Source: Robiginitalea biformata HTCC2501 (lineage in GTDB: Bacteria; Bacteroidota; Bacteroidia; Flavobacteriales; Flavobacteriaceae). From it: 64,000 bases of DNA. Made by a program: the position numbers and the translations under genes. The notes below the pieces were generated by a model, which made no database searches, was not told the DNA's origin, and worked only from the letters and a program-made list of their open reading frames with translations. This document shows positions 1-64,000 of the stretch, piece after piece. The stretch spans positions 806,001 through 870,000 of the forward strand of contig NC_013222.1 of NCBI RefSeq assembly GCF_000024125.1. Direction: 5' to 3'. The number at the start of each line of letters is the position of its first letter. Positions within the stretch are counted from its first letter, which is position 1.

Positions 1-1696
1 CCCGCTCAAAGCCGGCGTACGGATTCTCCTTTTCGGCCCGCATCATCCTCAGGGGCAGGTAATAGGTTTTCCGGGTCCCGTCATTCAGGGCTACCAGCAA
101 GTCGATGGGCATCGGCATCAGGCCGATGCGCTCCAGGGAAACCCGGGTGCCGCCTTCCACGGCTTCCACGCTTTTCACCCCGTAATCGATTGTATTCGCC
201 GTGCGCGTAAAATCGTTCAGGTACCACTCGAGCTCCGCCCCGCTGACCTTTTCGGCCACCCGGATAAAATCGTTCGGCGTGGGGTGCCTGAACTGGAATT
301 CCCGGTAATAGCGCCGGATGGTCTCCATGAGCTTGTCCTGCCCGATCACGTATCCGAGCTGGGCCAGGAATACAGCCCCTTTGCTATAGGCGGAGATACC
401 GTACCCCCCGTTAAAGTCGTACCGGTCCGCATGGGTGGTGAGCGGTTGCTCCCGCCCCGAGGCGGCCAGGCTGCGGTAGCCGTTGTAGGACCCGGCGAAG
501 GGGTTCTCCCGTTGCCGCTCCATAACCGCATCCATGCACAGGGCCGAGATAAACGAGGTGAAGCCTTCGTCCATCCACTCGTGGCGGGATTCGTTGGTGG
601 CCAGGACGTGCTGGAACCAGGAGTGCGCCATTTCGTGGACGGTTACACCCACCAGGCTCCCGAAGGAGCGCTCCCCGGTGATGAGCGTGCTCATGGCGTA
701 CTCCATGCCCCCGTCGCCCCCCTGGATAATGGAGTACTGGTCGTAGGGGTAAGGCCCGATATTCCGGTTGAAAAATTCCATGGTTGCCGCAGCTTTGGGC
801 TGCAGGTTTTTCCAGTTCTCCAGGATTTCCGGGTTGTCCTTGTACAGGAAGTGGAGTAGCGTCCCGTTGTCCAGGCGAAGGGTATCGTGGAGGTAATCCG
901 GGTCGGCGGCCCACATGAAATCGTGGACATTGGGCGCTTTGAAATGCCAGGTCAGCGTCTTGCCCCGGGTGCGGACGGAGGTGCCGGGTTTCTCGTAGCC
1001 GTGCCCGATTTCCTGGGGGTTCTGCAGGTACCCTGTTCCGCCCACGGTGTAGTCCTTGTCAATGGTCAGTTTCAGGTCAAAGTCTCCCCATACCCCGTGG
1101 AATTCCCGTGCGATGTACGGGTCGGCGTGCCAGCCCTCAAAATCGTATTCGGCGAGTTTCGGGTACCACTGGCTCATGGACAGGGCCACCCCTTCGCGGT
1201 TGTTGCGCCCGGAGCGGCGGATCTGTACGGGTACCTGCCCTTCAAACTCCATGTCAAAGGTCGTTTTACTTCCGGGAAGCAGCGGCTCAGCGAGCTCCAC
1301 CACCAGGACGGTACCTTCCTCCTGGTAGCTCAGCGCTGTGCCGTCCTGGGTCAGGGAAGTGGCGTGGAGGTAGCCGATTTCATCCGGGGATAACCCGGCA
1401 ATCCGGCTTTTGCCGTCTTCGGTCATCCGCCCGTCCGGGTCTTCAATGGCCTGCAGGCGCATGTCCATTTCGCTGCCGGGTTGAAAAGCGTTGAAATACA
1501 GGTGGTAGAATACCCGGTTCAGCGTATCGGGCGAATTATTGGTGTATACCAGTTTTTGCGTGCCGGTATAGCGGTAAGTTTCCACATCCATATCCACTTC
1601 CATCCGGTAGTCCACATGTTGCTGCCAGTAGGCGGTGTTGCCCTGGCCATAGGCCGTGGCGGTTGCAAGCAGGATAAGAAAAAAGAGACGTGTCAT
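1..1696 (-). CDS. M1 family metallo-aminopeptidase (3' end outside window)
   Basis: Zinc aminopeptidase of the gluzincin M1 family, exported and probably periplasmic or surface-attached. It starts with a signal peptide (MTRLFFLILLATATAYGQ) at 1696. The family N-terminal beta domain follows (NTAYWQQHVDYRMEVDMD). The zinc motif HEMAHSWF is at residues 354-361, and the second zinc ligand lies in the downstream segment ATNESRHEWMDEGF. About 565 residues are visible and the C-terminus runs off the left edge. The next gene upstream (S8 protease) is on the same strand with a gap of about 14 nt, so the two may be co-transcribed. The fold assignment is secure; the substrate cannot be read from sequence. 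Confidence 0.9.
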   Translation of the reverse strand, partial: MTRLFFLILLATATAYGQGNTAYWQQHVDYRMEVDMDVETYRYTGTQKLVYTNNSPDTLNRVFYHLYFNAFQPGSEMDMRLQAIEDPDGRMTEDGKSRIAGLSPDEIGYLHATSLTQDGTALSYQEEGTVLVVELAEPLLPGSKTTFDMEFEGQVPVQIRRSGRNNREGVALSMSQWYPKLAEYDFEGWHADPYIAREFHGVWGDFDLKLTIDKDYTVGGTGYLQNPQEIGHGYEKPGTSVRTRGKTLTWHFKAPNVHDFMWAADPDYLHDTLRLDNGTLLHFLYKDNPEILENWKNLQPKAAATMEFFNRNIGPYPYDQYSIIQGGDGGMEYAMSTLITGERSFGSLVGVTVHEMAHSWFQHVLATNESRHEWMDEGFTSFISALCMDAVMERQRENPFAGSYNGYRSLAASGREQPLTTHADRYDFNGGYGISAYSKGAVFLAQLGYVIGQDKLMETIRRYYREFQFRHPTPNDFIRVAEKVSGAELEWYLNDFTRTANTIDYGVKSVEAVEGGTRVSLERIGLMPMPIDLLVALNDGTRKTYYLPLRMMRAEKENPYAGFER

Positions 1697-1710
1697 ATTT
1701 CAATTGAATT

Positions 1711-3348
1711 TTAAGGTTGTGCATTGCCCCGGCTCACCTGGCTGGCCAGGATCAGGGCGTTATACAGATTCGCTATCCGCCCCGAGCGCGAGGCATCTGC
1801 AAGCGTACGCGCATTTTCCGGGTTGCCGCCCAGGATTACCTGAGACTTTACGGGCAATCCGGACTGCATGATGATTTTCTTTACCTGGGAGGCGGTAAGG
1901 TCCGGGAAGCGGGAGCGGATAACCGCGGCAATCCCGGCGACGGCCGGCGCGGCCATGGAGGTGCCGCCCTGGAAGTCATAGGCATTCCCGGGCATGGTGG
2001 AATATATGTTCCCCCCCGGGGCAAAGACGTCCACCTGGCTCCTGCCGTAATTTGAAAAGGACGACACCATCTCCGAGCCGTAGGAACTATCCAAAGACCC
2101 TACTGTCAGGACATTGTCTGCAATTTCCGGCCCAGTGCCTTCCTGGTCGGTGGGGTAATTTGCATTTTCCGGGAGGTCCAGGTCCTGGGAATCGTTGCCG
2201 GCCGCATGTACAATGAGCACATCGTTGGCTGCGGCGTATTTAATGGCCTCATACACCCACTGGGCGTTCGGGGAGAATGGCTTTCCGAAACTCGCATTGA
2301 TGATCCGGGCACCGTTGTCTACCGCATAGCGGATCGCCAGGGCCACGTCCTTGTCGTATTCGTCCCCGTTGGGAACGGCGCGCACCGCCATGATTTCAAC
2401 CTTGTCGGCTACCCCGTCCACGCCGATGCCGTTGTTGCGCTCAGCGGCAATAATGCCGGCCACATGGGTGCCGTGGGATTCGTCTTCCACCCGGTTCGAC
2501 GGATTGCCGTTGCCGTAATTGCGGTCGTCGATGTCATAGGGGTCGTCGCCCACCACTTCCCGTCCGTTGAAGGAGGTGTTGAAGTGGTAGTTCAGCCGCT
2601 CGGTAAAATACTGGATGCCTTCCTGCAATTGCTCCATGACCGCATCGATGCTGTCCTCAAAGCTGTACATCTGCTCCAGAATGGCTACGGCCTGCATCAG
2701 CTGGGGGTCCTGGGTGTCGATACCGGCTACGTCGGCTTTGGTATAATTGTCCCGGCCCAGGTGGGCTTTGACGGCTGCGTCGGCATTTTTCACCGCCTGG
2801 AGGATTTGTTCGTACCGTTGCTTGTTGGCAGCTGCCTCGGCAGATTCGGCCTCGAGCTTTTTGCGGGCGCGCTCCTGCAGGGCGGCATCACCCAGGTTCA
2901 GCCGGAGGATGCGGGCCGCCTCGAGTTGTTCGTTGTAGGATTCGCCCAAAAAGTTGTAGCCGTGCACATCGTCCACGTAGCCGTTGTTGTCGTCGTCCAC
3001 CCCGTTGCCCGGTTTCTCGTCCCGGTTTGTCCAGAGTACGCCGTCCAGGTCTTCGTGGTCCAGGTCAATCCCGCTGTCCAGTACGGCTACCACGACAGTT
3101 TCCCCCCGGAGGGATCCCAAAATTTCAGTGTATGCCCGGTCTACGCTCATGCCGGGGATCGAATCGCGTACCAGGTCGGCATGTGACCAGGATCGGGCCT
3201 CGGCCTCGCTCAATTCGGTGACTTTGGGTACCACGTGGTCGATGTTTTCGACCGGGGTGCTCACCAGCTGCGTGGCTCCGCATCCCCAGAGGAGGATGGC
3301 GGGTGCCAGCCAGGCCAGCGGACGGATCATTGCATTCAATTGCTTCAT
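1711..3348 (-). CDS. S8 subtilisin-like serine protease, lipoprotein
   Basis: Secreted subtilase of 545 aa. The N-terminus has a lipoprotein signal with lipobox ending at Cys23 (LLWGC). The catalytic triad is visible: Asp91 in VAVLDSGIDLDHED, His292 in SHGTHVAG and Ser464 in GGTSMAAP; the oxyanion Asn is at 385 (AAGND). An unusual feature is about 150 residues inserted between the Asp and His motifs (roughly 135-285), rich in Ala, Glu, Gln and Lys and probably helical, so the protein is longer than a minimal subtilisin. It probably degrades peptides at the cell surface and neighbours the M1 aminopeptidase, suggesting a peptide-scavenging pair. Confidence 0.92.
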   Translation of the reverse strand: MKQLNAMIRPLAWLAPAILLWGCGATQLVSTPVENIDHVVPKVTELSEAEARSWSHADLVRDSIPGMSVDRAYTEILGSLRGETVVVAVLDSGIDLDHEDLDGVLWTNRDEKPGNGVDDDNNGYVDDVHGYNFLGESYNEQLEAARILRLNLGDAALQERARKKLEAESAEAAANKQRYEQILQAVKNADAAVKAHLGRDNYTKADVAGIDTQDPQLMQAVAILEQMYSFEDSIDAVMEQLQEGIQYFTERLNYHFNTSFNGREVVGDDPYDIDDRNYGNGNPSNRVEDESHGTHVAGIIAAERNNGIGVDGVADKVEIMAVRAVPNGDEYDKDVALAIRYAVDNGARIINASFGKPFSPNAQWVYEAIKYAAANDVLIVHAAGNDSQDLDLPENANYPTDQEGTGPEIADNVLTVGSLDSSYGSEMVSSFSNYGRSQVDVFAPGGNIYSTMPGNAYDFQGGTSMAAPAVAGIAAVIRSRFPDLTASQVKKIIMQSGLPVKSQVILGGNPENARTLADASRSGRIANLYNALILASQVSRGNAQP

Positions 3349-3363
3349 GTTTGGTTTATTTGT

Positions 3364-4326
3364 TTATTCAGAAAAAGCGGCGCCGGGATGCGGGGCTTCG
3401 AAAACCTCAAAACACCCCCGGTCTGCCAGGGTCACGTAGACCGTTTTGCCGTCGGGCCCGGCAAAAGTAAGATTACTTGGCTTCTTACCCGAAAGCCGAT
3501 ATTCTTTTAACACGCCCCCGTCCGGAGACAATACAACTACTGTGCCTTTGTCGTAACGGGCCACGTAAAGGTTGCCCGCCCGGTCGCAGCGCATCCCGTC
3601 CAGGCCAAAATCTTCAAATTTGTGGAATAGCGTTTTGTTGCGGACACCGCCGCCCGGGTCCATGTCGTAGCGCCAGATTGCGCGCTGCACGGATTCGTTT
3701 ACATACAGGTAGCGCTGGTTGGGGCTCAGCGCAATCCCGTTGGTGGTGCCCATCCCGGATTCGAGCAGCTCCACGGTCCGGTCCGGGCGCACGCGCCAGA
3801 GGTTGCCCGTATTGTCGGACCAGTTCGGGTCGCTCAGATAGACGCTGCCGTCCGGGTGGACGCACAGGTCGTTGGGTTGGTTCATCCGGTCGTCTTCCGC
3901 CCACACCTCCGGGGCATCGCCCCCCGCCGGGACCCGGTAGACCCTATGCCTGACGTAATCCGCTACATACATGTGCCCGTCCGGGCCAAAGGCAATGCCG
4001 TTTCCGACGCTTCCCTCCGGCAACGTCAGATACAGACGGGCCTGCCCGTCCGGCGTCACCTGGCCGATGGTGCCTTCTTCTGCAAAGTTCACCGCATAAA
4101 CATTGCCCGCCCCGTCTGTGGCCGGTCCTTCAATTCCCGGGGTAAAGGTCCCCTCCGGCAGCAGGTCGTTACTATCGGGCAGTGTCCCGCAAGCCCCAAG
4201 CAGGAACAGGGTGCCGCAGAGCACCGGCAGGGTGGCGCATTTCAAAACATCCCGCACGTTTGCTTCTGCAACTGGGTATTTACGCGCCGTACAAACCAAA
4301 ATTTTAAAACTGCGCATGGAAGTCAA
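3364..4326 (-). CDS. SMP-30/gluconolactonase-like beta-propeller lipoprotein
   Basis: Protein of 320 aa with a lipoprotein-like signal (LPVLCGTLFLLGACGTLPD). Repeats of the SMP-30/NHL propeller kind follow, such as GPATDGAGNVYAVNF, GIAFGPDGHMYVADY, LCVHPDGSVYLSD and GMRCDRAGNLYVARY. Family members hydrolyse lactones or act as sugar-binding propellers; the substrate here is unknown. The first 30 or so residues before the hydrophobic segment look unlike a normal signal peptide, so the true start may be internal (Met4 at 4317 or a later non-ATG codon). The 5' end overlaps the stop of the upstream MBL gene by 23 nt on the same strand, which implies a shared transcript. Confidence 0.82.
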   Translation of the reverse strand: MTSMRSFKILVCTARKYPVAEANVRDVLKCATLPVLCGTLFLLGACGTLPDSNDLLPEGTFTPGIEGPATDGAGNVYAVNFAEEGTIGQVTPDGQARLYLTLPEGSVGNGIAFGPDGHMYVADYVRHRVYRVPAGGDAPEVWAEDDRMNQPNDLCVHPDGSVYLSDPNWSDNTGNLWRVRPDRTVELLESGMGTTNGIALSPNQRYLYVNESVQRAIWRYDMDPGGGVRNKTLFHKFEDFGLDGMRCDRAGNLYVARYDKGTVVVLSPDGGVLKEYRLSGKKPSNLTFAGPDGKTVYVTLADRGCFEVFEAPHPGAAFSE

Positions 4327-5161
4327 AACTTTTGTCCAGGCGGATGCCTTTTTCGGTTTCCCTGAGCGTGCAGCACTCGTTGTGGGCGTCGTGCTCCAGG
4401 AAGAGCACGTAGTTTTCCCGGCAGGCCCGGTCCAGGAAGGCCGCTTTTTCCTTCAGGGTTAGTAGCGGGCGCGTATCGAAGCCCATGACGTACGGCAGGG
4501 GGATATGGCCGGTTGTTGGCAGGAGGTCGGCCATAAAGACCAGGGTCTGCCCCTGATAGCGGATGTGCGGGATCATCTGCTTGTCCGTGTGCCCGTCTAC
4601 GTACAGGATGCCGAAACCCAGGGGGCTTTCCTCCTGGAAGGTCTCCGCCCCCCGCGGGATAAAGGCCAGCTGCCCGCTTTCCTGCATGGGCATAATATTT
4701 TCGCTGAGGAAGGAGGCCTTTTCCCGGGCATTGGGCTCGGTGGCCCATTTCCAGTGGTCCTCATTCGTCCAGAAGGTCGCATTTTTGAAAGCCGGCTCGT
4801 ATCCCGTCCGGTCCCTGTTCCAGCGAATACTGCCGCCGCAGTGGTCAAAGTGAAGGTGGGTCAGGAAGACGTCCGTGATGTCGTCCCGGTGGAACCCGGC
4901 TGCCGCCAGGGAGGCGTCCAGGGAATGGTCGCCCCAGAGGTAATAGTAGCCGAAGAATTTTTCGGATTGCTTGTCGCCCATGCCCGTATCGATCAGGATC
5001 AGCCGGTCGCCGTCTTCGATCAGCAGGCTCCGGGCGGCCATCTCGATCATGTTGTTGGCATCCGCCGGGTTGGTACGGGACCAGAGCGATTTGGGCACCA
5101 CGCCGAACATGGCACCCCCGTCCAGCTTAAAATTCCCGGTTTCGATGGGGTAAAGGGTCAT
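4304..5161 (-). CDS. MBL-fold metallo-hydrolase
   Basis: Metallo-beta-lactamase fold hydrolase of about 285 aa. The metal motif is THLHFDHCGGS, preceded by LILIDTGMGDKQ. Later His residues lie in VDGHTDKQMIPH and EHDAHNE. The open frame extends upstream to 5317, but that stretch overlaps the divergent antiporter promoter and is not protein-like. I therefore choose the ATG at 5161 (MTLYPIETGNFKLDGGAMFG), where family members of the MBL type begin. No signal peptide, so it is probably cytoplasmic. Substrate unknown; relatives include lactonases and glyoxalase II-like enzymes. Confidence 0.87.
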   Translation of the reverse strand: MTLYPIETGNFKLDGGAMFGVVPKSLWSRTNPADANNMIEMAARSLLIEDGDRLILIDTGMGDKQSEKFFGYYYLWGDHSLDASLAAAGFHRDDITDVFLTHLHFDHCGGSIRWNRDRTGYEPAFKNATFWTNEDHWKWATEPNAREKASFLSENIMPMQESGQLAFIPRGAETFQEESPLGFGILYVDGHTDKQMIPHIRYQGQTLVFMADLLPTTGHIPLPYVMGFDTRPLLTLKEKAAFLDRACRENYVLFLEHDAHNECCTLRETEKGIRLDKSFDFHAQF

Positions 5162-5287
5162 CCAGGTAGTTTTCTGATCGCGCAAAATACGAATTCGGGG
5201 CCCTATTAGCGAGGCGATTAACAAAGATTTTGGCATCTTCCTGCAAATTGCCGGGGTCGCCGGGGTTTCATAACTGGGGAGATTCCC

Positions 5288-5295
5288 TATTTTTG
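5288..5295 (+). promoter_or_regulatory. -7 box of the antiporter gene
   Basis: TATTTTTG is a perfect match to the Bacteroidetes -7 consensus TAnnTTTG, 22 nt before the ATG at 5318. No convincing -33 TTG element is seen at the usual distance. Confidence 0.55.
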
Positions 5296-5317
5296 GCTTT
5301 AACGCAAAAACCAACAC

Positions 5318-7234
5318 ATGATAGAGCTGGCGGGTATTGTCATTCTCGGGATTGTGGCGCAGTGGGTGGCCTGGAGGCTCAAACTGCCCGCCATCCTGCC
5401 CCTGATCCTGATTGGGTTGCTGGTGGGGCCGATCTCCACCTTATTTACGGAGGATGGCGCGAAACTGATCGAGCCGATCTGGAACGGCAGCAAGGGCCTG
5501 TTTCCCGGGGAGGGGTTGTATTATTTTGTCTCCCTGGCCATCAGTATCATCCTCTTTGAAGGCGGGTTGACGCTCAGGCGCTCCGAGGTGGCGAACGTCG
5601 GGCCGGTAATTACCAAGCTTATCACCCTGGGGACCCTGGTGACATTTTTCGGCGCGGGCATCGCCGCGCATTTTATCTTCGGGCTTTCCTGGCAGATCTC
5701 CTTTTTGTTCAGCGGCCTGATAATTGTTACGGGCCCCACGGTAATCACCCCCATCCTGCGGAACATCCCGCTTAAAAAAGACGTCTCCGCCGTCCTGAAA
5801 TGGGAAGGCATCCTGATCGACCCGATCGGGGCCCTGGTGGCCGTATTGGTATACGAGTTTATCAGCGTCGGGGCCGAAGGGGGGGCGTATACGAAAACCG
5901 CCCTGATCGAATTCGGCAAAATCCTGCTATTCGGCCTCACTTTCGGATTTACCTTTGCCCATGCCCTGGCGTTTGTCATTAAGAAGAATTTCATCCCCCA
6001 TTACCTGCTCAACGTCGTGGCCCTTTCCACGGTGCTGGGGGTCTTTGTGATGTCCGATATTTTCGCCAAGGAATCCGGCCTGCTCGGGGTGGTGGTCATG
6101 GGCATGGTGATGGGGAACACGGAGCTCCCCAACCTCAAGGAACTCCTGTATTTCAAGGAATCCCTGAGCGTGCTGCTCATCTCCATCCTGTTTATCGTGC
6201 TGGCGGCCAACATCGACCTGGTAGACCTGCAGCTCATTTACAACTGGAACACGGCACTGTTATTTGCCATTATCGTGTTTCTCATCCGGCCGCTGGGGGT
6301 GTTTTTATCCTCTCTGGGCTCCCACCTGAGCATCAACGAAAGGCTGTTTATCGGTTGGGTGGGTCCGCGCGGGATCGTCGCAGCCGGTATCGCGTCCCTC
6401 TTTGGTTCCAAGCTGATTGACCAGGAGGTGCCCGGGGCAGAATTTATCACCCCCCTGGTATTCGTGATCGTTCTGGGGACGGTTCTGCTGAACGCAACCA
6501 CCGCCCGGTTGTTCGCACAGCTCGTGGGCGTATTCCTGAAAAAATCCGAAGGCATCCTGATCATCGGGGCCGCCAAGCCCTCCCGTCTTATTGGCCAGTA
6601 CCTGATGAAAAACAACCGGCATGTTGTGCTGATAGACAGCAACCAGACAAATGTGGAAAAATCGCGGAACCTGGGGCTGGAGGCGCTCACCGCCGATATC
6701 TATTCGGATACGCTGAGCGACAATATTGAGCTGAGCGATATCGGCTACCTGATGTCGCTTACGCCGAGCTCGGTGGTAAACAAGTACGCCATTGAAAAGT
6801 TCCGGAACCAGTTCGGGGAACACGGATCCTTCCGCCTTGTGGATGCGGATGAGATGAACGACCCGGAGAACAACCCGAAGGAAGGCCTGTTCTCGCACAC
6901 GGACGACTTTATCAAACTGATGGAGGCCACCCGCCATTATCCGGCCATCCACGAAATTGACCTGAAGGACCGGCAACACTACGAAGGCCTGATCGAGATT
7001 ACCAAGGCCGAGGACGACATCATCCCGCTCTTCCTCAAGGACCCGGAGGGCGACCTGATCATCATCCCGTCATATTCCAAGGATTTCACGGATATCACCG
7101 AGGGCTTTAAACTCGTGTACCTCGGGAAGGTTTTTGACCTGGACAAGGAAGAAGATGAGCCGGTCGGGAAGGAGAACGGCAAGCAGCACGCGCAAGCCGA
7201 TAAGAACGGCTCGCCAGGCGAACAGGACGCCTAA
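5318..7234 (+). CDS. CPA1-type Na+(K+)/H+ antiporter with C-terminal TrkA-N domain
   Basis: Inner-membrane cation/proton antiporter of 638 aa. Residues 1 to about 400 form a dozen hydrophobic segments of the Na_H_Exchanger type. They include a conserved [15 protein letters not shown] segment and the [11 protein letters not shown] segment typical of NhaP/CPA1 proteins. The C-terminal cytoplasmic part from about 405 ([19 protein letters not shown]) resembles a Rossmann TrkA-N/RCK nucleotide-binding domain that would gate transport. The last 25 residues are acidic and polar. The stop codon overlaps the lepA stop on the opposite strand. A perfect -7 box precedes the start. Confidence 0.93.
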
Positions 7235-9027
7235 TCGTTCAGCTTCAGCACGGCCATAAACGCCTGCTGGGGGATTTCCACGTTGCCTACCTGGCGCATG
7301 CGCTTTTTCCCTTTTTTCTGCTTTTCGAGGAGTTTCCGCTTCCGGGAAATATCCCCCCCGTAACACTTGGCGGTCACGTCCTTGCGGAGCGCCTTGATGG
7401 TTTCCCGGGAGATGATCTTGGAGCCGATAGCCGCCTGGATCGGGATGTCGAATTGCTGGCGGGGGATCAACTCCTTGAGTTTCTCGCACATCCGCTTGCC
7501 GATGTCGTAGGCGTTGTCGAAGTGCACCAGGGCGGAAAGCGCGTCAACTGGCTGGGCATTCAGCAGGATGTCCACCCGCACGAGCTTGGAAGTCCGCATG
7601 CCGATGGGGCTGTAATCGAAGGAGGCATACCCCTTGGACACGGTTTTCAGCCGGTCGTAGAAGTCAAAGACGATCTCGGCCAGGGGCATGTCGAAGGTGA
7701 GTTCCACCCGGTCCTGGGTGAGGTAGGTCTGCCCGGTGATCTCCCCCCGCTTGTCGATGCAGAGCGACATCACATTCCCCACAAAATCCGACTTGGTGAT
7801 AATGGTGGCCTTGATGAAAGGCTCTTCCACCCGGCTGATGGTGGAGGGGTCGGGCAAATCCGAGGGGTTGTTGACGATAAAGGGCGTTTCCGGGTCCTTG
7901 GTCGTGTAGGCGTAATAACTCACGTTGGGCACCGTGGTGATGACCGTCATGTCGAATTCCCGCTCCAGGCGTTCCTGGATGATCTCCATGTGCAGCATCC
8001 CCAGGAAGCCGCAGCGGAAACCGAAGCCCAGGGCCGCGCTGCTCTCCGGGGTGAAAACCAGGGAGGCGTCGTTGAGCTGGAGCTTTTCCATGGAGGCGCG
8101 AAGCTCTTCAAAATCCTCCGTGTCCACCGGATAGATTCCGGCAAACACCATGGGTTTGACGTCTTCAAACCCGGCAATCGCCTGGGGAGTTGGGTTGGCG
8201 GCGTCCGTAATGGTATCCCCCACCTTGACCTCCCGGGCGTCCTTGATGCCGGTGATCAGGTAGCCCACATCGCCGGTGGAAATTTTTTGTTTGGGCAGCT
8301 GTTTGAGTTTCAGCGTCCCGATTTCGTCTGCATGGTATTTTTTACCCGTAGCGACGAATTTGATGTGCTGGCCTTTGCGGATTTCCCCGTTCATTACCCG
8401 GAAGTAGGTTTCCACGCCCCGGAAGGGGTTGTAGACCGAGTCAAAGACCAGGGCCTGCAGCGGGGCCTCCGGGTCGCCGGCCGGGGCCGGAACGCGTTCG
8501 ATAATAGCTGTCAGGATTTCCTGGATGCCCAGGCCCGTCTTCGCGCTGGCCGGGATCACTTCCCCGGGCTTGCAGCCAATCAGGTCCACGATATCGTCCG
8601 TCACCTCCTCGGGGTTGGCGCTGGGCAGGTCTACCTTGTTGAGTACCGGGATGATTTCCAGGTCGTTTTCCAGGGCCAGGTAAAGGTTGGAGATGGTCTG
8701 TGCCTGGATGCTCTGGGCGGCATCCACTACGAGCAGGGCCCCTTCGCAGGCCGCGATGGAGCGGGACACCTCATAGGAGAAATCCACGTGCCCGGGAGTG
8801 TCGATCAGGTTGAGGATATAGGGTTCGCCATCGTGGATATAGTCCATCTGGATGGCGTGACTCTTGATGGTGATGCCGCGTTCGCGCTCCAGGTCCATAC
8901 TGTCCAGCAGCTGGTCCTGTTTTTCGCGCTCGGTCACCGACCCGGTAAAGTCGAGCAGCCGGTCCGCCAGCGTACTCTTGCCGTGGTCGATGTGGGCGAT
9001 GATGCAAAAATTCCGAATATTCTTCAT
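7231..9027 (-). CDS. lepA: Elongation factor 4 (LepA), ribosomal back-translocase GTPase
   Basis: Translation GTPase of 598 aa, the usual LepA length. G1 is [14 protein letters not shown]3 is DTPGHVDF and G4 is NKVD. The LepA C-terminal domain is recognisable ([20 protein letters not shown]). The open frame runs upstream to 9369, but the extension is low-complexity Ser/Thr/Pro, so the start is the ATG at 9027 ([16 protein letters not shown]). A perfect -7 box lies just upstream. The gene is convergent with the antiporter and the two stop codons overlap. Confidence 0.97.
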
Positions 9028-9046
9028 GCAATCCGAAAATAGGAGG

Positions 9047-9054
9047 CAAAGATA
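9047..9054 (-). promoter_or_regulatory. -7 box of lepA
   Basis: Read on the minus strand this is TATCTTTG, a perfect TAnnTTTG match. It lies 19 nt before the lepA ATG at 9027, which supports that start over the long upstream frame. Confidence 0.55.
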
Positions 9055-9109
9055 ATCAAATTGCGCTCGGCGGCACCGGAATTTATGCGCTGCCCGGAGG
9101 ACTTCGGGT

Positions 9110-10255
9110 TCAGTCCTGCCACTCGGCGATAAACAAATTGGTGTCCCGGGTGCCCCCGTTGTTCCGGTTGCTCGAAAAGGCCAGGTATTTTCCGTCCGGG
9201 GAGAAGACCGGGAAGGCGTCGAAGGTCTGCCCGTGGGTAACCCGCTCCAGGCCCGTGCCGTCTGTGCCGATGAGGTAGAGGTTGAAGGGGAAGCCGCCCT
9301 CGGATTCGAAGTTGCTGGAAAACAAAATTTTATCTCCGTCCGGATGGAAGAAGGGGCTCCAGTTGGCATTGCCCAGGAAGGTGAGCTGCCTCAGGTCGCT
9401 GCCGTCTGCATTGCAGATAAAGAGCTCCATCTCGGTGGGCTGGACCAGGCCGCGGGACAACAGGTCTTTGTATTCGGCAATTTCCGCCTCAGTCTCCGGT
9501 CGGGAGGCCCGGAAGATGATCTGCGTGCCGTCCGGGGAGAAAAACGCCCCGCCGTCGTACCCGAGCTCGTCGGTGATCTGTCGGACGTCCGACCCGTCCA
9601 GGTTCATGGTGTACAGCTCCAGGTCGCCGCTCCGGTCGGAGGTAAAGACAATCCGGTCGCCCTGGGGAGACACGGTGGCCTCGGCATCATACCCGGGCTC
9701 GTCCGTCAGCTGGTCGACGATATTCCCCTGGAGGTCGGCCACGAAGATGTCGAAGGAATCGTATACCGGCCAGACGTATTTGCCGTTTTCACGCAGGGGC
9801 ACCTCCGGGCATTCCGGGTCCCGCAGGTGGGTGGAGCCGTAGAGGATGTGCTCATTATCCGGCATAAAATAGCCGCAGGTGGTACGGCCCATCCCCGTGC
9901 TGACCATGGGCGGGACGCTTCCGTTGAAAGTTTCCCCGGCATCCATCAGGAACATCTGGTCGCATTCCACCCCCCACTTTTCGTAATTGGACTGGAAGAT
10001 CAGCTGGCGGTTGTCGAAACTCCAGTAGGCCTCTGCGTTGTCGCCGCCAAAAGTGACCTGGCGGATGGATTTAAAGTGCGTCTCGCCCGGGTAGATGAGC
10101 GTGTCGGAGGATGCGGCCATGGGGCTGCCGGCAGCGCTTCCCGCGGCCGGGTTATCGGCAGGATCGGAAGCCCCACCCGCGCCGGGCTCCGGCTTTTTGC
10201 CGTCCTTGCAGGCCATGGTGCAAATTCCCAACAAGAGTAAAAGTAAGATTCTCAT
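9110..10255 (-). CDS. TolB/PD40 beta-propeller lipoprotein
   Basis: Exported lipoprotein of 381 aa. Signal [16 protein letters not shown] with lipobox Cys16 and a Gly/Ala/Pro-rich linker, then WD40-like PD40 repeats: [74 protein letters not shown]. Such propellers bind peptides or proteins at the envelope. The open frame continues upstream to 11425 but that part is antisense to the M28 gene, so the start is placed at 10255. It is divergent from the M28 peptidase, with 36 nt between the starts, so the two may share regulation. Confidence 0.9.
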
Positions 10256-10264
10256 GGAGATGCG

Positions 10265-10272
10265 TAATTTTG
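10265..10272 (+). promoter_or_regulatory. -7 box of the M28 peptidase gene
   Basis: TAATTTTG, a perfect match to TAnnTTTG, 19 nt before the ATG at 10292 within the short divergent intergenic region. Confidence 0.55.
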
Positions 10273-10291
10273 GTAAAAATAGAAGGAAGCC

Positions 10292-11554
10292 ATGAAGTAT
10301 TACAACCTTTTTGCAGGAATTCTGATGTCGGGGGCCGTTGGGCTGCTCGCCGGGAGTTGTGCCGAGACGGCCGCGCCTGCCGCCAGCCTGGAAGACGATG
10401 TGCACATCCTGGCCAGCGATTCCCTGGAAGGCCGCCGCACCGGGTCGGAAGGGGCCCGTCTGGCGGCCGGGTACCTGGCGCGCCGGATGGAGGCCATCGG
10501 CCTGGAACCGGCCGGGGAGGAAGGCAGCTATTTCCAGGACTTCAGCTTCCGCCCCCGGCAGGACCCGCATGGGGAGGTAGCGTATGGCGACCATTCGGAC
10601 GGATCGGTCACCGCCCGGAATGTCCTGGGCCTGCTCAATAACGGGGGGGAGCGCACCGTGGTGATCGGGGCGCATTACGACCACCTCGGGATGGGGGGCG
10701 AAGGTTCGCTGCACCGGGGAGACTCGGCCATCCACAACGGGGCGGACGACAATGCCAGCGGGGTGGCGGTTATGCTCCGCCTGGCCCGGGACCTGGCTGA
10801 ACGCGCGGCAACCGGGGCTTCGGGACCCCGGGATAACTATTTGTTCATTGCCTTCTCCGGGGAGGAAATGGGCCTGCTGGGGTCTAACTATTTCACCAAG
10901 AACCCCACCGGCGATTTCGGCAAGCCCGCGTATATGATTAACCTGGACATGGTGGGCCGGCTCCGCCCGGACAGCACCCTGTCCATCAGCGGTACGGGGA
11001 CCAGCCCCATCTGGAACCAGGTGCTCCGTTCCCGGAACCCGGGATTCCGCCTCGTACTCCAGGAATCCGGCGTTGGCCCTTCCGACCACACGTCCTTTTA
11101 CCTGCAGGATGTCCCCGTACTCCACTTCTTCACCGGTCAGCACGAAGATTACCACCGGCCTTCGGACGATTCGGAGAAACTCAATTACGAGGGGATGGCG
11201 CAGATTTCGGATTACATCCTGGCGATTGCCGCAGATCTGGAAAGCCAGCGGGAAATCGCCTTCCGGAAGACCAAAAACGAGAGTGAGGAAGTGCCCCGGT
11301 TTAAGGTGGGGCTCGGGGTGGTCCCGGACTACCTCTTTGACGGTACCGGCATGCGGATCGACGGCGTGAGCGAAGACAAACCCGCCCAGCGGGCCGGCCT
11401 GCAGAAAGGGGATGTGGTGGTTCAACTGGGCGACAGCACGGTAACCGACATGATGAGCTACATGCGCGCCCTCTCGGCCTTTGAGCCCGGGGACAGTACC
11501 ACGGTGGTGGTAGCGCGCAACGGGAGGCAGGTAACCGCGGAAATCGGGTTTTAA
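10292..11554 (+). CDS. M28 family metallopeptidase with C-terminal PDZ domain
   Basis: Exported zinc aminopeptidase of 420 aa with a lipoprotein-like signal (GAVGLLAGSC). Metal-binding motifs of the M28 family are seen in order: GAHYDHLG, NGADDNASG, FSGEEMG, NLDMVGR and GQHEDYHRPSD. A PDZ domain occupies roughly residues 330-420 (GLGVVPDYLFDGTGMRIDGV ... QRAGLQKGDVVVQLGDSTV). This M28-PDZ layout is common in Bacteroidetes. It is part of the peptidase-rich stretch with the M1 and S8 enzymes. A perfect -7 box precedes it. Confidence 0.93.
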   Translation: MKYYNLFAGILMSGAVGLLAGSCAETAAPAASLEDDVHILASDSLEGRRTGSEGARLAAGYLARRMEAIGLEPAGEEGSYFQDFSFRPRQDPHGEVAYGDHSDGSVTARNVLGLLNNGGERTVVIGAHYDHLGMGGEGSLHRGDSAIHNGADDNASGVAVMLRLARDLAERAATGASGPRDNYLFIAFSGEEMGLLGSNYFTKNPTGDFGKPAYMINLDMVGRLRPDSTLSISGTGTSPIWNQVLRSRNPGFRLVLQESGVGPSDHTSFYLQDVPVLHFFTGQHEDYHRPSDDSEKLNYEGMAQISDYILAIAADLESQREIAFRKTKNESEEVPRFKVGLGVVPDYLFDGTGMRIDGVSEDKPAQRAGLQKGDVVVQLGDSTVTDMMSYMRALSAFEPGDSTTVVVARNGRQVTAEIGF

Positions 11555-11664
11555 CCAGAAGGGGCCGGGCGTAAGGCCACCCGGGGTGCAGGTAGTCTAA
11601 TTCTTCCAAATTTTAACGGGTTGGCTCGTGAAATTGTTTAGATTTATACCAGCCCAGACAGAAA

Positions 11665-14070
11665 TTGAAGTTACGAACCTTGCTTTTGCTGGGGATTTGC
11701 CCCCTCGCCCTGCACAGCCAGACCTACTCGGTCTCCGGTTTCGTCAAGGATACCGGCGGTACCCCATTGCCCTATGCGAACATCCTGTTGCTCAACGCGG
11801 ACAGCGTCCGGGTAAACGGGACCTCCTCGGATGAATCCGGCTATTTCTCAATCGACGGCATCGCCCCGGACCTCTACCTGTTCCAGCCCCAGTACTTTGG
11901 ATATTCGGCCCGCCCTGTCCCCGTAGAGGTCCGCTCGGACCTGCGGCTCGGGGCCCTGATCCTGTCGGAAGATGCCGAACAGCTCGACGAGGTGGTGGTG
12001 ACCCGGAAGCGACCGGTCATTGAGCGGCAGGCAGACCGGGTGGTCTTTAAGGTGGAAAACACCGTCCTGAGTTCCGGCAGCACCTGGGACATCCTCAGGA
12101 ATGCCCCGGGGGTCATTGCCGGCCCGGAATCCCTTGAGGTGCGGGGGCAACCGGCCACCATCTACCTGAACGGCCGCAAGGTCCAGCTCGGGCAGGACGA
12201 GGTGCTGGAATTGCTCCGGGGGTTGTCGGGGGATATGATCCTGTCCGTTGAGGTCATCCCTTTGCCCCCGGCGAGCTTTGAAGCGAGCGACGGCCCGGTG
12301 CTGAATATCCGCACCCGGCAAAACATCCTCCCCGGGTATAAGGGCAGTGTTCGGGGGGAGTATACCCAGGCGGTATTCCCCAAATACAGCCTGGGCACCA
12401 GCCAGTTCTTCAAGACCGAAAAATTCGGGTTGCTCGCCAGCTATTCCATCGCCCCCCGCAAGGAATTGAAGGTCTCGGACAGCTACATCAACTTTATCGA
12501 CGCCGGCAACGCGGTTTTTGCCAACTGGGAAACCCGGATGGACCGGATAACGCGTTCCCAGGCGCAGCAGGGCAACCTGATCCTGGACTTTACCCCTTCG
12601 GACCGGGACGAGCTGAACCTGACGGCAAACCTGTTGTATTCCCCGGACCAGGAGCACGCGTATACCCTGGGCACCGAGATGCGCAACGGACAGGGAAGCC
12701 CGGACTCCACCCTGGTAACCCGTTCCGTCCTGGACGAGGACCGGCTCAACGCCTCGGTTGAACTGAATTACCGCCGCAGCCTGGGGGAGAAGGGGGCTTC
12801 CCTGAAGGCCAATGCGCACTATACGTACTACGAACTGGACCGGGTCCAGGAGGGGAACAGCCGGTACTTTGACCCTTCCGGGGCCTTTCTCCGGGACTTT
12901 TTCTTTGCCACGGATGCGGACCAGCAAATCGACATCTACACGGGCCAGCTGGACCTGGACGTGCCAATCGGCAAGGGGAACCTGGAAACCGGGGTGCGGG
13001 GCTCGTTTATCGAATCCCGGAACGCCATCGACTACCTGGACGTAAATATGGAGCCGCCTTTTGACATTGCCGTGACGGACCGGTTTTCCTATGACGAGGA
13101 GGTTTACGCCGCCTACGCGAGCCTGTACCAGGAATGGTCGGCCTGGTCGCTCCGCCTGGGGCTGCGCGCCGAGCAGACACAGGTGCGGGCCCGTTCGGAA
13201 ACCCTGGACGAGATCAACAACCAGGACTACCTGGAGTGGTTTCCCACGCTGTACCTCGGGCGGGCCCTGGGGGAGAAGCACAGCATGGCGCTAACCTACA
13301 ACCGGCGGCTGACGCGGCCAAATTACCAGGACCTGAACCCTTTCCGGTTCTTCCTGAATGAAAACGACTACAATGAGGGCAACCCGAACCTCGTCCCGAA
13401 TTTCAGCCACAACTTCAACCTGAACCTCTCCCTGGACAACACGTATTTTATAGACCTGTATTACCGGGATAATGGTCGGTACATCAGTACGCTCAGCTTC
13501 CAGGACAACGAAAACCAGACCCTACTGCAAATTAAGCAGAACACGCTGGGAAGCATTTCCTACGGGCTGGACTTCACAGTATCCAAAGCCCTGTTGGATT
13601 GGTGGCAGGTTTACGCCTACAATTCGCTTTTTTACGAGGAGGAGACGCTGCTGGCCGTATTGAGCGAGCAGGAAACCTACACCAACCGCGTCAGCGGGTA
13701 TTACGGCTACCTCAACAATTCACTGACGCTTTCGGGGGACGGCACGCTTACCGGGGATGTCTCCCTGCTGTACCTGAGCGGCTTCCTCCACGGGTCGTTT
13801 AAGCGATCGGAAACGATTGCCCTGAGCGCCGGTCTCCGCCAATCGCTCTGGCAGGGCCGGGCCTCCCTGAGCCTGGTGGCCGAGGACCTGCTCGGACGGG
13901 CCAATGCCACGTACACCTCCCGGTACGCCAACCAGGACAATGCGTTTTACTCCCGCCCCGAAACCCGTTTTATCCGGCTGGGATTCACCTATAATTTCGG
14001 GAATTACCGCCTGCAGAGCCGGCGTGCCGACCTGCGGAACACGGAGCGGGACCGGATTGTGGAGGATTGA
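11665..14070 (+). CDS. Outer-membrane beta-barrel protein, TonB-receptor-like (OMP_b-brl_3 family)
   Basis: Outer-membrane protein of 801 aa. It starts at a TTG codon (TTG AAG TTA CGA), the only plausible start before the signal peptide KLRTLLLLGICPLALHSQ. A carboxypeptidase-regulatory-like domain (about 22-95, VSGFVKDTGGTPLPYANIL) is followed by a plug-like segment (DILRNAPGVIAGPESLEVRG). A long barrel follows with alternating aromatic strands, ending in RLGFTYNFGNYRLQSRR. It lacks a clear TonB box, typical of this family. Ligand unknown; no SusD partner is adjacent. A -7-like box TAGATTTA lies at 11639-11646. Confidence 0.88.
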   Translation: MKLRTLLLLGICPLALHSQTYSVSGFVKDTGGTPLPYANILLLNADSVRVNGTSSDESGYFSIDGIAPDLYLFQPQYFGYSARPVPVEVRSDLRLGALILSEDAEQLDEVVVTRKRPVIERQADRVVFKVENTVLSSGSTWDILRNAPGVIAGPESLEVRGQPATIYLNGRKVQLGQDEVLELLRGLSGDMILSVEVIPLPPASFEASDGPVLNIRTRQNILPGYKGSVRGEYTQAVFPKYSLGTSQFFKTEKFGLLASYSIAPRKELKVSDSYINFIDAGNAVFANWETRMDRITRSQAQQGNLILDFTPSDRDELNLTANLLYSPDQEHAYTLGTEMRNGQGSPDSTLVTRSVLDEDRLNASVELNYRRSLGEKGASLKANAHYTYYELDRVQEGNSRYFDPSGAFLRDFFFATDADQQIDIYTGQLDLDVPIGKGNLETGVRGSFIESRNAIDYLDVNMEPPFDIAVTDRFSYDEEVYAAYASLYQEWSAWSLRLGLRAEQTQVRARSETLDEINNQDYLEWFPTLYLGRALGEKHSMALTYNRRLTRPNYQDLNPFRFFLNENDYNEGNPNLVPNFSHNFNLNLSLDNTYFIDLYYRDNGRYISTLSFQDNENQTLLQIKQNTLGSISYGLDFTVSKALLDWWQVYAYNSLFYEEETLLAVLSEQETYTNRVSGYYGYLNNSLTLSGDGTLTGDVSLLYLSGFLHGSFKRSETIALSAGLRQSLWQGRASLSLVAEDLLGRANATYTSRYANQDNAFYSRPETRFIRLGFTYNFGNYRLQSRRADLRNTERDRIVED

Positions 14071-14095
14071 TTTGCCCGGAAATCCACCTTATTCG

Positions 14096-14103
14096 TAGCT
14101 TTG
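14096..14103 (+). promoter_or_regulatory. -7 box of dusB
   Basis: TAGCTTTG, a perfect TAnnTTTG match, 20 nt before the dusB ATG at 14124. A TTTG at 14071-14074 lies 21 nt upstream and could be the -33 element. Confidence 0.55.
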
Positions 14104-14123
14104 TAGCGCAAAAACAGCAATTT

Positions 14124-15116
14124 ATGGTTCGTATCGGCCCTGTGGAACTCCCGGATTTCCCGTTGCTGCTCGCCCCGATGGAGGATGTGAGCGACCCGCC
14201 CTTCCGCACGCTCTGCAAGGAACAGGGGGCCGATGTGATGTACACGGAATTTATCTCGTCCGAGGGCCTGATCCGGGATGCCGCCAAAAGCGTGGTGAAG
14301 CTGGACATCTATGAAAAGGAGCGGCCCATCGGCATCCAGATCTTCGGGGCCGAACTGGACTCCATGCTCCAGGCTGTGGACATCGTTACCGAGACCGGGC
14401 CGGACATTATCGATATCAATTTTGGCTGCCCGGTTAAAAAAGTGGTTTGCAAGAATGCCGGGGCCGGGATCCTGCGCGACATCCCGCTGATGGTAAAACT
14501 CACCGAGGCGATGGTGAAACGGACCCACCTGCCCGTGACGGTGAAGACCCGCCTGGGCTGGGATCACAATTCCATTAAGATCGTCGAGGTGGCCGAACGG
14601 CTCCAGGACGTGGGCATCCAGTCCATCGCCATCCACGGCCGGACCCGGGTGCAGATGTACAAAGGGGAGGCAGACTGGCGGCCCATTGCCGAGGTAAAGA
14701 ACAATCCGCGGATGCACATTCCTGTGTTTGGGAACGGGGATGTGGACACCCCGGAGGCAGCGGTTCGCATGCGGGACGAATACGGTCTGGACGGGGCGAT
14801 GATTGGCCGGGCATCCATTGGCTACCCGTGGTTTTTCCGGGAGGTAAAGCACTATTTCGAAACCGGGGAGCACCTGCCGCCGCCGGACATGGAGGCACGC
14901 GTGGCAGCAGCGCGCCGCCACCTGCAGATGGCCATCGACTGGAAGGGGGAAAAGCTCGGCGTATTTGAAACCCGCCGGCACTACACGAACTACTTCAAGG
15001 GGATCCCGAATTTTAAGCCCTACCGGATGAAGATGGTTACCAGCGACGACTCGGCCGACGTCTTTGCCGCCTTCGACGAGGCCCTGGAGGCATTTGCCAC
15101 CCACGAGTTTGCCTGA
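14124..15116 (+). CDS. dusB: tRNA-dihydrouridine synthase (DusB/NifR3 family)
   Basis: FMN-dependent reductase of 330 aa that makes dihydrouridine in tRNA D loops. Family motifs: LLLAPMEDVSDPPFR, DINFGCPVKKVVCKNAGAG (catalytic Cys in the KNAGAG neighbourhood), VTVKTRLGWD, IAIHGRTRVQMYKG, VFGNGDV and GAMIGRASIGYPW. The frame is open from 14067, overlapping the upstream gene, but the conserved protein begins at MVRIGPVELPDFP (14124), which also sits correctly behind a perfect -7 box. Confidence 0.95.
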   Translation: MVRIGPVELPDFPLLLAPMEDVSDPPFRTLCKEQGADVMYTEFISSEGLIRDAAKSVVKLDIYEKERPIGIQIFGAELDSMLQAVDIVTETGPDIIDINFGCPVKKVVCKNAGAGILRDIPLMVKLTEAMVKRTHLPVTVKTRLGWDHNSIKIVEVAERLQDVGIQSIAIHGRTRVQMYKGEADWRPIAEVKNNPRMHIPVFGNGDVDTPEAAVRMRDEYGLDGAMIGRASIGYPWFFREVKHYFETGEHLPPPDMEARVAAARRHLQMAIDWKGEKLGVFETRRHYTNYFKGIPNFKPYRMKMVTSDDSADVFAAFDEALEAFATHEFA

Positions 15117-15146
15117 ATTCCCGATCCCAGTTCCCGGATTGGACCG

Positions 15147-16355
15147 CTACAGGCTCAGCATCTTTTTATTTATTCGGTTGCTCGCAATGCGGGCGGCAAT
15201 GACCCCCAACACGGCTATGGTGGCCAGAACAATCCCCACATTCGCCCAGCTCAGGGCCACCGGGTAGGCCAGGGACGGGGTGATCATCAGCCAGCCAAAG
15301 GCGAGTTGCGACCCGATCAGCGCCACCCCGATCAATACCCCGATTACCCCGCCTGCACAGGTAACCAGTACCCCCTGCAGGAAATAGATCCGGCGGAGCT
15401 GCCTAACGGTGAGCCCCAGCGAATAGAGGGTGCGGGTATGGAGCTGCTTGTCCAGGATCATCATGATGATGGCCCCCACCACGTTAAAGAGCGCAATGAT
15501 TAACACCAGCGTAAAGATCAGGTAGGTTGCGAGGTTTTCGGTATTCAGCATCCGGTAGAGCGTCTGGTTGAGCTGGCGACGGGTACGGACTTCCACGCCG
15601 CTCCCCAGGGTATCACGCACGGCCGACAGCATGGCTGCTTCATCGGCCTCCGGTGTGAGTCTCAGGTTCACCCCGGATACCTGCAGGCTGTCGCGCTCCA
15701 GCAGCGCCTGCACCAGCCCGAGGTCTGCAAACAGGTATTTTTTATCCAGCCCCTCCTCAATCTGGTAGATTCCGGAGAGGATCACCGCCATCTGGTTGTA
15801 GGGCTGGTCGCCCAGGCCCTGGGGGGAGAGGTTGCCCGTTCCGGGTTTCGGGACCAGTACGATGAGGGGGGAGCGGTAATTCTGAACGCTCAGCGAGAGC
15901 TGGGAGGCGATGGAGATCCCGGAAACCGCCTGTTGGGCGCTGAGGTCCCAGAGCCCCATATAGATGGTGCTGTCGATGCCCGTGGTGCGGTTGTAGGCGG
16001 AATCCACCCCTTTGATATAGGCAATCATGCTGCGCTGGTCGTGGGTGAGGTAAACGCGTTCTTCCAGTTCCCTGGAATACGAGGCGATCCCCGGGATGTC
16101 CCGCAACCCCGCAGCTTGTTCCGGGCCAAAGGCAAAGGTCTTCCCGCTGGCCGGGACAATGCGCATGTCCGGGTCGAACGTGTTGCTGAAAGACAGGCTG
16201 AAGGTTTTTAACCCCGCAAAACCGGAGAGGACGATAAACAGGGCAGCGGAGCCGATGACAATGACGCCGAAAGTGACTGCATTGATGATGTTGACCGCGT
16301 TCTGGCTGCTTTTGGAACGGACATAGCGCCGGGCGATGTACAGCGGGAAGTTCAC
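15147..16355 (-). CDS. FtsX-type ABC transporter permease (LolC/MacB-like)
   Basis: Inner-membrane permease of 402 aa. TM1 is at about 20-45 (AVTFGVIVIGSAALFIVLSG), a large periplasmic MacB-PCD-like domain follows to about 260, then three C-terminal TMs of the FtsX domain (YLIFTLVLIIALFNVVGAII, GVLVTCAGGVIGVLIGVALI, VGIVLATIAVLGVIA). The start is GTG at 16355 (NFPLYIARRYVRSK). The gene begins 2 nt after the rbfA stop, so translation is probably coupled. It likely works in lipoprotein release or export. No ATPase gene is adjacent, so the partner must lie elsewhere. Confidence 0.88.
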   Translation of the reverse strand: MNFPLYIARRYVRSKSSQNAVNIINAVTFGVIVIGSAALFIVLSGFAGLKTFSLSFSNTFDPDMRIVPASGKTFAFGPEQAAGLRDIPGIASYSRELEERVYLTHDQRSMIAYIKGVDSAYNRTTGIDSTIYMGLWDLSAQQAVSGISIASQLSLSVQNYRSPLIVLVPKPGTGNLSPQGLGDQPYNQMAVILSGIYQIEEGLDKKYLFADLGLVQALLERDSLQVSGVNLRLTPEADEAAMLSAVRDTLGSGVEVRTRRQLNQTLYRMLNTENLATYLIFTLVLIIALFNVVGAIIMMILDKQLHTRTLYSLGLTVRQLRRIYFLQGVLVTCAGGVIGVLIGVALIGSQLAFGWLMITPSLAYPVALSWANVGIVLATIAVLGVIAARIASNRINKKMLSL

Positions 16356-16357
16356 GC

Positions 16358-16750
16358 TCAGGATTTTTTGCGGCGGGGCAGCAGGTCCGGGTTCTCGATG
16401 GGGTCTTCCCCTTCCTTGAGCGACTTTTCGATATTCTCGATGTATTCCAGGGAATCGTCCAGGTAGAATTGCAGTTCGGGAACGCGCCGGAGCTGGTTGC
16501 GCGTGCGCCGGGCCAGTTCGTGCCGGAATTGTGCCTTTTGCGCCTGGATCCCCTTGATCAGGCCCGTGGCCTCTTTGACCGGGAAGATACTCACATATAC
16601 TTTGGCAATGGACAGGTCTGAGGTGACGTGGACTTTGGTCACCGAAAGGATAATCCCCTGGAGCCCGCCGTCGACGGCCGCCCGTTGGAGCATTTCGGCC
16701 AGGTCCTGCTGGAGGAGGCCGGCGATTTTTTTCTGTCGTTGCGTTTCCAC
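16358..16750 (-). CDS. rbfA: Ribosome-binding factor A
   Basis: Small 130-aa protein needed for 16S rRNA 5'-end maturation and cold adaptation. It shows the RbfA pattern: ETQRQKKIAGLLQQDLAEML at the N-terminus, then VTKVHVTSDLSIAKVYVSIF, then RRVPELQFYLDDSLEYIENIE. I place the start at GTG 16750, since family proteins begin METQRQ and an upstream ATG at 16765 would lie inside the -7 box. The -7 box is only 4 nt away, so the mRNA may be leaderless or have a very short leader. Confidence 0.92.
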   Translation of the reverse strand: METQRQKKIAGLLQQDLAEMLQRAAVDGGLQGIILSVTKVHVTSDLSIAKVYVSIFPVKEATGLIKGIQAQKAQFRHELARRTRNQLRRVPELQFYLDDSLEYIENIEKSLKEGEDPIENPDLLPRRKKS

Positions 16751-16754
16751 AGCC

Positions 16755-16762
16755 CAAAAGTA
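16755..16762 (-). promoter_or_regulatory. -7 box of rbfA-permease operon
   Basis: On the minus strand TACTTTTG, a perfect TAnnTTTG match, ending 4 nt before the GTG at 16750. Transcription would begin at or almost at the start codon. Confidence 0.5.
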
Positions 16763-16801
16763 CACACAAATGGCTTATTTTCGTAGGAAAACGCCCCGGG
16801 A

Positions 16802-17203
16802 ATGCGCAAAATCGAACATATTGGGATCGCGGTAAATGATCTGAAAGCAGCCGGCGACTTGTATGAAAAACTCCTGGGCAGCCCGGCCTACAAGACGGAG
16901 GAGGTTGCCTCGGAAGGGGTGCGCACCGCATTTTTCCGCTCCGGCCCCAACAAGGTGGAACTGCTCGAAGCCACTTCCCCGGACAGCCCGATTGCCAAAT
17001 ACCTCGAAAAACGGGGCGAGGGCATCCACCACATCGCCTTCGACGTGGAAGATATCCGAGCCGAGATGGCCCGTCTCCGGGCCGAGGGGTTTACCGTACT
17101 CAATGAGGAGCCCAAAAAAGGGGCAGACAACAAACTGGTGGCCTTCCTCCACCCGAAAGGCACCCACGGCGTCCTGGTGGAACTCTGCCAGGATATGGGC
17201 TAG
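16802..17203 (+). CDS. mce: Methylmalonyl-CoA epimerase
   Basis: Glyoxalase-fold (VOC) enzyme of 133 aa interconverting (2R)- and (2S)-methylmalonyl-CoA in propionate and branched-chain degradation. Motifs fit the family: RKIEHIGIAVNDLKAAGDLY with metal-ligand His6, GIHHIAFDVEDI (second His), and HPKGTHGVLVELCQ (Glu ligand near the end). It is divergent from rbfA. A near-consensus -7 box TATTTTCG is at 16776-16783. No mutase gene is adjacent in the window. Confidence 0.92.
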   Translation: MRKIEHIGIAVNDLKAAGDLYEKLLGSPAYKTEEVASEGVRTAFFRSGPNKVELLEATSPDSPIAKYLEKRGEGIHHIAFDVEDIRAEMARLRAEGFTVLNEEPKKGADNKLVAFLHPKGTHGVLVELCQDMG

Positions 17204-17315
17204 GGCTTCGCCTGTGCAAGCTTCCGGCACAAACCGGCAAATCCGGAGGCAGTTCCAAACCTACAGGTTCCATCCGGTTGCCGGGTTCCATCCGTTATAT
17301 CGTGGGATGAACTCC

Positions 17316-17738
17316 CTACTGGTACTTCTTCAGGTAGGCATCCAGTGAAAACCTCCCGGAACCGTATACAAAGAAGAAGACGCAGACCAGCAGCACGATG
17401 ATGGCCGTGATCAGGTTGGCGGGAATCATCTCGCCCAGGAAATTCGTCATAATCGCCCCGAAAAGGATGGGGATCTGAAACCCTACGGCCCATCGCGTGA
17501 GCAGGCCGATAATGATAAAAAAGCCGCCGACAAAATGCGCCGCGGCCACATAGTGCAGGATGATCCAGCTGCCCGGCAGGTCCTGGTAGGGCCGCATCAT
17601 GCTCATGAACAGGTCCAGGTTGGACATAAAGCTCACCCCTTTAACAAACAGGAATACCCCCAGGGCCACCCGAAGCACATCCAAACCGTAATAGGAGTGG
17701 GCGTCCGCCCACTTGTCCCAAGTTTTGATTGTTCCCAT
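17316..17738 (-). CDS. DoxX family membrane protein
   Basis: Integral membrane protein of 140 aa with four predicted helices, about 18-38, 58-82, 84-105 and 108-130. The DoxX-type segment YYGLDVLRVALGVFLFVKGV is near the N-terminus, and HFVGGFFIIIGLLTRWAV is in the middle. DoxX proteins are linked to quinone and terminal-oxidase or thiol chemistry, but the role of this copy is unknown. It appears to be a single-gene unit. Confidence 0.85.
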   Translation of the reverse strand: MGTIKTWDKWADAHSYYGLDVLRVALGVFLFVKGVSFMSNLDLFMSMMRPYQDLPGSWIILHYVAAAHFVGGFFIIIGLLTRWAVGFQIPILFGAIMTNFLGEMIPANLITAIIVLLVCVFFFVYGSGRFSLDAYLKKYQ

Positions 17739-17904
17739 GGCTACGTTGTTTTAACCTACTTAAATTACTGAAGTTTAGGGAGATAAAAAAATTATTTTCG
17801 CTATGGCCCATTGGGGATTGTGGCTTTTCCGGAGGATGTGACAGGTGATATTGCCCCGTGTGCAGCCTCATTTATACGCTGGGTTCTCCAGCTATGCGAA
17901 ACAA

Positions 17905-17937
17905 AAAACCCAGCCGAAGCGATCAGCTGGGTTTTGG
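17905..17937 (-). terminator. Rho-independent terminator after the 17957-18631 gene
   Basis: Read on the minus strand, arms AAACCCAGC and GCTGGGTTT (17926-17934 and 17906-17914) enclose an 11-nt loop and are followed by a T-rich tail. It lies about 20 nt past the stop of the lipoprotein gene. Confidence 0.75.
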
Positions 17938-17956
17938 ATTTTGCTTAATTGTTCAA

Positions 17957-18631
17957 TTAATAAGTAATCTCGCCTTCCAGTTCCCAAAATGTCCCTTCCG
18001 GACCGAAGCGGGCATTCCTTTGGAAAAATTCTCCGGTGGCATTTTGAAACCTACCGGTTCCTTCTTTGATGGTTATTGGGATGGGATTGCCATCCCCGTC
18101 CAGGGCATTAGTAAAGGTGCCGGTGGTGTAATCAATTCCGCCACCTTCCGTGGTATTTGGAAACTGGATTGAAACATGTTCGATAGTAACGAATTGATCG
18201 CCATTGGCTGCGACGTAGGTGACCTCGAACGTGGTGACCAATTCCCGAAATGTCACTACATTAATGTCACAGGTAACCGGCACGCCGAAACTTCCTGATA
18301 ACATGTCTCCGGTTACAGCATGGGAGACGCCTTGCTGTAATTTTCCCAAGTGGCTCATACGCCCACCAATGATGTTCCTGGTCAGGGGAAATCCAAATTC
18401 CTGGGGACTGCAAATCAGGACATCTTGTTCATTCGGATCCTCAAAATTGAAAAGTGTTGCCTTAATAGGCCGGGCCTTTTTCCCCCTGGCTGAAACCATA
18501 TTGAGGCTTTCCGCATCATCGGAACTGGAAACCCCGACAGAATCATGGGTACAGCCTGCGGCAATAAGTATGCATGCGAACAGGGATACCCCAAAAATTG
18601 AATTTTTGAAAAAAGAAGAATTGGTTTTCAT
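17957..18631 (-). CDS. Hypothetical secreted lipoprotein
   Basis: Not recognised. Protein of 224 aa with a lipoprotein signal (FGVSLFACILIAAGC, Cys27), then a Ser/Asp-rich linker and a beta-rich domain (VTTFEVTYVAANGDQFVTIE, GTGRFQNATGEFFQRNARFG, FWELEGEITY). The C-terminal stretch with GRFQNATGEF resembles allene-oxide-cyclase-barrel-like or surface proteins in which a G-R-F-x-x-A-T-G motif recurs, but this is only a resemblance. The gene stands alone with its own terminator and no upstream partner before the tRNA. Confidence 0.75.
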   Translation of the reverse strand: MKTNSSFFKNSIFGVSLFACILIAAGCTHDSVGVSSSDDAESLNMVSARGKKARPIKATLFNFEDPNEQDVLICSPQEFGFPLTRNIIGGRMSHLGKLQQGVSHAVTGDMLSGSFGVPVTCDINVVTFRELVTTFEVTYVAANGDQFVTIEHVSIQFPNTTEGGGIDYTTGTFTNALDGDGNPIPITIKEGTGRFQNATGEFFQRNARFGPEGTFWELEGEITY

Positions 18632-18890
18632 GCTATGTTTGTTTAATGGGTTACATGATTGGAATGGAACCTCGATAGCACAAACCTTACGTCGGAAATT
18701 ATAGGGGAAGCTATAAGCCGTGTGTCTCTATTTCGAGATAGCACTTGATAAAGTACAATAAAATAATGGCATTCAATCACTTATAGGACGAATTATTCAA
18801 TTTTAATAGCTTTAACAGCACGGGGAAGCCAACAGGAAAATCTGCTTGCAGCCTCCCGAAATAAGTGGTAATATTGCATGCTCCAAAACG

Positions 18891-18964
18891 GGTCCTATAG
18901 CTCAGCTGGTTAGAGCACTTGACTCATAATCAAGGGGTCCCTGGTTCGAGCCCAGGTGGGACCA
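18891..18964 (+). tRNA. tRNA with CAU anticodon (tRNA-Met elongator or tRNA-Ile2)
   Basis: A full cloverleaf folds by hand. The acceptor stem is GGTCCTA with TGGGACC (one G-U pair). The D stem is GCTC/GAGC, the anticodon stem CTTGA/TCAAG, the loop CTCATAA with anticodon CAT, the T stem CCTGG/CCAGG with loop TTCGAGC. The discriminator is A at 18964 and CCA is not encoded. A CAU anticodon that is not initiator-like could be elongator Met or lysidine-modified Ile2; I cannot decide by eye. It lies just left of the repeat array and the genomic island. Confidence 0.93.
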
Positions 18965-18975
18965 CATCAAGCAGC

Positions 18976-19004
18976 AAACCCCGCACGGAAACGTGCGGGG
19001 TTTT
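18976..19004 (+). terminator. Rho-independent terminator of the tRNA gene
   Basis: A perfect 12-bp stem, 18976-18987 (AAACCCCGCACG) with 18992-19003, closed by a GAAA tetraloop and followed by T residues. It lies 11 nt past the tRNA end. Confidence 0.85.
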
Positions 19005-19009
19005 GCATT

Positions 19010-19382
19010 TGTGGGAAGCGAACCAAGCTTGCTTGAGTGAGCGAACCACAGATGTAAAACCAAGGCTTGCTTTAGCAAGCCGGGGTTTGCTATTTGCAGG
19101 AGTGGTGATTTTCTGGTCGCTTTCGACGCAGGAGAAAGCAACCCAGGTGATCAGGAACGAAAAGGCGCCGATTTGCGCTAGCAAAGCGGAGGTTTGCTAT
19201 TTGCAGGAGTGGTGATTTTCTGGTCGGCGGCGCCAGCCGCCAACCCAGGCATGAAATCCGTTGATTTCATCTCCGGTCGCTTTCGACATGAGGAGAAAGC
19301 AACCCAGGGAATCAATTCTGTGAAGTACTTCCAAGCAGGAGCCGTCATTCTCTGGTCGGCGCTAGCCGCCAACCCAAGATAA
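19010..19382 (+). repeat. Modular array of short repeats with variable hairpin cores
   Basis: No gene here. The stretch alternates conserved blocks with changing palindromes. A 36-bp block starting GGTTTGCTATTTGCAGG is identical at 19084-19119 and 19191-19226, and a diverged copy of its second half is at about 19335-19358. The block CAACCCAGG or CAACCCAAG ends four units. Between the blocks lie different short inverted repeats: GCTTTCGACGCAGGAGAAAGC, GGCGGCGCCAGCCGCC, ATGAAATCCGTTGATTTCAT and GAAGTACTTC. Short open frames across it vary with the repeats and do not look like protein. Pieces reappear at 41429-41536. Confidence 0.8.
19273..19376 (+). repeat. Left-end copy of the island-flanking direct repeat
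   Basis: About 104 bp beginning CCGGTCGCTTTCGAC, directly repeated at 41429-41534 with only a few differences. The two copies bracket the AT-rich island. The integrase remnant begins immediately to the right of this copy. Confidence 0.8.
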
Positions 19383-19709
19383 CATAATCGCAAAGACCTC
19401 GCGTTACGCAAACAAAGATTGGATTATATAATAGCGAATCATAATATGCTGCCTAGGATGAGTAATCAGAAAATCAACTCCAACCTCAAGGAGATCGCTG
19501 CAATTTTGGGCATCAAAAAGCGGATTACGCACCACACCGCAAGAAAGACTTTCGCTTCTACAGTTCTTTTGAACAATGATGTGCCGATGGAGATAGTAAG
19601 TGAATTACTTTGTCACTCGAGTATAAAGATTACCCAGGAGTATTATGGTAAAATTGTACAAAGGAGGATTAGTGAGGAGACGAAAAGGATTAAAGATTTA
19701 TTGTTATGA
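19383..19709 (+). pseudogene. Tyrosine recombinase (integrase) C-terminal remnant
   Basis: The frame opens after a TAA at 19380-19382 and encodes only the last part of a phage-integrase family catalytic domain. Visible are THHTARKTFASTV (His-x-x-Arg), LLCHSSIKITQEYYGK (the His and the probable Tyr nucleophile) and a short tail. The core-binding domain, the first catalytic Arg and all N-terminal sequence (about 300 residues of a usual 400) are missing, cut at the repeat array. A start could be the TTG at 19419, but the product cannot be a working recombinase. It marks the left end of the island and is probably a relic of its integration. Confidence 0.85.
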
Positions 19710-19818
19710 ATATCCAAGCAGCGGACCAGTAGGGTATAATAAAAAGGGCCCTAAGACTCAAGAAATACATTAATGGCCGGCAACGGAATTCTGTATGGCG
19801 AATTAAATGACGCATATA

Positions 19819-21090
19819 TCAATTTTTATTCTCGAGTTGTTTTTTCCATAATTCAGCCGATTCCTTGGCGCAAGATTTTATGAAATTCTTGCTTAGTTGA
19901 CAATCATAATTCGTAAAAATTTTGGTATCCAAATCCTTTGTCAGATTGTCAACGCTTTGTTTGGCATTTCCCCCTTTGTTCGAGTGCGGAATGGGTCCAA
20001 GTATCACATAGTTGTATTTGCCAGATTTAATCTTCTGAAGAACATTCGAGTTTTTGATGTTGTATTCGGGAACAATCTCGATGTGTTTTTTTGAAAGCCA
20101 CTTGGAGAAAATCCGATCAAATTCTTCACCAATGACTTTGGTTATATCATTGGAAGCAAGAGAAGTTGCTCCTGTACAAAGGATTTGTAATCCATCGTAA
20201 GGATCTTCAAAAGAATCATCCTGTTTGTCTATTCCAAAATCACTGGCTCTTAATTCATCTACCCTTCTTCGATAGTCTTCTTCGAGAATCCGCTCCCGCT
20301 CCTCGAACTCCTCCTTCTTGAGTTTTTCAAGTTCTTCAAGTCGTTCATGGGCCTTCAATACTTCCTTTTCAAGTTCAAATGCCTTCTTTTCTCTTTCTTT
20401 AAGAGTTTCTTCTCTCTTTTTGACGCTTGCCAGAAGCTTATCCATATCCATTGAATTTGCTCCGCTCTTTCCAAGCAAGCCGTCAATATCAGCAGATAGC
20501 TTATCAGACAATCCTGAAAGTGAGGCAATTATTTTCTGGTTTTCTTGATAGTGGACATGAGTGATCTTCTCGAGATTAACCATTTGGGATTTCAAGAAGC
20601 TCTTGTCGGACTCCAACATTTTCCGCTCCGACTGAAACCTTGTGATTTCTGATTGTAATGATCCGATGACCTGCTTCAGGTAGTTTACTTCGCTTGCTGA
20701 GACACTGTTGGATTTGGTTTTACCCTCAGCAAGATGATTAGACTGGTCTCGAAGAGACATAAACATGTCCAACATTTCTTGAACCTTACTGCTATCAGGC
20801 TTCGCATGCTCTCCAGTTTTCGTTTTGACAAACGGAAGCCTGAATAAGTATCTATACCGGGTTCCATTTGAAGCGGGGTATTTAGGGTCGGAATAGAATT
20901 TTGTTGGTTTTAAGCCCTCCTTATCTAGGAATGCCACCAATGATTTTAGTTCGTCCTGAGTGGTGTCATTCAGGCATATGTAAGGATAGTATGGTTGAGT
21001 ATCGTAATAGTACTGCATCAGCAATGTTGTTTTAAAGCAGCTAAAAAGAATAACAGAAGTTACTAAACAGATAACAAGTACCAAACCCAA
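19819..21090 (-). CDS. Hypothetical coiled-coil protein with C-terminal alpha/beta domain
   Basis: Not recognised. Up to 423 aa. If translation starts at 21090 there is one N-terminal hydrophobic segment (GLVLVICLVTSVILFSCF). Starting at Met25 (21018, MQYYYDTQPYYPY) gives a soluble protein, which I find slightly more likely. The middle, about 125-295, is a long charged coiled coil (LKEREKKAFELEKEVLKAHE). The last 120 residues look like an alpha/beta domain (GLQILCTGATSLASNDITKV, KYNYVILGPIPHSNKGG). It is the last gene of the minus-strand island operon that includes an ATPase, a helicase and a nuclease-like protein. Confidence 0.72.
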   Translation of the reverse strand: MGLVLVICLVTSVILFSCFKTTLLMQYYYDTQPYYPYICLNDTTQDELKSLVAFLDKEGLKPTKFYSDPKYPASNGTRYRYLFRLPFVKTKTGEHAKPDSSKVQEMLDMFMSLRDQSNHLAEGKTKSNSVSASEVNYLKQVIGSLQSEITRFQSERKMLESDKSFLKSQMVNLEKITHVHYQENQKIIASLSGLSDKLSADIDGLLGKSGANSMDMDKLLASVKKREETLKEREKKAFELEKEVLKAHERLEELEKLKKEEFEERERILEEDYRRRVDELRASDFGIDKQDDSFEDPYDGLQILCTGATSLASNDITKVIGEEFDRIFSKWLSKKHIEIVPEYNIKNSNVLQKIKSGKYNYVILGPIPHSNKGGNAKQSVDNLTKDLDTKIFTNYDCQLSKNFIKSCAKESAELWKKQLENKN

Positions 21091-21181
21091 GCTAAGAGAT
21101 ATCCCTGCGAGCAGGACATTACCCTTAATAGTTCCTGCAAATTACTGTAAAGTATAATTGAGTAATTGTTCCTATGATCCA

Positions 21182-21607
21182 CTATTCTATCGCCCCTTCC
21201 ACAATGATTTCGCCATTGGATTTCACCCAAAAATGAACAATGCCAATGTCATTTAAGTTGGGAATGATTCCGCCAATAGCTCTTTTAATATCCTCATCTA
21301 AGGGCTGAGCAATAGCCACAACAGACTCTGGGAAATTGTTTTTGGTCTCAAGCGATTTTACTATAGCCTTCCCAAAGTGATCCTTAATTTGCCCACTATC
21401 AAAATACTTTCTCTTTTTGGTTGGGGAATTATCATTTGCTTTTGCCCCTTTCGTTTCGACAACTAGCTTTTTGCCATTTTTCAATGCGACAATATCAATG
21501 CCCCGTTTTTGTCCCAGACAATAACTCTCAATCTTCCAATCCCTGCTTTTGAGATAAGGCATAAGCAGTTCAATAACGCGATCTTCGGTTAACTTGTGAT
21601 CTTCCAT
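21182..21607 (-). CDS. Small PD-(D/E)XK nuclease-like protein
   Basis: Protein of 141 aa from the ATG at 21607 (MEDHKLTEDRVIELL); an upstream ATG at 21649 is possible but its added residues look non-coding. The segment RGIDIVALKNGKKLVVETKG has the spacing of a PD-(D/E)XK active site (Asp38, Glu51, Lys53), as in Mrr-, Hjc- and restriction-type endonucleases. The rest is a small alpha/beta domain. Nuclease activity is inference from the motif. It sits within the ATPase-helicase operon, which suggests a DNA-processing or defence role. Confidence 0.72.
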   Translation of the reverse strand: MEDHKLTEDRVIELLMPYLKSRDWKIESYCLGQKRGIDIVALKNGKKLVVETKGAKANDNSPTKKRKYFDSGQIKDHFGKAIVKSLETKNNFPESVVAIAQPLDEDIKRAIGGIIPNLNDIGIVHFWVKSNGEIIVEGAIE

Positions 21608-21671
21608 GTGGACTTCTTTTAAATGGTTGTTTTTATTCTTAAAAGGCAATTGAGAAAACCCCGGCAGGGGA

Positions 21672-22037
21672 TCAAAACGGCATGGTGACGATTCTTATTT
21701 CCTTCTTCATTTCCTGTATTTCAATGTTAAGTCTTGAATATTGGTGCGTTTGGTCATAAAAGGCAAAACAGAAGGCCTCCGGTGTCCTGAAACAGAATGA
21801 TGGCTCAATGTTTACAGTCCAAGACCCTGTTGAGTTTTGATGAGCACAACTCAGCATGTATTTAAAAAAGCGATAGAAGCGCATCTTATTCGGCATATCG
21901 GTTTGGACTTCCGGATACTTTAAAAATGGCAGGAAGTAACCAGGTTGATTGTTAAGGCATGCATATATCAGGGATTTCTTTGCTTTAAAGATTCGATGCT
22001 TCGTAACTAAAACTGTATTCATAGTTTGATTGAACAA
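21672..22037 (-). CDS. Hypothetical protein
   Basis: Not recognised. Protein of 121 aa, or 116 if it starts at Met6 (22022). It is rich in aromatic residues (PEAFCFAFYDQTHQYSRL), has no membrane segment and no motif I can name. It lies 7 nt after the helicase stop on the same strand and so is probably co-transcribed with it. Low-GC codon use like its island neighbours. Confidence 0.6.
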   Translation of the reverse strand: MFNQTMNTVLVTKHRIFKAKKSLIYACLNNQPGYFLPFLKYPEVQTDMPNKMRFYRFFKYMLSCAHQNSTGSWTVNIEPSFCFRTPEAFCFAFYDQTHQYSRLNIEIQEMKKEIRIVTMPF

Positions 22038-22044
22038 GCGTTGA

Positions 22045-23394
22045 TTAGTAGAGCACCAGAGTGTTTTGAGCTCGGGTTATGGCGGTGTACATATATCTCA
22101 AGGAAGGCATGTAGAACGAGTTTAGAAAGACTTTATCCCACTCTCCTCCTTGTGCCTTATGACAGGTGATAGAGTGCCCGTAGGTTGCTCTTATGGCTCC
22201 TACATAGCGGTCGTCAAATGCGTTGCCAGATTCCCGATAGACGATGTTTTTGGTGTAGCGTTCATGACGTAAGTTGTTCTCCTGTTTTGAAGTCAGTCCC
22301 TGTGGCTGAACCACGGATTCCAACAACAGATAATCTTCAATATACTCGTCCTCTCCTTTCAGGGTTTTCGATTTTAATTTAACGGGAACAAAATGCAATC
22401 CAGCGACCTCTTCCAGGTCTGACATGAAGACTTCCTTGACGATCAGATGATCTCCACTAAAGAGGGTATGCCCATTCCTTTTCCATTGTCGCGTGATAAT
22501 CAGCAGCTCATCTTGTTCTATCGTATTTGCGCCAAATCCGTAGAGGGTGCGTCGGACAGCACCATTGAAAACAGCATTCATTTTATGAGTAGCCCCGATA
22601 GAAATACAGCGATCCACATTTTCTGAGCTATAAGACCTGGCATATTCCCCAACAGCACTCCATATATCTGTTTTAGCAAATCCTGTAAGGGCAAACTGAC
22701 TGCCACCTGCCTCAATTTCTCTGCTCAGCAGGGTGGCATTTCTCAAAATCTCTGTACCGTCCTGCTGACGCTTAACTTCATGGAGAATGGATACAGAACC
22801 TTTAAGGTCAAACTTCTGGGTCAGATACACCTCAGATAGTGCTTGAGATACTCTCTCATGTACTGGAGGGAGTTGATTACGATCCCCTAAGAAGACAATT
22901 TTGTTGTTTGCATTTCCCTCCTTCACAAAATCGATAAGATCAGAAAGCAACGACCTTTTTGCCTGGAAGAGGGCATTATCGTCTTTCGAGGCTACCGACG
23001 AGATCATGGATGCCTCATCGATGATAAAAATGGTATAATCCATAACCTCGTTCTTCTTTGGCTGTAGATGAATGATGCCGCTTTCCGGGTTTGGCTTGGC
23101 ATTATAAATAAGTGAGTGCACGGTGCTATTAATCGTTCTGGCTTTTCGCCCGAGAATACGTGCAGCGCGACCTGTGGGTGCTGCTATTTTATAGTGAACA
23201 CCATTGTGATTCAGAAGCCCAATAAGTGCTGTAGTGATGGAGGTTTTACCTGTACCTGCAGCTCCGGAAAGGATAAAGAAATCCTCTTTATTCCTTTTTG
23301 AAACAAATGCCTCGAGTTTCTCTAATGCGGATTTTTGATCTGCTGTAGGCGCTGAGAACTGAAGGAATTCCAGAATGTTTTTCGTTTGTTTCAT
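22045..23394 (-). CDS. RecD/PIF1-like superfamily 1 DNA helicase
   Basis: ATP-dependent helicase of 449 aa. Start at 23394 (MKQTKNILEFLQFSAPTADQ); the frame extends to 23451 but without family-like sequence. Motifs in order: Q-like TADQKSAL, Walker A GAAGTGKTS (43-51), Ia APTGRAARIL, Walker B IIDEASM, III FLGDRNQLPPV, V SITCHKAQGGEWDKV and VI YTAITRAQ. It lacks RecBCD accessory domains and is shorter than RecD2. In this operon it follows a 319-aa PLD-like protein (gap about 60 nt), so it may be the motor of a defence complex. Confidence 0.88.
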   Translation of the reverse strand: MKQTKNILEFLQFSAPTADQKSALEKLEAFVSKRNKEDFFILSGAAGTGKTSITTALIGLLNHNGVHYKIAAPTGRAARILGRKARTINSTVHSLIYNAKPNPESGIIHLQPKKNEVMDYTIFIIDEASMISSVASKDDNALFQAKRSLLSDLIDFVKEGNANNKIVFLGDRNQLPPVHERVSQALSEVYLTQKFDLKGSVSILHEVKRQQDGTEILRNATLLSREIEAGGSQFALTGFAKTDIWSAVGEYARSYSSENVDRCISIGATHKMNAVFNGAVRRTLYGFGANTIEQDELLIITRQWKRNGHTLFSGDHLIVKEVFMSDLEEVAGLHFVPVKLKSKTLKGEDEYIEDYLLLESVVQPQGLTSKQENNLRHERYTKNIVYRESGNAFDDRYVGAIRATYGHSITCHKAQGGEWDKVFLNSFYMPSLRYMYTAITRAQNTLVLY

Positions 23395-23456
23395 AGGTTC
23401 TTTGACCTTTCGGAAACAAACGTAAAACAGATGCGTGCAGCAGAACTGCACAAGTG

Positions 23457-24416
23457 CTAAAAAGACGGGAACGAGACAAAACTCAAAGTACTAAACCCCG
23501 GAGACTTCAGTTTCTCAAGATATTTCTGATGCAGTCTTTTGCGGTTATTAATTTGCCGGTAATGATAGTGATCAAAGATACTTGAGCTTTCGAGTTCGGT
23601 GTCCTCTCCCTTGGCATTAGGAACAAGATTAAATCCACGAGTTGCTTTAACTATTAGAAAATTGGAGTACAGATAGCGATCATGAAAAGGAGTGCCAGTG
23701 GCGTGAGCATTAGTAACTATCTGGAAAGAGTAAGGGGATTTGGCAAATATTGAATTCAGTTTTTGAACAATCCTCTCAGCTTTCGATTCCTCAGTTTCCG
23801 GAGGCCTGACCTTAAAATCTTTGGTGTGAATTCTAATTTGTACATCTGATTTCTTGCCTTGATTTAACAGCGCATGGAGTAAGGGAAATAAGTTCTTGCT
23901 TAATATATGCCCAGAAGATTCAGATAATATATAATGATCATTAATAATAAGGGAGTTGATAGGTAAATGAGCAAAGAATTCAAACCAATTCCAACCAGGA
24001 AATTCCTCAAAAAGATCAAACCTTTTATGGCATTTCGAAATGATCTCCTCTATTGTTCTTTCGAAGGTCTCAAACTCAAAACATAGTGCTCCTTTTCTTT
24101 CTGCTTCCTCAAACCAGTCTTTCTTTTCGACACAAAAGATTAGAGTCTGTTCACAGCTTGAGTGTTTGAAGAAATGTTTTTCAAAACTTTCTACTGAAGT
24201 AGGAGGATGGTAATTGGACCGGGAGGCGAAAAGGGGATTGTCCAATGAAAGCCGCTCCAGATCCTCAGGAGATTTAATAGGGCAATCAATGAACCAATCT
24301 ACTTCTCCATAGTCTGTTAAAATGGATACAAGCGCTTTCTGTCCAAGACTGTAATTTCTTTTATCAAGGCTTGCATAGAAATCATCCAGAAACGCTTTTT
24401 CGATATAGAGTTCCAT
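23457..24416 (-). CDS. PLD-like HDR-motif protein, partner of the ATPase
   Basis: Protein of 319 aa with no family I can name securely. Two segments recall phospholipase-D-like nuclease folds: NSLIINDHYIL (about 154-164) and PFHDRYLYSNFLIV with an H-D-R triad at 245-247, followed by a Gly-Phe-Asn turn. The classical HKD motif is absent, so catalytic activity is uncertain. The start ATG lies 2 nt after the stop of the upstream ATPase gene, an arrangement that implies translational coupling and a working pair, as in other ATPase-plus-effector defence systems. Confidence 0.7.
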   Translation of the reverse strand: MELYIEKAFLDDFYASLDKRNYSLGQKALVSILTDYGEVDWFIDCPIKSPEDLERLSLDNPLFASRSNYHPPTSVESFEKHFFKHSSCEQTLIFCVEKKDWFEEAERKGALCFEFETFERTIEEIISKCHKRFDLFEEFPGWNWFEFFAHLPINSLIINDHYILSESSGHILSKNLFPLLHALLNQGKKSDVQIRIHTKDFKVRPPETEESKAERIVQKLNSIFAKSPYSFQIVTNAHATGTPFHDRYLYSNFLIVKATRGFNLVPNAKGEDTELESSSIFDHYHYRQINNRKRLHQKYLEKLKSPGFSTLSFVSFPSF

Positions 24417-24418
24417 GA

Positions 24419-26266
24419 TCAGTTTTGCTGCTCCTGATTAATGCGCATCAGATCAAATTTCAGACGAGTGGATTCATCGTAAAACCCCGGACCGAAGGTA
24501 TCCGTAAGATTGCCATTGGCTGTAATTGATATTTCCTTCACCTTTGGTTCCTTTTCATTGACATACTCATCACTATTGAAATAGTAAATGGCCACACTCT
24601 TTTCATCAAGCGAATCGTTCGCAACAAGATATTGTAGCTTGCGGATCAGGTATTCAGAATGCGTTTCAATCACAAATTGTAATCCTGGAAAAGTAGTAAT
24701 TGTCAGGTGAAGAAAGTCAGCAATTTTAGACTGAAGATTGGGGTGAAGATTCGCCTCTGGTTCTTCAATAATAATGGTGTATTCGTTAATCAGGGGCTTC
24801 TTCTGAAATGTTGCTAAACTTCCTATGGCATTACTAATGCGTAAGATAATGGGAACAATTTGGGAATACCCATACCCGAGATCTGATAGGTTAATTTCTT
24901 TTTTTCCTTTAAGAGAAACAACCGAAGCAAAATTTTCGAATCTCTTGACCTCAATTTCACCGGGTATTCCGAATAACTGTAGTGCTTTTGACTCATAATC
25001 CTTAAATGTTCTTTCTCTGGAAGAGTAGTCCCTTATAATTTCATCCATTTGTGTTTCTCCTTCATTAAGAAGAACCCGTTTCTGAGTTCCTCTGTTTGCA
25101 GAGATGTAATCAATGTTCTTGAATAAACTCTTGAATTTGAAATAACCAAATCCATCAAATAGTGATCGGGCAAATTCAATTTCCGTGGGACCCGCATCGT
25201 CAAAATCAGAGTCTAAGGGGTTACCAGAATTCTCGAAGGCATGAGATCCCAATAGCTTCGAGAATAGAATTTTACCAAGGGTGGAATATTCAACAACTAT
25301 TGGATCATTTGCAATTGATCGATCTTCTTTATCAAACAAATAGTTATAGATTCTATTCTGCAATTCGTTTTGAAGCCTGTTGGGCACATTGTAAATAGAC
25401 GTACTAATGTCTATAAACGTATCAGTCTCTCTATAAATTGATGGGGCTAACTCAAACCCATTCTTAAGTGCATTAATTTCTTCTTCAATCACATTTGCAA
25501 AGAGATGGGTCATCTCCTTTTTGCCGAGGAATATTCGAAATGGATTGTAGTCTCTCTCGAGTTGTTTTATTTCATTTCTAATGGCAGCAGTTCGTAACAG
25601 ACTTCTGAATTTAAAATAATATGAATTCTCTTGCTGAATCCTGGATATCCTGCTGAATATATCCTCGAGGTTATCAAGAGTAACAGAATCTAGATAAAAT
25701 CCATCAGCCTTAAGAATATTCTTGCACGTTGACTTAAGTAATTGTTCCATTTCTTCTGAAGTAATATCGCTGTCTTCAGTTTTAAGCATATGGGATTCCA
25801 ACAGGGAGCCATCATAGATGGAATCCATCATTCTCTTCAGATCAATGGACAACCAAGCAGTGTGCTTGGTGAAGCTCAGAATGTCTTTACTTCCATCATC
25901 ATTATTGACTTTAGAATATTTGCAGGCTATCGGAATTTCCTCGGAATCACAAATCTCGATTTTATAAGCGAGATCACCTTTATAGTAAACCTTATGGAAA
26001 AGGCCGGGCAAGGCTTGATAGTCTTCGTAAATGCTTAAAACCAATTCCTCAGAACCTAAATTCCAATTTAGCACCTTTGAAAAGCTTTCCAGATTGTGTT
26101 CCCCTTTGGTAAACTCAAGTTTGGAGATGCCGTTTTTTAGCAGCAATAACAGCTTGGTCAATGAGCTTTTCCCCGCATTATTGGGGCCTAAAAGAATAGT
26201 AATAGGACGTATATCAAATATTTGCGTTGAGGAAAAAACTCTGAAATTCCGGATTCCTATTTTCAT
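24419..26266 (-). CDS. OLD/AAA15-family ATPase
   Basis: Cytoplasmic ABC-type ATPase of 615 aa from the ATG at 26266 (MKIGIRNFRVFSST). Walker A is LLGPNNAGKSS (about 26-35). A long helical middle separates it from a signature-like region (LSDLGYGYSQIVPIIL), Walker B IIIEEPEANLHP, and the H-loop-like ETHSEYLIRKL near residue 530. No TOPRIM domain follows, so it resembles the AAA15/DUF3696 ATPases of PARIS- or Septu-like systems rather than OLD nucleases. It is the first gene of an operon with the PLD-like protein. A WYL-type operator and -7 box lie upstream at 26344-26379. Confidence 0.87.
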   Translation of the reverse strand: MKIGIRNFRVFSSTQIFDIRPITILLGPNNAGKSSLTKLLLLLKNGISKLEFTKGEHNLESFSKVLNWNLGSEELVLSIYEDYQALPGLFHKVYYKGDLAYKIEICDSEEIPIACKYSKVNNDDGSKDILSFTKHTAWLSIDLKRMMDSIYDGSLLESHMLKTEDSDITSEEMEQLLKSTCKNILKADGFYLDSVTLDNLEDIFSRISRIQQENSYYFKFRSLLRTAAIRNEIKQLERDYNPFRIFLGKKEMTHLFANVIEEEINALKNGFELAPSIYRETDTFIDISTSIYNVPNRLQNELQNRIYNYLFDKEDRSIANDPIVVEYSTLGKILFSKLLGSHAFENSGNPLDSDFDDAGPTEIEFARSLFDGFGYFKFKSLFKNIDYISANRGTQKRVLLNEGETQMDEIIRDYSSRERTFKDYESKALQLFGIPGEIEVKRFENFASVVSLKGKKEINLSDLGYGYSQIVPIILRISNAIGSLATFQKKPLINEYTIIIEEPEANLHPNLQSKIADFLHLTITTFPGLQFVIETHSEYLIRKLQYLVANDSLDEKSVAIYYFNSDEYVNEKEPKVKEISITANGNLTDTFGPGFYDESTRLKFDLMRINQEQQN

Positions 26267-26343
26267 AAAATTCCTGATGATTATGATGCCTGAAAAAGTA
26301 TAAGGCGCCAATTCGCTATTAAAGTTATCAAATTCCCTTACAG

Positions 26344-26379
26344 CAAAGGAATAATGATGCTGTGCACTATTGCCTCACA
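26344..26379 (-). promoter_or_regulatory. Promoter and WYL-type operator of the ATPase operon
   Basis: An imperfect operator TGTGCA-CTATTGC-CTCACA lies at 26361-26379. On the minus strand TTCCTTTG at 26351-26344 resembles the -7 boxes of the other WYL-controlled promoters. The operator centre is 19 bp from the first base of the box, the same register as at four other island promoters. The predicted leader before the ATG is about 75 nt. Confidence 0.5.
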
Positions 26380-26509
26380 GATGAGTTCTTAAAGGGCACC
26401 ATAAAAGCAGGTCATTTACTAATTTTATTAAACCTCCATCTATTCCCAAAACATCTCCCTAAACGAGGATGTGGGGAGGCCCCCCCTATGATCCATAATT
26501 TATTTAATC

Positions 26510-26758
26510 ATGGTAAACGTAAAAGATTACAAACAAAGGGAAGGAAAGGATGGTGAGCCGTTCTTTGTACTGGTGCTTCAGGGGGATGTCACGCCGGTAA
26601 AAAGCAAACAATCAGGGAGACTTTACTTCACAGCGAAGACCTGCACGGTCTCCAGCACATTCGATGAACAGACCTGCAAGGATCTGATCGGATTGCAGTT
26701 TCCCGGGGAGAATTATCCAGGTCACAAGACCTTAAGTAAATGCGTGCGATTTAGATGA
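26510..26758 (+). CDS. Small conserved hypothetical protein
   Basis: Protein of 82 aa (MVNVKDYKQREGKDGEPFFV). It resembles small beta-rich proteins carried on Bacteroidetes mobile elements, with an Lys-x-Tyr start, a TAKTCTVSSTFDEQTCK segment and a GLQFPG turn. I recall family members being somewhat longer, so the C-terminus (PGHKTLSKCVRFR) may be truncated. It is transcribed away from both flanking operons. Function unknown. Confidence 0.6.
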   Translation: MVNVKDYKQREGKDGEPFFVLVLQGDVTPVKSKQSGRLYFTAKTCTVSSTFDEQTCKDLIGLQFPGENYPGHKTLSKCVRFR

Positions 26759-26782
26759 GATATTCTTTAAAGCAGCTGTAAT

Positions 26783-26992
26783 TCAGTATCTCTTGCGAAA
26801 CCAGTCAGCTAGCATACTCCAGAATCCAAAAGCCCCCAACATGATAAAAGCCATATATCCCATTGCGGAATAGAATAACCAATTGGGAAAACTCTCGTAA
26901 AAGAGGATAATGATCACTGATCCGAACATGAGCCCAACACCTATCAGAGAGAGCAGTTTCGCTAATGCATCGAAGTTAAATCTGATTTTCAT
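26783..26992 (-). CDS. Small membrane protein downstream of hsdR
   Basis: Protein of 69 aa from ATG 26992 (MKIRFNFDALAKLLSLIG); the frame opens at 27040. Two predicted membrane helices, about 12-32 and 37-58, and a basic C-terminus (DWFRKRY). It lies about 55 nt after the hsdR stop on the same strand and could be part of that operon. Small two-TM proteins next to defence genes can be effectors, but nothing in the sequence proves this. Confidence 0.55.
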   Translation of the reverse strand: MKIRFNFDALAKLLSLIGVGLMFGSVIIILFYESFPNWLFYSAMGYMAFIMLGAFGFWSMLADWFRKRY

Positions 26993-27046
26993 GTTCTTCT
27001 TACTAACGCTGCCGAATCGATTATGCTTATGTGGAACCAACTTCCA

Positions 27047-30000
27047 TCATGCAGTCCAATCCTTAAACTGCCCTTCAGCCTGCTCCATGATTTCCTGCAG
27101 GATGGCATCTAATTCGCTCATAGACACCCTGCGTCGTAGCTCATGCTTTACAGCCAGCCGAATCTGAGCCTTGGCATTCTCCTTTTTGGTCCAGTCCAGT
27201 TGTAGGTTCTTTTTCACTGCTTTTACTACCGCCTTAACGATATCTTGAATGGGTCCTTTTTCTGAGATTATTTCTTTTTTGGCTGCCAGGATATCATAAA
27301 AGGCGAGTTCTTCTTCGGACAGGCCTAATTCCTTAGTCCGCGAGTCTTCGTGTTGTAACTCTTGCGCACGCTTGACCAGCTCTAATATGGTTGCATAGCT
27401 GTCAAGGGCATTGGTATGGTAGCGTTCTAAGATTCTTTCGAGCTCTTCTTTTAAGGAAGTATATTTCTTGATGTTTTTAGGAAGGCGGAGCTTAATCTCA
27501 TCTTTAAGGATGTTTTTGATCAGCTCAATCTTGAGCGCATGCCCATCCTTTTCCTCTTTCGCTCCTAAAAGAAAGGTTTCATCTAAGATGGAGATATCTG
27601 GTTTTTCGATGCCGGCCATTGCAAAAACATCCACCACCGCCTCGGAATCAATACTCTGACTGATGAGCTCCTTTACCCTCTCGCGGTGGTTTTCGCGCTG
27701 TATGCGAACCGATTTGGCATTTCGAACCGCTTTGGCCACATGTTGAATGAAAAGCACATCTACCGCTTTGTCCTGAATAACCGGCTGATTCTTCACAATG
27801 GACAGCAACCCGGAGAGTTTTTTCTCTCCCAGCATGAAGTTTTGCGAGTCTTCGTCGCTGGGTACAATCGCATTTACAGCAGTTTTAACCAGGAGGAGTT
27901 TATCCCCTTCCCGCAAACGCTTCCAGGGACTGTAGTCGATATCCCCGGGGATATATTGCAGACAGGCCTCGATCTGGTCGTTGAACAGCTCCAGGGCCTG
28001 TTTCATATCGATGGTGGGCTTCCCTTTTCCACCGCCCTGGGTGTATTTTCTGGCGGCATTCCTCAGGTTATCCCCGATACCAATGTAATCGACAATAACG
28101 CCATTATCCTTATCCCGGAATACCCGATTGGTTCTGGTGATGGCCTGCATGAGATTATGACCTCTCATGATTTTGTCTACGTACATGGTATGAACGCATG
28201 GGGCATCAAATCCGGTGAGCCACATATCCCGGACAATGACCATTTTCAACGGATCTTTCGGGTCCCTGAAACGCTTTTTAAGCGCTTCTTTGGCCTCTTT
28301 GGTCCGGATATGAGGGTTCCACTCCTTCGGGTCCTTAGAGATGTTCCCAGTCATTACCACGGCGATTTCGGGGCATCCTTCCAAGGCGGTAAGCGCATCG
28401 TACATCTTGACACAGTTGCGACGACTCATGCAAACGATCATGGCTTTCCCTTCGAGGGTTTCGGTGCGCAACGTGAAATGTCTTAAAATGTCCGAGGCCA
28501 ATTCCTTGACCCTATCCGCTGCACCGGCGGCATCCTCAATGGCCGCCCAATTCATGTTTCCATCCTCCTCGTCTGTCTCAGTAATGGCAGCTACTTCCTC
28601 ATCGATATCTTCATTCCATAAATGGAGTTTAGCCAGGCGCGGCTCATAGTAAATGTTTACCGTTGCCTTGTCAGCAACCGCCTGCTGTATGTCGTAGGTG
28701 TGAATAACACTTCCAAAGACTGCTTCCGTATCGGCATCTTTTTTGTCAATAGGAGTGCCGGTAAATCCAATAAAGGAGGCATTTGGAAGGGCTTTGCGCA
28801 GATTGGACGCAAACCCGTCTAGCAATCCATATTGGGTCCTGTGCGCCTCGTCAGCCATCACAATCACATTTTCTCGCTCCGAAAGAACAGGGTGCTCCTC
28901 TTCTCCTTCGGTATCTTCATACCCTAATTTCAAACGGAACTTTTCAATAGTGGTAAAGATCACGCCTCCCGCTCCGGCCGAGAGCAAACTCCTAAGTTCA
29001 TCTGTGCTTTCCGCATGGGATACTTCACCAACTAAGTCTTTAGCCAGCACAAAGTTTTCATACAATTGAAAATCCAGGTCGCTGCGGTCTACCTGGACGA
29101 CAATGGTAGGGTTTTTAAGCTCTGGAAGGCTTCTGAGGATCCCGGTATACATCGCCATAGAGATGCTCTTGCCGCTTCCTTGTGTATGCCAGATCACTCC
29201 AATACGCCCATCACCGTATGGACGCACAGCGCGTTTGGCCGCATCTACCGCAAAGTTGACTCCGAAGAATTGATGGTACTTGGCGCCTTTCTTAATCAGT
29301 GTCCCGTTGTGATCTTCATGAAAAATGAAGTTTTTTATGTAATTCAAAAGTCGCTCTTTGGGGAAGAGGCCAAAGAGAAGCGTATGCATTTGAAAATCTC
29401 CGTCAGCCACTGTGGTGCGCCCGTCGATACTTTTCCACGGCGCAAACCACTCCAGACTGGAGCTGAACATGCCATGCTGGGCCTCGTTACCATCGCTTAT
29501 GACCGTCAAAGCATTGTATTCGAAAAGCTCCGGAATGTCTTTTTTGTAGTGCCCAATTTGGTTGAAAGCCTCTTTGATGGAAGTTTTCTCGTCATACCAG
29601 TTTTTCAGCTCGAATAGCACCAAGGGAAGCCCATTAATGAATACTATCACATCGGGCCGCCGGACGTTTTTTCCTGTAACACTAAATTGATTGACAACCC
29701 GGTAGGTATTGTTATCTGGATTTTCGTAGTCCAGTGGGTACATGTGGATGGCTTTCTCCTCACCTTTGGAATTCTCATACGGCAGCTCCAGTCCTTTAGT
29801 GAGCTTAAGATGAAAACTGCGGTTACGATGGTCAAGATCTACGCCTGCATTGTTTGTAAACTCCCCAACAGCTAAATCATAGACCTCAAGTGGGAGACCG
29901 GGATAGGCTTTCTCCAAAAAGCCTCTAAGGTCCTTTTTAAGGACCACCTCTTTGAAATTCTCTGCCAGCTCCTCTCCCGGCAGATACGGATACCCCAGAT

Positions 30001-30049
30001 CCTCCAGCCATTCTATGGTGGCCTGCTCTATATTTGATTCCCGAGTCAT
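27047..30049 (-). CDS. hsdR: Type I restriction endonuclease subunit R
   Basis: Motor and nuclease subunit of a type I restriction-modification complex, 1000 aa. The N-terminal nuclease domain has the PD-(D/E)XK pattern (RRPDVIVFINGLPLVLFELK). The SF2 translocase has Walker A HTQGSGKS, DEAH box ADEAHRTQYG, motif III GFTGTPI and later VRDMWLTGFDAP and AITRTNR. It cuts unmethylated DNA after translocation, needing HsdM and HsdS. The start ATG overlaps the Nudix stop by 4 nt (ATGA), so it is the last large gene of the operon that begins at 36930. Confidence 0.96.
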   Translation of the reverse strand: MTRESNIEQATIEWLEDLGYPYLPGEELAENFKEVVLKKDLRGFLEKAYPGLPLEVYDLAVGEFTNNAGVDLDHRNRSFHLKLTKGLELPYENSKGEEKAIHMYPLDYENPDNNTYRVVNQFSVTGKNVRRPDVIVFINGLPLVLFELKNWYDEKTSIKEAFNQIGHYKKDIPELFEYNALTVISDGNEAQHGMFSSSLEWFAPWKSIDGRTTVADGDFQMHTLLFGLFPKERLLNYIKNFIFHEDHNGTLIKKGAKYHQFFGVNFAVDAAKRAVRPYGDGRIGVIWHTQGSGKSISMAMYTGILRSLPELKNPTIVVQVDRSDLDFQLYENFVLAKDLVGEVSHAESTDELRSLLSAGAGGVIFTTIEKFRLKLGYEDTEGEEEHPVLSERENVIVMADEAHRTQYGLLDGFASNLRKALPNASFIGFTGTPIDKKDADTEAVFGSVIHTYDIQQAVADKATVNIYYEPRLAKLHLWNEDIDEEVAAITETDEEDGNMNWAAIEDAAGAADRVKELASDILRHFTLRTETLEGKAMIVCMSRRNCVKMYDALTALEGCPEIAVVMTGNISKDPKEWNPHIRTKEAKEALKKRFRDPKDPLKMVIVRDMWLTGFDAPCVHTMYVDKIMRGHNLMQAITRTNRVFRDKDNGVIVDYIGIGDNLRNAARKYTQGGGKGKPTIDMKQALELFNDQIEACLQYIPGDIDYSPWKRLREGDKLLLVKTAVNAIVPSDEDSQNFMLGEKKLSGLLSIVKNQPVIQDKAVDVLFIQHVAKAVRNAKSVRIQRENHRERVKELISQSIDSEAVVDVFAMAGIEKPDISILDETFLLGAKEEKDGHALKIELIKNILKDEIKLRLPKNIKKYTSLKEELERILERYHTNALDSYATILELVKRAQELQHEDSRTKELGLSEEELAFYDILAAKKEIISEKGPIQDIVKAVVKAVKKNLQLDWTKKENAKAQIRLAVKHELRRRVSMSELDAILQEIMEQAEGQFKDWTA

Positions 30050-30483
30050 AGAAGTTCTTTTGCAAGTGATTTCAACTTTTTGATATCTCGGGGGAGTTCT
30101 AGGTCATGCATCAGTTTTTTAACGATCGGAATATCTGCTGGAGCAAACTCGTACTTTGAAAGTTCTGACTGCGCTACCCATTTATATTGATCATGGTCGG
30201 TAAGGATGATATCTCCCTCTAAATAATCAGCTAGATACCCTTTGAGACAGATGGATTTAGTATCGTAATCATAAGTAGAATCCATGAAATGGGACCGTAC
30301 TGAAATACCTATGTTAAGCTCCTCCATAATTTCACGCGCCAGGCACACTTCCGGCGTTTCATCCGCTTCAATTTTGCCTCCCGGGAATTCCCAAAAGCCC
30401 GCTAGATGCTTGCCGGCTTTTCGCCGGGTTATAAGCACCTTTTTTGATGCATTTTGTATGATGCCAGCGGTAACTTCAATCAT
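30046..30483 (-). CDS. Nudix hydrolase inserted in the type I RM operon
   Basis: Protein of 145 aa of the MutT type. The Nudix box is complete: GGKIEADETPEVCLAREIME followed by ELNI, so the Glu residues that bind metal are present. N-terminal EVTAGIIQNASKKVLITRRK resembles MutT/8-oxo-dGTPases, while the C-terminal YKWVAQSELSKYEFAPADIP fits the same subfamily. It overlaps both hsdS (4 nt) and hsdR (4 nt), so it is translated as an integral part of the RM operon and not simply a neighbour. Its nucleotide substrate is unknown. Confidence 0.92.
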   Translation of the reverse strand: MIEVTAGIIQNASKKVLITRRKAGKHLAGFWEFPGGKIEADETPEVCLAREIMEELNIGISVRSHFMDSTYDYDTKSICLKGYLADYLEGDIILTDHDQYKWVAQSELSKYEFAPADIPIVKKLMHDLELPRDIKKLKSLAKELL

Positions 30484-31718
30484 AGTGCAGATTCTACTTC
30501 TTCCCGGAATTCTTTTAAGCGAACCTCTCCGGAGATGAGTTTAGGAAGTAGGGTATCTCGGAGATCGCTCAACATTATATTTTCAGTTACTTTGGACCTG
30601 ATCATTTTGAATAAAGGATCTACAATTTGATTAAAGTAAAAGATTATTTTTTCTTGAGGATAGATGACAGAGGTGGTCTTAAATGTTGAAGTAGTAATCG
30701 TATCAAATACCGAGCCGTACGATTTTCTCTTAAACTCCTCAATTAAATTCGAAATGATCAGATATATTGTTCCTTGGGAAAATTCACTTGTAGAGTACAA
30801 ACCGTAGCAAGATTGATTCATGGCCATTGGACTAGATATTATTCCAAATTTCCCCACTGATCCACGAGCCACAACTATAACGGTATTTTCTGGCAAAATT
30901 TTTGCCGAACTATTATTCAACCCCAAATAGGAAATTTTCTTCTCCGTTTCAGATATGTAAATGGTCCCCTCATTGCCAATGTCTTTGGCAGACACCCAGT
31001 TTAAATTCCCCCCCCAATATTCAGAAACCCTTGTTTTCGGTGTGCCACCACTCAATAAATCAGCAACTTCAAGAATTCCTTTTACTTCCCACCCCTTCGG
31101 AATAGGCCCCAACTCAGAATCCACAAACTCTCCATCCTGAAACGGCCCGAAATCCACAAACCAGTGTTTGTAAAGCGCCATGGCCATTTCTTCCAGGGTT
31201 TGGTTCATGGCCAGGTTGTTTTCGATTTTGTCGTCTATGGCGGACAGAACGCCTGCAATATCATTAGCTTGTTTAGGATCAGGTGTACGAATTAAGAAAT
31301 TTTCCAAATCCGATCTACTTAGGTTTGGAAATGTTGAACCTGTACAAAGTGCTAACATTCTGTCTAAATAGAAGTCAATTAGGTATTTAACATAACGAGT
31401 TGAATAGCTGTTTTTCCCTCGAATTGCCCCTAAGCCTCTTCCAATTGCATAAACTTGATCGGAAAAATTCATTCTACCGGTGGTAGAACCTCTTACACAA
31501 AAGAGCAAATCTCCTTGGACTGATAACTTTTTGGGTTGATTAGTGAACTGGGTTGGTGCAGGATGTGAATAACCAAATTCTGTCGGGCCGTTCAATAGAG
31601 GAATACCCTTACCTTCCTTGTTTGTATAGGATCCCATAGGTGATTGACCCATAATTATCTCCGCAATCTCAGATAGGGTTTGTGTTTTCCAACCGTTTCG
31701 CATCTTAAAACTGATCAA
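30480..31718 (-). CDS. hsdS: Type I restriction enzyme specificity subunit
   Basis: DNA-recognition subunit of 412 aa with two target-recognition domains. TRD1 (about 8-150) is followed by the conserved helical spacer DKIENNLAMNQTLEEMAMAL and the GPFQDGEFVDSELGPIPKGW linker. TRD2 covers about 210-370, with a second helical region to the end (DLRDTLLPKLISGEVRL). Start could be Met1 (31718), overlapping hsdM by 14 nt, or Met6 (31703). Intact and full-length, so the system probably recognises a bipartite site. Confidence 0.93.
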   Translation of the reverse strand: MISFKMRNGWKTQTLSEIAEIIMGQSPMGSYTNKEGKGIPLLNGPTEFGYSHPAPTQFTNQPKKLSVQGDLLFCVRGSTTGRMNFSDQVYAIGRGLGAIRGKNSYSTRYVKYLIDFYLDRMLALCTGSTFPNLSRSDLENFLIRTPDPKQANDIAGVLSAIDDKIENNLAMNQTLEEMAMALYKHWFVDFGPFQDGEFVDSELGPIPKGWEVKGILEVADLLSGGTPKTRVSEYWGGNLNWVSAKDIGNEGTIYISETEKKISYLGLNNSSAKILPENTVIVVARGSVGKFGIISSPMAMNQSCYGLYSTSEFSQGTIYLIISNLIEEFKRKSYGSVFDTITTSTFKTTSVIYPQEKIIFYFNQIVDPLFKMIRSKVTENIMLSDLRDTLLPKLISGEVRLKEFREEVESAL

Positions 31719-33300
31719 AGTTATCCAGTATCTTCCTCTTCAAGTCTTCACCTTCACGAAATTGCTCTTTTAATTGAGCTTTTAAAATGGCCAGCTTCTC
31801 CTCAAACGGAATACCGTCATCCTCCTCTTCTTCTATCCCCACATAAATACCAGGAGTAAGCTTATAATCCTGTTTTTGAACTTCTTCTAAGGTAGCTGCA
31901 TAGCAGAAACCATCCTGGTTTTCATAAGGAGCATTATCCTTATTAGGCAGATTTCTCCAGGCATGATACGCCTCAACTGCTTTTATTAGGTCGGCCTCGT
32001 CAAACACACGCAGTCGCCGGCTTTCCATTCGCCCCATCTTCGACATATCGATAAAGAGAATCTCCTCTTTACGTTCCCTGTGAACCCCATCCTTGCCATC
32101 CCGGTTTTTGCTCAGGATGAAAATACAGGCTGGAATCCCGGTAGTAAGAAAGAGCTTGTCTGGGAGGCGAACAATTGCATCAATCATTCCCTCATCCACC
32201 ATATGTTGGCGCACATTCTTTTCTCCTTTATTCCCGGTAGTCATGGCACCATTAGCCATCACCACCGCGGCAGTTCCCGTATTGCTTAGGTGACTCCAAA
32301 AAGTCTGCATCCACATATAGTTGGCATTGCCATCTGTGGTAAACTCTTCTTTAGGTCCAAAGAGCCGAGGGTCTTTATCCGGAAGATCCTCCGGATGCCA
32401 CTGGCTGACGTTGAATGGGGGATTCACTAGGATATAGTCAGCCTCTAAGTCTGGAAATTTGTCTTGCAGCAGAGAGTCTCCCAAACGGACATCAAAGGAC
32501 AAATCACGAAGGGCGAGATTCATTTTACACAGTCTCAGTGTGCCACTATATCGTTCTTGGCCATAAATAGAAATATTACGCTTGTCTCCGCCGTGCGCTT
32601 CTAGAAATTTAAGGGATTGCACAAACATTCCGCCGGACCCACAGGCAGCATCAAATATTTTACCCTTGTAAGGCTCTATCATTTCAACCATCAAGCGAAC
32701 AATACTGCCGGGAGTGAAGAACTGACCCGCACCGGATCCCTCAGCAATCGCAAACTTCCCGATATAGTATTCATAAACGCGCCCAAGAATATCACTCTCT
32801 GGATTTTCCTTTACGGACAATTTAGGGTGCGAAAGCAAATTAATGAGTCCACCCACTTGCCGAGAGGTGAGCTGGCTCTTCACAAAAATCCGCGGTAAAA
32901 TTCCTTTGAGTTCAGGCCGGAAAGCACCAAGTGTTTCATCCAGAGTGTCAAAAGCCTCGTCCACCAGGACTTTGATGTTATCCCGCTCGGCATTATCTTG
33001 TAAAAACTCCCAGGTTGCCTTTTTGGGAATGATGTAGGTGTTCTTTGAGAGGTATTCATCTGGGTCTTCAAGAACGTAGTTTCTATCGTCCTCAGATAGC
33101 CCGTAGTAATTTGAGGCCTCATCCTCGAAAGCATCCATTAACTCATCCCGGCGCATCTCATAACGCTCCGACATGTGCTTCAAGAAGATTAGGGGAAGCA
33201 CATAATCCTTATACTGATTTTCGGCTACAGCTCCGCGGAGTTCATTGGCTGCATTCCAGAGTTCTTTTTCGAAGTTGATGTCGGCTTTGGTTTGGGTCAT
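31705..33300 (-). CDS. hsdM: Type I restriction-modification N6-adenine methyltransferase
   Basis: Modification subunit of 531 aa. N-terminal helical HsdM_N domain (NFEKELWNAANELRGAV) is followed by the N6_Mtase domain with SAM motif FDAACGSGGMF and catalytic LVNPPF. It modifies adenines at the HsdS target and protects host DNA. It lies 32 nt after the receiver-protein gene on the same strand, linking the RM genes to the methylase-kinase pair upstream. No own promoter is obvious in the short gap. Confidence 0.95.
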   Translation of the reverse strand: MTQTKADINFEKELWNAANELRGAVAENQYKDYVLPLIFLKHMSERYEMRRDELMDAFEDEASNYYGLSEDDRNYVLEDPDEYLSKNTYIIPKKATWEFLQDNAERDNIKVLVDEAFDTLDETLGAFRPELKGILPRIFVKSQLTSRQVGGLINLLSHPKLSVKENPESDILGRVYEYYIGKFAIAEGSGAGQFFTPGSIVRLMVEMIEPYKGKIFDAACGSGGMFVQSLKFLEAHGGDKRNISIYGQERYSGTLRLCKMNLALRDLSFDVRLGDSLLQDKFPDLEADYILVNPPFNVSQWHPEDLPDKDPRLFGPKEEFTTDGNANYMWMQTFWSHLSNTGTAAVVMANGAMTTGNKGEKNVRQHMVDEGMIDAIVRLPDKLFLTTGIPACIFILSKNRDGKDGVHRERKEEILFIDMSKMGRMESRRLRVFDEADLIKAVEAYHAWRNLPNKDNAPYENQDGFCYAATLEEVQKQDYKLTPGIYVGIEEEEDDGIPFEEKLAILKAQLKEQFREGEDLKRKILDNFDQF

Positions 33301-33332
33301 TTCAAAAAAATATAATGATTGCAGTTATTAGG

Positions 33333-34253
33333 TTAAATGTTATCAGCGTAAACTCCTTTAAACCATAAAAGGATTTCAAGCACTCCATTTCTTAAGGACT
33401 CTACGGCATAATTTGAAATAGTGTACTTTTCGTTCTGATGTTGCTCTAGATAATGAATATATGTCCCGCAAGTGTAATAAATCCATTCATGAAGATTCTT
33501 GATTTCCTTCGTTTGATATACCGGTGTAACTGGCTCCCAGTTTCGGTCTCTGGATGGGTTTCCTGATAAATGTTTCAGTTTTGAACTAAAACTATTCAAT
33601 GAGGAATTCAAAACACTTATACCTTCAAGATTATAAAGACAACTTTCCTGAACACTTCGAATAATGGTTAAGATTTCTTTTAATTCTGAGTTGGATGATG
33701 GCAAGGGCTTGTTAATTAGATCCAGAATATTTTCTTCCATTTCATGAGGTAAATAACCTAAATCGAAAATTTCAAAAATTTCAGGATTATTATGTCTAGC
33801 CTGGGTTTCGGGGAGCAAATCTGACTCGGATTTTATCCTTTCCCATAATTCATCCAGATGTTCTTCATTACCCAGCTTATCATAGACTAAGCCTTCCTGA
33901 AATGCCTCGGCAAATCGATTTTTCTCCTTCGTAAATGAAGCCTGTCCGGAAAGTATAAACCAAGGTAATTTCTTGACCCCCTCAAGCCTAATTAATTCTC
34001 TGGCAACTTCACCTAGTGCATCGTCTTTTGTAGGTGTTCCTTTCTCCTCAGGTGTTTTATAAAACAACCCGTCCAGAAGTGCTGCATCGTAATAGCGAAT
34101 ATTTGTTCTTAACTCATTGATCCCACTTGCAGAATTCTTGAATCCCGTGAGTTTTATATCATTTAAGTGCGCATGTTCCTGAATCCTTGTTAAAGAATCA
34201 TACTCGTCATCAAACCAAATTACTCGATAGGTTTTATTCTTCATTTTAATCAC
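33333..34253 (-). CDS. Receiver-domain (response-regulator-like) protein with unknown helical C-terminus
   Basis: Protein of 306 aa; starts at 34253 or, with a 1-nt gap to the previous stop, at Met4 (34244, MKNKTYRVIWFDDE). Residues 1-150 have the receiver residues in place: Asp15-Asp16 in IWFDDEYDS, phosphoacceptor Asp61 in AALLDGLFY, the switch Ser102 in FILSGQ and Lys126 in VYDK. Residues 150-306 are mostly helical (NLHEWIYYTCGTYIHYLEQH) and match nothing I know; there is no DNA-binding helix-turn-helix. It directly follows the methylase-histidine-kinase fusion, which makes it the probable phosphoryl acceptor. Confidence 0.78.
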   Translation of the reverse strand: MIKMKNKTYRVIWFDDEYDSLTRIQEHAHLNDIKLTGFKNSASGINELRTNIRYYDAALLDGLFYKTPEEKGTPTKDDALGEVARELIRLEGVKKLPWFILSGQASFTKEKNRFAEAFQEGLVYDKLGNEEHLDELWERIKSESDLLPETQARHNNPEIFEIFDLGYLPHEMEENILDLINKPLPSSNSELKEILTIIRSVQESCLYNLEGISVLNSSLNSFSSKLKHLSGNPSRDRNWEPVTPVYQTKEIKNLHEWIYYTCGTYIHYLEQHQNEKYTISNYAVESLRNGVLEILLWFKGVYADNI

Positions 34254-36930
34254 TAATTGGAAATTTTAACTCGAAGGAGGTTGCCAAATCACTATTTGCG
34301 AGTCTCTCTGGACCGGATTCGTCAATGAGGTCCCACTCTCCTTTATGCTTTCGAATAACCTGATCTATAAACCAACCTCCAAATCCTTGGCCCTGACCAC
34401 TTCCGAAGCTAAATCCGTTTTGCTTTATATCATCGAATGTAAGGCTTGAATCAATTGGATTTCCTGTATTGGAAACCAGGATTTCGATAGTTTGAATTGT
34501 AGGGTCCTCCAAGAATGTTGATAAGAAAATTTCGATTCGATCGTTTCCTTTATTTTGAAAGGCATGTGCTACCGCATTGTCAATAAGATTATCTAGCATC
34601 GCAGTGAGCAGCTCCTTGTTTCCTAATATTTTTGGCCGGTATCGATTTCCCTGTACATCTGTGAATCCTTCTTTGTCATAGTCGAATAGAACTTCATAAT
34701 CTGGCTTTGCATCTTTTTTAACGTGAACGTAGTTTTCCACAAACCTGAATAGGTCTATGTTGGTCATTTTCTTTCCCTCGAGTGTTTGCGCCACGCTTAA
34801 TTTGCGCTGAACTGTATCACGAATAATTTTGGCTTTCGTCTTAGACTGTTCCAGATAGTTTTCCAAAGTAAAAATGTGCTTTGCACTTAGTTTTCGTTGC
34901 AGTAATTCAGGTAATTGCTCAAGCGCTATTTCTCTAATAATTTCATCAATGTTTTGAACGGCATTAAATAAGTCAGAAACAGGTCCTGCCAGCGTATGGC
35001 GTAAGTAGGCATTTTGTTGTATTATATCGCTCTCCAGAGAATCAATTTGCCTATATAACTTTGTAGCCTGAACCATTTCACTCTTTTGTTCTTTCAGACT
35101 AGGTAAAGCGAATTTCAAGCTTAAGAGATCCTGACGCCTTAGATAAGAAATACCACTTCCCTTTTTGAGTAAAGCCAACTGTCTTTTAATGGAATCAGAA
35201 TGCAAATGATTAATAAACCAATCGAGATCAACTAAATTTGGATTTGGCTTGAGTGCAATTAGCTGATGATGAAGATAAAAAGGAGGTTCGGAATTGGAAA
35301 CAAAAGTAGGTTTGAGCGAACTTCCAATTAAAGTCACTAAAACTACTTCATCCACAATTATCCTTGCGTTGTGCGAGCGCTCACGAAACTGAACTGAATC
35401 GATTTCTAAAGAATAATTATAGGGGTCGTTTTTTAAGTCTTTTGTTGAGATGAATTTAACTTGCCTTAGAACTTCTTGGATTTTTGAACGATTCTGATTG
35501 ACAATTTTCCCATAATCATTTTTAGCTACTCCCTCTTTATCAAATGGTTCACCAAGTTGTGAAAAACCCATTTTTCTGAAAAATTTTTCAAGAAAAGAAT
35601 CATTCCGGTTAAAGATTGATGAAACATAAATTAATCCTGATTGATACCCTTTTTCGACCTCTACTATTTCCTGAAGTTCAATTCCTTCTATTTCCTCGAA
35701 TCGATATCGTTCGTGATCAAGGGAGTAATCCTGACTTTTAATGGAATCTTTGTCGATTTCCAATTGATTGAAAGGAGGTTCGTCAGTTCTAGAGTGATCG
35801 GAAGTTTGGATACTTACAGATCTTCTAAGAAAATCTTTGGTAATATCTTCTAGCATCAATTGGTAGTGCCCATTGTTTAATGGTTGCGCATAATTCTCTC
35901 CTGGAAAAAACAGCACACTTCCAGGTCGCTCCTTTGTTTTGCTTATAACTATTACTGAAAAAGGGCTATTCGATTGAAGAAATAATCCTCCTGGAAATGA
36001 GATAACAGCTTCGACTAGATCCTCTTCAATAAGTCTCTGACGGACACCTTTGTTAGACTTGGAATATAAAAGCCCATTCGGAACTATTGCTATCATCTTA
36101 CCACAATCCGTAAGAAGTTCAATACCTTGAGTGAGTAGAAATTGCTCTACAGTTTTGTATTTCTTTTCCGTCGTTTGTTGATGTTTTCCAAGGCGAAGTC
36201 CAAACGGGGGATTGGATATAATGAGATCGTATCTATTGGTATTAGGCCAGGATAGAAAAGAGTCAACTTTTTCAAATGATGAGTTATTTAACTTATCATG
36301 AGCATCCAATCTTAATGTAGTAACCGCCCAGGTTAAATCATCAATTTCCTGACCATGATAATTAATGGTTGAATCATTCAGGAAGATTCCAAAACTTCCC
36401 AAGCCAGCAAATGGATTAAACACTCTTTTGCCCCCATGTAGATTTGAAATATTAATCAGGAATTTTGCTATTTCTGAAGGCAGCATTATTTCCCCCCTCT
36501 TCCTTTCAACACCCTTAACTATCTTCTCTAGTAAAGTCTCAAAAGCTTTAGCGTAGAGGGCAGGGGGTAGATTCAAATAGAGATCTTCTAATTTTTTCAG
36601 AAGTTCTTTTGATTCTGATAATTGAAAATTCTCGATTCGCCTTTCAAAAATCCTATAGGTATCCCTTAAAAAGTCAGGTAACTCATAGTTTGGCAATAGC
36701 AACAAGCGAGTTTGGGTGAAGGATAATTCTCCCTGGTCATTTCTATTCGGAAAAAGAGCAAGGCCTGAAGTATAGGAGCTTTTTTCTGATGTAAATTGAA
36801 GTTTAACATAATGACGAAAGCAACCTAGAACATAAAGGAGAAGAAAAGCATCATCCGGTTTTGTGGAAACCACCCTAAAAGCCTTCAGGGCCTTTAGGGC
36901 AAGATTTTCAAGATTTTCAGATTTGCTCAT
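34246..36930 (-). CDS. HsdM/HsdS-like methylase fused to a histidine-kinase core
   Basis: Protein of 894 aa that joins three parts. Residues 130-380 form an N6-adenine methyltransferase of the HsdM type: VFNPFAGLGSFG at 170-181 and ISNPPFG with NPPF at 240-243. Residues about 430-640 look like an HsdS target-recognition domain, ending in YLRRQDLLSLKFALPSLKEQ and a coiled coil. Residues 635-894 form a kinase core: H-box-like LRHTLAGPV with His645, N-box LDNLIDNAVAHAF (779-791), G1 SNTGNP (820-825) and G2 GSGQGQGFGG (843-852). N-terminal 130 residues are helical and unknown. It heads the operon before the receiver protein and the hsdMS-nudix-hsdR genes. All catalytic motifs look intact. Confidence 0.85.
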   Translation of the reverse strand: MSKSENLENLALKALKAFRVVSTKPDDAFLLLYVLGCFRHYVKLQFTSEKSSYTSGLALFPNRNDQGELSFTQTRLLLLPNYELPDFLRDTYRIFERRIENFQLSESKELLKKLEDLYLNLPPALYAKAFETLLEKIVKGVERKRGEIMLPSEIAKFLINISNLHGGKRVFNPFAGLGSFGIFLNDSTINYHGQEIDDLTWAVTTLRLDAHDKLNNSSFEKVDSFLSWPNTNRYDLIISNPPFGLRLGKHQQTTEKKYKTVEQFLLTQGIELLTDCGKMIAIVPNGLLYSKSNKGVRQRLIEEDLVEAVISFPGGLFLQSNSPFSVIVISKTKERPGSVLFFPGENYAQPLNNGHYQLMLEDITKDFLRRSVSIQTSDHSRTDEPPFNQLEIDKDSIKSQDYSLDHERYRFEEIEGIELQEIVEVEKGYQSGLIYVSSIFNRNDSFLEKFFRKMGFSQLGEPFDKEGVAKNDYGKIVNQNRSKIQEVLRQVKFISTKDLKNDPYNYSLEIDSVQFRERSHNARIIVDEVVLVTLIGSSLKPTFVSNSEPPFYLHHQLIALKPNPNLVDLDWFINHLHSDSIKRQLALLKKGSGISYLRRQDLLSLKFALPSLKEQKSEMVQATKLYRQIDSLESDIIQQNAYLRHTLAGPVSDLFNAVQNIDEIIREIALEQLPELLQRKLSAKHIFTLENYLEQSKTKAKIIRDTVQRKLSVAQTLEGKKMTNIDLFRFVENYVHVKKDAKPDYEVLFDYDKEGFTDVQGNRYRPKILGNKELLTAMLDNLIDNAVAHAFQNKGNDRIEIFLSTFLEDPTIQTIEILVSNTGNPIDSSLTFDDIKQNGFSFGSGQGQGFGGWFIDQVIRKHKGEWDLIDESGPERLANSDLATSFELKFPISD

Positions 36931-36964
36931 TTCAGATGTGCTGGCTTTTCAAATTCATATACTG

Positions 36965-37000
36965 CAAACCTAGATATGATTTGTGCATTGAGTCTTCACT
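36965..37000 (-). promoter_or_regulatory. Promoter and WYL-type operator of the methylase-kinase/RM operon
   Basis: On the minus strand TAGGTTTG (36972-36965) is a perfect -7 box, 35 nt before the ATG at 36930. A degenerate operator TGTGCA-TTGAGTC-TTCACT lies at 36982-37000, its centre 19 bp from the first base of the box, overlapping the WYL stop codon. The right arm deviates at two of six positions, so binding is less certain than at the WYL gene's own site. Confidence 0.55.
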
Positions 37001-38009
37001 AGTTATAATGTTCTAGGCTGTTTCTTAATTGGACATAGATTTCTTCTCTGTATCCATCAGGGCTGAGTACCTCAATTTTGTCACCAAAAGATAGAAGAAG
37101 GCTATCTAACTCTTTATTAGGCAAAACCTCTATAGAAAAGATGGCATAGTTACTTGTTTGGTCAACTATTTTCTGTGAGCCATGTAACGGTTTTGTTTTG
37201 ATATATGGAGCCAGGGAGATATCAACTTTAAGTCGGATTTTTGTTAATTCCTGGTTTTCAAATAAGGTTACACCAATAATGTCCTCAAAATATTCATCGA
37301 AATCAATAGAGGTGTTCTCAATAAAGGCATGTGAGGATTCCTCTATTTCCTGAATCCTGTCTAAAGCGAGATTTACAATAGAGTCGTATTCCTTGTTACG
37401 CCCAAAAAGAAACCACCGACTATTATATTGTTTTAAATACCAAGGGAAGAATAGGAATGTAGAAGGTCTCTCCTGCCGAAATCCCTGATACGCTATATTC
37501 AAAGATTGTTTGTTGATTATTGCATTAAATAAACGCCCAAAGTAATTTAAGCCTTTCAGGTATGGATTCGTCTCGAATCCTACAATAGATTTAGAAGAAC
37601 CTTTCAAACCTAGAGCATCCTCTAGGCGAATCTGCATTTCTTCAATCCATTCGAATTGAGGCATGCCCTTAAACCTTGAAAGCACTAAAAAAGCAGAGCG
37701 CAATTGCTCGGCTTCCATCGGATTTACCATTTGGTTTCTAATGGAAAAATGAGGGTCGGCATACCGATAATAAACCCGTCGCCCATCCCGGGTCTTTTCC
37801 AGTTCAATGGACCATCCCTGAGAGGATTCCATAAAAGCGATGTCATCGTATAATTGCCGGCGACTTATGCCGCTGCTACCCCCTTTGAGTTCGGCCAAGG
37901 CTTCATTACAAGCCTCGAGTAATTCCGGAATCCCATAATTTTTTCCAGGATTACTAAAGCACTCATCTAACTTGTGGTAGCGAACGATGGCATTTTTATT
38001 AATGGACAT
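36999..38009 (-). CDS. WYL-domain transcriptional regulator
   Basis: Protein of 336 aa. The N-terminal part (to about 100) is a winged-helix-like region (GISRRQLYDDIAFMESSQGW). The WYL domain is at about 140-230 (IAYQGFRQERPSTFLFFPWYLKQYN, SRWFLFGRN), followed by a WCX-like C-terminal extension. WYL proteins of this kind (BrxR, CapW) repress defence genes and sense a ligand, possibly nucleic acid. It lies between the defence operon and the small-gene clusters on the same strand. A perfect inverted repeat sits in its own promoter, so it probably represses itself. Confidence 0.9.
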   Translation of the reverse strand: MSINKNAIVRYHKLDECFSNPGKNYGIPELLEACNEALAELKGGSSGISRRQLYDDIAFMESSQGWSIELEKTRDGRRVYYRYADPHFSIRNQMVNPMEAEQLRSAFLVLSRFKGMPQFEWIEEMQIRLEDALGLKGSSKSIVGFETNPYLKGLNYFGRLFNAIINKQSLNIAYQGFRQERPSTFLFFPWYLKQYNSRWFLFGRNKEYDSIVNLALDRIQEIEESSHAFIENTSIDFDEYFEDIIGVTLFENQELTKIRLKVDISLAPYIKTKPLHGSQKIVDQTSNYAIFSIEVLPNKELDSLLLSFGDKIEVLSPDGYREEIYVQLRNSLEHYN

Positions 38010-38027
38010 AGATCGGGCGACTTTTCA

Positions 38028-38063
38028 GCAAGGTACGGAATTCATGTGCACCATAGCTGCACA
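38028..38063 (-). promoter_or_regulatory. Promoter and operator of the WYL regulator gene
   Basis: Perfect inverted repeat TGTGCA-CCATAGC-TGCACA at 38045-38063. A weak -7 box TACCTTGC lies at 38035-38028 on the minus strand, 19 bp from the operator centre. The operator would cover the spacer between the -33 and -7 elements, as expected of a repressor site. Confidence 0.65.
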
Positions 38064-38288
38064 CATTGGGTGATATCATGGAAAATGCAGGTTCCTTATT
38101 GAACAAGGAGGACCTTATTTCCCATCTGTACTTCGGGACGAGCGAGATAGAAGACATTGAAATATAATTCAAATGTGGGCCAGCTGATTTCCAAACGCCG
38201 AACACCGTTTTTTACTCTGACTAAGGGAACTCTAAAAAACTCTAAAAACAGGTTACGTTTAAGAGTAAATTTCATCGTGTTTGGATCC

Positions 38289-38693
38289 TCAAATTACATA
38301 ATGAGGTTGATTTATTCGAAGGAGATCACCGGAAAGGGCATATAAGTGCCCCCCCTTGGGAATGAGAGAGGTAAACTCAGGAGACCTGCCTTTAGTCACA
38401 GGGCATTCAGAGGATAAATGCCAACAGGCCTCAGGACTGAAAACAAGATACATGTCTTTGGGGCTCTTTTTCCGTTTCGCCCGAATCCAGATATCCCCGA
38501 ATAACTCAAGTATTGCTTTATGAAATCCGTAGTCCCGTTCCAATGATTTGGGAATGAACAACCCTTCTTCAAAAAGATCGCAAAGTTCATCCCTGTGGAT
38601 GGGAATTTGAACATAGTCGAACTCATCTCTCCGCCAGATTATATACGGGAATATGAGATACCCTTGTTCCAAAGCGTCAAGACATGTGATCAT
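38289..38693 (-). CDS. Hypothetical protein
   Basis: Not recognised. Protein of 134 aa beginning MITCLDALEQGYLIFPYIIW, with no membrane segment or known motif. It includes a cysteine/histidine-bearing stretch (SPEACWHLSSECPV). Its start region shares a 15-bp identity (ATGTGATCATATGCA read on the plus strand) with the start of the 39602-39994 gene. It is about 70 nt downstream of the 108-aa gene and may be co-transcribed with it. Confidence 0.6.
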   Translation of the reverse strand: MITCLDALEQGYLIFPYIIWRRDEFDYVQIPIHRDELCDLFEEGLFIPKSLERDYGFHKAILELFGDIWIRAKRKKSPKDMYLVFSPEACWHLSSECPVTKGRSPEFTSLIPKGGHLYALSGDLLRINQPHYVI

Positions 38694-38763
38694 ATGCAGT
38701 CTTAAGAAGGATTAACTAATGTCAGAAGTGGGTTGGTAACAGGAATAAATGAAAAGGATTGTA

Positions 38764-39090
38764 TTAGCAGTCAGCAGATTTCTGCTTCATTCGATTTCTG
38801 AAATCATCTTCTATACGGCGAAGCGTAGACTCCGACAGGGTATCGGAGATCATTTTGAAATCAAGGGAGGCATAATCAAATCCGTCCCATTGGAGGGCTT
38901 CTTCGAAGCTCTTTGCAGGACCATACCCTTCACCCCAATCCGGGATCAGGTAGAAATGCTCATCAAACGAATAGATGTAAACGGTACAGGCATTGCCAGG
39001 GGCATCACCCATATAGAATACTTCAAGAAGCATTTGCCCGTTGTCATTTACTTTTTCAAAGGTACTTTGTGTAATTACTCCGAATTCCAT
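38764..39090 (-). CDS. Hypothetical small protein under a WYL-type operator
   Basis: Not recognised. Protein of 108 aa (MEFGVITQSTFEKVNDNGQM), acidic and rich in aromatic residues (FDEHFYLIPDWGEGYGPAKS), no signal or membrane segment. It has a charged C-terminal helix ending KQKSADC. A strong WYL-type operator and a -7 box (TTTCTTTG) lie just upstream at 39116-39151. Its small size and promoter suggest a regulated accessory gene of the island, but no function can be read from the sequence. Confidence 0.6.
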   Translation of the reverse strand: MEFGVITQSTFEKVNDNGQMLLEVFYMGDAPGNACTVYIYSFDEHFYLIPDWGEGYGPAKSFEEALQWDGFDYASLDFKMISDTLSESTLRRIEDDFRNRMKQKSADC

Positions 39091-39115
39091 TTGGCTCGCG
39101 GTTTTAGGTTCATTA

Positions 39116-39151
39116 CAAAGAAATCATTAATGTGTGCGCTCAATCTGCACA
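39116..39151 (-). promoter_or_regulatory. Promoter and WYL-type operator upstream of the 108-aa gene
   Basis: Operator TGTGCG-CTCAATC-TGCACA at 39133-39151, one arm base different from the palindrome. The -7 box is TTTCTTTG at 39123-39116 on the minus strand, 19 bp from the operator centre. The N7 spacer is identical to that of the site at 40052-40070. Confidence 0.62.
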
Positions 39152-39159
39152 GATGTGTC

Positions 39160-39594
39160 TTACGGGAACTTTGAAAGCGCTTTGGATGATACAGGCATGG
39201 AATAGGGGAAACAATCCAAATTGACTATTAGCGACTCATCAGTTATATGACTTATCTGAAGATCCCCGCTTAAAGGGATGTTCAGGCACCCAGTAATATG
39301 ACGCTTTACCAGAGGGATTAATGCTTGTATTGGAACAGCACTTAGCCGGAGTAGTTTTCCTTCAACCAGAAATACATGATTCCTGTAGGACATGGAGCTT
39401 TCATCGCCTACCTCAGAGTAATCAATGTTTCGTTTTTCAAGGGATTGCCGAATAGCGGCGAGGTAGCCCTGTTTAGCAGCACCCCATCCCCCGTTATGGA
39501 CCTGGCTGTTAAAGGCCCGAACGAGCTCATCATCGGATTGCTTCTCAAATCCGTCCAGGTACTCATGATAATAGTCCTGCCAGTACTTGACCAT
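39160..39594 (-). CDS. Hypothetical protein
   Basis: Not recognised. Protein of 144 aa. The first 45 residues are helical and charged (QDYYHEYLDGFEKQSDDELV) and include NSQVHNGGWGAAKQGYLAAI. The second half is beta-rich (LLRLSAVPIQALIPLVKRHI). It starts 7 nt after the stop of the 39602-39994 gene, so the two form an operon under the 40052-40070 operator. Island-type AT-rich codon use. Confidence 0.62.
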   Translation of the reverse strand: MVKYWQDYYHEYLDGFEKQSDDELVRAFNSQVHNGGWGAAKQGYLAAIRQSLEKRNIDYSEVGDESSMSYRNHVFLVEGKLLRLSAVPIQALIPLVKRHITGCLNIPLSGDLQISHITDESLIVNLDCFPYSMPVSSKALSKFP

Positions 39595-39601
39595 GGTCTC
39601 A

Positions 39602-39994
39602 TTAATTGGATTCGTACCAGATGTAATTTCCTTTTGGGGTCATGGCAGAGTTCAACCAAGGGATGTTCTCAGTAGCTGGAATGGGCGCATTCAGCAATCG
39701 GTAATCAAACCCATCTATCCCAAAAGCGGTATAATCAGGAATGATCACATAGTCCTTTGGTTCAGATAACCCCAGAGGCTTCAAATGCTTTTCAGCAAAT
39801 TCTACGAGTTCGCAGGGAGGGTTCATCATCTCCTGCATGAGGAAGATGTGGTGATTTGCTGTTCCGAATATGAAGCCTGATCGAGATAACGACTTGAAGA
39901 ATTCATTATGCTTTTTAATTACCGATACACGAATGACCATCCCGGAAAAAGACAGTTTTAATTTGGACTCTTTTTGATATGTGATCATATGCAC
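39602..39994 (-). CDS. Hypothetical protein
   Basis: Not recognised. Protein of 130 aa, or 128 if it starts at Met3 (39988), which gives MITYQKESKLKL and matches the conserved start context of the 38289-38693 gene. Soluble, with segments IFGTANHHIFLMQEMMNPPC and DYVIIPDYTAFGIDG. First gene of a two-gene operon with a WYL-type operator upstream. It could belong to an accessory toxin/immunity or anti-phage pair, but that is a guess from its place and size only. Confidence 0.6.
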   Translation of the reverse strand: MHMITYQKESKLKLSFSGMVIRVSVIKKHNEFFKSLSRSGFIFGTANHHIFLMQEMMNPPCELVEFAEKHLKPLGLSEPKDYVIIPDYTAFGIDGFDYRLLNAPIPATENIPWLNSAMTPKGNYIWYESN

Positions 39995-40034
39995 AACGGG
40001 TTCTTTTTGAAATCATTAGAAGTGAACCTGAGGG

Positions 40035-40070
40035 TAAAGAAAATTGTAATGGGTGCACTCAATCTGCATA
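40035..40070 (-). promoter_or_regulatory. Promoter and WYL-type operator of the 39160-39994 operon
   Basis: Operator GGTGCA-CTCAATC-TGCATA at 40052-40070. The -7 box is TTTCTTTA at 40042-40035 on the minus strand, 19 bp from the operator centre. The rest of the 375 bases between 39994 and 40370 shows nothing further except a short palindrome ACTAATTAGT near 40213. Confidence 0.55.
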
Positions 40071-40369
40071 TTTAATGAGTCGCGATGAGTCAAGACCTAG
40101 AGTCGAATAATATATCAGTTCGGACTTAAATAGACAATTTGCAACAGAACCGGTGAAATTTAAATAACCGAAGAATTTAATTGGTGTAAAGTGGTATAGC
40201 CAAATTCAACTACCAACTAATTAGTGTTGAGCAGTATCATATTGGGCCTACGGGTTATCACATTTACATAGGAGATAACGGGAATAATCGGCGTTTTTGG
40301 AATTTTTGACGAAGAGAGGAGGCTATATGCATCTTATTCAGTAAATTAAGGGGTTGATCACTCCTAACA

Positions 40370-41305
40370 ATGGCCTATATAACCACTTATACCCTTAGTC
40401 AGCTTTCTAAGCGATTAGAGCTTCACAAAGACGAGGTCACAGAAGGTGTTTTCTTGGAGCACATCTATAACGACACCAGGATTTATCATTACCTGAACAA
40501 ATATGAACTGCGGTATCTTTTTAACTATTCTTCGATTCTCAAAGATCCTATAACGTATTTAGAACAAGTGCCAATCCAAAGAGATACACGCACCTATGTG
40601 CAGGAGCGGGATGAAAAATTGAAATATCATCTTTACCTTGAGTGTGAACTACTGCATAAGGATTTTATAGGGTTTAAGATTCCTCCAGAAGTTAAGGAAG
40701 AAGATTTGGTGGAGGAATTCCGAAATTGGTTCAAAGAGAATGATTTTATTGAAAAGTACCTGGCGGATGAGATAACCAAAGCCGCGATTATTTATCGATA
40801 CAATTCTGGATTTGCCCCCAGATATAATTTGCCGAAGTTAAACGAGAGTTATGAGTTAATCCGTGAATTGAAGAATTCAGGATATTTTGACATTGATGGA
40901 GAGTTTGATTTGTCAAAGTTCTACAGGGACATCAGTCAGTGGGTCTTTAGGGCAGATAATAGGTTACCTATACCTACATGGAAGCTCTTAGGAAAATGGC
41001 ATAGCTTTGGACGAAAAAGTCTGAATGACATAGAAAATCTCCTTGAAAGACTTCAGATTAATCATGGTTTTAGAAATGCCAATCCTGCTGATGTTATCAG
41101 GGAAAGGTTAAGTGAACATCACAAAGAGATAATAGAATTGATTAGAATGCTGAGGGAATATTTCAATTGGACTTATAAGGCGGAAAACGTACTTTTTGAT
41201 GTCGTTACCCTCGAGAATTTTAACTTGAAGTGTTGCAGTAATTGTAGGGATTTAAAAGAACTTGAAGTGCTGAATAAATCAGGCGCAGCAGGTCGTCAAA
41301 GATGA
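40370..41305 (+). CDS. Hypothetical protein at the right end of the island
   Basis: Not recognised. Protein of 311 aa, soluble and mostly helical, with many aromatic and charged residues (KYELRYLFNYSSILKDPITY, WKLLGKWHSFGRKSLNDIEN). A Cys pair with two more nearby (KCCSNCRDL, about 285-293) might bind metal. It is the only long plus-strand gene of the island's right half and is followed directly by the repeat that closes the island. No WYL operator lies on its own strand. Function unknown; a defence or cargo gene is a guess from context. Confidence 0.65.
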   Translation: MAYITTYTLSQLSKRLELHKDEVTEGVFLEHIYNDTRIYHYLNKYELRYLFNYSSILKDPITYLEQVPIQRDTRTYVQERDEKLKYHLYLECELLHKDFIGFKIPPEVKEEDLVEEFRNWFKENDFIEKYLADEITKAAIIYRYNSGFAPRYNLPKLNESYELIRELKNSGYFDIDGEFDLSKFYRDISQWVFRADNRLPIPTWKLLGKWHSFGRKSLNDIENLLERLQINHGFRNANPADVIRERLSEHHKEIIELIRMLREYFNWTYKAENVLFDVVTLENFNLKCCSNCRDLKELEVLNKSGAAGRQR

Positions 41306-41428
41306 TTTTATTATAAAAAACAGGCATACAATTCGGACACCCTAAGAGTTGACAAGTCGCCGCTTGGCCAACGCACCGGCTGGCTCCTCGCTGCGAGAGG
41401 TCCACCGGACCTCACGCGGCCGCTCGGC

Positions 41429-41534
41429 CCGGTCGCTTTCGACGCAGGAGAAAGCAACCCAGGGAATCAATTCTGTGAAGTGCTTCCAAGCAGGAGCCGT
41501 CATTCTCTGGTCGGCGGCGCCAGCCGCCAACCCA
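41429..41534 (+). repeat. Right-end copy of the island-flanking direct repeat
   Basis: About 106 bp corresponding to 19273-19376. Inside it, 41431-41463 is identical to 19115-19147, and 41506-41536 is identical to 19219-19249. It is thus a mosaic of different units of the left array. The 41306-41428 stretch before it is GC-rich again and holds more short inverted repeats (CTCGCTGCGAG, GGTCCACCGGACC). Together this marks where the AT-rich island ends. Confidence 0.8.
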
Positions 41535-41591
41535 GGGCCCCGGGGTAAATCCCCCGAAAACAGTATCTTGGGGAGTGTAAAAACCAACCCA

Positions 41592-41882
41592 ATGCCCAAA
41601 GGCACTACGTCCCGCTCCTGGATCGACATATTAATCGAACTCGCAGAGGTCTTTTTTAAAAGCGCCCGCCAGAACAAACGGGGGAGGACCTGGCACCAGC
41701 ATGTGGTGCCCTATAAAGACAGGTGGGCCGTCAGGCGGGAGGGCAACAAACGCATCACCTCCAAACACCTGCGTCAGGACACCGCTATTCGCAAGGCCAG
41801 GCGACTGGCCAGGAAGTACAAGGCGGATGTGATCATCCACCGGTCGGATGGCAGTATACGCGATCGGATCAGCTATGATTAA
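41592..41882 (+). CDS. DUF2188-like small protein
   Basis: Protein of 96 aa from ATG 41592 (MPKGTTSRSWIDILIELAEV); the open frame extends upstream through the repeat, which is not coding. The C-terminal part matches the DUF2188 pattern of small basic proteins: WHQHVVPYKDRWAVRREGNK, then ARRLARKYKADVIIHRSDGS and IRDRISYD. Such proteins are widespread and of unknown function. First backbone gene after the island. Confidence 0.75.
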   Translation: MPKGTTSRSWIDILIELAEVFFKSARQNKRGRTWHQHVVPYKDRWAVRREGNKRITSKHLRQDTAIRKARRLARKYKADVIIHRSDGSIRDRISYD

Positions 41883-41968
41883 AACGAACAAACCGGGGAG
41901 ATGAAAACGGGAAAGCGGAGCCCCAACCGCAACTAATTTCCTGACGAATCAATATACTCCCCAGACCC

Positions 41969-42196
41969 ATGGAAGCAACCGCAGCGGCAATAACGGCTAT
42001 CGCTATTTTTGTAATAACCACTTTTTTGGTCTGGAAACTTTCGGTAGGCCGGTTTAAAGCGGAATTTGGTAAAAAGAGGAGAAATGTATGGGGCCAACGG
42101 ACGTTTTATTGGGAGAGCATTATAGCGATCAGTACGGGAATTACCTTTCTGGCCATGTACCTCTTGAGATGGGCGGATGTGCTAACTTTCCCGTGA
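41969..42196 (+). CDS. Small two-helix membrane protein
   Basis: Not recognised. Protein of 75 aa with two hydrophobic segments, about 7-26 (AITAIAIFVITTFLVW) and 50-68 (IIAISTGITFLAMYLL), joined by a basic loop (GKKRRNVWG). ATG start in a clear context. Function unknown. Confidence 0.55.
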   Translation: MEATAAAITAIAIFVITTFLVWKLSVGRFKAEFGKKRRNVWGQRTFYWESIIAISTGITFLAMYLLRWADVLTFP

Positions 42197-42570
42197 GCCG
42201 GCTGCACCGGTAGTCTTGTTCAATCCGCAGGGGCTTATTTTGTAACCCTCACTACCCATTCCTGTCTTTTCCATGGTTTTACAAAGTCGTTTGGAAAAAC
42301 TTCGGCAGAGGTATTTCAACCCGACCTTTCAAGCAATTACTGGAACTCCCCTGCAAATAACTCCTATTCTCCGCCTCCGGGCACCCCGTGTTACCGATGT
42401 GGTATAGCTTGTTACATCTGTGCTATCGGATCACGCAGGCAATAGGTATATTCTATCGGATCCAGCCCGATGTTTCCAGGGACCTGGTTGTTTGCTCGGA
42501 TACTGACATGTGCGGGATAACGAACACCGCCTGGCTACCAGACTTTATGATAAACTGAAAAACAAATAAG
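42197..42570. other. 374-base region without a supported gene
   Basis: No convincing coding sequence. A 54-codon frame at 42397-42561 is open, but its composition and lack of a promoter do not support it. No repeat, terminator or tRNA is seen. Confidence 0.5.
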
Positions 42571-43239
42571 ATGAAACACCTGATCTGTTTATGGATGCTC
42601 CTGCTCCTGACCCCATCGGCGGCCTGGAGCCAGGATTTTATGGAATCCATGATGCAAACCGCGCAAATGGAAAACGAGGCCAATGCGCAAGAAGAGGGCC
42701 AGCCCAACGAGGGAACGAATTCGGAAGCCGCGGAAACCTGGGAGGCGGAATTGGAGCGAATGAGGGAAAGTACCCCGGAGTTTTTCGCTTCGTTGGACAC
42801 CAAATATCTGAAGTGTGTGGCCATGATGGAATCGTACGTCTATATGTATTTAAAACTGGTGCGGGAGCATAAATTGGGCGATATGACCCTGTCTGCATGC
42901 GACGCCTATGGAATGCAGACCCTGGCGATGGCCAGTTCCACCACATTTATGTACTGTGCGGAAGGGATGGAAGCCCCTGAATTGAATGAAGAGGAGAAAA
43001 CCGATTTGATGATGGATTATATTCATAAGCTTACCGGGTTCCAAGAGCTGATAAATCATTACGTATATAGTTATTATTTCGATTTAGTGCAGTCAAATTT
43101 CCCGAATACCCCCGCCAGCGCCGAAACGATGAATCACAACTACCTGGTTTACCTAATGGAATTTTTCCGGCCGCGGTACATCATCCCCCAAAGCCTGAAA
43201 ATTGCCCGGGAAATGGAGGCCCTGGGCTGTGGCGGATAA
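42571..43239 (+). CDS. Hypothetical secreted protein
   Basis: Not recognised. Protein of 222 aa with a signal peptide (MKHLICLWMLLLLTPSAAWS, cleavage near 20). A Glu/Gln/Asn-rich low-complexity segment (about 30-60) follows, then a mainly helical domain with four Cys residues (YLKCVAMMES, LSACDAYGMQ, MYCAEGME, ALGCGG) that could form disulfides in the periplasm. Function unknown. Confidence 0.7.
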   Translation: MKHLICLWMLLLLTPSAAWSQDFMESMMQTAQMENEANAQEEGQPNEGTNSEAAETWEAELERMRESTPEFFASLDTKYLKCVAMMESYVYMYLKLVREHKLGDMTLSACDAYGMQTLAMASSTTFMYCAEGMEAPELNEEEKTDLMMDYIHKLTGFQELINHYVYSYYFDLVQSNFPNTPASAETMNHNYLVYLMEFFRPRYIIPQSLKIAREMEALGCGG

Positions 43240-43339
43240 AATCGAAATTTAATCGGGCAGGGCATCGGGCGAACGGGGAATTTTGGGCAGAACATCAGGG
43301 ATTGGCAAAATTTTCTACATTTAAGCCAACCGCCGGACC

Positions 43340-44125
43340 ATGATCAAATTCTTCCGAAAAATCCGCCAAAGGCTCCTGGCCGAGAACAAATTCAGCAGGT
43401 ATTTGCTTTATGCCGTTGGCGAGATCTTCCTGGTCGTCATCGGGATTTTGATTGCCCTGCAGATTAACAACTGGAACGAGGGCCTGAAGGAACGGGCAAC
43501 GGAACAGTCCATACTAAAACAGTTGCACAGCGAATACCAAAGCAACCTGGCGCAGCTGGATGAGAAGATTTTTATGCGCAACGAGGCGCTGGAAGCGAGC
43601 TACTTCCTGCTGGAACAGATCGACCACCCTGCAAACATCGAAGAAAATGCGATATACGATGCCTTCTGGAAGCTCGTCAGGGACCCTACCTTCGACCCGA
43701 TTGTGAACGATATCGTGGGAAGCAGCAACCTCCGCCTGATCCGGAACGATTCCCTGGTGCGGCTGTTGTCGAACTGGTCTTCGGAGGTCTACCAGGTACA
43801 GGAACTGGAACTGCAGTACCAGAAATTCCGCTCGGAAATCCTGGCGCCCGCCTACAACCGGCTGGGGGTCTCCAGGAATGTCAACGACGCCGTGTGGAAG
43901 GATGGTTATTCCCCCCCGGAAGCCCTCGACAAAAAAAATTCCGTCAAGCTGACCATCGACCAATCACCCAGGCCCATGGACCTCCGGGAGGTGCTCAAAG
44001 ACGTCGAACTCGAGGGCATGATTGCCCAGGCCATCACCTACCACCAGGTAACCAACATCCAATCCGGGACGCTTCGCGACCGCATTCTGGAAATGCTCGA
44101 ATTGATGGAGGGGGAGATAGACTGA
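43340..44125 (+). CDS. DUF6090 family single-pass membrane protein
   Basis: Protein of 261 aa. The N-terminus is typical of the flavobacterial DUF6090 family: a basic KFFRKIRQRLLAENKFSRY, then a membrane helix (YAVGEIFLVVIGILIALQIN) and the conserved NNWNE segment, then a long helical extracytoplasmic region. Function of the family is unknown, and genomes often carry several copies. Single-gene unit. Confidence 0.85.
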   Translation: MIKFFRKIRQRLLAENKFSRYLLYAVGEIFLVVIGILIALQINNWNEGLKERATEQSILKQLHSEYQSNLAQLDEKIFMRNEALEASYFLLEQIDHPANIEENAIYDAFWKLVRDPTFDPIVNDIVGSSNLRLIRNDSLVRLLSNWSSEVYQVQELELQYQKFRSEILAPAYNRLGVSRNVNDAVWKDGYSPPEALDKKNSVKLTIDQSPRPMDLREVLKDVELEGMIAQAITYHQVTNIQSGTLRDRILEMLELMEGEID

Positions 44126-44360
44126 CGCGCTGCGGATCCTCCCCAGGCCCACTTCAGGGCTTCTGCCTTTATCCCTTTTCTGAATGACGTCTTTATCTCC
44201 TTGGCCCCCTACGCAAGACTTCAATCGGCACAGAGGAGTTTTCCCACACATAAATAATTGAAAATCAGTAATTTATTTTCATCCTCCGGTAGGTTGGCTG
44301 CTTTTATTTCGTACCTTCTGAGACTGCCTATATTCAAATAATCAACCAAAACCTATTAAA

Positions 44361-45293
44361 ATGAAAAAAGCACTGCTTATCGTTGTCCTGCTGGGCCTGA
44401 CCATGGCCTATGGACAATCCAAAAAAAACGGGACGATTTATATCGAACACCCGGCCATTGAAACCGTCAACGCCCTGGTCGACGCCTTTGTAGCGGGAGA
44501 CAGCGCGGCCGTGGCGGGATTCCTCCACGAAGATTTCCGGGCCTTTAACGGTTCTACGCCGAACAAAGACGCCAAAGGCGCAACCAAAGAACAATACCTG
44601 GGACGCGTCAACTTCTGGAAAAACAACATCTCTTACCTCAGCATCGAACCGTTGCAGGGGTCCTACCCGGATGCCCTGGAATACAAGGACGGAGCCCTCT
44701 GGGTACAGAACTGGAGCCAGCTAAAAGGGGTCCATAACGGCTCCGGGGTCAAGATCGACGTGCCCATCCACCGGATGTACCGGCTGAAGGACGGGAAGGT
44801 GGACCTGGAGATCAGTTACCACAACGAGCGAATATACCGGGAAATTGGCGAGAGTTTCCAGGACCGCGAAAACGGGACTATCTACAACCACCACGACAAT
44901 ATCAACAGTGTCCGCCGGATGATGCACGCTTTTGAGCACGACGATTTTGAGACGGCTTATAGTTTCTTTGACGAGAAGGCCCGGTTTAGCAGCCTGGAAA
45001 TGGAGCGGGGGGAATCGATGTCCCTGGAAGAAGCCAAGGCACGGAATGAGGAAATCTGGGAAACCTTTGACATTACGAGTATCGACGTGGTGGGATACCC
45101 CGATTACCTGGAGTACGACCTGCGCGACGGTAAGGTGGTACAGAGCTGGTGGAATATCCGGATGACGCGAAAAGCCGACGGCCACAAAATCGTGATGCCC
45201 GCCCTGTATATCCACGATTTCAATGACGAGGGGAAAATTACCCGTTCCAGTGCCTACCTGAGCACGAAATGGCTGGATGCCCCGGCTGAATAA
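44361..45293 (+). CDS. Secreted tandem NTF2-like (SnoaL-type) protein
   Basis: Protein of 310 aa with a signal peptide (KKALLIVVLLGLTMAYGQ). Two NTF2-like cone domains can be seen: one at about 30-155 (ETVNALVDAFVAGDSAAVAG ... VPIHRMYRLKDGKVDLEISY) and one at about 180-300 (MMHAFEHDDFETAYSFFDEK ... ALYIHDFNDEGKITRSSAYL). The two copies suggest internal duplication. The ligand or activity is unknown. It ends before a strong bidirectional terminator. Confidence 0.78.
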   Translation: MKKALLIVVLLGLTMAYGQSKKNGTIYIEHPAIETVNALVDAFVAGDSAAVAGFLHEDFRAFNGSTPNKDAKGATKEQYLGRVNFWKNNISYLSIEPLQGSYPDALEYKDGALWVQNWSQLKGVHNGSGVKIDVPIHRMYRLKDGKVDLEISYHNERIYREIGESFQDRENGTIYNHHDNINSVRRMMHAFEHDDFETAYSFFDEKARFSSLEMERGESMSLEEAKARNEEIWETFDITSIDVVGYPDYLEYDLRDGKVVQSWWNIRMTRKADGHKIVMPALYIHDFNDEGKITRSSAYLSTKWLDAPAE

Positions 45294-45315
45294 ACCAGAA
45301 TCACCTGATGGCAGG

Positions 45316-45347
45316 AAAGCCCGCGACCCAATTGGGTCGCGGGCTTT
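45316..45347. terminator. Bidirectional rho-independent terminator
   Basis: A perfect 14-bp stem (45316-45329 with 45334-45347) with loop AATT, A-rich before and T-rich after. It lies between the convergent NTF2-like and oligopeptidase genes and can serve both. Confidence 0.85.
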
Positions 45348-45392
45348 GTTTTTTTGTATAACGCAAGGGAATCACGGGGTACGAGGACCCGC

Positions 45393-47534
45393 CTAGAACC
45401 CGCCCCGCTCCAGCTGCAGCAGGAAGGCGTACATCAGGGCCGTGCGCCGGTAGCGTTCAAAACGTCCGGATGCCCCGCCGTGCCCCACGTCCATGTTTGT
45501 GTCCAGCAGCAGCACGTTGTCGTCCGTTTTATAGTCCCGCAGCTTGGCCACCCATTTGGCGGGTTCCCAGTACTGTACCTGGCTATCCCAGTAGCCTGTG
45601 GTAACCAGCATATGCGGGTACTCCTTCCGCTCCACATTGTCGTAAGGGGAATAAGATTTGATGTATTCGTAGTACTCCGGGTCTTTCGGGTTGCCCCACT
45701 CGTCAAACTCAAAAGTGGTGAGCGGGATGGATTCGTCCAGCATCGTGGAGATCACATCCACAAACGGAACGGCGGCAATCACCCCGTTCCACAGTTCCGG
45801 GGCCATATTCACCACGGCGCCCATCAACAGGCCGCCAGCGCTGCCCCCTTGGGCGTACAGGTGGTCCGGGGACGTATACCCCAGTTCCACCAGGTACTTC
45901 CCGCTGTCGATAAAGTCGTAGAAAGTGTTCTTTTTGTTCAGGAGTTTTCCATCCTCGTACCATTGCCGCCCCAGGGTCTGGCTGCCCCGGATATGTGCGA
46001 TTGCAAAAGTAAAGCCGCGGTCCAGCAGGCTGATCAGCGGATAGCTGAAGGAGGCGTCCTGGTTGGAACCGTACGATCCATAGCCGTAGAGCAGTAACGG
46101 GGTCTCCGCACTCTTGGGCGTACCCTTGCGGTAGACGATGGATACCGGGATCTGCGCCCCGTCCCGGGCCTCTGCCATAATGCGCTCCGTCTGGTAATTG
46201 GCGGGGTCGAAGCTGCCGCCCAGCACCTCGTCCTGTTTCATGACGGTCCGCTCCCGGGTGGCCATGTCGTAATCGTAGACGACGGTCGGGGTTGAAAAAC
46301 TCGAATATTCAAACCGCAGTACGTCCGTGTTGTATTCTGGGTTGCCGGTAGTGTATACCCGGTACGCCGCATCCTCAAAATCGATGTAGTACTCGGACAT
46401 GTCCCGCCGGTCGATCACGTGCAATTGCACAAGCCCGTCTTTCCGCTCCCCGAGGACCGAGAAGTTCTCAAAATGGTCCATGCCCTGGAAGAGGACCTCC
46501 GGGTTGTACGGGATAAAGTCCTCCCAGGCCGATTTTCCGGTAGCGTCTTCCCCACAGTACATCAGGCGGTAATTCGGGGCCTCCAGGTTCGTGCGGATCA
46601 CAAAACGGTCGCCGATATGGTCCACGTAATGGATCAACCCCTTTTCCCGCGGCTGGAACAATTGCCAGTCCCCGTCCGGGGTATTCGCATCCAGGTAGCG
46701 GTATTCGGTCCACTCCGAGTGGGACGAGATCAGCAACAGGTAGTCGCGCGACCGGCTCTTGTAAACAAAGCTCTGGAAGGTGGGGTCGGTTTCTTCATAA
46801 ACCAATTCGTCCGTGGCGGGGTCCGTGCCCAGGACGTGTTTGTAAACCTGGAAAATCCGCAGCGTTTCCGGATCCTTCTTGCCGTAGAATACGGTCTTGT
46901 TGTCATTGGCCCAGGTGATGCCCTGGGCATTTTCGATTCGCTCGTCCCGGACCTCCCCGGTTTGCAGGTTCTTGAAATAAACGGTGTACTGCCTGCGCGA
47001 GACGGTGTCCACCGAAAATGCCAGCCACTGGTTGTTTTCGCTGACTTCCCGTTCCCCGATGCTGAAGTACGCCTTGCCTTCGGCCATTTCCGGACCATTC
47101 AGCAGGATTTCCTCCTCGGCCCCTTCCTCCAGGGATTTCCGGCAGTAGAGCGGATACTGGTTGCCTTCTTCATACCGGATGTAATAGCTATACCCATTGA
47201 GGGTTACCGGTACCGAGGCGTCGTCCGGGGCCATCCGCCCCACGATTTCCTCGTACAGGCTGTCCTGCAAGGCCTCTGTCGGCTGCATTACAGCCTCCAG
47301 ATAGTTGTTTTCCGCCCGGAGGTAGTCCAGGACCCTGGCGGTTTGCTCGTCCGGATCCTCCGCGTTTTTCTGGGCATCGCTCAGGCGCATCCAGAAGTAG
47401 TCGTCCGTGCGCGTGTCGCCGTGTATTTCTAGTTGTTCCGGGGATTTTTCGGCTATCGGGGGCTGGGGGGGTGCCGGTTCGGTTTTGCAGGCTGCCAGAA
47501 ACAGCAGCAATACGGGAAACAGGTAGTATTTCAT
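45393..47534 (-). CDS. ptrB: Oligopeptidase B-like S9A serine peptidase, lipoprotein
   Basis: Protein of 713 aa from ATG 47534 (MKYYLFPVLLLFLAACKTEP) with a lipobox at Cys16; the upstream ATG at 47579 adds non-conserved residues. The N-terminal beta-propeller (about 60-430) is followed by an alpha/beta-hydrolase domain with nucleophile Ser in GGSAGGLLMG, the Asp in LLDTNMDVGHGG and the His in the same segment. The AIAHIRGSQTLGRQWYEDGK stretch is typical of oligopeptidase B. It should cleave peptides after basic residues in the envelope. Confidence 0.92.
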   Translation of the reverse strand: MKYYLFPVLLLFLAACKTEPAPPQPPIAEKSPEQLEIHGDTRTDDYFWMRLSDAQKNAEDPDEQTARVLDYLRAENNYLEAVMQPTEALQDSLYEEIVGRMAPDDASVPVTLNGYSYYIRYEEGNQYPLYCRKSLEEGAEEEILLNGPEMAEGKAYFSIGEREVSENNQWLAFSVDTVSRRQYTVYFKNLQTGEVRDERIENAQGITWANDNKTVFYGKKDPETLRIFQVYKHVLGTDPATDELVYEETDPTFQSFVYKSRSRDYLLLISSHSEWTEYRYLDANTPDGDWQLFQPREKGLIHYVDHIGDRFVIRTNLEAPNYRLMYCGEDATGKSAWEDFIPYNPEVLFQGMDHFENFSVLGERKDGLVQLHVIDRRDMSEYYIDFEDAAYRVYTTGNPEYNTDVLRFEYSSFSTPTVVYDYDMATRERTVMKQDEVLGGSFDPANYQTERIMAEARDGAQIPVSIVYRKGTPKSAETPLLLYGYGSYGSNQDASFSYPLISLLDRGFTFAIAHIRGSQTLGRQWYEDGKLLNKKNTFYDFIDSGKYLVELGYTSPDHLYAQGGSAGGLLMGAVVNMAPELWNGVIAAVPFVDVISTMLDESIPLTTFEFDEWGNPKDPEYYEYIKSYSPYDNVERKEYPHMLVTTGYWDSQVQYWEPAKWVAKLRDYKTDDNVLLLDTNMDVGHGGASGRFERYRRTALMYAFLLQLERGGF

Positions 47535-47711
47535 TAATCGTTGTTTTTTAGCTGATTGGTACTTGCACCTGCGGGCCAAAAAGGCCGACTCACAGCTGGC
47601 GGGGAGAAGTTACGGAATTTTACAAAGCGGAGGATTGTACGACAATCGGATGAAGGCGGTCCGGAATTTACAGATTGCAAACGAAAGATTGACAGCAGTA
47701 AGAACGCCGGC

Positions 47712-48128
47712 CTAATGCACCATCTCAGCGAGCATTGCTTCGCTTAACGGCTTCACCCGCATAGCATCCTGCAGGTCGTATTTTTCAATACGGGCCTGGT
47801 CGGATGGCTGCACTTCTGCGGTCAGGAAATAGAGTTTCATCCCGCTGAGGTCCCGCTCCGCCCCGGAAAGGGCTTCCATAAAATCCCAGGCATCCATCAC
47901 GGGCATGTTGACATCCATGATCAGCAGGTCCGGCAAAGTCTTCCCAGGATCGAGGAGTTGCTCCAGGGCATCCCCGGCCGAGAGCAATTGGCTGACGGTG
48001 GCGTCCGGGAACGTGCGACGCACCACCACCCGGTTTACAAACAGGCTCATTTCGTCGTCGTCCACCAGGAGGATGGACCGGGGCGGAGACGGGGGGTTAT
48101 CCTGGGTTGGTTTGGCAGGTGAGATCAC
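47712..48128 (-). CDS. Stand-alone receiver-domain response regulator
   Basis: Protein of 138 aa starting at GTG 48128. Receiver residues are intact: DDDE near the start (ILLVDDDEMSLFVNRVV), phosphoacceptor Asp in LLIMDVNMPVMDAWDF, Thr in YFLTAEVQ and Lys in RVKPLSE. No output domain. It belongs with the next gene and the PAS histidine kinase in one minus-strand unit, so it may act as a phosphorelay or phosphate-sink partner. Confidence 0.88.
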   Translation of the reverse strand: MISPAKPTQDNPPSPPRSILLVDDDEMSLFVNRVVVRRTFPDATVSQLLSAGDALEQLLDPGKTLPDLLIMDVNMPVMDAWDFMEALSGAERDLSGMKLYFLTAEVQPSDQARIEKYDLQDAMRVKPLSEAMLAEMVH

Positions 48129-48155
48129 ACTATCAGGGGGGTTGTGCGGGTTTGT

Positions 48156-48554
48156 TTATGCGGATTGGAGGATGCCGGTCAGGTCTAATTCAGTTATGGG
48201 CTTTACGAAATAGTTGCCCACTACCTCGTATTCCCGCGCCCGCTGTTCGTCGGCGGGGTTGATCGAGGAGCTGACCACGTATATGGTAACCCGTTCCGTA
48301 TTGTTGTTGGGGATCTTGACAAAAGACTCGAGGAAATCCCAACCGTCCATCACCGGCATATTCAGGTCCAGGAAGATGACCGATGGCAAGGCCTCTCCCC
48401 GGTTGAGCATATCCAGCAGCCCGTCTATGGCTTCCTGCCCGTTGTTAAATACCAGGATTTCCTCGCAAAATTCTACCTGCTTCATCATGAGTTTCATCCC
48501 ATAGACCAGGATCGGGTCGTCGTCTACGATACAGGTTTTTTCCAGTGTTTTCAT
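48156..48554 (-). CDS. Stand-alone receiver-domain response regulator
   Basis: Protein of 132 aa. Receiver motifs: CIVDDDPILVYGMKLM, phosphoacceptor Asp in IFLDLNMPVMDGWDF, Ser/Thr in YVVSSSIN and Lys in YFVKPITE. No DNA-binding domain. The ATG overlaps the stop of the PAS histidine kinase by 4 nt (48551-48554), so it is probably the kinase's direct partner. Confidence 0.9.
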   Translation of the reverse strand: MKTLEKTCIVDDDPILVYGMKLMMKQVEFCEEILVFNNGQEAIDGLLDMLNRGEALPSVIFLDLNMPVMDGWDFLESFVKIPNNNTERVTIYVVSSSINPADEQRAREYEVVGNYFVKPITELDLTGILQSA

Positions 48555-50368
48555 GTATTGTCGGTTGTATTGAGTATGACGCTGAACGTGGTGCCTGCGC
48601 CCGGCTGGCTGGACACGGTAATTTTCCCGCCCATGGCCTCTACCTGGTTTTTGGTGATAAACAGCCCGATTCCCCGGCTGTCCTTGTGTTTGTGGAAAGT
48701 CTTGTACATGCCAAAGAGCTTGGCCCCGTGACGCTGCAGGTCAATACCCAGGCCATTGTCGGTGAAATCCATGCGGCACCGTCCGTTTTCGACGGTGGCC
48801 CCGATCCGGATAAAGCTCTCTTTCTCCGGGTCGCGGTATTTCATCCCGTTTGTGATCATATTCAGAAACAGGCTGTCCAGGTAAGCCGGGATGCCCATAA
48901 CTTCCAGCCCCATATCTATATCGACGTCCAGCCGGACTCCTTCGGCCTGCAACAAAGCGGCTAGTTCGGTTTCCGCTTTGTGGGCAGCGGCAAACAAGTT
49001 TACGGGCCGATGTGCTTCCTGATTGCCCGTCTGCACTTGTACCACCTCGTTCAGGTGGGTAATTGAATCGTTCAACCCGTTTGCAGCCCCGGCGAGCATT
49101 TGCAAAGCGTTCTTACGTTCGGATTCGGCGATCCTGTCCTCCAGGAGGAATTGGGTGATCATCGACAGGTTGGTAGCGTGAGACCGCAGGTTGTGCGATA
49201 CGATATGCGCAAAATTCAACAGGCTCTCATTCTGGCTGACGGTGGTATTCAGGAGTTTTTTCATCTCCTCCTCGGCCATTTTTTGCCGGGTGACATCCCA
49301 GGCGGCGCCGATTACCTGCAGGGGCTTCCCATCGGGGTCCCTGACAATGTTTCCCTCGTCGTGGATCCACCGGGTTTCCCCATCCGGCCGTACAATGCGG
49401 TAGTCCATCTGGAACTTCCCGGCAGATTGCAGGTCGCGGCCCATTCTTTCCCTGACCCACTCCCGGTCATCCGGGTGCAAGGCTGCCTGCCAGGCGGCAA
49501 AAATGCTTTCAAACTTTTTCGCTTCAATGCCGAATATGTCGTGCATGCGCTCGTCCCAGGCAACCTCCTGCCCAACGACGTCAAAATCCCAAATACCGAT
49601 TTCAGCACCCTCTTTGGCTATATTCAGGCGCTCGCTCACTTTTTTGAATTCAAGCCGGGCTTTTTTTCGTTTGTCGATATCCTGCATGGTTCCGCGAATC
49701 CGGATACACTTGCCGTTATGCATATCTACCTCGCCAATCCCCCGGACCCAAATTTCCCGTCCTTTGGCGGTGATGAGCTGCACTTCAATATCCCAGGGCT
49801 CCCCGGTACGGACATTCTCGTCCAGCACCTTGAGCACCAGGTCCTTACTGGCCCCTTCTTTGTAAAACTTGATTACCTCCTCCATAACCGGTTCATAATC
49901 CGGGGGTACCTCGTGCAGCGCCCGCAAGTTCGGCGACCAGAAAATCTGATTCTTCACCATGTCTACCTCCCAGGTCCCGATCCTGGCTACCCGCTCCATT
50001 TTTTCAAAAAGGTCGCGGTCCCGCATCTGATCGGTAATATCCTCAAGGACCAGGAGGATGCCTCCGGGCATCGGGCCATCGGCGGCCAGGGGGGACATTT
50101 TCCAGGAATACCAGGCAATTTTACCGTCGGCATGGCGGTAGAATATCCTGTCGTTGGATCGCTCGAGTCCCTCCCGGCAATAGGAGAGGTCCAGGAAGAG
50201 CTCCTCCGGCATATCGGGGAAGACTTCTGCAATCCGGGACCCTTTGGTGCTCCGGTCCGTCCGGAACTGGTTGTGCCAGGCCTCGGAGAAACCCTGGAAT
50301 TTCAGGTCCTGGTCCAGGGCGGCGATGGGGATCGGCGCCTGGAGTAGCAGCAAGTCGTTGAGTATCAT
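48551..50368 (-). CDS. Multi-PAS sensor histidine kinase
   Basis: Soluble protein of 605 aa without membrane helices. Three PAS domains (about 10-125, 125-245, 250-375), the last with WDVTRQK-type PAC endings, are followed by a kinase core. The H-box is HIVSHNLRSHATNL, in which the usual Pro is replaced. The N-box is LNMITNGMKYRD and the G boxes are DFTDNGLGIDL and GIGLFITKNQVEAMGG. Overlaps the following receiver gene. A near-consensus -7 box (TACTTTCG on the minus strand, 50393-50386) lies upstream. The signal is probably cytoplasmic, perhaps redox or light. Confidence 0.9.
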   Translation of the reverse strand: MILNDLLLLQAPIPIAALDQDLKFQGFSEAWHNQFRTDRSTKGSRIAEVFPDMPEELFLDLSYCREGLERSNDRIFYRHADGKIAWYSWKMSPLAADGPMPGGILLVLEDITDQMRDRDLFEKMERVARIGTWEVDMVKNQIFWSPNLRALHEVPPDYEPVMEEVIKFYKEGASKDLVLKVLDENVRTGEPWDIEVQLITAKGREIWVRGIGEVDMHNGKCIRIRGTMQDIDKRKKARLEFKKVSERLNIAKEGAEIGIWDFDVVGQEVAWDERMHDIFGIEAKKFESIFAAWQAALHPDDREWVRERMGRDLQSAGKFQMDYRIVRPDGETRWIHDEGNIVRDPDGKPLQVIGAAWDVTRQKMAEEEMKKLLNTTVSQNESLLNFAHIVSHNLRSHATNLSMITQFLLEDRIAESERKNALQMLAGAANGLNDSITHLNEVVQVQTGNQEAHRPVNLFAAAHKAETELAALLQAEGVRLDVDIDMGLEVMGIPAYLDSLFLNMITNGMKYRDPEKESFIRIGATVENGRCRMDFTDNGLGIDLQRHGAKLFGMYKTFHKHKDSRGIGLFITKNQVEAMGGKITVSSQPGAGTTFSVILNTTDNT

Positions 50369-50527
50369 TATTTGGTCAGCTTGTACGAAAGTAGAAAATT
50401 CTTACGAAACATCATGAATATTGTTACAACTCGAATTTATGGCAATTATTGCCGTCAATTGATGAAAACATACGATTATTGCAGGGCTTTTCGTTACAGT
50501 GGCAAAGTGAACCCGAAAATTCCCTCT

Positions 50528-51322
50528 ATGCGCAAGTTCCAATACCTCTGCTTGTTCTTATTATTGTTGGCAACCGCCTGTTCCACCGATGCAATGGACG
50601 ACAACCCGGCCGGCGACCCTTCCGGAAATGGCTCCCCGGACGGGGGCCCGGGGTACCGCGGCGCTGTCGGTGAATCCGCAGCCGACCTCTTGTCCGGCGA
50701 AACCTTCAGCGGGCTTTCATTGCAATTGCTCTATGTGGAAGGCATGCGGCCTACCCAGGCTACCGTCGATAATTTCCAGGACTTCCTCCGGGAGCGCCTG
50801 AATAAGCCGGACGGCATATCGCTCACCCTGCAGGAAATCGCATCGCCCGGCCAGGACGTCTATTCCACCCAGGACATCCGGGAACTGGAAGACGAGGTGC
50901 GCACGCTGTTCTCAACCACAGACAACCTGGCGGTATGCGGTATTTTTCTGGACGGTTCCTTTGAAGGAAACACGGAATCCGGGTCTGTCCTGGGGATTGC
51001 CTACCGGAATACGTCCTTTGTCGTTTTTGGGGAGACCATCCGGGAATTCAGCGGACAGCCCCTGGCACCATCCACGACCGTCCTGGAAACTACCGTGGTC
51101 AACCATGAGTTCGGCCATCTGCTGGGCCTGGTGAACGCGGGGACCCCACTGCAAACCCAGCACCAGGATACCGAACACGGCCGCCATTGCACGGCCGAGG
51201 ATTGCCTGATGTACTGGACTGCGGAAACCGGCGAGGGGTTGGTCAATATGATTTCCGGGGGGAACGTTCCCAGCCTGGATGCAGCCTGCCTGCAGGACTT
51301 GCAGGCCAACGGCGGGCGTTAA
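50528..51322 (+). CDS. Membrane-anchored zinc metalloprotease-like lipoprotein
   Basis: Protein of 264 aa from ATG 50528 (MRKFQYLCLFLLLLATACST), with a lipobox at Cys18; the frame opens at 50372 but the extra residues are unlikely. A Gly/Asp/Pro-rich linker follows. The zinc motif HEFGHLLGL occurs at about residue 196, with a downstream His in TEHGRHCTAEDC, as in metzincin-like proteases. Function probably envelope peptide cleavage; substrate unknown. Confidence 0.8.
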   Translation: MRKFQYLCLFLLLLATACSTDAMDDNPAGDPSGNGSPDGGPGYRGAVGESAADLLSGETFSGLSLQLLYVEGMRPTQATVDNFQDFLRERLNKPDGISLTLQEIASPGQDVYSTQDIRELEDEVRTLFSTTDNLAVCGIFLDGSFEGNTESGSVLGIAYRNTSFVVFGETIREFSGQPLAPSTTVLETTVVNHEFGHLLGLVNAGTPLQTQHQDTEHGRHCTAEDCLMYWTAETGEGLVNMISGGNVPSLDAACLQDLQANGGR

Positions 51323-51411
51323 GGCGGCAACGGCCATTCGTTGCCAGGGCTTCCGGAACCTCAATTTGCGAATCTGCCGCGGGAGTACTGCCGGGATGGA
51401 ATCATTGTATC

Positions 51412-52872
51412 TCAGGGAACCGATGCCATGTCGGGCCCTATGTCCTGTAATACGGAGCGATAGTGCTCAAACCGCTCAAAAACCTGTTTGACGTACCGGT
51501 AAGGTTCTTCCCCCCGCACATAGCCGTAGTCCACCACCTCATTCAGGTAATTGTCAGGCGTACTCAGGGCAAGTAACATCCGGTCTACGTTTTCGTCCCA
51601 GCAATCCTTGTCATACCCCCTGACGTCTGCCAGTTTGCGCGCATCTTCTACGTGTTGGTAGCCGCAATTGTATGAGGCCAGCGTGAACTTGATGCGCTGC
51701 AGGGAATCCGTGACCGTGGGGAAGCGCTGGTACAGTGCTTCCAGGTACCGGGCCCCGGCTTCCAGATTCTCCCGGGGATTGGTCCGGTCGGCCACCCCGA
51801 GTTCCTCGGCCGTGGCGGGCATCAGTTGCATCAGGCCCGAGGCCCCGGTCCAGGATTGGGCCGTGGCATTGAAACGGGACTCCTGGTAGACCACGGAGGC
51901 CAGCAGGCGCCAGTCCCAGCCCATTTCCCGCGCTTCCTGTTTGATCAGCGTGTCGTACGGGCTGATCTTCCCCTCATTCAGGCTGTAGAAGGGACTGTTT
52001 ACGCGCCGGCTGAAATTGCGCCGGTTCTTGAAGTATTTATTAAAAATGACATAGTAATCGGTCTCTTTTTTCTCCCGTTCAAGCCATTGGTTGATGGCTT
52101 TGAGCAACCCGGGGGAATCCCTGGAAACCGCCCAGGCAATTCGCTGGGAGAAGCTCACCGGGACGCTCACGTCCAGGATGGGGTGATGGGAGGCGTTGAT
52201 CCGGGCCAGGTTCTGGTCCGCAAAGGTGTATTTGATCTTTTTATCCACCACCATCTGGATAATTTCGTCCGTGGCCAGGTTGCCGTCCAGGGTGTCTACA
52301 TGGATAATGCCCCCGATCTCCTGGGAGAGGTTGTTGACGCGTTCCAGGTAGGAGGAATTCTTGCGGAGGCTAACCGTATCCCCGATGAGTTCCACCGGGT
52401 CCAGGACGAGGCGGTCCCGGATCTGGTCGCGGGTGAGCCGCCGCCACCCGGCGGGTTTTCGCTGTACCAGGACCTGCCGGGTCAGGTAGAGGTAATCGGC
52501 AAAAGCGACCTTTTTTTTCCGTTCCCGGGTGATGGCCAGTCCGTGGGCCACCAGGTCCACTTCCCCCCGCTGGAGGATTTCCAGCATTTCGTCCAGGTTG
52601 CGGGCAATCCGGAGGTCCAATTCTACCCCCAGGTCTGCTGCAAGCCGTCGGGTCAATTCGTATTCATACCCCATGGGCTGCCCGCGGTACAGGAAATAAC
52701 TCGTGGCGCTATAGGCGATCAGGGCCCGCAATTTCCCGCTTTCGCGTATGGCATCCACGGTCCGGGCGGGTTTGGGGGGGTCCCCTGCCCGGCTACCGGG
52801 CTCGCCGGGTCGGGAGGAGCAGTTGCAGAGCAACAACAACAGGGCAATATACGGGAGGGAACGCAGGCGCAT
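51412..52872 (-). CDS. mltF: MltF-like lytic murein transglycosylase
   Basis: Lipoprotein of 486 aa (signal ALLLLLCNCSS). Residues about 40-280 form a periplasmic substrate-binding-like domain (SBP_bac_3; GQPMGYEYELTRRLAADLGV, FADYLYLTRQVLVQRKP). Residues about 310-440 are an SLT domain with the catalytic Glu in VVYQESRFNATAQSW and the motif TGASGLMQLMPATAEE. This arrangement is that of MltF, which trims peptidoglycan. The gene stands opposite the metalloprotease. Well conserved and complete. Confidence 0.92.
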   Translation of the reverse strand: MRLRSLPYIALLLLLCNCSSRPGEPGSRAGDPPKPARTVDAIRESGKLRALIAYSATSYFLYRGQPMGYEYELTRRLAADLGVELDLRIARNLDEMLEILQRGEVDLVAHGLAITRERKKKVAFADYLYLTRQVLVQRKPAGWRRLTRDQIRDRLVLDPVELIGDTVSLRKNSSYLERVNNLSQEIGGIIHVDTLDGNLATDEIIQMVVDKKIKYTFADQNLARINASHHPILDVSVPVSFSQRIAWAVSRDSPGLLKAINQWLEREKKETDYYVIFNKYFKNRRNFSRRVNSPFYSLNEGKISPYDTLIKQEAREMGWDWRLLASVVYQESRFNATAQSWTGASGLMQLMPATAEELGVADRTNPRENLEAGARYLEALYQRFPTVTDSLQRIKFTLASYNCGYQHVEDARKLADVRGYDKDCWDENVDRMLLALSTPDNYLNEVVDYGYVRGEEPYRYVKQVFERFEHYRSVLQDIGPDMASVP

Positions 52873-52956
52873 TTCAGTTCGTTAATACCCGGAGAAGATA
52901 CAAAACCCCTGGAAATGAGTACGCAACTCCCAATTCGGGCCACCGGCCTGCCAGGC

Positions 52957-53133
52957 CTAGCGGTTTGCCAGGGAACCACCCGCGCTGTTCAGGGAAGCGC
53001 TCAGGCGTTCGGTGCATTCCCGTAGGATCCAGTCGCTGACCTGTTCAAAATACATCAGGGTCAGGGTGGCAACGAAGATAAAAAGCAATGCCGTGCCAAT
53101 GCGGGCGAAGTATAATTTTTCCGAATGGGACAT
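52957..53133 (-). CDS. Small single-pass membrane protein
   Basis: Protein of 58 aa, from ATG 53133 to TAG 52957, beginning MSHSEKLYFARIG. One hydrophobic helix (TALLFIFVATLTLMYF) is followed by a polar C-terminal tail (DWILRECTERLSASLNSAGG). It lies between the MltF and AsmA-like genes on the same strand. Unknown function; codon use looks coding but the short length keeps confidence moderate. Confidence 0.5.
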   Translation of the reverse strand: MSHSEKLYFARIGTALLFIFVATLTLMYFEQVSDWILRECTERLSASLNSAGGSLANR

Positions 53134-53235
53134 GACGTAATTGGTTGGATTACAGGTCTAAATATAAGGAGGTCAATTAAAATTAACAAATTTTTAAGAA
53201 CGTTTGTTCTCCGGGATTGGGCCCGTTGGCGGGCC

Positions 53236-54879
53236 TTATTCCGTCCTCCGGTCGCCCAGGGGGTTCAGCGAGTTCTCCACCCCGGACTGCACGCCTTTCC
53301 AGACGTAGTTCCAGACGCCCTTGTACGGGACGCGGGTAAATTCGATGGCGCCGACGATGGTTTTGCCCCGCCGGTTCGGGTTGGAATTGCGCACCAGGGT
53401 ATTGGCCAGCCAGGAGAGCGTGGTTTTCCGGTTGCCGTCATCCTTGATGAAGGCCACTTCCAGGTCATCGTACAACATGGTCAACTCCCCGGTCATCCGC
53501 CGCGACGTACCGTCGGCGTGGAAATACATGCCGTTTAGTCTGCCTCCTGTAAAGCGCATTTCCATGGCCGGGTAGATGGTCGGGTTCAGTTTGTGGAGTC
53601 GGGAACTGCCCCGGGTGAGCCCTTTCATGTGGAAGTGGTCCGTGGCATAAGGCAATTGCAGGGAAACTTCCACAGGGAGCGTCCCCAGCAAAGTACCCTG
53701 CAGGTCAATCTTGAGGGTGTCGCCGGTGTCCCGGGCAGCAGCCCCCGATACTATATGGACGATGCGGCCGCGTAGTTCCGGGAAATCCACCAGGACTTCG
53801 GGCCCCGATTCCTGTACCTTCTCCCGGTACTCGAGGCTCGCATGGCGCAGTGAGACGGTATCGATCCGCAGCGGCCACTCCAATTCCATCAGCGCATCGT
53901 CGGGCAGGGGTACCCGGCGCTCGGTTTCATAGGGCTTGGTCTTGTCGCGGAAGATGCTCCCTTGCAGGCGGTCCACCGCTACGGATCGCATCCGCAAATC
54001 GCCCTGGGCCAGCAGGCGGTCCAGGTCAAACCCCGCAATATCCAATCGGGAGAACCGGGCGGTGTAGGTTTCAAAGCTGTGGGCGTGAGCCTCGGCGAAC
54101 AACCCGGTATCCATTAAGGGGCGGAAGGCAAGGCTGTCTACCCGTACGCTTTTGTCCGAATGGCGGTACCGGAAGCGATCAAAGTACAATTCGTAGGAGG
54201 CCCCGGTAAGCGTATAGCGCTGCCGGCTGAGTTCCAATTCCAGGCCCGCGAGCTCCGGGACCAGGTAGGCGCCCGTTCCTCTGGCGTCCGCCGAGAGGCC
54301 AACCCCTTCCACCAGCAACCGGTCTCCGTAAAAGGATGCCACCGTATCACTTTGTGCGTACCCGGTAAGGTTCAGGCGGAAATGGTCCAGTTCAAACCGG
54401 CTGAGGCGGACCTGTTCGATACCCGGCAACCGGACCGAGTCGATGCGCGTCCCGGATAGCTTCGAATCTTCGCCCCCCAATGCGGAATCCGCAAGCGCCC
54501 TGCGCAAATTCAGTTGGAGCGTATCCAGTGAAATGGACCGGACGGAAAGTGTCTCGTTCCACAGGAAATTCGTCAGGTTAATCCCCTCCAGGGTGATGCG
54601 CCCGATTCGGAGGGTGCCCAGGCCTTCGCCCCCGGGGTGCAGGCTGTCGTCCGCCGCCCGTGCCCGAACCTGCCGCAGGTTAAGCTTTTCCGAAAAGATG
54701 TCGAGCTCCAGGGCTTCGTAATCCAGGGAAAAACCGGCTTCCGCACTGTGCAGGACGATTTCCCGCCGGATATACCCCTCCAGGACCTTTTCCAGGATGG
54801 GGTTGAGCCAAAAGGCTGCCGAGGCCGCGAGTAGAAACAGTACAAGGAGGGGATATCGTTTCCGGATTTTGATTTGCAT
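53236..54879 (-). CDS. AsmA/DUF748-like envelope protein
   Basis: Protein of 547 aa with one N-terminal membrane helix (YPLLVLFLLAASAAFWLNPI), then a long repetitive beta-rich region of the AsmA type (LSVRSISLDTLQLNLRRALA, DLRMRSVAVDRLQGSIFRDK). Such proteins bridge the envelope and can help lipid transport to the outer membrane. No close partner gene is adjacent; it is divergent from the DUF983-crp-sulP operon. The family assignment is by pattern rather than by exact motif. Confidence 0.75.
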   Translation of the reverse strand: MQIKIRKRYPLLVLFLLAASAAFWLNPILEKVLEGYIRREIVLHSAEAGFSLDYEALELDIFSEKLNLRQVRARAADDSLHPGGEGLGTLRIGRITLEGINLTNFLWNETLSVRSISLDTLQLNLRRALADSALGGEDSKLSGTRIDSVRLPGIEQVRLSRFELDHFRLNLTGYAQSDTVASFYGDRLLVEGVGLSADARGTGAYLVPELAGLELELSRQRYTLTGASYELYFDRFRYRHSDKSVRVDSLAFRPLMDTGLFAEAHAHSFETYTARFSRLDIAGFDLDRLLAQGDLRMRSVAVDRLQGSIFRDKTKPYETERRVPLPDDALMELEWPLRIDTVSLRHASLEYREKVQESGPEVLVDFPELRGRIVHIVSGAAARDTGDTLKIDLQGTLLGTLPVEVSLQLPYATDHFHMKGLTRGSSRLHKLNPTIYPAMEMRFTGGRLNGMYFHADGTSRRMTGELTMLYDDLEVAFIKDDGNRKTTLSWLANTLVRNSNPNRRGKTIVGAIEFTRVPYKGVWNYVWKGVQSGVENSLNPLGDRRTE

Positions 54880-54964
54880 GGGATCGGGCCAAGGGGGATG
54901 GCCTGAAGATACTAAAGATCGGCGTGATCCTTTGCCGGGCTGTGCAATCGGGCTTTTTTCCAGT

Positions 54965-55008
54965 GTAACTGCGGTAACATGACGCCATGCCGGTTATATG
55001 TATCTTTG
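54965..55008 (+). promoter_or_regulatory. Crp/Fnr-type site and promoter of the DUF983-crp-sulP operon
   Basis: GTGTAAC-type site GTAAC-TGCG-GTAAC at 54965-54978 (imperfect inverted repeat), and a perfect -7 box TATCTTTG at 55001-55008. The site centre is 29.5 bp before the first base of the box, about -41 from the start of transcription. The ATG is at 55025. Confidence 0.6.
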
Positions 55009-55024
55009 CATTAAATTTCTCGAG

Positions 55025-55414
55025 ATGTTTGGAAAAGGAAGCAAACTCTACAGCATATTGTTGCTCCGGTGCCCCCGCTGCCACGAGGGGGCTTTTCTCC
55101 GCAGCCACCCTTACGACCTCGGCAATATGAACCGCGTTCGGGAAACCTGCCCGAATTGCCAGCTGAAATACCGAATTGAACCGAGTTTCTACTACGGTTC
55201 CATGTATGTGTCCTATGCCGTGGGCGTGGCAGTGGCCATTGCGGTTTACGTGCTGATACTCCTGTCCGGCGTCCAACTCGGGGCAGGCGGGATTTTCGGC
55301 GTGATTGTCGCTGCGCTCGTGCTGCTGATGCCCTGGATCGGGGCCGTCTCCAAATCCATTTGGGCCAATTTCTTTTTCAAGTTCGACCCGGAGGTTGCGA
55401 GAAACAATAAATAA
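55025..55414 (+). CDS. DUF983 zinc-ribbon membrane protein
   Basis: Protein of 129 aa from ATG 55025 (MFGKGSKLYSILLLRCPRC). Two CxxC pairs (CPRC and CPNC) form a putative zinc ribbon or thiol site, then two membrane helices (AVGVAVAIAVYVLILLSG and GIFGVIVAALVLLMPWIG). This is the DUF983 pattern; function unknown. First gene of the operon with the Crp/Fnr regulator, whose start is 5 nt after this stop. Confidence 0.88.
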   Translation: MFGKGSKLYSILLLRCPRCHEGAFLRSHPYDLGNMNRVRETCPNCQLKYRIEPSFYYGSMYVSYAVGVAVAIAVYVLILLSGVQLGAGGIFGVIVAALVLLMPWIGAVSKSIWANFFFKFDPEVARNNK

Positions 55415-55419
55415 CCGCC

Positions 55420-56052
55420 ATGATCGGGGAACTCAGGGAGCGATACGGAAACCAGTTTGAGGAACCCCTCCTCGAGGAGATTGCCGAGGTGGGCGTCCTC
55501 CGCCAGGTAGCCGCCGGGGACAAACTGCTGGAGATCGGGGAGTATATCAAGGGCATGCCGCTGCTCCTCTCCGGGGTGATCAAGATTCTCCGGGAAGACG
55601 GGGACGGGGACGAGCTCCTGCTTTATTACCTGGAGCAGGGCGATACGTGCTCGATGACCATGAGCTGCTGTATGGGACAGACCCGGAGCGAAATCCGCGC
55701 CGTTGCCGAAACCGATGCCCGGCTTATCATGGTGCCTGTTCGGAAGATGGAGGAGTGGACTGCCAGGTACCTGTCGTGGCGCACCTTTGTCTTTTCGAGC
55801 TACAACCAGCGAATGAACGAACTTTTCCAGGCCATTGACAGCATTGCCTTCAAAAACATGGACGAGCGACTGGTTGGGTACCTCCGGGAGAAAATGCGGA
55901 TTACAAACGAACCGATCATCCGAAATACCCACCAGGAAATTGCCTATGACCTGCACAGCTCCCGCGTGGTGATCTCGCGCCTGTTGAAGAAGCTCGAACG
56001 GATGGGGAAAATAGAATTGCACCGGAACCATATAAAAATCCTGGATCTCTGA
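55420..56052 (+). CDS. Crp/Fnr family transcriptional regulator
   Basis: Protein of 210 aa. The cNMP-binding-like domain (about 10-125, VAAGDKLLEIGEYIKGMPLL) is followed by a helix-turn-helix (HQEIAYDLHSSRVVISRLLK, about 170-190). It carries three Cys in CSMTMSCCMG (about 78-84), placed where a redox- or sulfur-responsive site could be; that is inference. It lies in the sulfur locus and shared sites at three local promoters suggest it is the local activator. Its stop overlaps the likely start of sulP. Confidence 0.9.
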   Translation: MIGELRERYGNQFEEPLLEEIAEVGVLRQVAAGDKLLEIGEYIKGMPLLLSGVIKILREDGDGDELLLYYLEQGDTCSMTMSCCMGQTRSEIRAVAETDARLIMVPVRKMEEWTARYLSWRTFVFSSYNQRMNELFQAIDSIAFKNMDERLVGYLREKMRITNEPIIRNTHQEIAYDLHSSRVVISRLLKKLERMGKIELHRNHIKILDL

Positions 56053-56078
56053 AAAGATTCCTTCCCATACTGGATTGG

Positions 56079-57779
56079 TTGCCCGGCTATAAGAAGGCCT
56101 GGTTGCCCGGAGACCTCGCGGCCGGACTCACCGTGGGGATATTGCTGATTCCCCAGGGAATGGCCTATGCGATGATCGCCGGCCTCCCGCCCGTGTTTGG
56201 GTTGTATGCGGCCCTGGTGCCCCAGCTGGTCTATGCGCTGACCGGGACATCCCGACAACTCGCCGTGGGGCCGGTTGCCATGGATTCCCTCCTGGTGGCC
56301 AGTGGCCTCGGGGCCCTGGCGCTCACGGGCATCGAGGAGTACATCGCCATGGCGGTTTTCCTGGCGCTTTTCATGGGGGTGCTCCAACTGGCTTTCGGCC
56401 TGTTGCGGATGGGGTTCCTGGTCAATTTTTTATCGCGGCCTGTCATCAGCGGTTTTACTTCTGCGGCCGCCATCATCATCGGGTTGAGCCAGTTAAAACA
56501 CCTGCTGGGCGTGGAAATACCGGGCAGCAACCGCATCCAGCAGCTGGTGTCCCATGCCGCGGCGGCATTGCCGGACACCCACCTGCCCACACTCGGGCTT
56601 GGGCTGGCGGGTATCGCCCTGATTGTCGGGATGAAGAAATGGGTGCCCCGCATGCCCGGGTCGCTGGCGGGAGTCGTGGCCGGCACCCTGGCCGTGTTCC
56701 TGCTGGGTTGGGACCAGGCCGGGGTGAAGATCGTCGGCGCGGTCCCGGCGGGCCTCCCGGAATTCGGCCTCCCGGAACTCGATATGGAACGGGTATCCCA
56801 ACTTTTCCCGATTGCCCTGACCCTGGCGCTTATCGCCTATATGGAAGCGATATCAGTGGGGAAGGCGGTGGAGGAAAAGCACGGTAAGAACCGGATTGAC
56901 GCCAACCAGGAACTCCGGGCCCTGGGCCTGTCCAATATCCTGGGGTCGTTTTTCCAGTCCTACCCAACAACCGGGGGATTCTCCCGGACGGCGGTCAACG
57001 ACCAGAACGGGGCCCAGACACCCCTGGCTTCGGTCTTCAGCGCCCTGGTGGTGGGGGCTACACTGTTGTTTCTGACTCCCTTGTTCCACTACCTGCCCAA
57101 CGCCATCCTGGCCGCGGTCATCATGGTGGCCGTTTTTGGCCTGATCGACCTGAAATACCCCCGGGAGCTCTGGAAAAACAGGAAGGACGAATTCATCCTG
57201 CTGCTGGCGACATTCGCCCTGACCCTCGGTCTCGGCATTGTGGAGGGGATCCTGCTTGGCGTCCTCTTTTCCCTGCTCTTGTTGGTGTATCGCATTTCCA
57301 AGCCCCATATCGCTATCCTCGGCCGGATTCGCGGCACGGATTACTTCAAGAATATCAACCGGTTTTCAGATGATATCGAGGAATTCCCCGAATTCCTGAT
57401 TCTGCGCTTCGACGGCCAGCTCTTTTTCGGGAACAAGGATTATTTCCGCAAGGAACTGGTAAAGCACACCCGGCAAAAGGGGCCGGACCTGAAGTTTGTC
57501 ATCCTGAATGCAGAGGCGATCAGCTATATCGACAGTTCGGCTGTCTATATGCTCCGCGCCCTGATCCGGGACCTCCGGCGCGACGGGATCCGGTTGCTCC
57601 TGGCGGGAGCTATCGGCCCCACCCGCGACATCCTCTTCAGCAGCGGCCTGGCAGAAGAAATCGGGAGGGAGAACCAGTTTGTCCGCACGTTCGAGGCCTT
57701 TGAGCATTGTCGGACGGCTACCGGTAAGACCGAGATGGAACGGAAAGTCTCCACCCAGTCCGCCCGCCCGCCTGTGTAA
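56079..57779 (+). CDS. SulP-family sulfate transporter with STAS domain
   Basis: Inner-membrane anion transporter of 566 aa from TTG 56079. The frame is open upstream, and KRFLPILDWLPGYKK beginning at CTG 56049 looks like genuine SulP N-terminus, so translation may start at the non-standard CTG overlapping the crp stop. About 11 hydrophobic segments (GLTVGILLIPQGMAYAMIAG, AAAIIIGLSQLKHLLGV), then a C-terminal STAS domain from about 430 (FLILRFDGQLFFGNKDYFRK ... LNAEAISYIDSSAVYMLRAL). In this locus it may export sulfate from sulfide oxidation or import it. Confidence 0.9.
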   Translation: MPGYKKAWLPGDLAAGLTVGILLIPQGMAYAMIAGLPPVFGLYAALVPQLVYALTGTSRQLAVGPVAMDSLLVASGLGALALTGIEEYIAMAVFLALFMGVLQLAFGLLRMGFLVNFLSRPVISGFTSAAAIIIGLSQLKHLLGVEIPGSNRIQQLVSHAAAALPDTHLPTLGLGLAGIALIVGMKKWVPRMPGSLAGVVAGTLAVFLLGWDQAGVKIVGAVPAGLPEFGLPELDMERVSQLFPIALTLALIAYMEAISVGKAVEEKHGKNRIDANQELRALGLSNILGSFFQSYPTTGGFSRTAVNDQNGAQTPLASVFSALVVGATLLFLTPLFHYLPNAILAAVIMVAVFGLIDLKYPRELWKNRKDEFILLLATFALTLGLGIVEGILLGVLFSLLLLVYRISKPHIAILGRIRGTDYFKNINRFSDDIEEFPEFLILRFDGQLFFGNKDYFRKELVKHTRQKGPDLKFVILNAEAISYIDSSAVYMLRALIRDLRRDGIRLLLAGAIGPTRDILFSSGLAEEIGRENQFVRTFEAFEHCRTATGKTEMERKVSTQSARPPV

Positions 57780-57819
57780 CCCAAGTCACTGTTTAATGGG
57801 CGTTTGCCTTGTAGTTTTA
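57776..57819 (+). promoter_or_regulatory. Crp/Fnr-type site and promoter of the persulfide dioxygenase gene
   Basis: Site GTAAC-CCAA-GTCAC at 57776-57789 (one mismatch in the palindrome), overlapping the sulP stop codon. The -7 box is TAGTTTTA at 57812-57819. The centre is 29.5 bp before the first base of the box, identical to the other two sites of this locus. Confidence 0.6.
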
Positions 57820-57844
57820 CTGCAAAACGCAAATGCAAACACCC

Positions 57845-59263
57845 ATGAAAGTTGAGCAAATTTACACCGGCTGCCTGGCACACGCAGCCTACTACATCGA
57901 AAGCAACGGCGAGGCGGCCGTCTTTGACCCCTTACGCGAGGTGCAACCCTATATCGACCGGGCCAACAAGGACGGGGCGCAAATCAAATACGTCTTCGAA
58001 ACCCATTTCCACGCCGACTTTGTCAGCGGGCACCTGGACCTGCAGAAAAAAACCGGGGCGCAGATCGTTTTTGGCCCCAATGCAAAACCGGGCTATGAGG
58101 CGTTGATCGCCGGGGACGGACAGGTTTTTGAGGTGGGCGACTACCAGGTGAAGGTCATCCACACCCCGGGACACACCATGGAAAGCACCACCTACCTGCT
58201 CATTGACGAAGCTGGCAGGCAGCACGGTATTATCACCGGGGATACCCTGTTTATAGGTGACGTCGGCCGGCCGGACCTGGCGCAGCACGTAGTATCCGAA
58301 CTGACGGAGGAAAAACTGGCCTCCCATCTCTTTGACTCGCTGAGAAACAAGATCATGCCCCTGCCGGACCACCTGATCGTGTATCCGAACCACGGCGCGG
58401 GGTCTGCATGCGGCAAGAAGATGAGTGAGGAAACCACGGATACCCTGGGCCACCAGAAAGAGGTGAATTACGCCCTCCGGGCGGATATGACCCGGGAGGA
58501 ATTTATCGGGGAACTCCTGACGGGGCTCACAGCGCCCCCCGGTTACTTCCCGCAGAACGTGCTGATGAACATCAAGGGCTACGAATCCCTGGATACCGTA
58601 ATGAAGCGCGGCAACCAGCCGCTGAGCCCCGCTGCCTTTGAAGCGGCCGCCAACGAAACCGGAGCCCTGGTGCTCGACACCCGGGATGCCGAAACCTTCG
58701 CTAAAGGTTTCGTCCCCAACAGCGTGAACATTGGCCTGGGAGGGGATTTTGCCCCCTGGGTCGGGGAACTCATCCCGGATGTCCAGCACCCCATCCTGCT
58801 CGTAACCGAGCCCGGCAGGGAAGAAGAGGCCGTAACCCGTCTTTCCCGCGTGGGGTATGACCAAACCCTCGGGTACCTGGAAGGGGGTTTTGACGCCTGG
58901 AAGCAGACCGGCCGCGAGGTGGAAAGCACCGGCAGGATGACGGTTGCGGAACTCGAAGCCCTTGCCTCAAAAGGGGAGGCGCCCGTCATTATCGACGTGC
59001 GGAAAAGGAGCGAATACGACTCGGAGCACCTGCTGGACGCGATTAATATCCCGCTAAAAGAGATCAACGAACACCTGGCGGAATTCCCGAAAGACAAGAA
59101 ATTTGTGCTGCACTGCGCAGGGGGATACCGGAGCATGATTGCCTCCTCGATCCTGAAACAGCGCGGATGGGATGATTTTGCCGATATTGTCGGGGGGTTC
59201 GACGCCCTGAAGAAAAGCCACCTGCCAAAGTCTGAGTATATTTGCCCGACGACTTTATTATAA
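57845..59263 (+). CDS. MBL-rhodanese fusion, persulfide dioxygenase-like (BLH type)
   Basis: Protein of 472 aa from ATG 57845 (MKVEQIYTGCLAHAAYYIES); an ATG 12 nt earlier is possible. The N-terminal MBL domain is ETHE1-like with metal residues in THFHADFVSGH (53-63) and HTPGHTMES and TGDTLFIGDVGRPDL. Two rhodanese domains follow. The first (about 270-365) has Glu-Pro instead of the active Cys, the second has Cys424 in LHCAGGYRS. This layout belongs to BLH proteins that oxidise persulfide to sulfite. It is the likely second step of the sulfide pathway here. Confidence 0.9.
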   Translation: MKVEQIYTGCLAHAAYYIESNGEAAVFDPLREVQPYIDRANKDGAQIKYVFETHFHADFVSGHLDLQKKTGAQIVFGPNAKPGYEALIAGDGQVFEVGDYQVKVIHTPGHTMESTTYLLIDEAGRQHGIITGDTLFIGDVGRPDLAQHVVSELTEEKLASHLFDSLRNKIMPLPDHLIVYPNHGAGSACGKKMSEETTDTLGHQKEVNYALRADMTREEFIGELLTGLTAPPGYFPQNVLMNIKGYESLDTVMKRGNQPLSPAAFEAAANETGALVLDTRDAETFAKGFVPNSVNIGLGGDFAPWVGELIPDVQHPILLVTEPGREEEAVTRLSRVGYDQTLGYLEGGFDAWKQTGREVESTGRMTVAELEALASKGEAPVIIDVRKRSEYDSEHLLDAINIPLKEINEHLAEFPKDKKFVLHCAGGYRSMIASSILKQRGWDDFADIVGGFDALKKSHLPKSEYICPTTLL

Positions 59264-59267
59264 GTGT

Positions 59268-59855
59268 ATGGCGCATATAGACAGCGAATGGGGCTTGCGT
59301 AAGAAACGATATGGAAAAGGAGTGAAAGGGAATCGGCCGGGCCGGTTCCTTTTTGCGTTCTGGCTGGCAATCCTGCCGGTGCTGGGGTCGCTCACGGCCA
59401 TTGAAGGCCGGGCGCAGCAACCGGTGGCCGACCCGGAGTATGCCGAACGCCTGGAAAGCCTGCTTTCCCATTCGGTTCCGGAGATTGCAGTGAGCGATGC
59501 GGCCGGCCGGGATTCGTTGGTTTTCCTAGATTCCAGAAGCCTGGAGGAGTTCGTTGTTAGCCGTATCCCGGGAGCCTATTGGGTGGGCTTCGACGATTTC
59601 AGCCTGGACCGGGTTAGCGCGGTTCCCCGAGACCAGGCCGTAGTGGTGTATTGTTCCGTGGGATACCGGAGCGAGAAAATAACGGAAGAACTCAGGGCCG
59701 CGGGTTTCGAGGATGTGTCCAACCTGTACGGGGGGATCTTCGAATGGGTCAACCAGGGGCAACCTGTGGAGGACCGCTCGGGCCCGACGGAAAAAATCCA
59801 CGCCTACAACCGGGCCTGGGGCCGATGGCTGCGCCGGGGGCATAAGGTGTATTAG
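59268..59855 (+). CDS. Exported rhodanese-domain sulfurtransferase
   Basis: Protein of 195 aa, with an N-terminal hydrophobic segment (RFLFAFWLAILPVLGSLTAI) that looks like a signal or anchor. The rhodanese domain (about 68-165) has the active site Cys in VVYCSVGYRSEK. It starts 4 nt after the MBL-rhodanese stop and so is co-transcribed. It would move sulfane sulfur in the periplasm, feeding or relieving the dioxygenase; the exact acceptor is unknown. Confidence 0.87.
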   Translation: MAHIDSEWGLRKKRYGKGVKGNRPGRFLFAFWLAILPVLGSLTAIEGRAQQPVADPEYAERLESLLSHSVPEIAVSDAAGRDSLVFLDSRSLEEFVVSRIPGAYWVGFDDFSLDRVSAVPRDQAVVVYCSVGYRSEKITEELRAAGFEDVSNLYGGIFEWVNQGQPVEDRSGPTEKIHAYNRAWGRWLRRGHKVY

Positions 59856-59892
59856 CCGGCAGCACTGCGTAAATTAACATTCAGACGCTTCC

Positions 59893-60828
59893 CTATTGGC
59901 CAGCCGGTTCCTGCCTGTCTTTGCCTTCCTTTCCCTTACCCCGATTCCTCCTGCTTTTTCGGGAGCGGCGGAAACCGTAGAGGTTTTGCCCGATAAAATC
60001 CCGCGGGAAGGATTCATCCCCCGGGAACCCCAGCGGGATGGTCCCGCTGTCATCCGGGATGTATTTGGTGCCGAACAGGTAGTCCCACAAACTCAGGCTG
60101 ATGCCGAAATTGACCCCGAACTTACCCTGGGGCAGGTGATACGCGTGGTGGTAGAGGTGCATGACCGGGTTGTTGAGGACGTACTTGAGCGGCCCCCAGG
60201 TGAGTTTGATATTCGCGTGGTTCAGGTGGCCGATGGCAATGGCGGCAAAGTGGACCACATAGGCCTGTTCCGGCTCAAATCCGCCGAGGACCATCACCCC
60301 GAAGGTTTTCAGCGGCTTGTAGAGGATGTTCTCCATCCAGTGGTACCGCAGGTGTGCGGCGAACCCCATTTCCTTGACGCTGTGGTGTACCTTGTGGTAT
60401 TGCCAGAATACCGGGTATTTGTGCAAAAGGATATGGGTAAACCACTGCACAAAATCGAGCACCACGAAGAATATCAGGAGTTGCAACCAGGAGGGCCAGG
60501 CACTCATGTCCACCAGGGCCAGGCTGTCTGCCCGGATCCCGATTTCGCCGAAGGCCAGCTGCAGGATGCGGTAGAACCCGGATATGGCGATGGCAAAGAG
60601 GAAGAAATTAAAGAACATATACCCGGCATCCATCCAGAAGTCTTTCCGGAAAATTGCCTGGTCCCGGCGCCAGGGAAAGCGGATTTCCAGGAGCCAGACC
60701 ACCAGGGAAATCAGGACGAGCCCCCAGAAATAATTCATGTACCAGGGTACCTGGAAAAGGATGGATTTCCAGGTCCAGTTCACCGTCCCGGCCAGGGCAT
60801 TCCAAAAGGCTTCCAAATAGGGTTCCAT
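59893..60828 (-). CDS. Fatty-acid-hydroxylase/sterol-desaturase family membrane protein
   Basis: Integral-membrane di-iron oxygenase of 311 aa from ATG 60828 (MEPYLEAFWNALAG). Several membrane helices, and the His-rich clusters of the family: HILLHKYPVFWQYHKVHH, HLNHANIKL and HLYHHAYHLPQG. It begins 7 nt after the stop of the cytochrome c gene on the same strand, and so is the last gene of the sulfite oxidase operon. The substrate (fatty acid, carotenoid, sterol-like lipid) is unknown; the link to sulfite oxidation is only positional. Confidence 0.9.
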   Translation of the reverse strand: MEPYLEAFWNALAGTVNWTWKSILFQVPWYMNYFWGLVLISLVVWLLEIRFPWRRDQAIFRKDFWMDAGYMFFNFFLFAIAISGFYRILQLAFGEIGIRADSLALVDMSAWPSWLQLLIFFVVLDFVQWFTHILLHKYPVFWQYHKVHHSVKEMGFAAHLRYHWMENILYKPLKTFGVMVLGGFEPEQAYVVHFAAIAIGHLNHANIKLTWGPLKYVLNNPVMHLYHHAYHLPQGKFGVNFGISLSLWDYLFGTKYIPDDSGTIPLGFPGDESFPRDFIGQNLYGFRRSRKSRRNRGKGKEGKDRQEPAGQ

Positions 60829-60835
60829 ATTCTTT

Positions 60836-61303
60836 CTAATCGGATTCCAGTTCGTACCATTCAATGTCCTCCAGGTTCGGACGCCGCCCCTGCTCTTCCG
60901 GGGCGTAGTAGGTGGCGAGGTAATCCAGGATGGCCGCCTCGTTTTCACCCAGGTCCCAGAGGTTTTGCGTTTCCTGCATCCAGCGGATGGTGCTTTCCCA
61001 CCCTTCCCGCGTCATCCGGTTCTGGGTTACCAGTTCGGCGGAATGGCACGGGGTACAGTGGGTAATAACCAGGGGCAATCCGTCCCCTTCCCGGAAGCCG
61101 GTGGCCAGGTGGATGCCGTCCCTGACGCCCCCTGCGGCAATCCCGGCGGTGTCTGCCGTTTCCGGGCCGGTTTCGGCAGGGCTTCCGGCACCTGCCGTAT
61201 CTCGGAACCAGAGGGCGGCCCCCAGGGCCAGCAGGATTGCGCCGCCCAGCAAGATACCGGGCAGGTGCCCGCGTTTTCGGTTTCCACGCGATGTTTCCAT
61301 CAT
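60836..61303 (-). CDS. Membrane-anchored cytochrome c, sulfite dehydrogenase partner
   Basis: Protein of 155 aa with one membrane helix (about 15-33, PGILLGGAILLALGAALWF). The heme motif is CTPCH at 83-87, and a Met ligand candidate occurs in IRWMQ. The ATG (61303) overlaps the sulfite oxidase stop by 4 nt (ATGA), so the two are translationally coupled. It is expected to take electrons from the sulfite-oxidising molybdoenzyme to the respiratory chain. Confidence 0.9.
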   Translation of the reverse strand: MMETSRGNRKRGHLPGILLGGAILLALGAALWFRDTAGAGSPAETGPETADTAGIAAGGVRDGIHLATGFREGDGLPLVITHCTPCHSAELVTQNRMTREGWESTIRWMQETQNLWDLGENEAAILDYLATYYAPEEQGRRPNLEDIEWYELESD

Positions 61304-62520
61304 GTAATTTTTACGGCAATCCGGTGGCATGCATTGTTGAGGTACCCTTTCGGGTTCCACCCGGGGAGTACCATGGGCTGGGCCCGGCCCTGGCTGTCCT
61401 CGGCCTGCGCCCAAAGTTCGTAATAGCCTTCCCGGGGGAATTCTGCCTCCCCGGAGAATCGCTGCCAGGCCAGTCGGTTGGCGGGTGCCTCCAGCCGGCA
61501 GTCCTGCCAGGTACTGCCAAAATCAATGGAGTAGCGCACCCGGGCAACTTCCAGCTCCCCGGCCCAGGCGTGCCCCCGGAAGGGAAGGGAGCGGCCACGC
61601 GCCAGTGTCGCCCCGGTTTTCGGGTAGGTGATCAGGGATTTCACGGGCATGGATTCGATGATGCACATGTCCGAATCGGGAACCGGGGTCCCCGGCGCCA
61701 CGGGTCGGCAGGGGACCCGGTAGGAGTCTCCGGTCATCTTGGCCCCGTCGTGGACCCGGTCGCGGACGCTCAGCCGCTCAATCCACTTCCCGGAAGCCGA
61801 GGCAGGCCAGCCGCCGGCCACCAGGCGGAGCGGATACCCGTGTGCCAGCGGGATATCCCCGCCGTTCATTTCGTAGGCGAGGAGGGTTTCGTCCTGCAGG
61901 GCCTTTTCCATGGGTACCCCACGGGAAATGGGCTCCTTACCCGGGTCGCCGCTCAGGTGGGTATCCGCGGCATGGTACCCCACATAGACGGCACGGTCCG
62001 TATACCCGGCATCCTCCAGGACATCCCGGAGGCGTACCCCGCCCCACTCCGCACAGGAAACAGCCCCTACCTCCCACTGGTTCCCAGAGGCCGGCGGGTT
62101 GAATTCGCTCCGGCCGTTCCCGCCGCATTCCAGGGTGAGCCGGTAGGTGTATTTGCGGAAGTTGTTTTTGAGGTCGGCCAGCGTATAGGACTTCTTCCCG
62201 CGTACCGCTTCCCCGTCAAGGGTCAGCGTCCAGGCTGCCGGATCGGGCCTTTCGGGGATCAGGCCGTTGTTGCGGATGAACATGTACTTGTTCGGGGTTA
62301 CCGCATCGTCCAGCAGGTGGGCCCGGGCTTCCAGGTTCCAGGGCCGGCTGTTGCGCACCACCATCTCCGGGTCCTTGTCGAAGAGGGAAAAAGGGTCCGG
62401 GTCCTGCAGGCCCAGCAGCTCGAGTCCTTCCGGAAGGCGGTCGCCGTAAACGATATCGGCGCCCAGCAGGGCACCCATGGAAGCGAGGGCCGATCGGCCC
62501 ACGAATTTTCGTCTGTCCAT
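61300..62520 (-). CDS. Molybdopterin sulfite oxidase/dehydrogenase (SorA-like)
   Basis: Exported oxidoreductase of 406 aa with a Tat-like RRKF signal at the N-terminus. The molybdenum domain has the conserved Cys132 in LTLECGGNGRSEF (metal ligand), then WGGVRLRDVLEDAG, YAYEMN-type residues near LLAYEMNGGDIPLAHGYPLR, and a C-terminal Mo-co dimerisation domain (ARVRYSIDFGSTWQD). It should oxidise sulfite to sulfate in the periplasm, passing electrons to the cytochrome c encoded immediately downstream. First gene of the operon. Confidence 0.92.
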   Translation of the reverse strand: MDRRKFVGRSALASMGALLGADIVYGDRLPEGLELLGLQDPDPFSLFDKDPEMVVRNSRPWNLEARAHLLDDAVTPNKYMFIRNNGLIPERPDPAAWTLTLDGEAVRGKKSYTLADLKNNFRKYTYRLTLECGGNGRSEFNPPASGNQWEVGAVSCAEWGGVRLRDVLEDAGYTDRAVYVGYHAADTHLSGDPGKEPISRGVPMEKALQDETLLAYEMNGGDIPLAHGYPLRLVAGGWPASASGKWIERLSVRDRVHDGAKMTGDSYRVPCRPVAPGTPVPDSDMCIIESMPVKSLITYPKTGATLARGRSLPFRGHAWAGELEVARVRYSIDFGSTWQDCRLEAPANRLAWQRFSGEAEFPREGYYELWAQAEDSQGRAQPMVLPGWNPKGYLNNACHRIAVKIT

Positions 62521-62581
62521 ATGCGCGGATTTGATCAGGCCCCGAACGTACGTATTTTGAACATCCGTGACCGCAACTCAA

Positions 62582-62595
62582 GTTACAAAAGTAAC
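62582..62595. promoter_or_regulatory. Perfect inverted repeat upstream of the sulfite oxidase gene
   Basis: GTTAC-AAAA-GTAAC, a perfect palindrome in the divergent region between the sulfite oxidase and SQR genes. Its half-sites are the reverse of the GTAAC-N4-GTTAC sites in this locus and its distance to a -7-like box (TACGTTCG, minus strand) is about 9 bp longer, so it could be a different site. It lies 62 nt from the sulfite oxidase ATG. Confidence 0.4.
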
Positions 62596-62708
62596 GCGAT
62601 ACCCCGGGTGTTCCAATGCGGAATGACCACATTCCGACCCGGTACCCGGACCTTGGGAACCCCCGGCCCATGAACGGCATGGATACCGCGAATAAAAACT
62701 CCGCTTGT

Positions 62709-62752
62709 GTAACCCGTGTTACCAAACTACACGGGGGTTTCCACTAACTTGT
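62709..62752 (+). promoter_or_regulatory. Crp/Fnr-type site and promoter of the SQR gene
   Basis: Perfect palindrome GTAAC-CCGT-GTTAC at 62709-62722, preceded by GT as in the other sites (GTGTAAC). A -7-like box TAACTTGT lies at 62745-62752. The distance from site centre to first base of the box is 29.5 bp, the same as at two other promoters in this locus. Confidence 0.6.
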
Positions 62753-62771
62753 ACACAATAAACCACCAGCT

Positions 62772-64000
62772 ATGGACACGCATTTTGAAATACTGATTGT
62801 CGGGGGGGGAACCGCCGGCATCATGATGGCTGCTTCGCTCCTCAAAGAGGACAACAAGCTGAAGATCGGCATCCTGGAACCCGCCGAAACCCATTATTAC
62901 CAGCCGGCCTGGACACTGGTGGGCGCCGGCACCTATTCCTATGAGAAAACCGCCCGGCCCATGGCTTCGGTTATCCCGAAAGGCGCCACCTGGCTGCGGG
63001 AGGCTGCCGCTGGTTTCGAGCCTGGAAAGCACGCCGTTACCACGGATGCGGGACATTCATACAGCTACGACTACCTGGTGGTTGCCCCCGGCCTGGTCTA
63101 CGACCTGGAACAGGTCCCCGGCCTGGCCGAAGCGCTCGACAAAGGGGTTGTCTGCAGCAATTATACGGACCCGGAGCACACCTGGAAGGTGCTCCGGGAA
63201 TTTAAGGGGGGCACCGCCCTGTTCACCCAGCCCACCACCCCCATTAAATGTGGCGGCGCGCCCCAGAAGATCATGTACCTGGCAGACAGTTATTTCCGCA
63301 AGTCCGGGGTCCGGGATCGTACAGAGGTGGTTTTTGCCACCCCGGGGACGGTTATTTTCGGTATCCCGGAAATAAAGAAAACGCTGATGGACGTGGTGGA
63401 CAGGAAGGACATCAACTTGCGTTTTGGCTATAAGCTGGTACGGGTAGACGGCCCGAACCAAATTGCCTGGTACGAATTCGCCGACCACGAGAAGGAATAC
63501 AACCACAAGGATATCAAAACAGAACAGGACGGGGAACTTACGGGCATCCATTTCGATATGCTGCACACGGCACCCCCGTCGGCTCCCCCGGCATGTGTCC
63601 GGGATTCGGAGATTGCCAATGAATCGGGATGGGTGGATGTGGACCCGCATACGCTCCGGCACAACCGGTTCCCGAACATTTTCAGCCTGGGAGACGTAGC
63701 CGGGCTTCCGACCGCCAAAACCGGTGCAGCCATCCGCAAACAGGTACCTGTAGTCACGGAAAACATCATGCGGCTGCGGGAGGCGAACATACTGGGATCC
63801 CCTACCTATAATGGCTATTCCTCCTGCCCGCTGGTTACCGACTACGGCAAGATGGTCCTGGCCGAATTTGACTACGATAACAAGTTTACCCCGGACCCGA
63901 AACTCAGGCAGTTGCTGATTTCGGACTCCTCCAAAGAGTCCTGGCGATTGTGGATACTCAAGAAATACGGGTTGCCCTACCTGTACTGGAACAAGATGCT
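62772..64000 (+). CDS. sqr: Sulfide:quinone oxidoreductase (3' end outside window)
   Basis: FAD-dependent flavoprotein oxidising sulfide to persulfide or polysulfide with quinone as acceptor. About 410 residues are visible. The FAD-binding motif is ILIVGGGTAGIMMA (residues 7-20); the second dinucleotide region is YDYLVVAPGLVYD; the Cys in TPIKCGGAPQK and that in GYSSCPLVTDYGKM fit the family redox Cys positions; and IFSLGDVAGLPTAKTGAA binds FAD. The membrane-association C-terminus is beyond the window. Divergent from the sulfite oxidase operon, so the locus has both ends of sulfide oxidation. Confidence 0.9.
   Translation, partial: MDTHFEILIVGGGTAGIMMAASLLKEDNKLKIGILEPAETHYYQPAWTLVGAGTYSYEKTARPMASVIPKGATWLREAAAGFEPGKHAVTTDAGHSYSYDYLVVAPGLVYDLEQVPGLAEALDKGVVCSNYTDPEHTWKVLREFKGGTALFTQPTTPIKCGGAPQKIMYLADSYFRKSGVRDRTEVVFATPGTVIFGIPEIKKTLMDVVDRKDINLRFGYKLVRVDGPNQIAWYEFADHEKEYNHKDIKTEQDGELTGIHFDMLHTAPPSAPPACVRDSEIANESGWVDVDPHTLRHNRFPNIFSLGDVAGLPTAKTGAAIRKQVPVVTENIMRLREANILGSPTYNGYSSCPLVTDYGKMVLAEFDYDNKFTPDPKLRQLLISDSSKESWRLWILKKYGLPYLYWNKM

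Follow-up and report, generated by a model that had tools for sequence, protein, structure and literature searches.

A methylase-histidine kinase fusion and a receiver protein with a modelled HEPN-like domain in a type I restriction-modification operon of Robiginitalea biformata

Among the described systems closest to the locus reported here, Detocs combines a histidine kinase and receivers with a phosphorylase-type effector and is not known to possess a methylase or a target-recognition domain (TRD). Detocs resembles this locus in having a histidine kinase and receiver proteins in a defence setting, but the kinase here is fused with a methylase and a TRD. Type I HsdM and HsdS proteins share the N6_Mtase core and Methylase_S segment of this fusion, whereas the fusion has a single TRD unit and a kinase tail, lacks an HsdM_N match, and belongs to a family in which motif IV is often lost. 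PrrC is a HEPN anticodon nuclease (RNase) encoded in a type Ic hsdMSR locus, EcoprrI, and is freed on inhibition of restriction-modification (R-M) or a rise in unmodified DNA (PMC3710099). As described there, PrrC is also an extra module within an hsdMSR operon, with a HEPN-type effector and a back-up defence logic, but it is a single protein that combines an ABC ATPase with a canonical HEPN motif and is held inactive by interaction with the R-M enzyme (PMC3710099). In contrast, in the present locus the sensor kinase is a protein of its own and a putatively HEPN-like domain is linked to the receiver; neither protein co-diversifies with the R-M genes, and Pfam finds no ABC ATPase match in the fusion or the receiver protein, the latter having a receiver domain instead. 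The paraMORC-HEPN (Ymh) proteins likewise link a GHKL ATPase to HEPN in R-M neighbourhoods, but in one polypeptide with a MORC-type ATPase, and the passages of PMC3710099 on these proteins mention neither a methylase domain nor a kinase His nor a receiver. In the PorXY system of Bacteroidota, the output of PorX is described as a PglZ-type phosphodiesterase (PMC12839542), whereas the output here is modelled as HEPN-like and the input is HsdM/HsdS-like.

The window, which is the whole 64,000-nucleotide stretch of R. biformata HTCC2501 that was analyzed, contains a seven-gene type I R-M operon in the order WYL, fusion, receiver, HsdM, HsdS, NUDIX, and HsdR (Table 1). The true start of the receiver protein is probably the ATG at 34244, and a scan for promoters and terminators gave no signal above shuffles. 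The operon lies in a low-GC island adjoining tRNA-Met, the fusion/receiver cassette is present in none of nine congeners, and one relative's copy is carried on a mobilizable Myroides plasmid; the setting of the cassette is thus mobile and patchy. No relative was confirmed in viral_contigs and no significant viral fold match was found that would point to a viral origin.

Table 1. Positions in the window of the genes and predicted domains of the operon.
Feature	Position	Strand	Match or conservation
WYL-domain regulator (WYL + WCX), operon gene 1	36999..38009	-	Pfam WYL 7e-13, WCX 2e-10
894-aa fusion, gene 2: HsdM-like methylase core, one HsdS-like TRD, histidine-kinase core	34246..36930	-	
Methylase part, aa 127-412	35695..36552	-	Pfam N6_Mtase 6e-30
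HsdS-like target-recognition segment, aa 492-637	35020..35457	-	Pfam Methylase_S 5e-6
His645 codon, presumed phospho-acceptor His	34996..34998	-	invariant, 55/55 fusions
HATPase_c, aa 771-891; N box N781/N785, G1 N821-x-G823, G2 G849/G851	34258..34620	-	Pfam 2e-6, above cut-off
306-aa receiver protein, gene 3	33333..34253	-	
Receiver domain; D61 codon 34071-34073	33819..34229	-	
Helical C-terminal domain, modelled with HEPN-like fold; R199, H267 conserved	33336..33815	-	
HsdM of neighbouring type I R-M system	31705..33300	-	Pfam N6_Mtase 1e-92, HsdM_N 1e-21
HsdS, two TRDs	30480..31718	-	Pfam Methylase_S, 2 stretches, 2e-33
NUDIX/MutT-like hydrolase within hsd operon	30046..30483	-	Pfam NUDIX_4 1e-20; PADLOC PDC-S07 1.5e-51
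HsdR	27047..30049	-	TIGR00348 5e-177, above cut-off

An earlier note on this DNA had read the 894-aa protein as a methylase with an HsdS-like segment and a kinase core, a composition confirmed by its Pfam matches to N6_Mtase, Methylase_S, and HATPase_c. The profile of the fusion family matches solved HsdM and HsdS, with HsdS 5ybb_D at 6e-14. Conservation was assessed in 55 fusions, taken from 59 rows (37 full-length locus fusions and 22 database proteins) with relatives at 85% or above removed. Motif IV, NPPF (N240), is intact in the window's fusion and missing from many relatives: [ND]PP[FYW] is kept in 23 of the 55 and absent from 32, compared to its presence in all 32 HsdM ORFs of 400-1100 aa. 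The alignment of this motif is uncertain in the divergent members L045, L047, L049, L073, and L075, and an alignment-free count likewise returned 23/55. Because the motif is retained so differently in the two groups, the methylase part looks, from its sequence, less like an enzyme and more like a sensor. Pfam detects no HsdM_N in the fusion at E<=1, against 1e-21 in the adjacent HsdM. The fusion scores 44.8 against the NCBIfam hsdM equivalog TIGR00497 (cut-off 242.75), which the genuine adjacent HsdM likewise fails to reach at 174.4. The PADLOC mad2 model matches the methylase core of the fusion (1e-23) as well as the ordinary adjacent HsdM, and the fusion falls below the cut-off for the MADS MAD2 methyltransferase (NF047738, 24.1 bits versus 720).

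Recent duplication of the neighbouring HsdM was rejected as the source of the fusion, as the identities of the two are uncorrelated (r 0.08; rho -0.05). Hypervariable specificity of the fusion TRD was also rejected, since its median identities track those of the methylase core in most bins (0.41 vs 0.43; 0.79 vs 0.81), with the exception of the 0.50-0.65 bin, in which the TRD lags the core (0.42 vs 0.53, 70 pairs); in contrast, identity of the neighbouring HsdS falls to 0.32-0.37 where that of HsdM is 0.54-0.77. Nor does the sensor appear to read the site of the adjacent HsdS, as the cognate HsdS was not ranked over others by similarity to the fusion TRD (26 loci, permutation p 0.21). Given this result and the frequent loss of the methylase motif, methylation state, which the earlier note had proposed beside DNA recognition, is no more than a possible input of the relay.

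In the kinase part, H645, N785, and G851 are each found in all 55 fusions and N781 in 52, giving a predicted kinase core with a phospho-acceptor His and a HATPase_c domain with N and G boxes. The HATPase_c assignment is based on profile matches, and at E<=0.001 the fusion profile matches solved histidine kinases and not MutL or MORC. The acid at H+1 seen in HisKA-type kinases is present in four fusions and missing in 51, and the G1-box Asp of that type is replaced by Asn in all 55. Histidine kinases with other residues at H+1 and G1 exist, such as the HisKA_2 and HPK10 types.

The receiver protein has a predicted receiver fold with the acidic pair, phospho-acceptor Asp, and Lys, and D16, D61, and K126 are invariant in 57/57 aligned receivers (the window's, 47 chosen from 120 listed of 184 database receivers, and nine locus receivers) and in the 37/37 locus receivers that adjoin a full-length fusion, so the receiver residues noted earlier are indeed kept in homologues. 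Pfam identified no DNA-binding domain in this protein, no PADLOC model matched the window's receiver at E<=0.01, and two long relatives have weak OB/CSD matches. When the model of the C-terminal domain was compared to structures (VIA-align), 14 of the best 19 rows were HEPN-type, as assigned by title or by literature, with 7bxo and 5yep taken to be of this type; the titles of the other five were uninformative. The literature assignment applies to LsoA and RnlA, which are described as HEPN-type in PMC3710099. The modelling suggests a HEPN-like fold for the receiver C-terminus, but the canonical R-x4-6-H RNase motif is absent, with no Arg four to seven places before H267 in 57/57 and 36/37 receivers. 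The C-terminus is thus helical, as the earlier note had it, but not of a wholly unknown type. A profile search of the PDB gave a single match for this domain, a designed helical repeat at 8e-4, with all others above 0.6. Relatedness to the DUF4145 head of the neighbouring HsdR (hhalign probability 0.3%) and a sequence link to RnlA (0.1%) were considered and discarded.

Dozens of related genomes in Bacteroidota carry the same pair. The fusion is present in 40 of the 48 stretches examined, window included, and the receiver gene lies directly 3' of it in 40/40, a linkage that confirms the expected co-occurrence in other genomes but arises partly by selection, because 38 of the 40 loci were found through the receiver, the exceptions being the window itself and L107. 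In a reverse test of the fusion profile on 395 genomes, all 12 fusions extending past profile position 800 among the matches listed adjoin a receiver; 11 of these were already in the receiver search or the window's own, and G211/L107 had been missed by that search. Full-length fusions number 37/40, and L044 (contig edge) and L046 (frame-broken) retain the fusion end only; the near duplicates L012 and L013 are both kept in these counts. The fusion-less stretches comprise L052 (receiver at contig edge), L076 (a methylase-like ORF short of the kinase part, then a receiver), L108 and L109 (fetched via partial fusion matches), and L053, L060, L061, and L062, whose receivers score 17-23 and were taken as other families. 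Two L060 proteins match PADLOC PDC-M60A and PDC-M60C/B, and we take PDC-M60 to be Detocs (DtcB/DtcC-type receivers as PDC-M60B/C) and the L060 architecture to be Detocs-like. In 28/40 loci, one of the two genes immediately upstream of the fusion encodes a WYL protein. HsdM was labelled in 32/40 stretches, HsdS in 27/40, and HsdR in 24/40, using phmmer with few queries, which undercounts distant types and includes short ORFs (e.g., L010) and, in L047, other-strand genes; some of the eight stretches with no labelled HsdM are contig ends.

Kinase and receiver gave the highest Mantel rho among 28 comparisons (0.76), compared to 0.68 for HsdM-HsdR and -0.18 to 0.11 for the cassette versus HsdM/HsdR (L013 left out); with 300 permutations, the p of 0.003 is the floor. 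Because kinase and receiver co-diversify with each other but not with the HsdM or HsdR next to them, these comparisons point to a portable signalling cassette.

A phosphorelay would be the most economical reading of the co-occurrence, the conserved relay residues, and the co-diversification of the pair. We propose, at a little under even confidence, that this is a type I R-M operon with a built-in two-component alarm serving as a back-up defence relay. The HsdM-like core and single TRD would stand where histidine kinases normally have their input domain. They would bind, in the manner of a methylase, DNA, subunits of the R-M system, or anti-restriction proteins with which phages attack the methylase core, but the output would be kinase activity. 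Once restriction is blocked or can no longer cope, His645 would be autophosphorylated and its phosphate passed to Asp61 of the receiver encoded by the next gene, and the phosphorylated receiver may then free the HEPN-like domain to act on RNA, arresting the cell or limiting the phage; in the longer relatives, an OB/cold-shock-like domain could be freed as well. We infer the phosphotransfer, the trigger, the RNA target, and the arrest. The WYL protein would act as the transcriptional regulator of the operon. The alarm would be a fallback for cases in which restriction fails, much as PrrC is for EcoprrI, but here the signal would travel by phosphotransfer. The mobile, patchy setting of the cassette speaks for this reading, as does the precedent of PrrC.

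A less probable reading is that the pair is instead a two-component regulator of the R-M operon, with a methylase-like sensor for DNA or its methylation state and with the receiver as a non-catalytic RNA-binding HEPN(-CSD) protein that tunes hsd expression, for example against self-restriction in a new host. The operon shared with hsdMSR, the adjoining WYL regulator, and the OB/CSD matches of the two long relatives would fit such a role, but the WYL protein could already fill it, the receiver protein shows no Pfam DNA-binding domain, and labelled HsdM is missing beside some copies, including contig ends. Portability between R-M types is compatible with both the alarm and the regulatory readings.

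The departures from HisKA-type residues at H+1 and G1 would be in keeping with the GHKL domain being an ATP-driven conformational switch of the MutL/MORC type on a DNA-binding methylase core, with the receiver as an allosteric partner and no phosphotransfer. We regard this as improbable: an absence of phosphotransfer would leave the invariant His and receiver residues hard to account for, no other pair co-diversifies as strongly as kinase and receiver, the profile matches are to solved histidine kinases, and the HisKA_2 and HPK10 kinases differ at the same positions. Least probable is that the fusion works as an adenine methylase whose kinase tail is regulatory, in a system that mainly modifies DNA, as NPPF and the N6_Mtase core are kept in the window's copy but most relatives lack [ND]PP[FYW], and the fusion has a single TRD and no HsdM_N match.

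The alarm reading can be extended, more tentatively, to a DNA-sensing two-component immune pathway, in which a captured type I methyltransferase and its TRD, in many cases without catalytic activity, would serve as kinase input, read invading DNA, its modification, or anti-restriction proteins and fire a HEPN-type, RNA-acting receiver, forming a portable alarm beside unrelated type I R-M systems. In the literature searched, no description was found of a histidine kinase whose input is a DNA methyltransferase plus TRD, or of this fusion in combination with a receiver, in agreement with the earlier note's view that the combination was undescribed. Public records call the fusion an N-6 DNA methylase, a site-specific DNA-methyltransferase, or a type I enzyme M protein; the receiver is listed for the most part as a hypothetical protein (response regulator in two listed records), and the pair has therefore probably escaped attention. 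It may represent a novel means by which bacteria detect invading DNA. If the relay works, two machineries that are among the commonest in bacteria, type I R-M and two-component signalling, would be joined into one immune circuit, offering a testable answer to how cells sense failed restriction and a modular DNA-reading kinase.

The 894-aa fusion of an HsdM-like methylase core, an HsdS-like target-recognition domain (TRD) and a histidine-kinase core lies with its receiver gene in a seven-gene minus-strand run (Table). Gaps of 68 bp upstream of the fusion and 32 bp upstream of HsdM interrupt this run, and its remaining joints overlap by gene calls. The fusion was found in 40 of 48 stretches examined, and the receiver was the gene directly after it in 40/40 loci, 38 of them located through the receiver itself, with joints ranging from -80 to +46 bp. 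In a reverse search of 395 genomes with a fusion profile, the receiver adjoined 12/12 of the matches listed that reach past profile position 800; of these only L107 was new, having been overlooked by the receiver search, and the other eleven had been located before. Recurrence of the pair in other genomes, which the earlier note set as a check, is borne out. A WYL gene lies no more than two genes upstream of the fusion in 28/40 loci, and the fusion stretches carry labeled HsdM (32), HsdS (27) and HsdR (24) genes.

Features of the hsd operon and the adjoining gene trio in the window
Feature	Position	Strand	Remark
WYL	38009-36999	minus	gene 1 of run
Fusion	36930-34246	minus	gene 2 of run
Receiver	34253-33333	minus	gene 3 of run
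HsdM	33300-31705	minus	gene 4 of run
HsdS	31718-30480	minus	gene 5 of run
MutT/NUDIX	30483-30046	minus	between hsdS and hsdR; matches PADLOC candidate PDC-S07
HsdR	30049-27047	minus	gene 7 of run
AAA_15/DUF3696 ATPase	within 22045-26311		PADLOC NsnB, 3.5e-43
319-aa protein, no assignment	within 22045-26311
RecD/PIF1-like helicase	within 22045-26311		PADLOC PDC-M16A, 1e-81

Several loci depart from this arrangement or add to it. In L046 the fusion is broken into several ORFs and the adjoining receiver ORF is open. A DUF2130 gene directly follows the receiver at L003:10971-12251 and L056:10386-11672 and directly precedes the fusion at L051:5612-6868; ORFs of similar size follow the receiver in L057 and L058. 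Two neighboring R-M systems encode HsdR with an N-terminal DUF4145 (L006:17037-20474, L018:16757-20245), for which no sequence relation to the receiver C-terminus was found.

An alignment of 55 fusions below 85% identity shows H645, N785, N821, G823 and G851 to be invariant, with departures from canonical HisKA kinases in the residue after the histidine, acidic in only 4/55, and in the G1 Asp, replaced by Asn in 55/55. The methylase motif described as intact in the window's fusion is indeed present there; across the family, position N240 is Asn in 29/55 and Asp in 4/55, and [ND]PP[FYW] occurs in 23/55. Among paired loci 11/28 fusions keep the motif, and NPP[FY] is found in 32/32 HsdM ORFs of 400-1100 aa from the same stretches. 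The receiver residues are conserved in homologs: D16, D61 and K126 are invariant in 57/57 aligned rows and 37/37 locus receivers, two of the latter having Glu at D15. A check on receivers from every locus with a full-length fusion confirmed D61, K126, R199 and H267.

Mantel tests on pairwise identities, covering 36 loci for pairs within the cassette, 31 where HsdM and 18 where HsdR was involved, gave 0.76 for kinase-receiver, 0.57 for methylase-receiver and 0.50 for methylase-TRD. HsdM-HsdR reached 0.68 (17 loci), while cassette genes against HsdM or HsdR gave -0.18 to 0.11 and WYL against all others -0.14 to -0.02 (27 loci for WYL against cassette genes). Sensor and receiver therefore co-evolve as a unit that is reshuffled between different WYL regulators and R-M systems. 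For the most part, the fusion TRD tracks the methylase core, lagging in one identity bin, whereas HsdS hypervaries, and it is no more like the local HsdS than other HsdS. This points to a ligand shared by many R-M settings rather than a specificity matched to the neighboring system.

The receiver profile matched 14/395 genomes of the class, 12/397 of the family and 12/395 of the phylum, counts that include the window's genome and weak matches (e.g., L053, L060, L061, L062) taken as other families. Within the genus none of nine other genomes had a match, and no encoded relative was confirmed in viral contigs. One set resides on a mobilizable Myroides plasmid, annotated in order as WYL protein, N-6 DNA methylase, hypothetical protein, methyltransferase and subunit S, with subunit R three genes further. 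Surroundings of the window copy have a GC content of ~0.36-0.50 vs. 0.55-0.63 outside, and the low-GC island (18891 to ~42000) adjoins tRNA-Met. This site looks like an integration hotspot, as one congener carries different low-GC DNA there; R-M, WYL and NUDIX queries gave no hits in that DNA. The gene trio directly beyond the hsd operon is a candidate further defense set.

Other kinase-receiver loci were also encountered. At L060:8302-13257, PADLOC PDC-M60A and PDC-M60C/B are matched by two proteins, one of 1136 aa that lacks Pfam hits and a 368-aa receiver protein, which flank a 151-aa receiver; the architecture resembles that of a Detocs-type system. L061:7047-10479 may hold another such pair: a gene for a 780-aa protein, in which HATPase_c_3 and HATPase_c domains were found, and after it one for a 367-aa receiver-like protein.

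The open-access literature covered, seen in part and including PMC12839542, PMC12255303, PMC7641849, PMC13092281, PMC7159879, PMC11077055, PMC9296519, PMC3710099 and PMC8523701, gave no description of R-M operons in which a receiver accompanies a fusion of methylase and histidine kinase; to that extent this agrees with the earlier note, which named no described system with the combination. The main text of the HEPN survey PMC3710099 lacks the term histidine kinase and mentions a receiver only for another family. Predicted systems including HATPase and REC domains appear in a figure legend of PMC13092281, and one of them might be the fusion family.

A less probable but still credible main rival explanation is that the pair regulates the R-M operon. 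A back-up defense relay fits best, given a methylase-TRD sensor, a co-diversifying kinase and receiver, an output that is HEPN-like, and a location within hsd operons. Passages in PMC3710099 and PMC9296519 describe R-M linkage as frequent among HEPN genes, and the former describes PrrC, a HEPN RNase from an hsdMSR locus that is freed upon R-M inhibition or rising unmodified DNA. As a HEPN RNase housed in such a locus, PrrC provides a precedent for a back-up relay of this kind.
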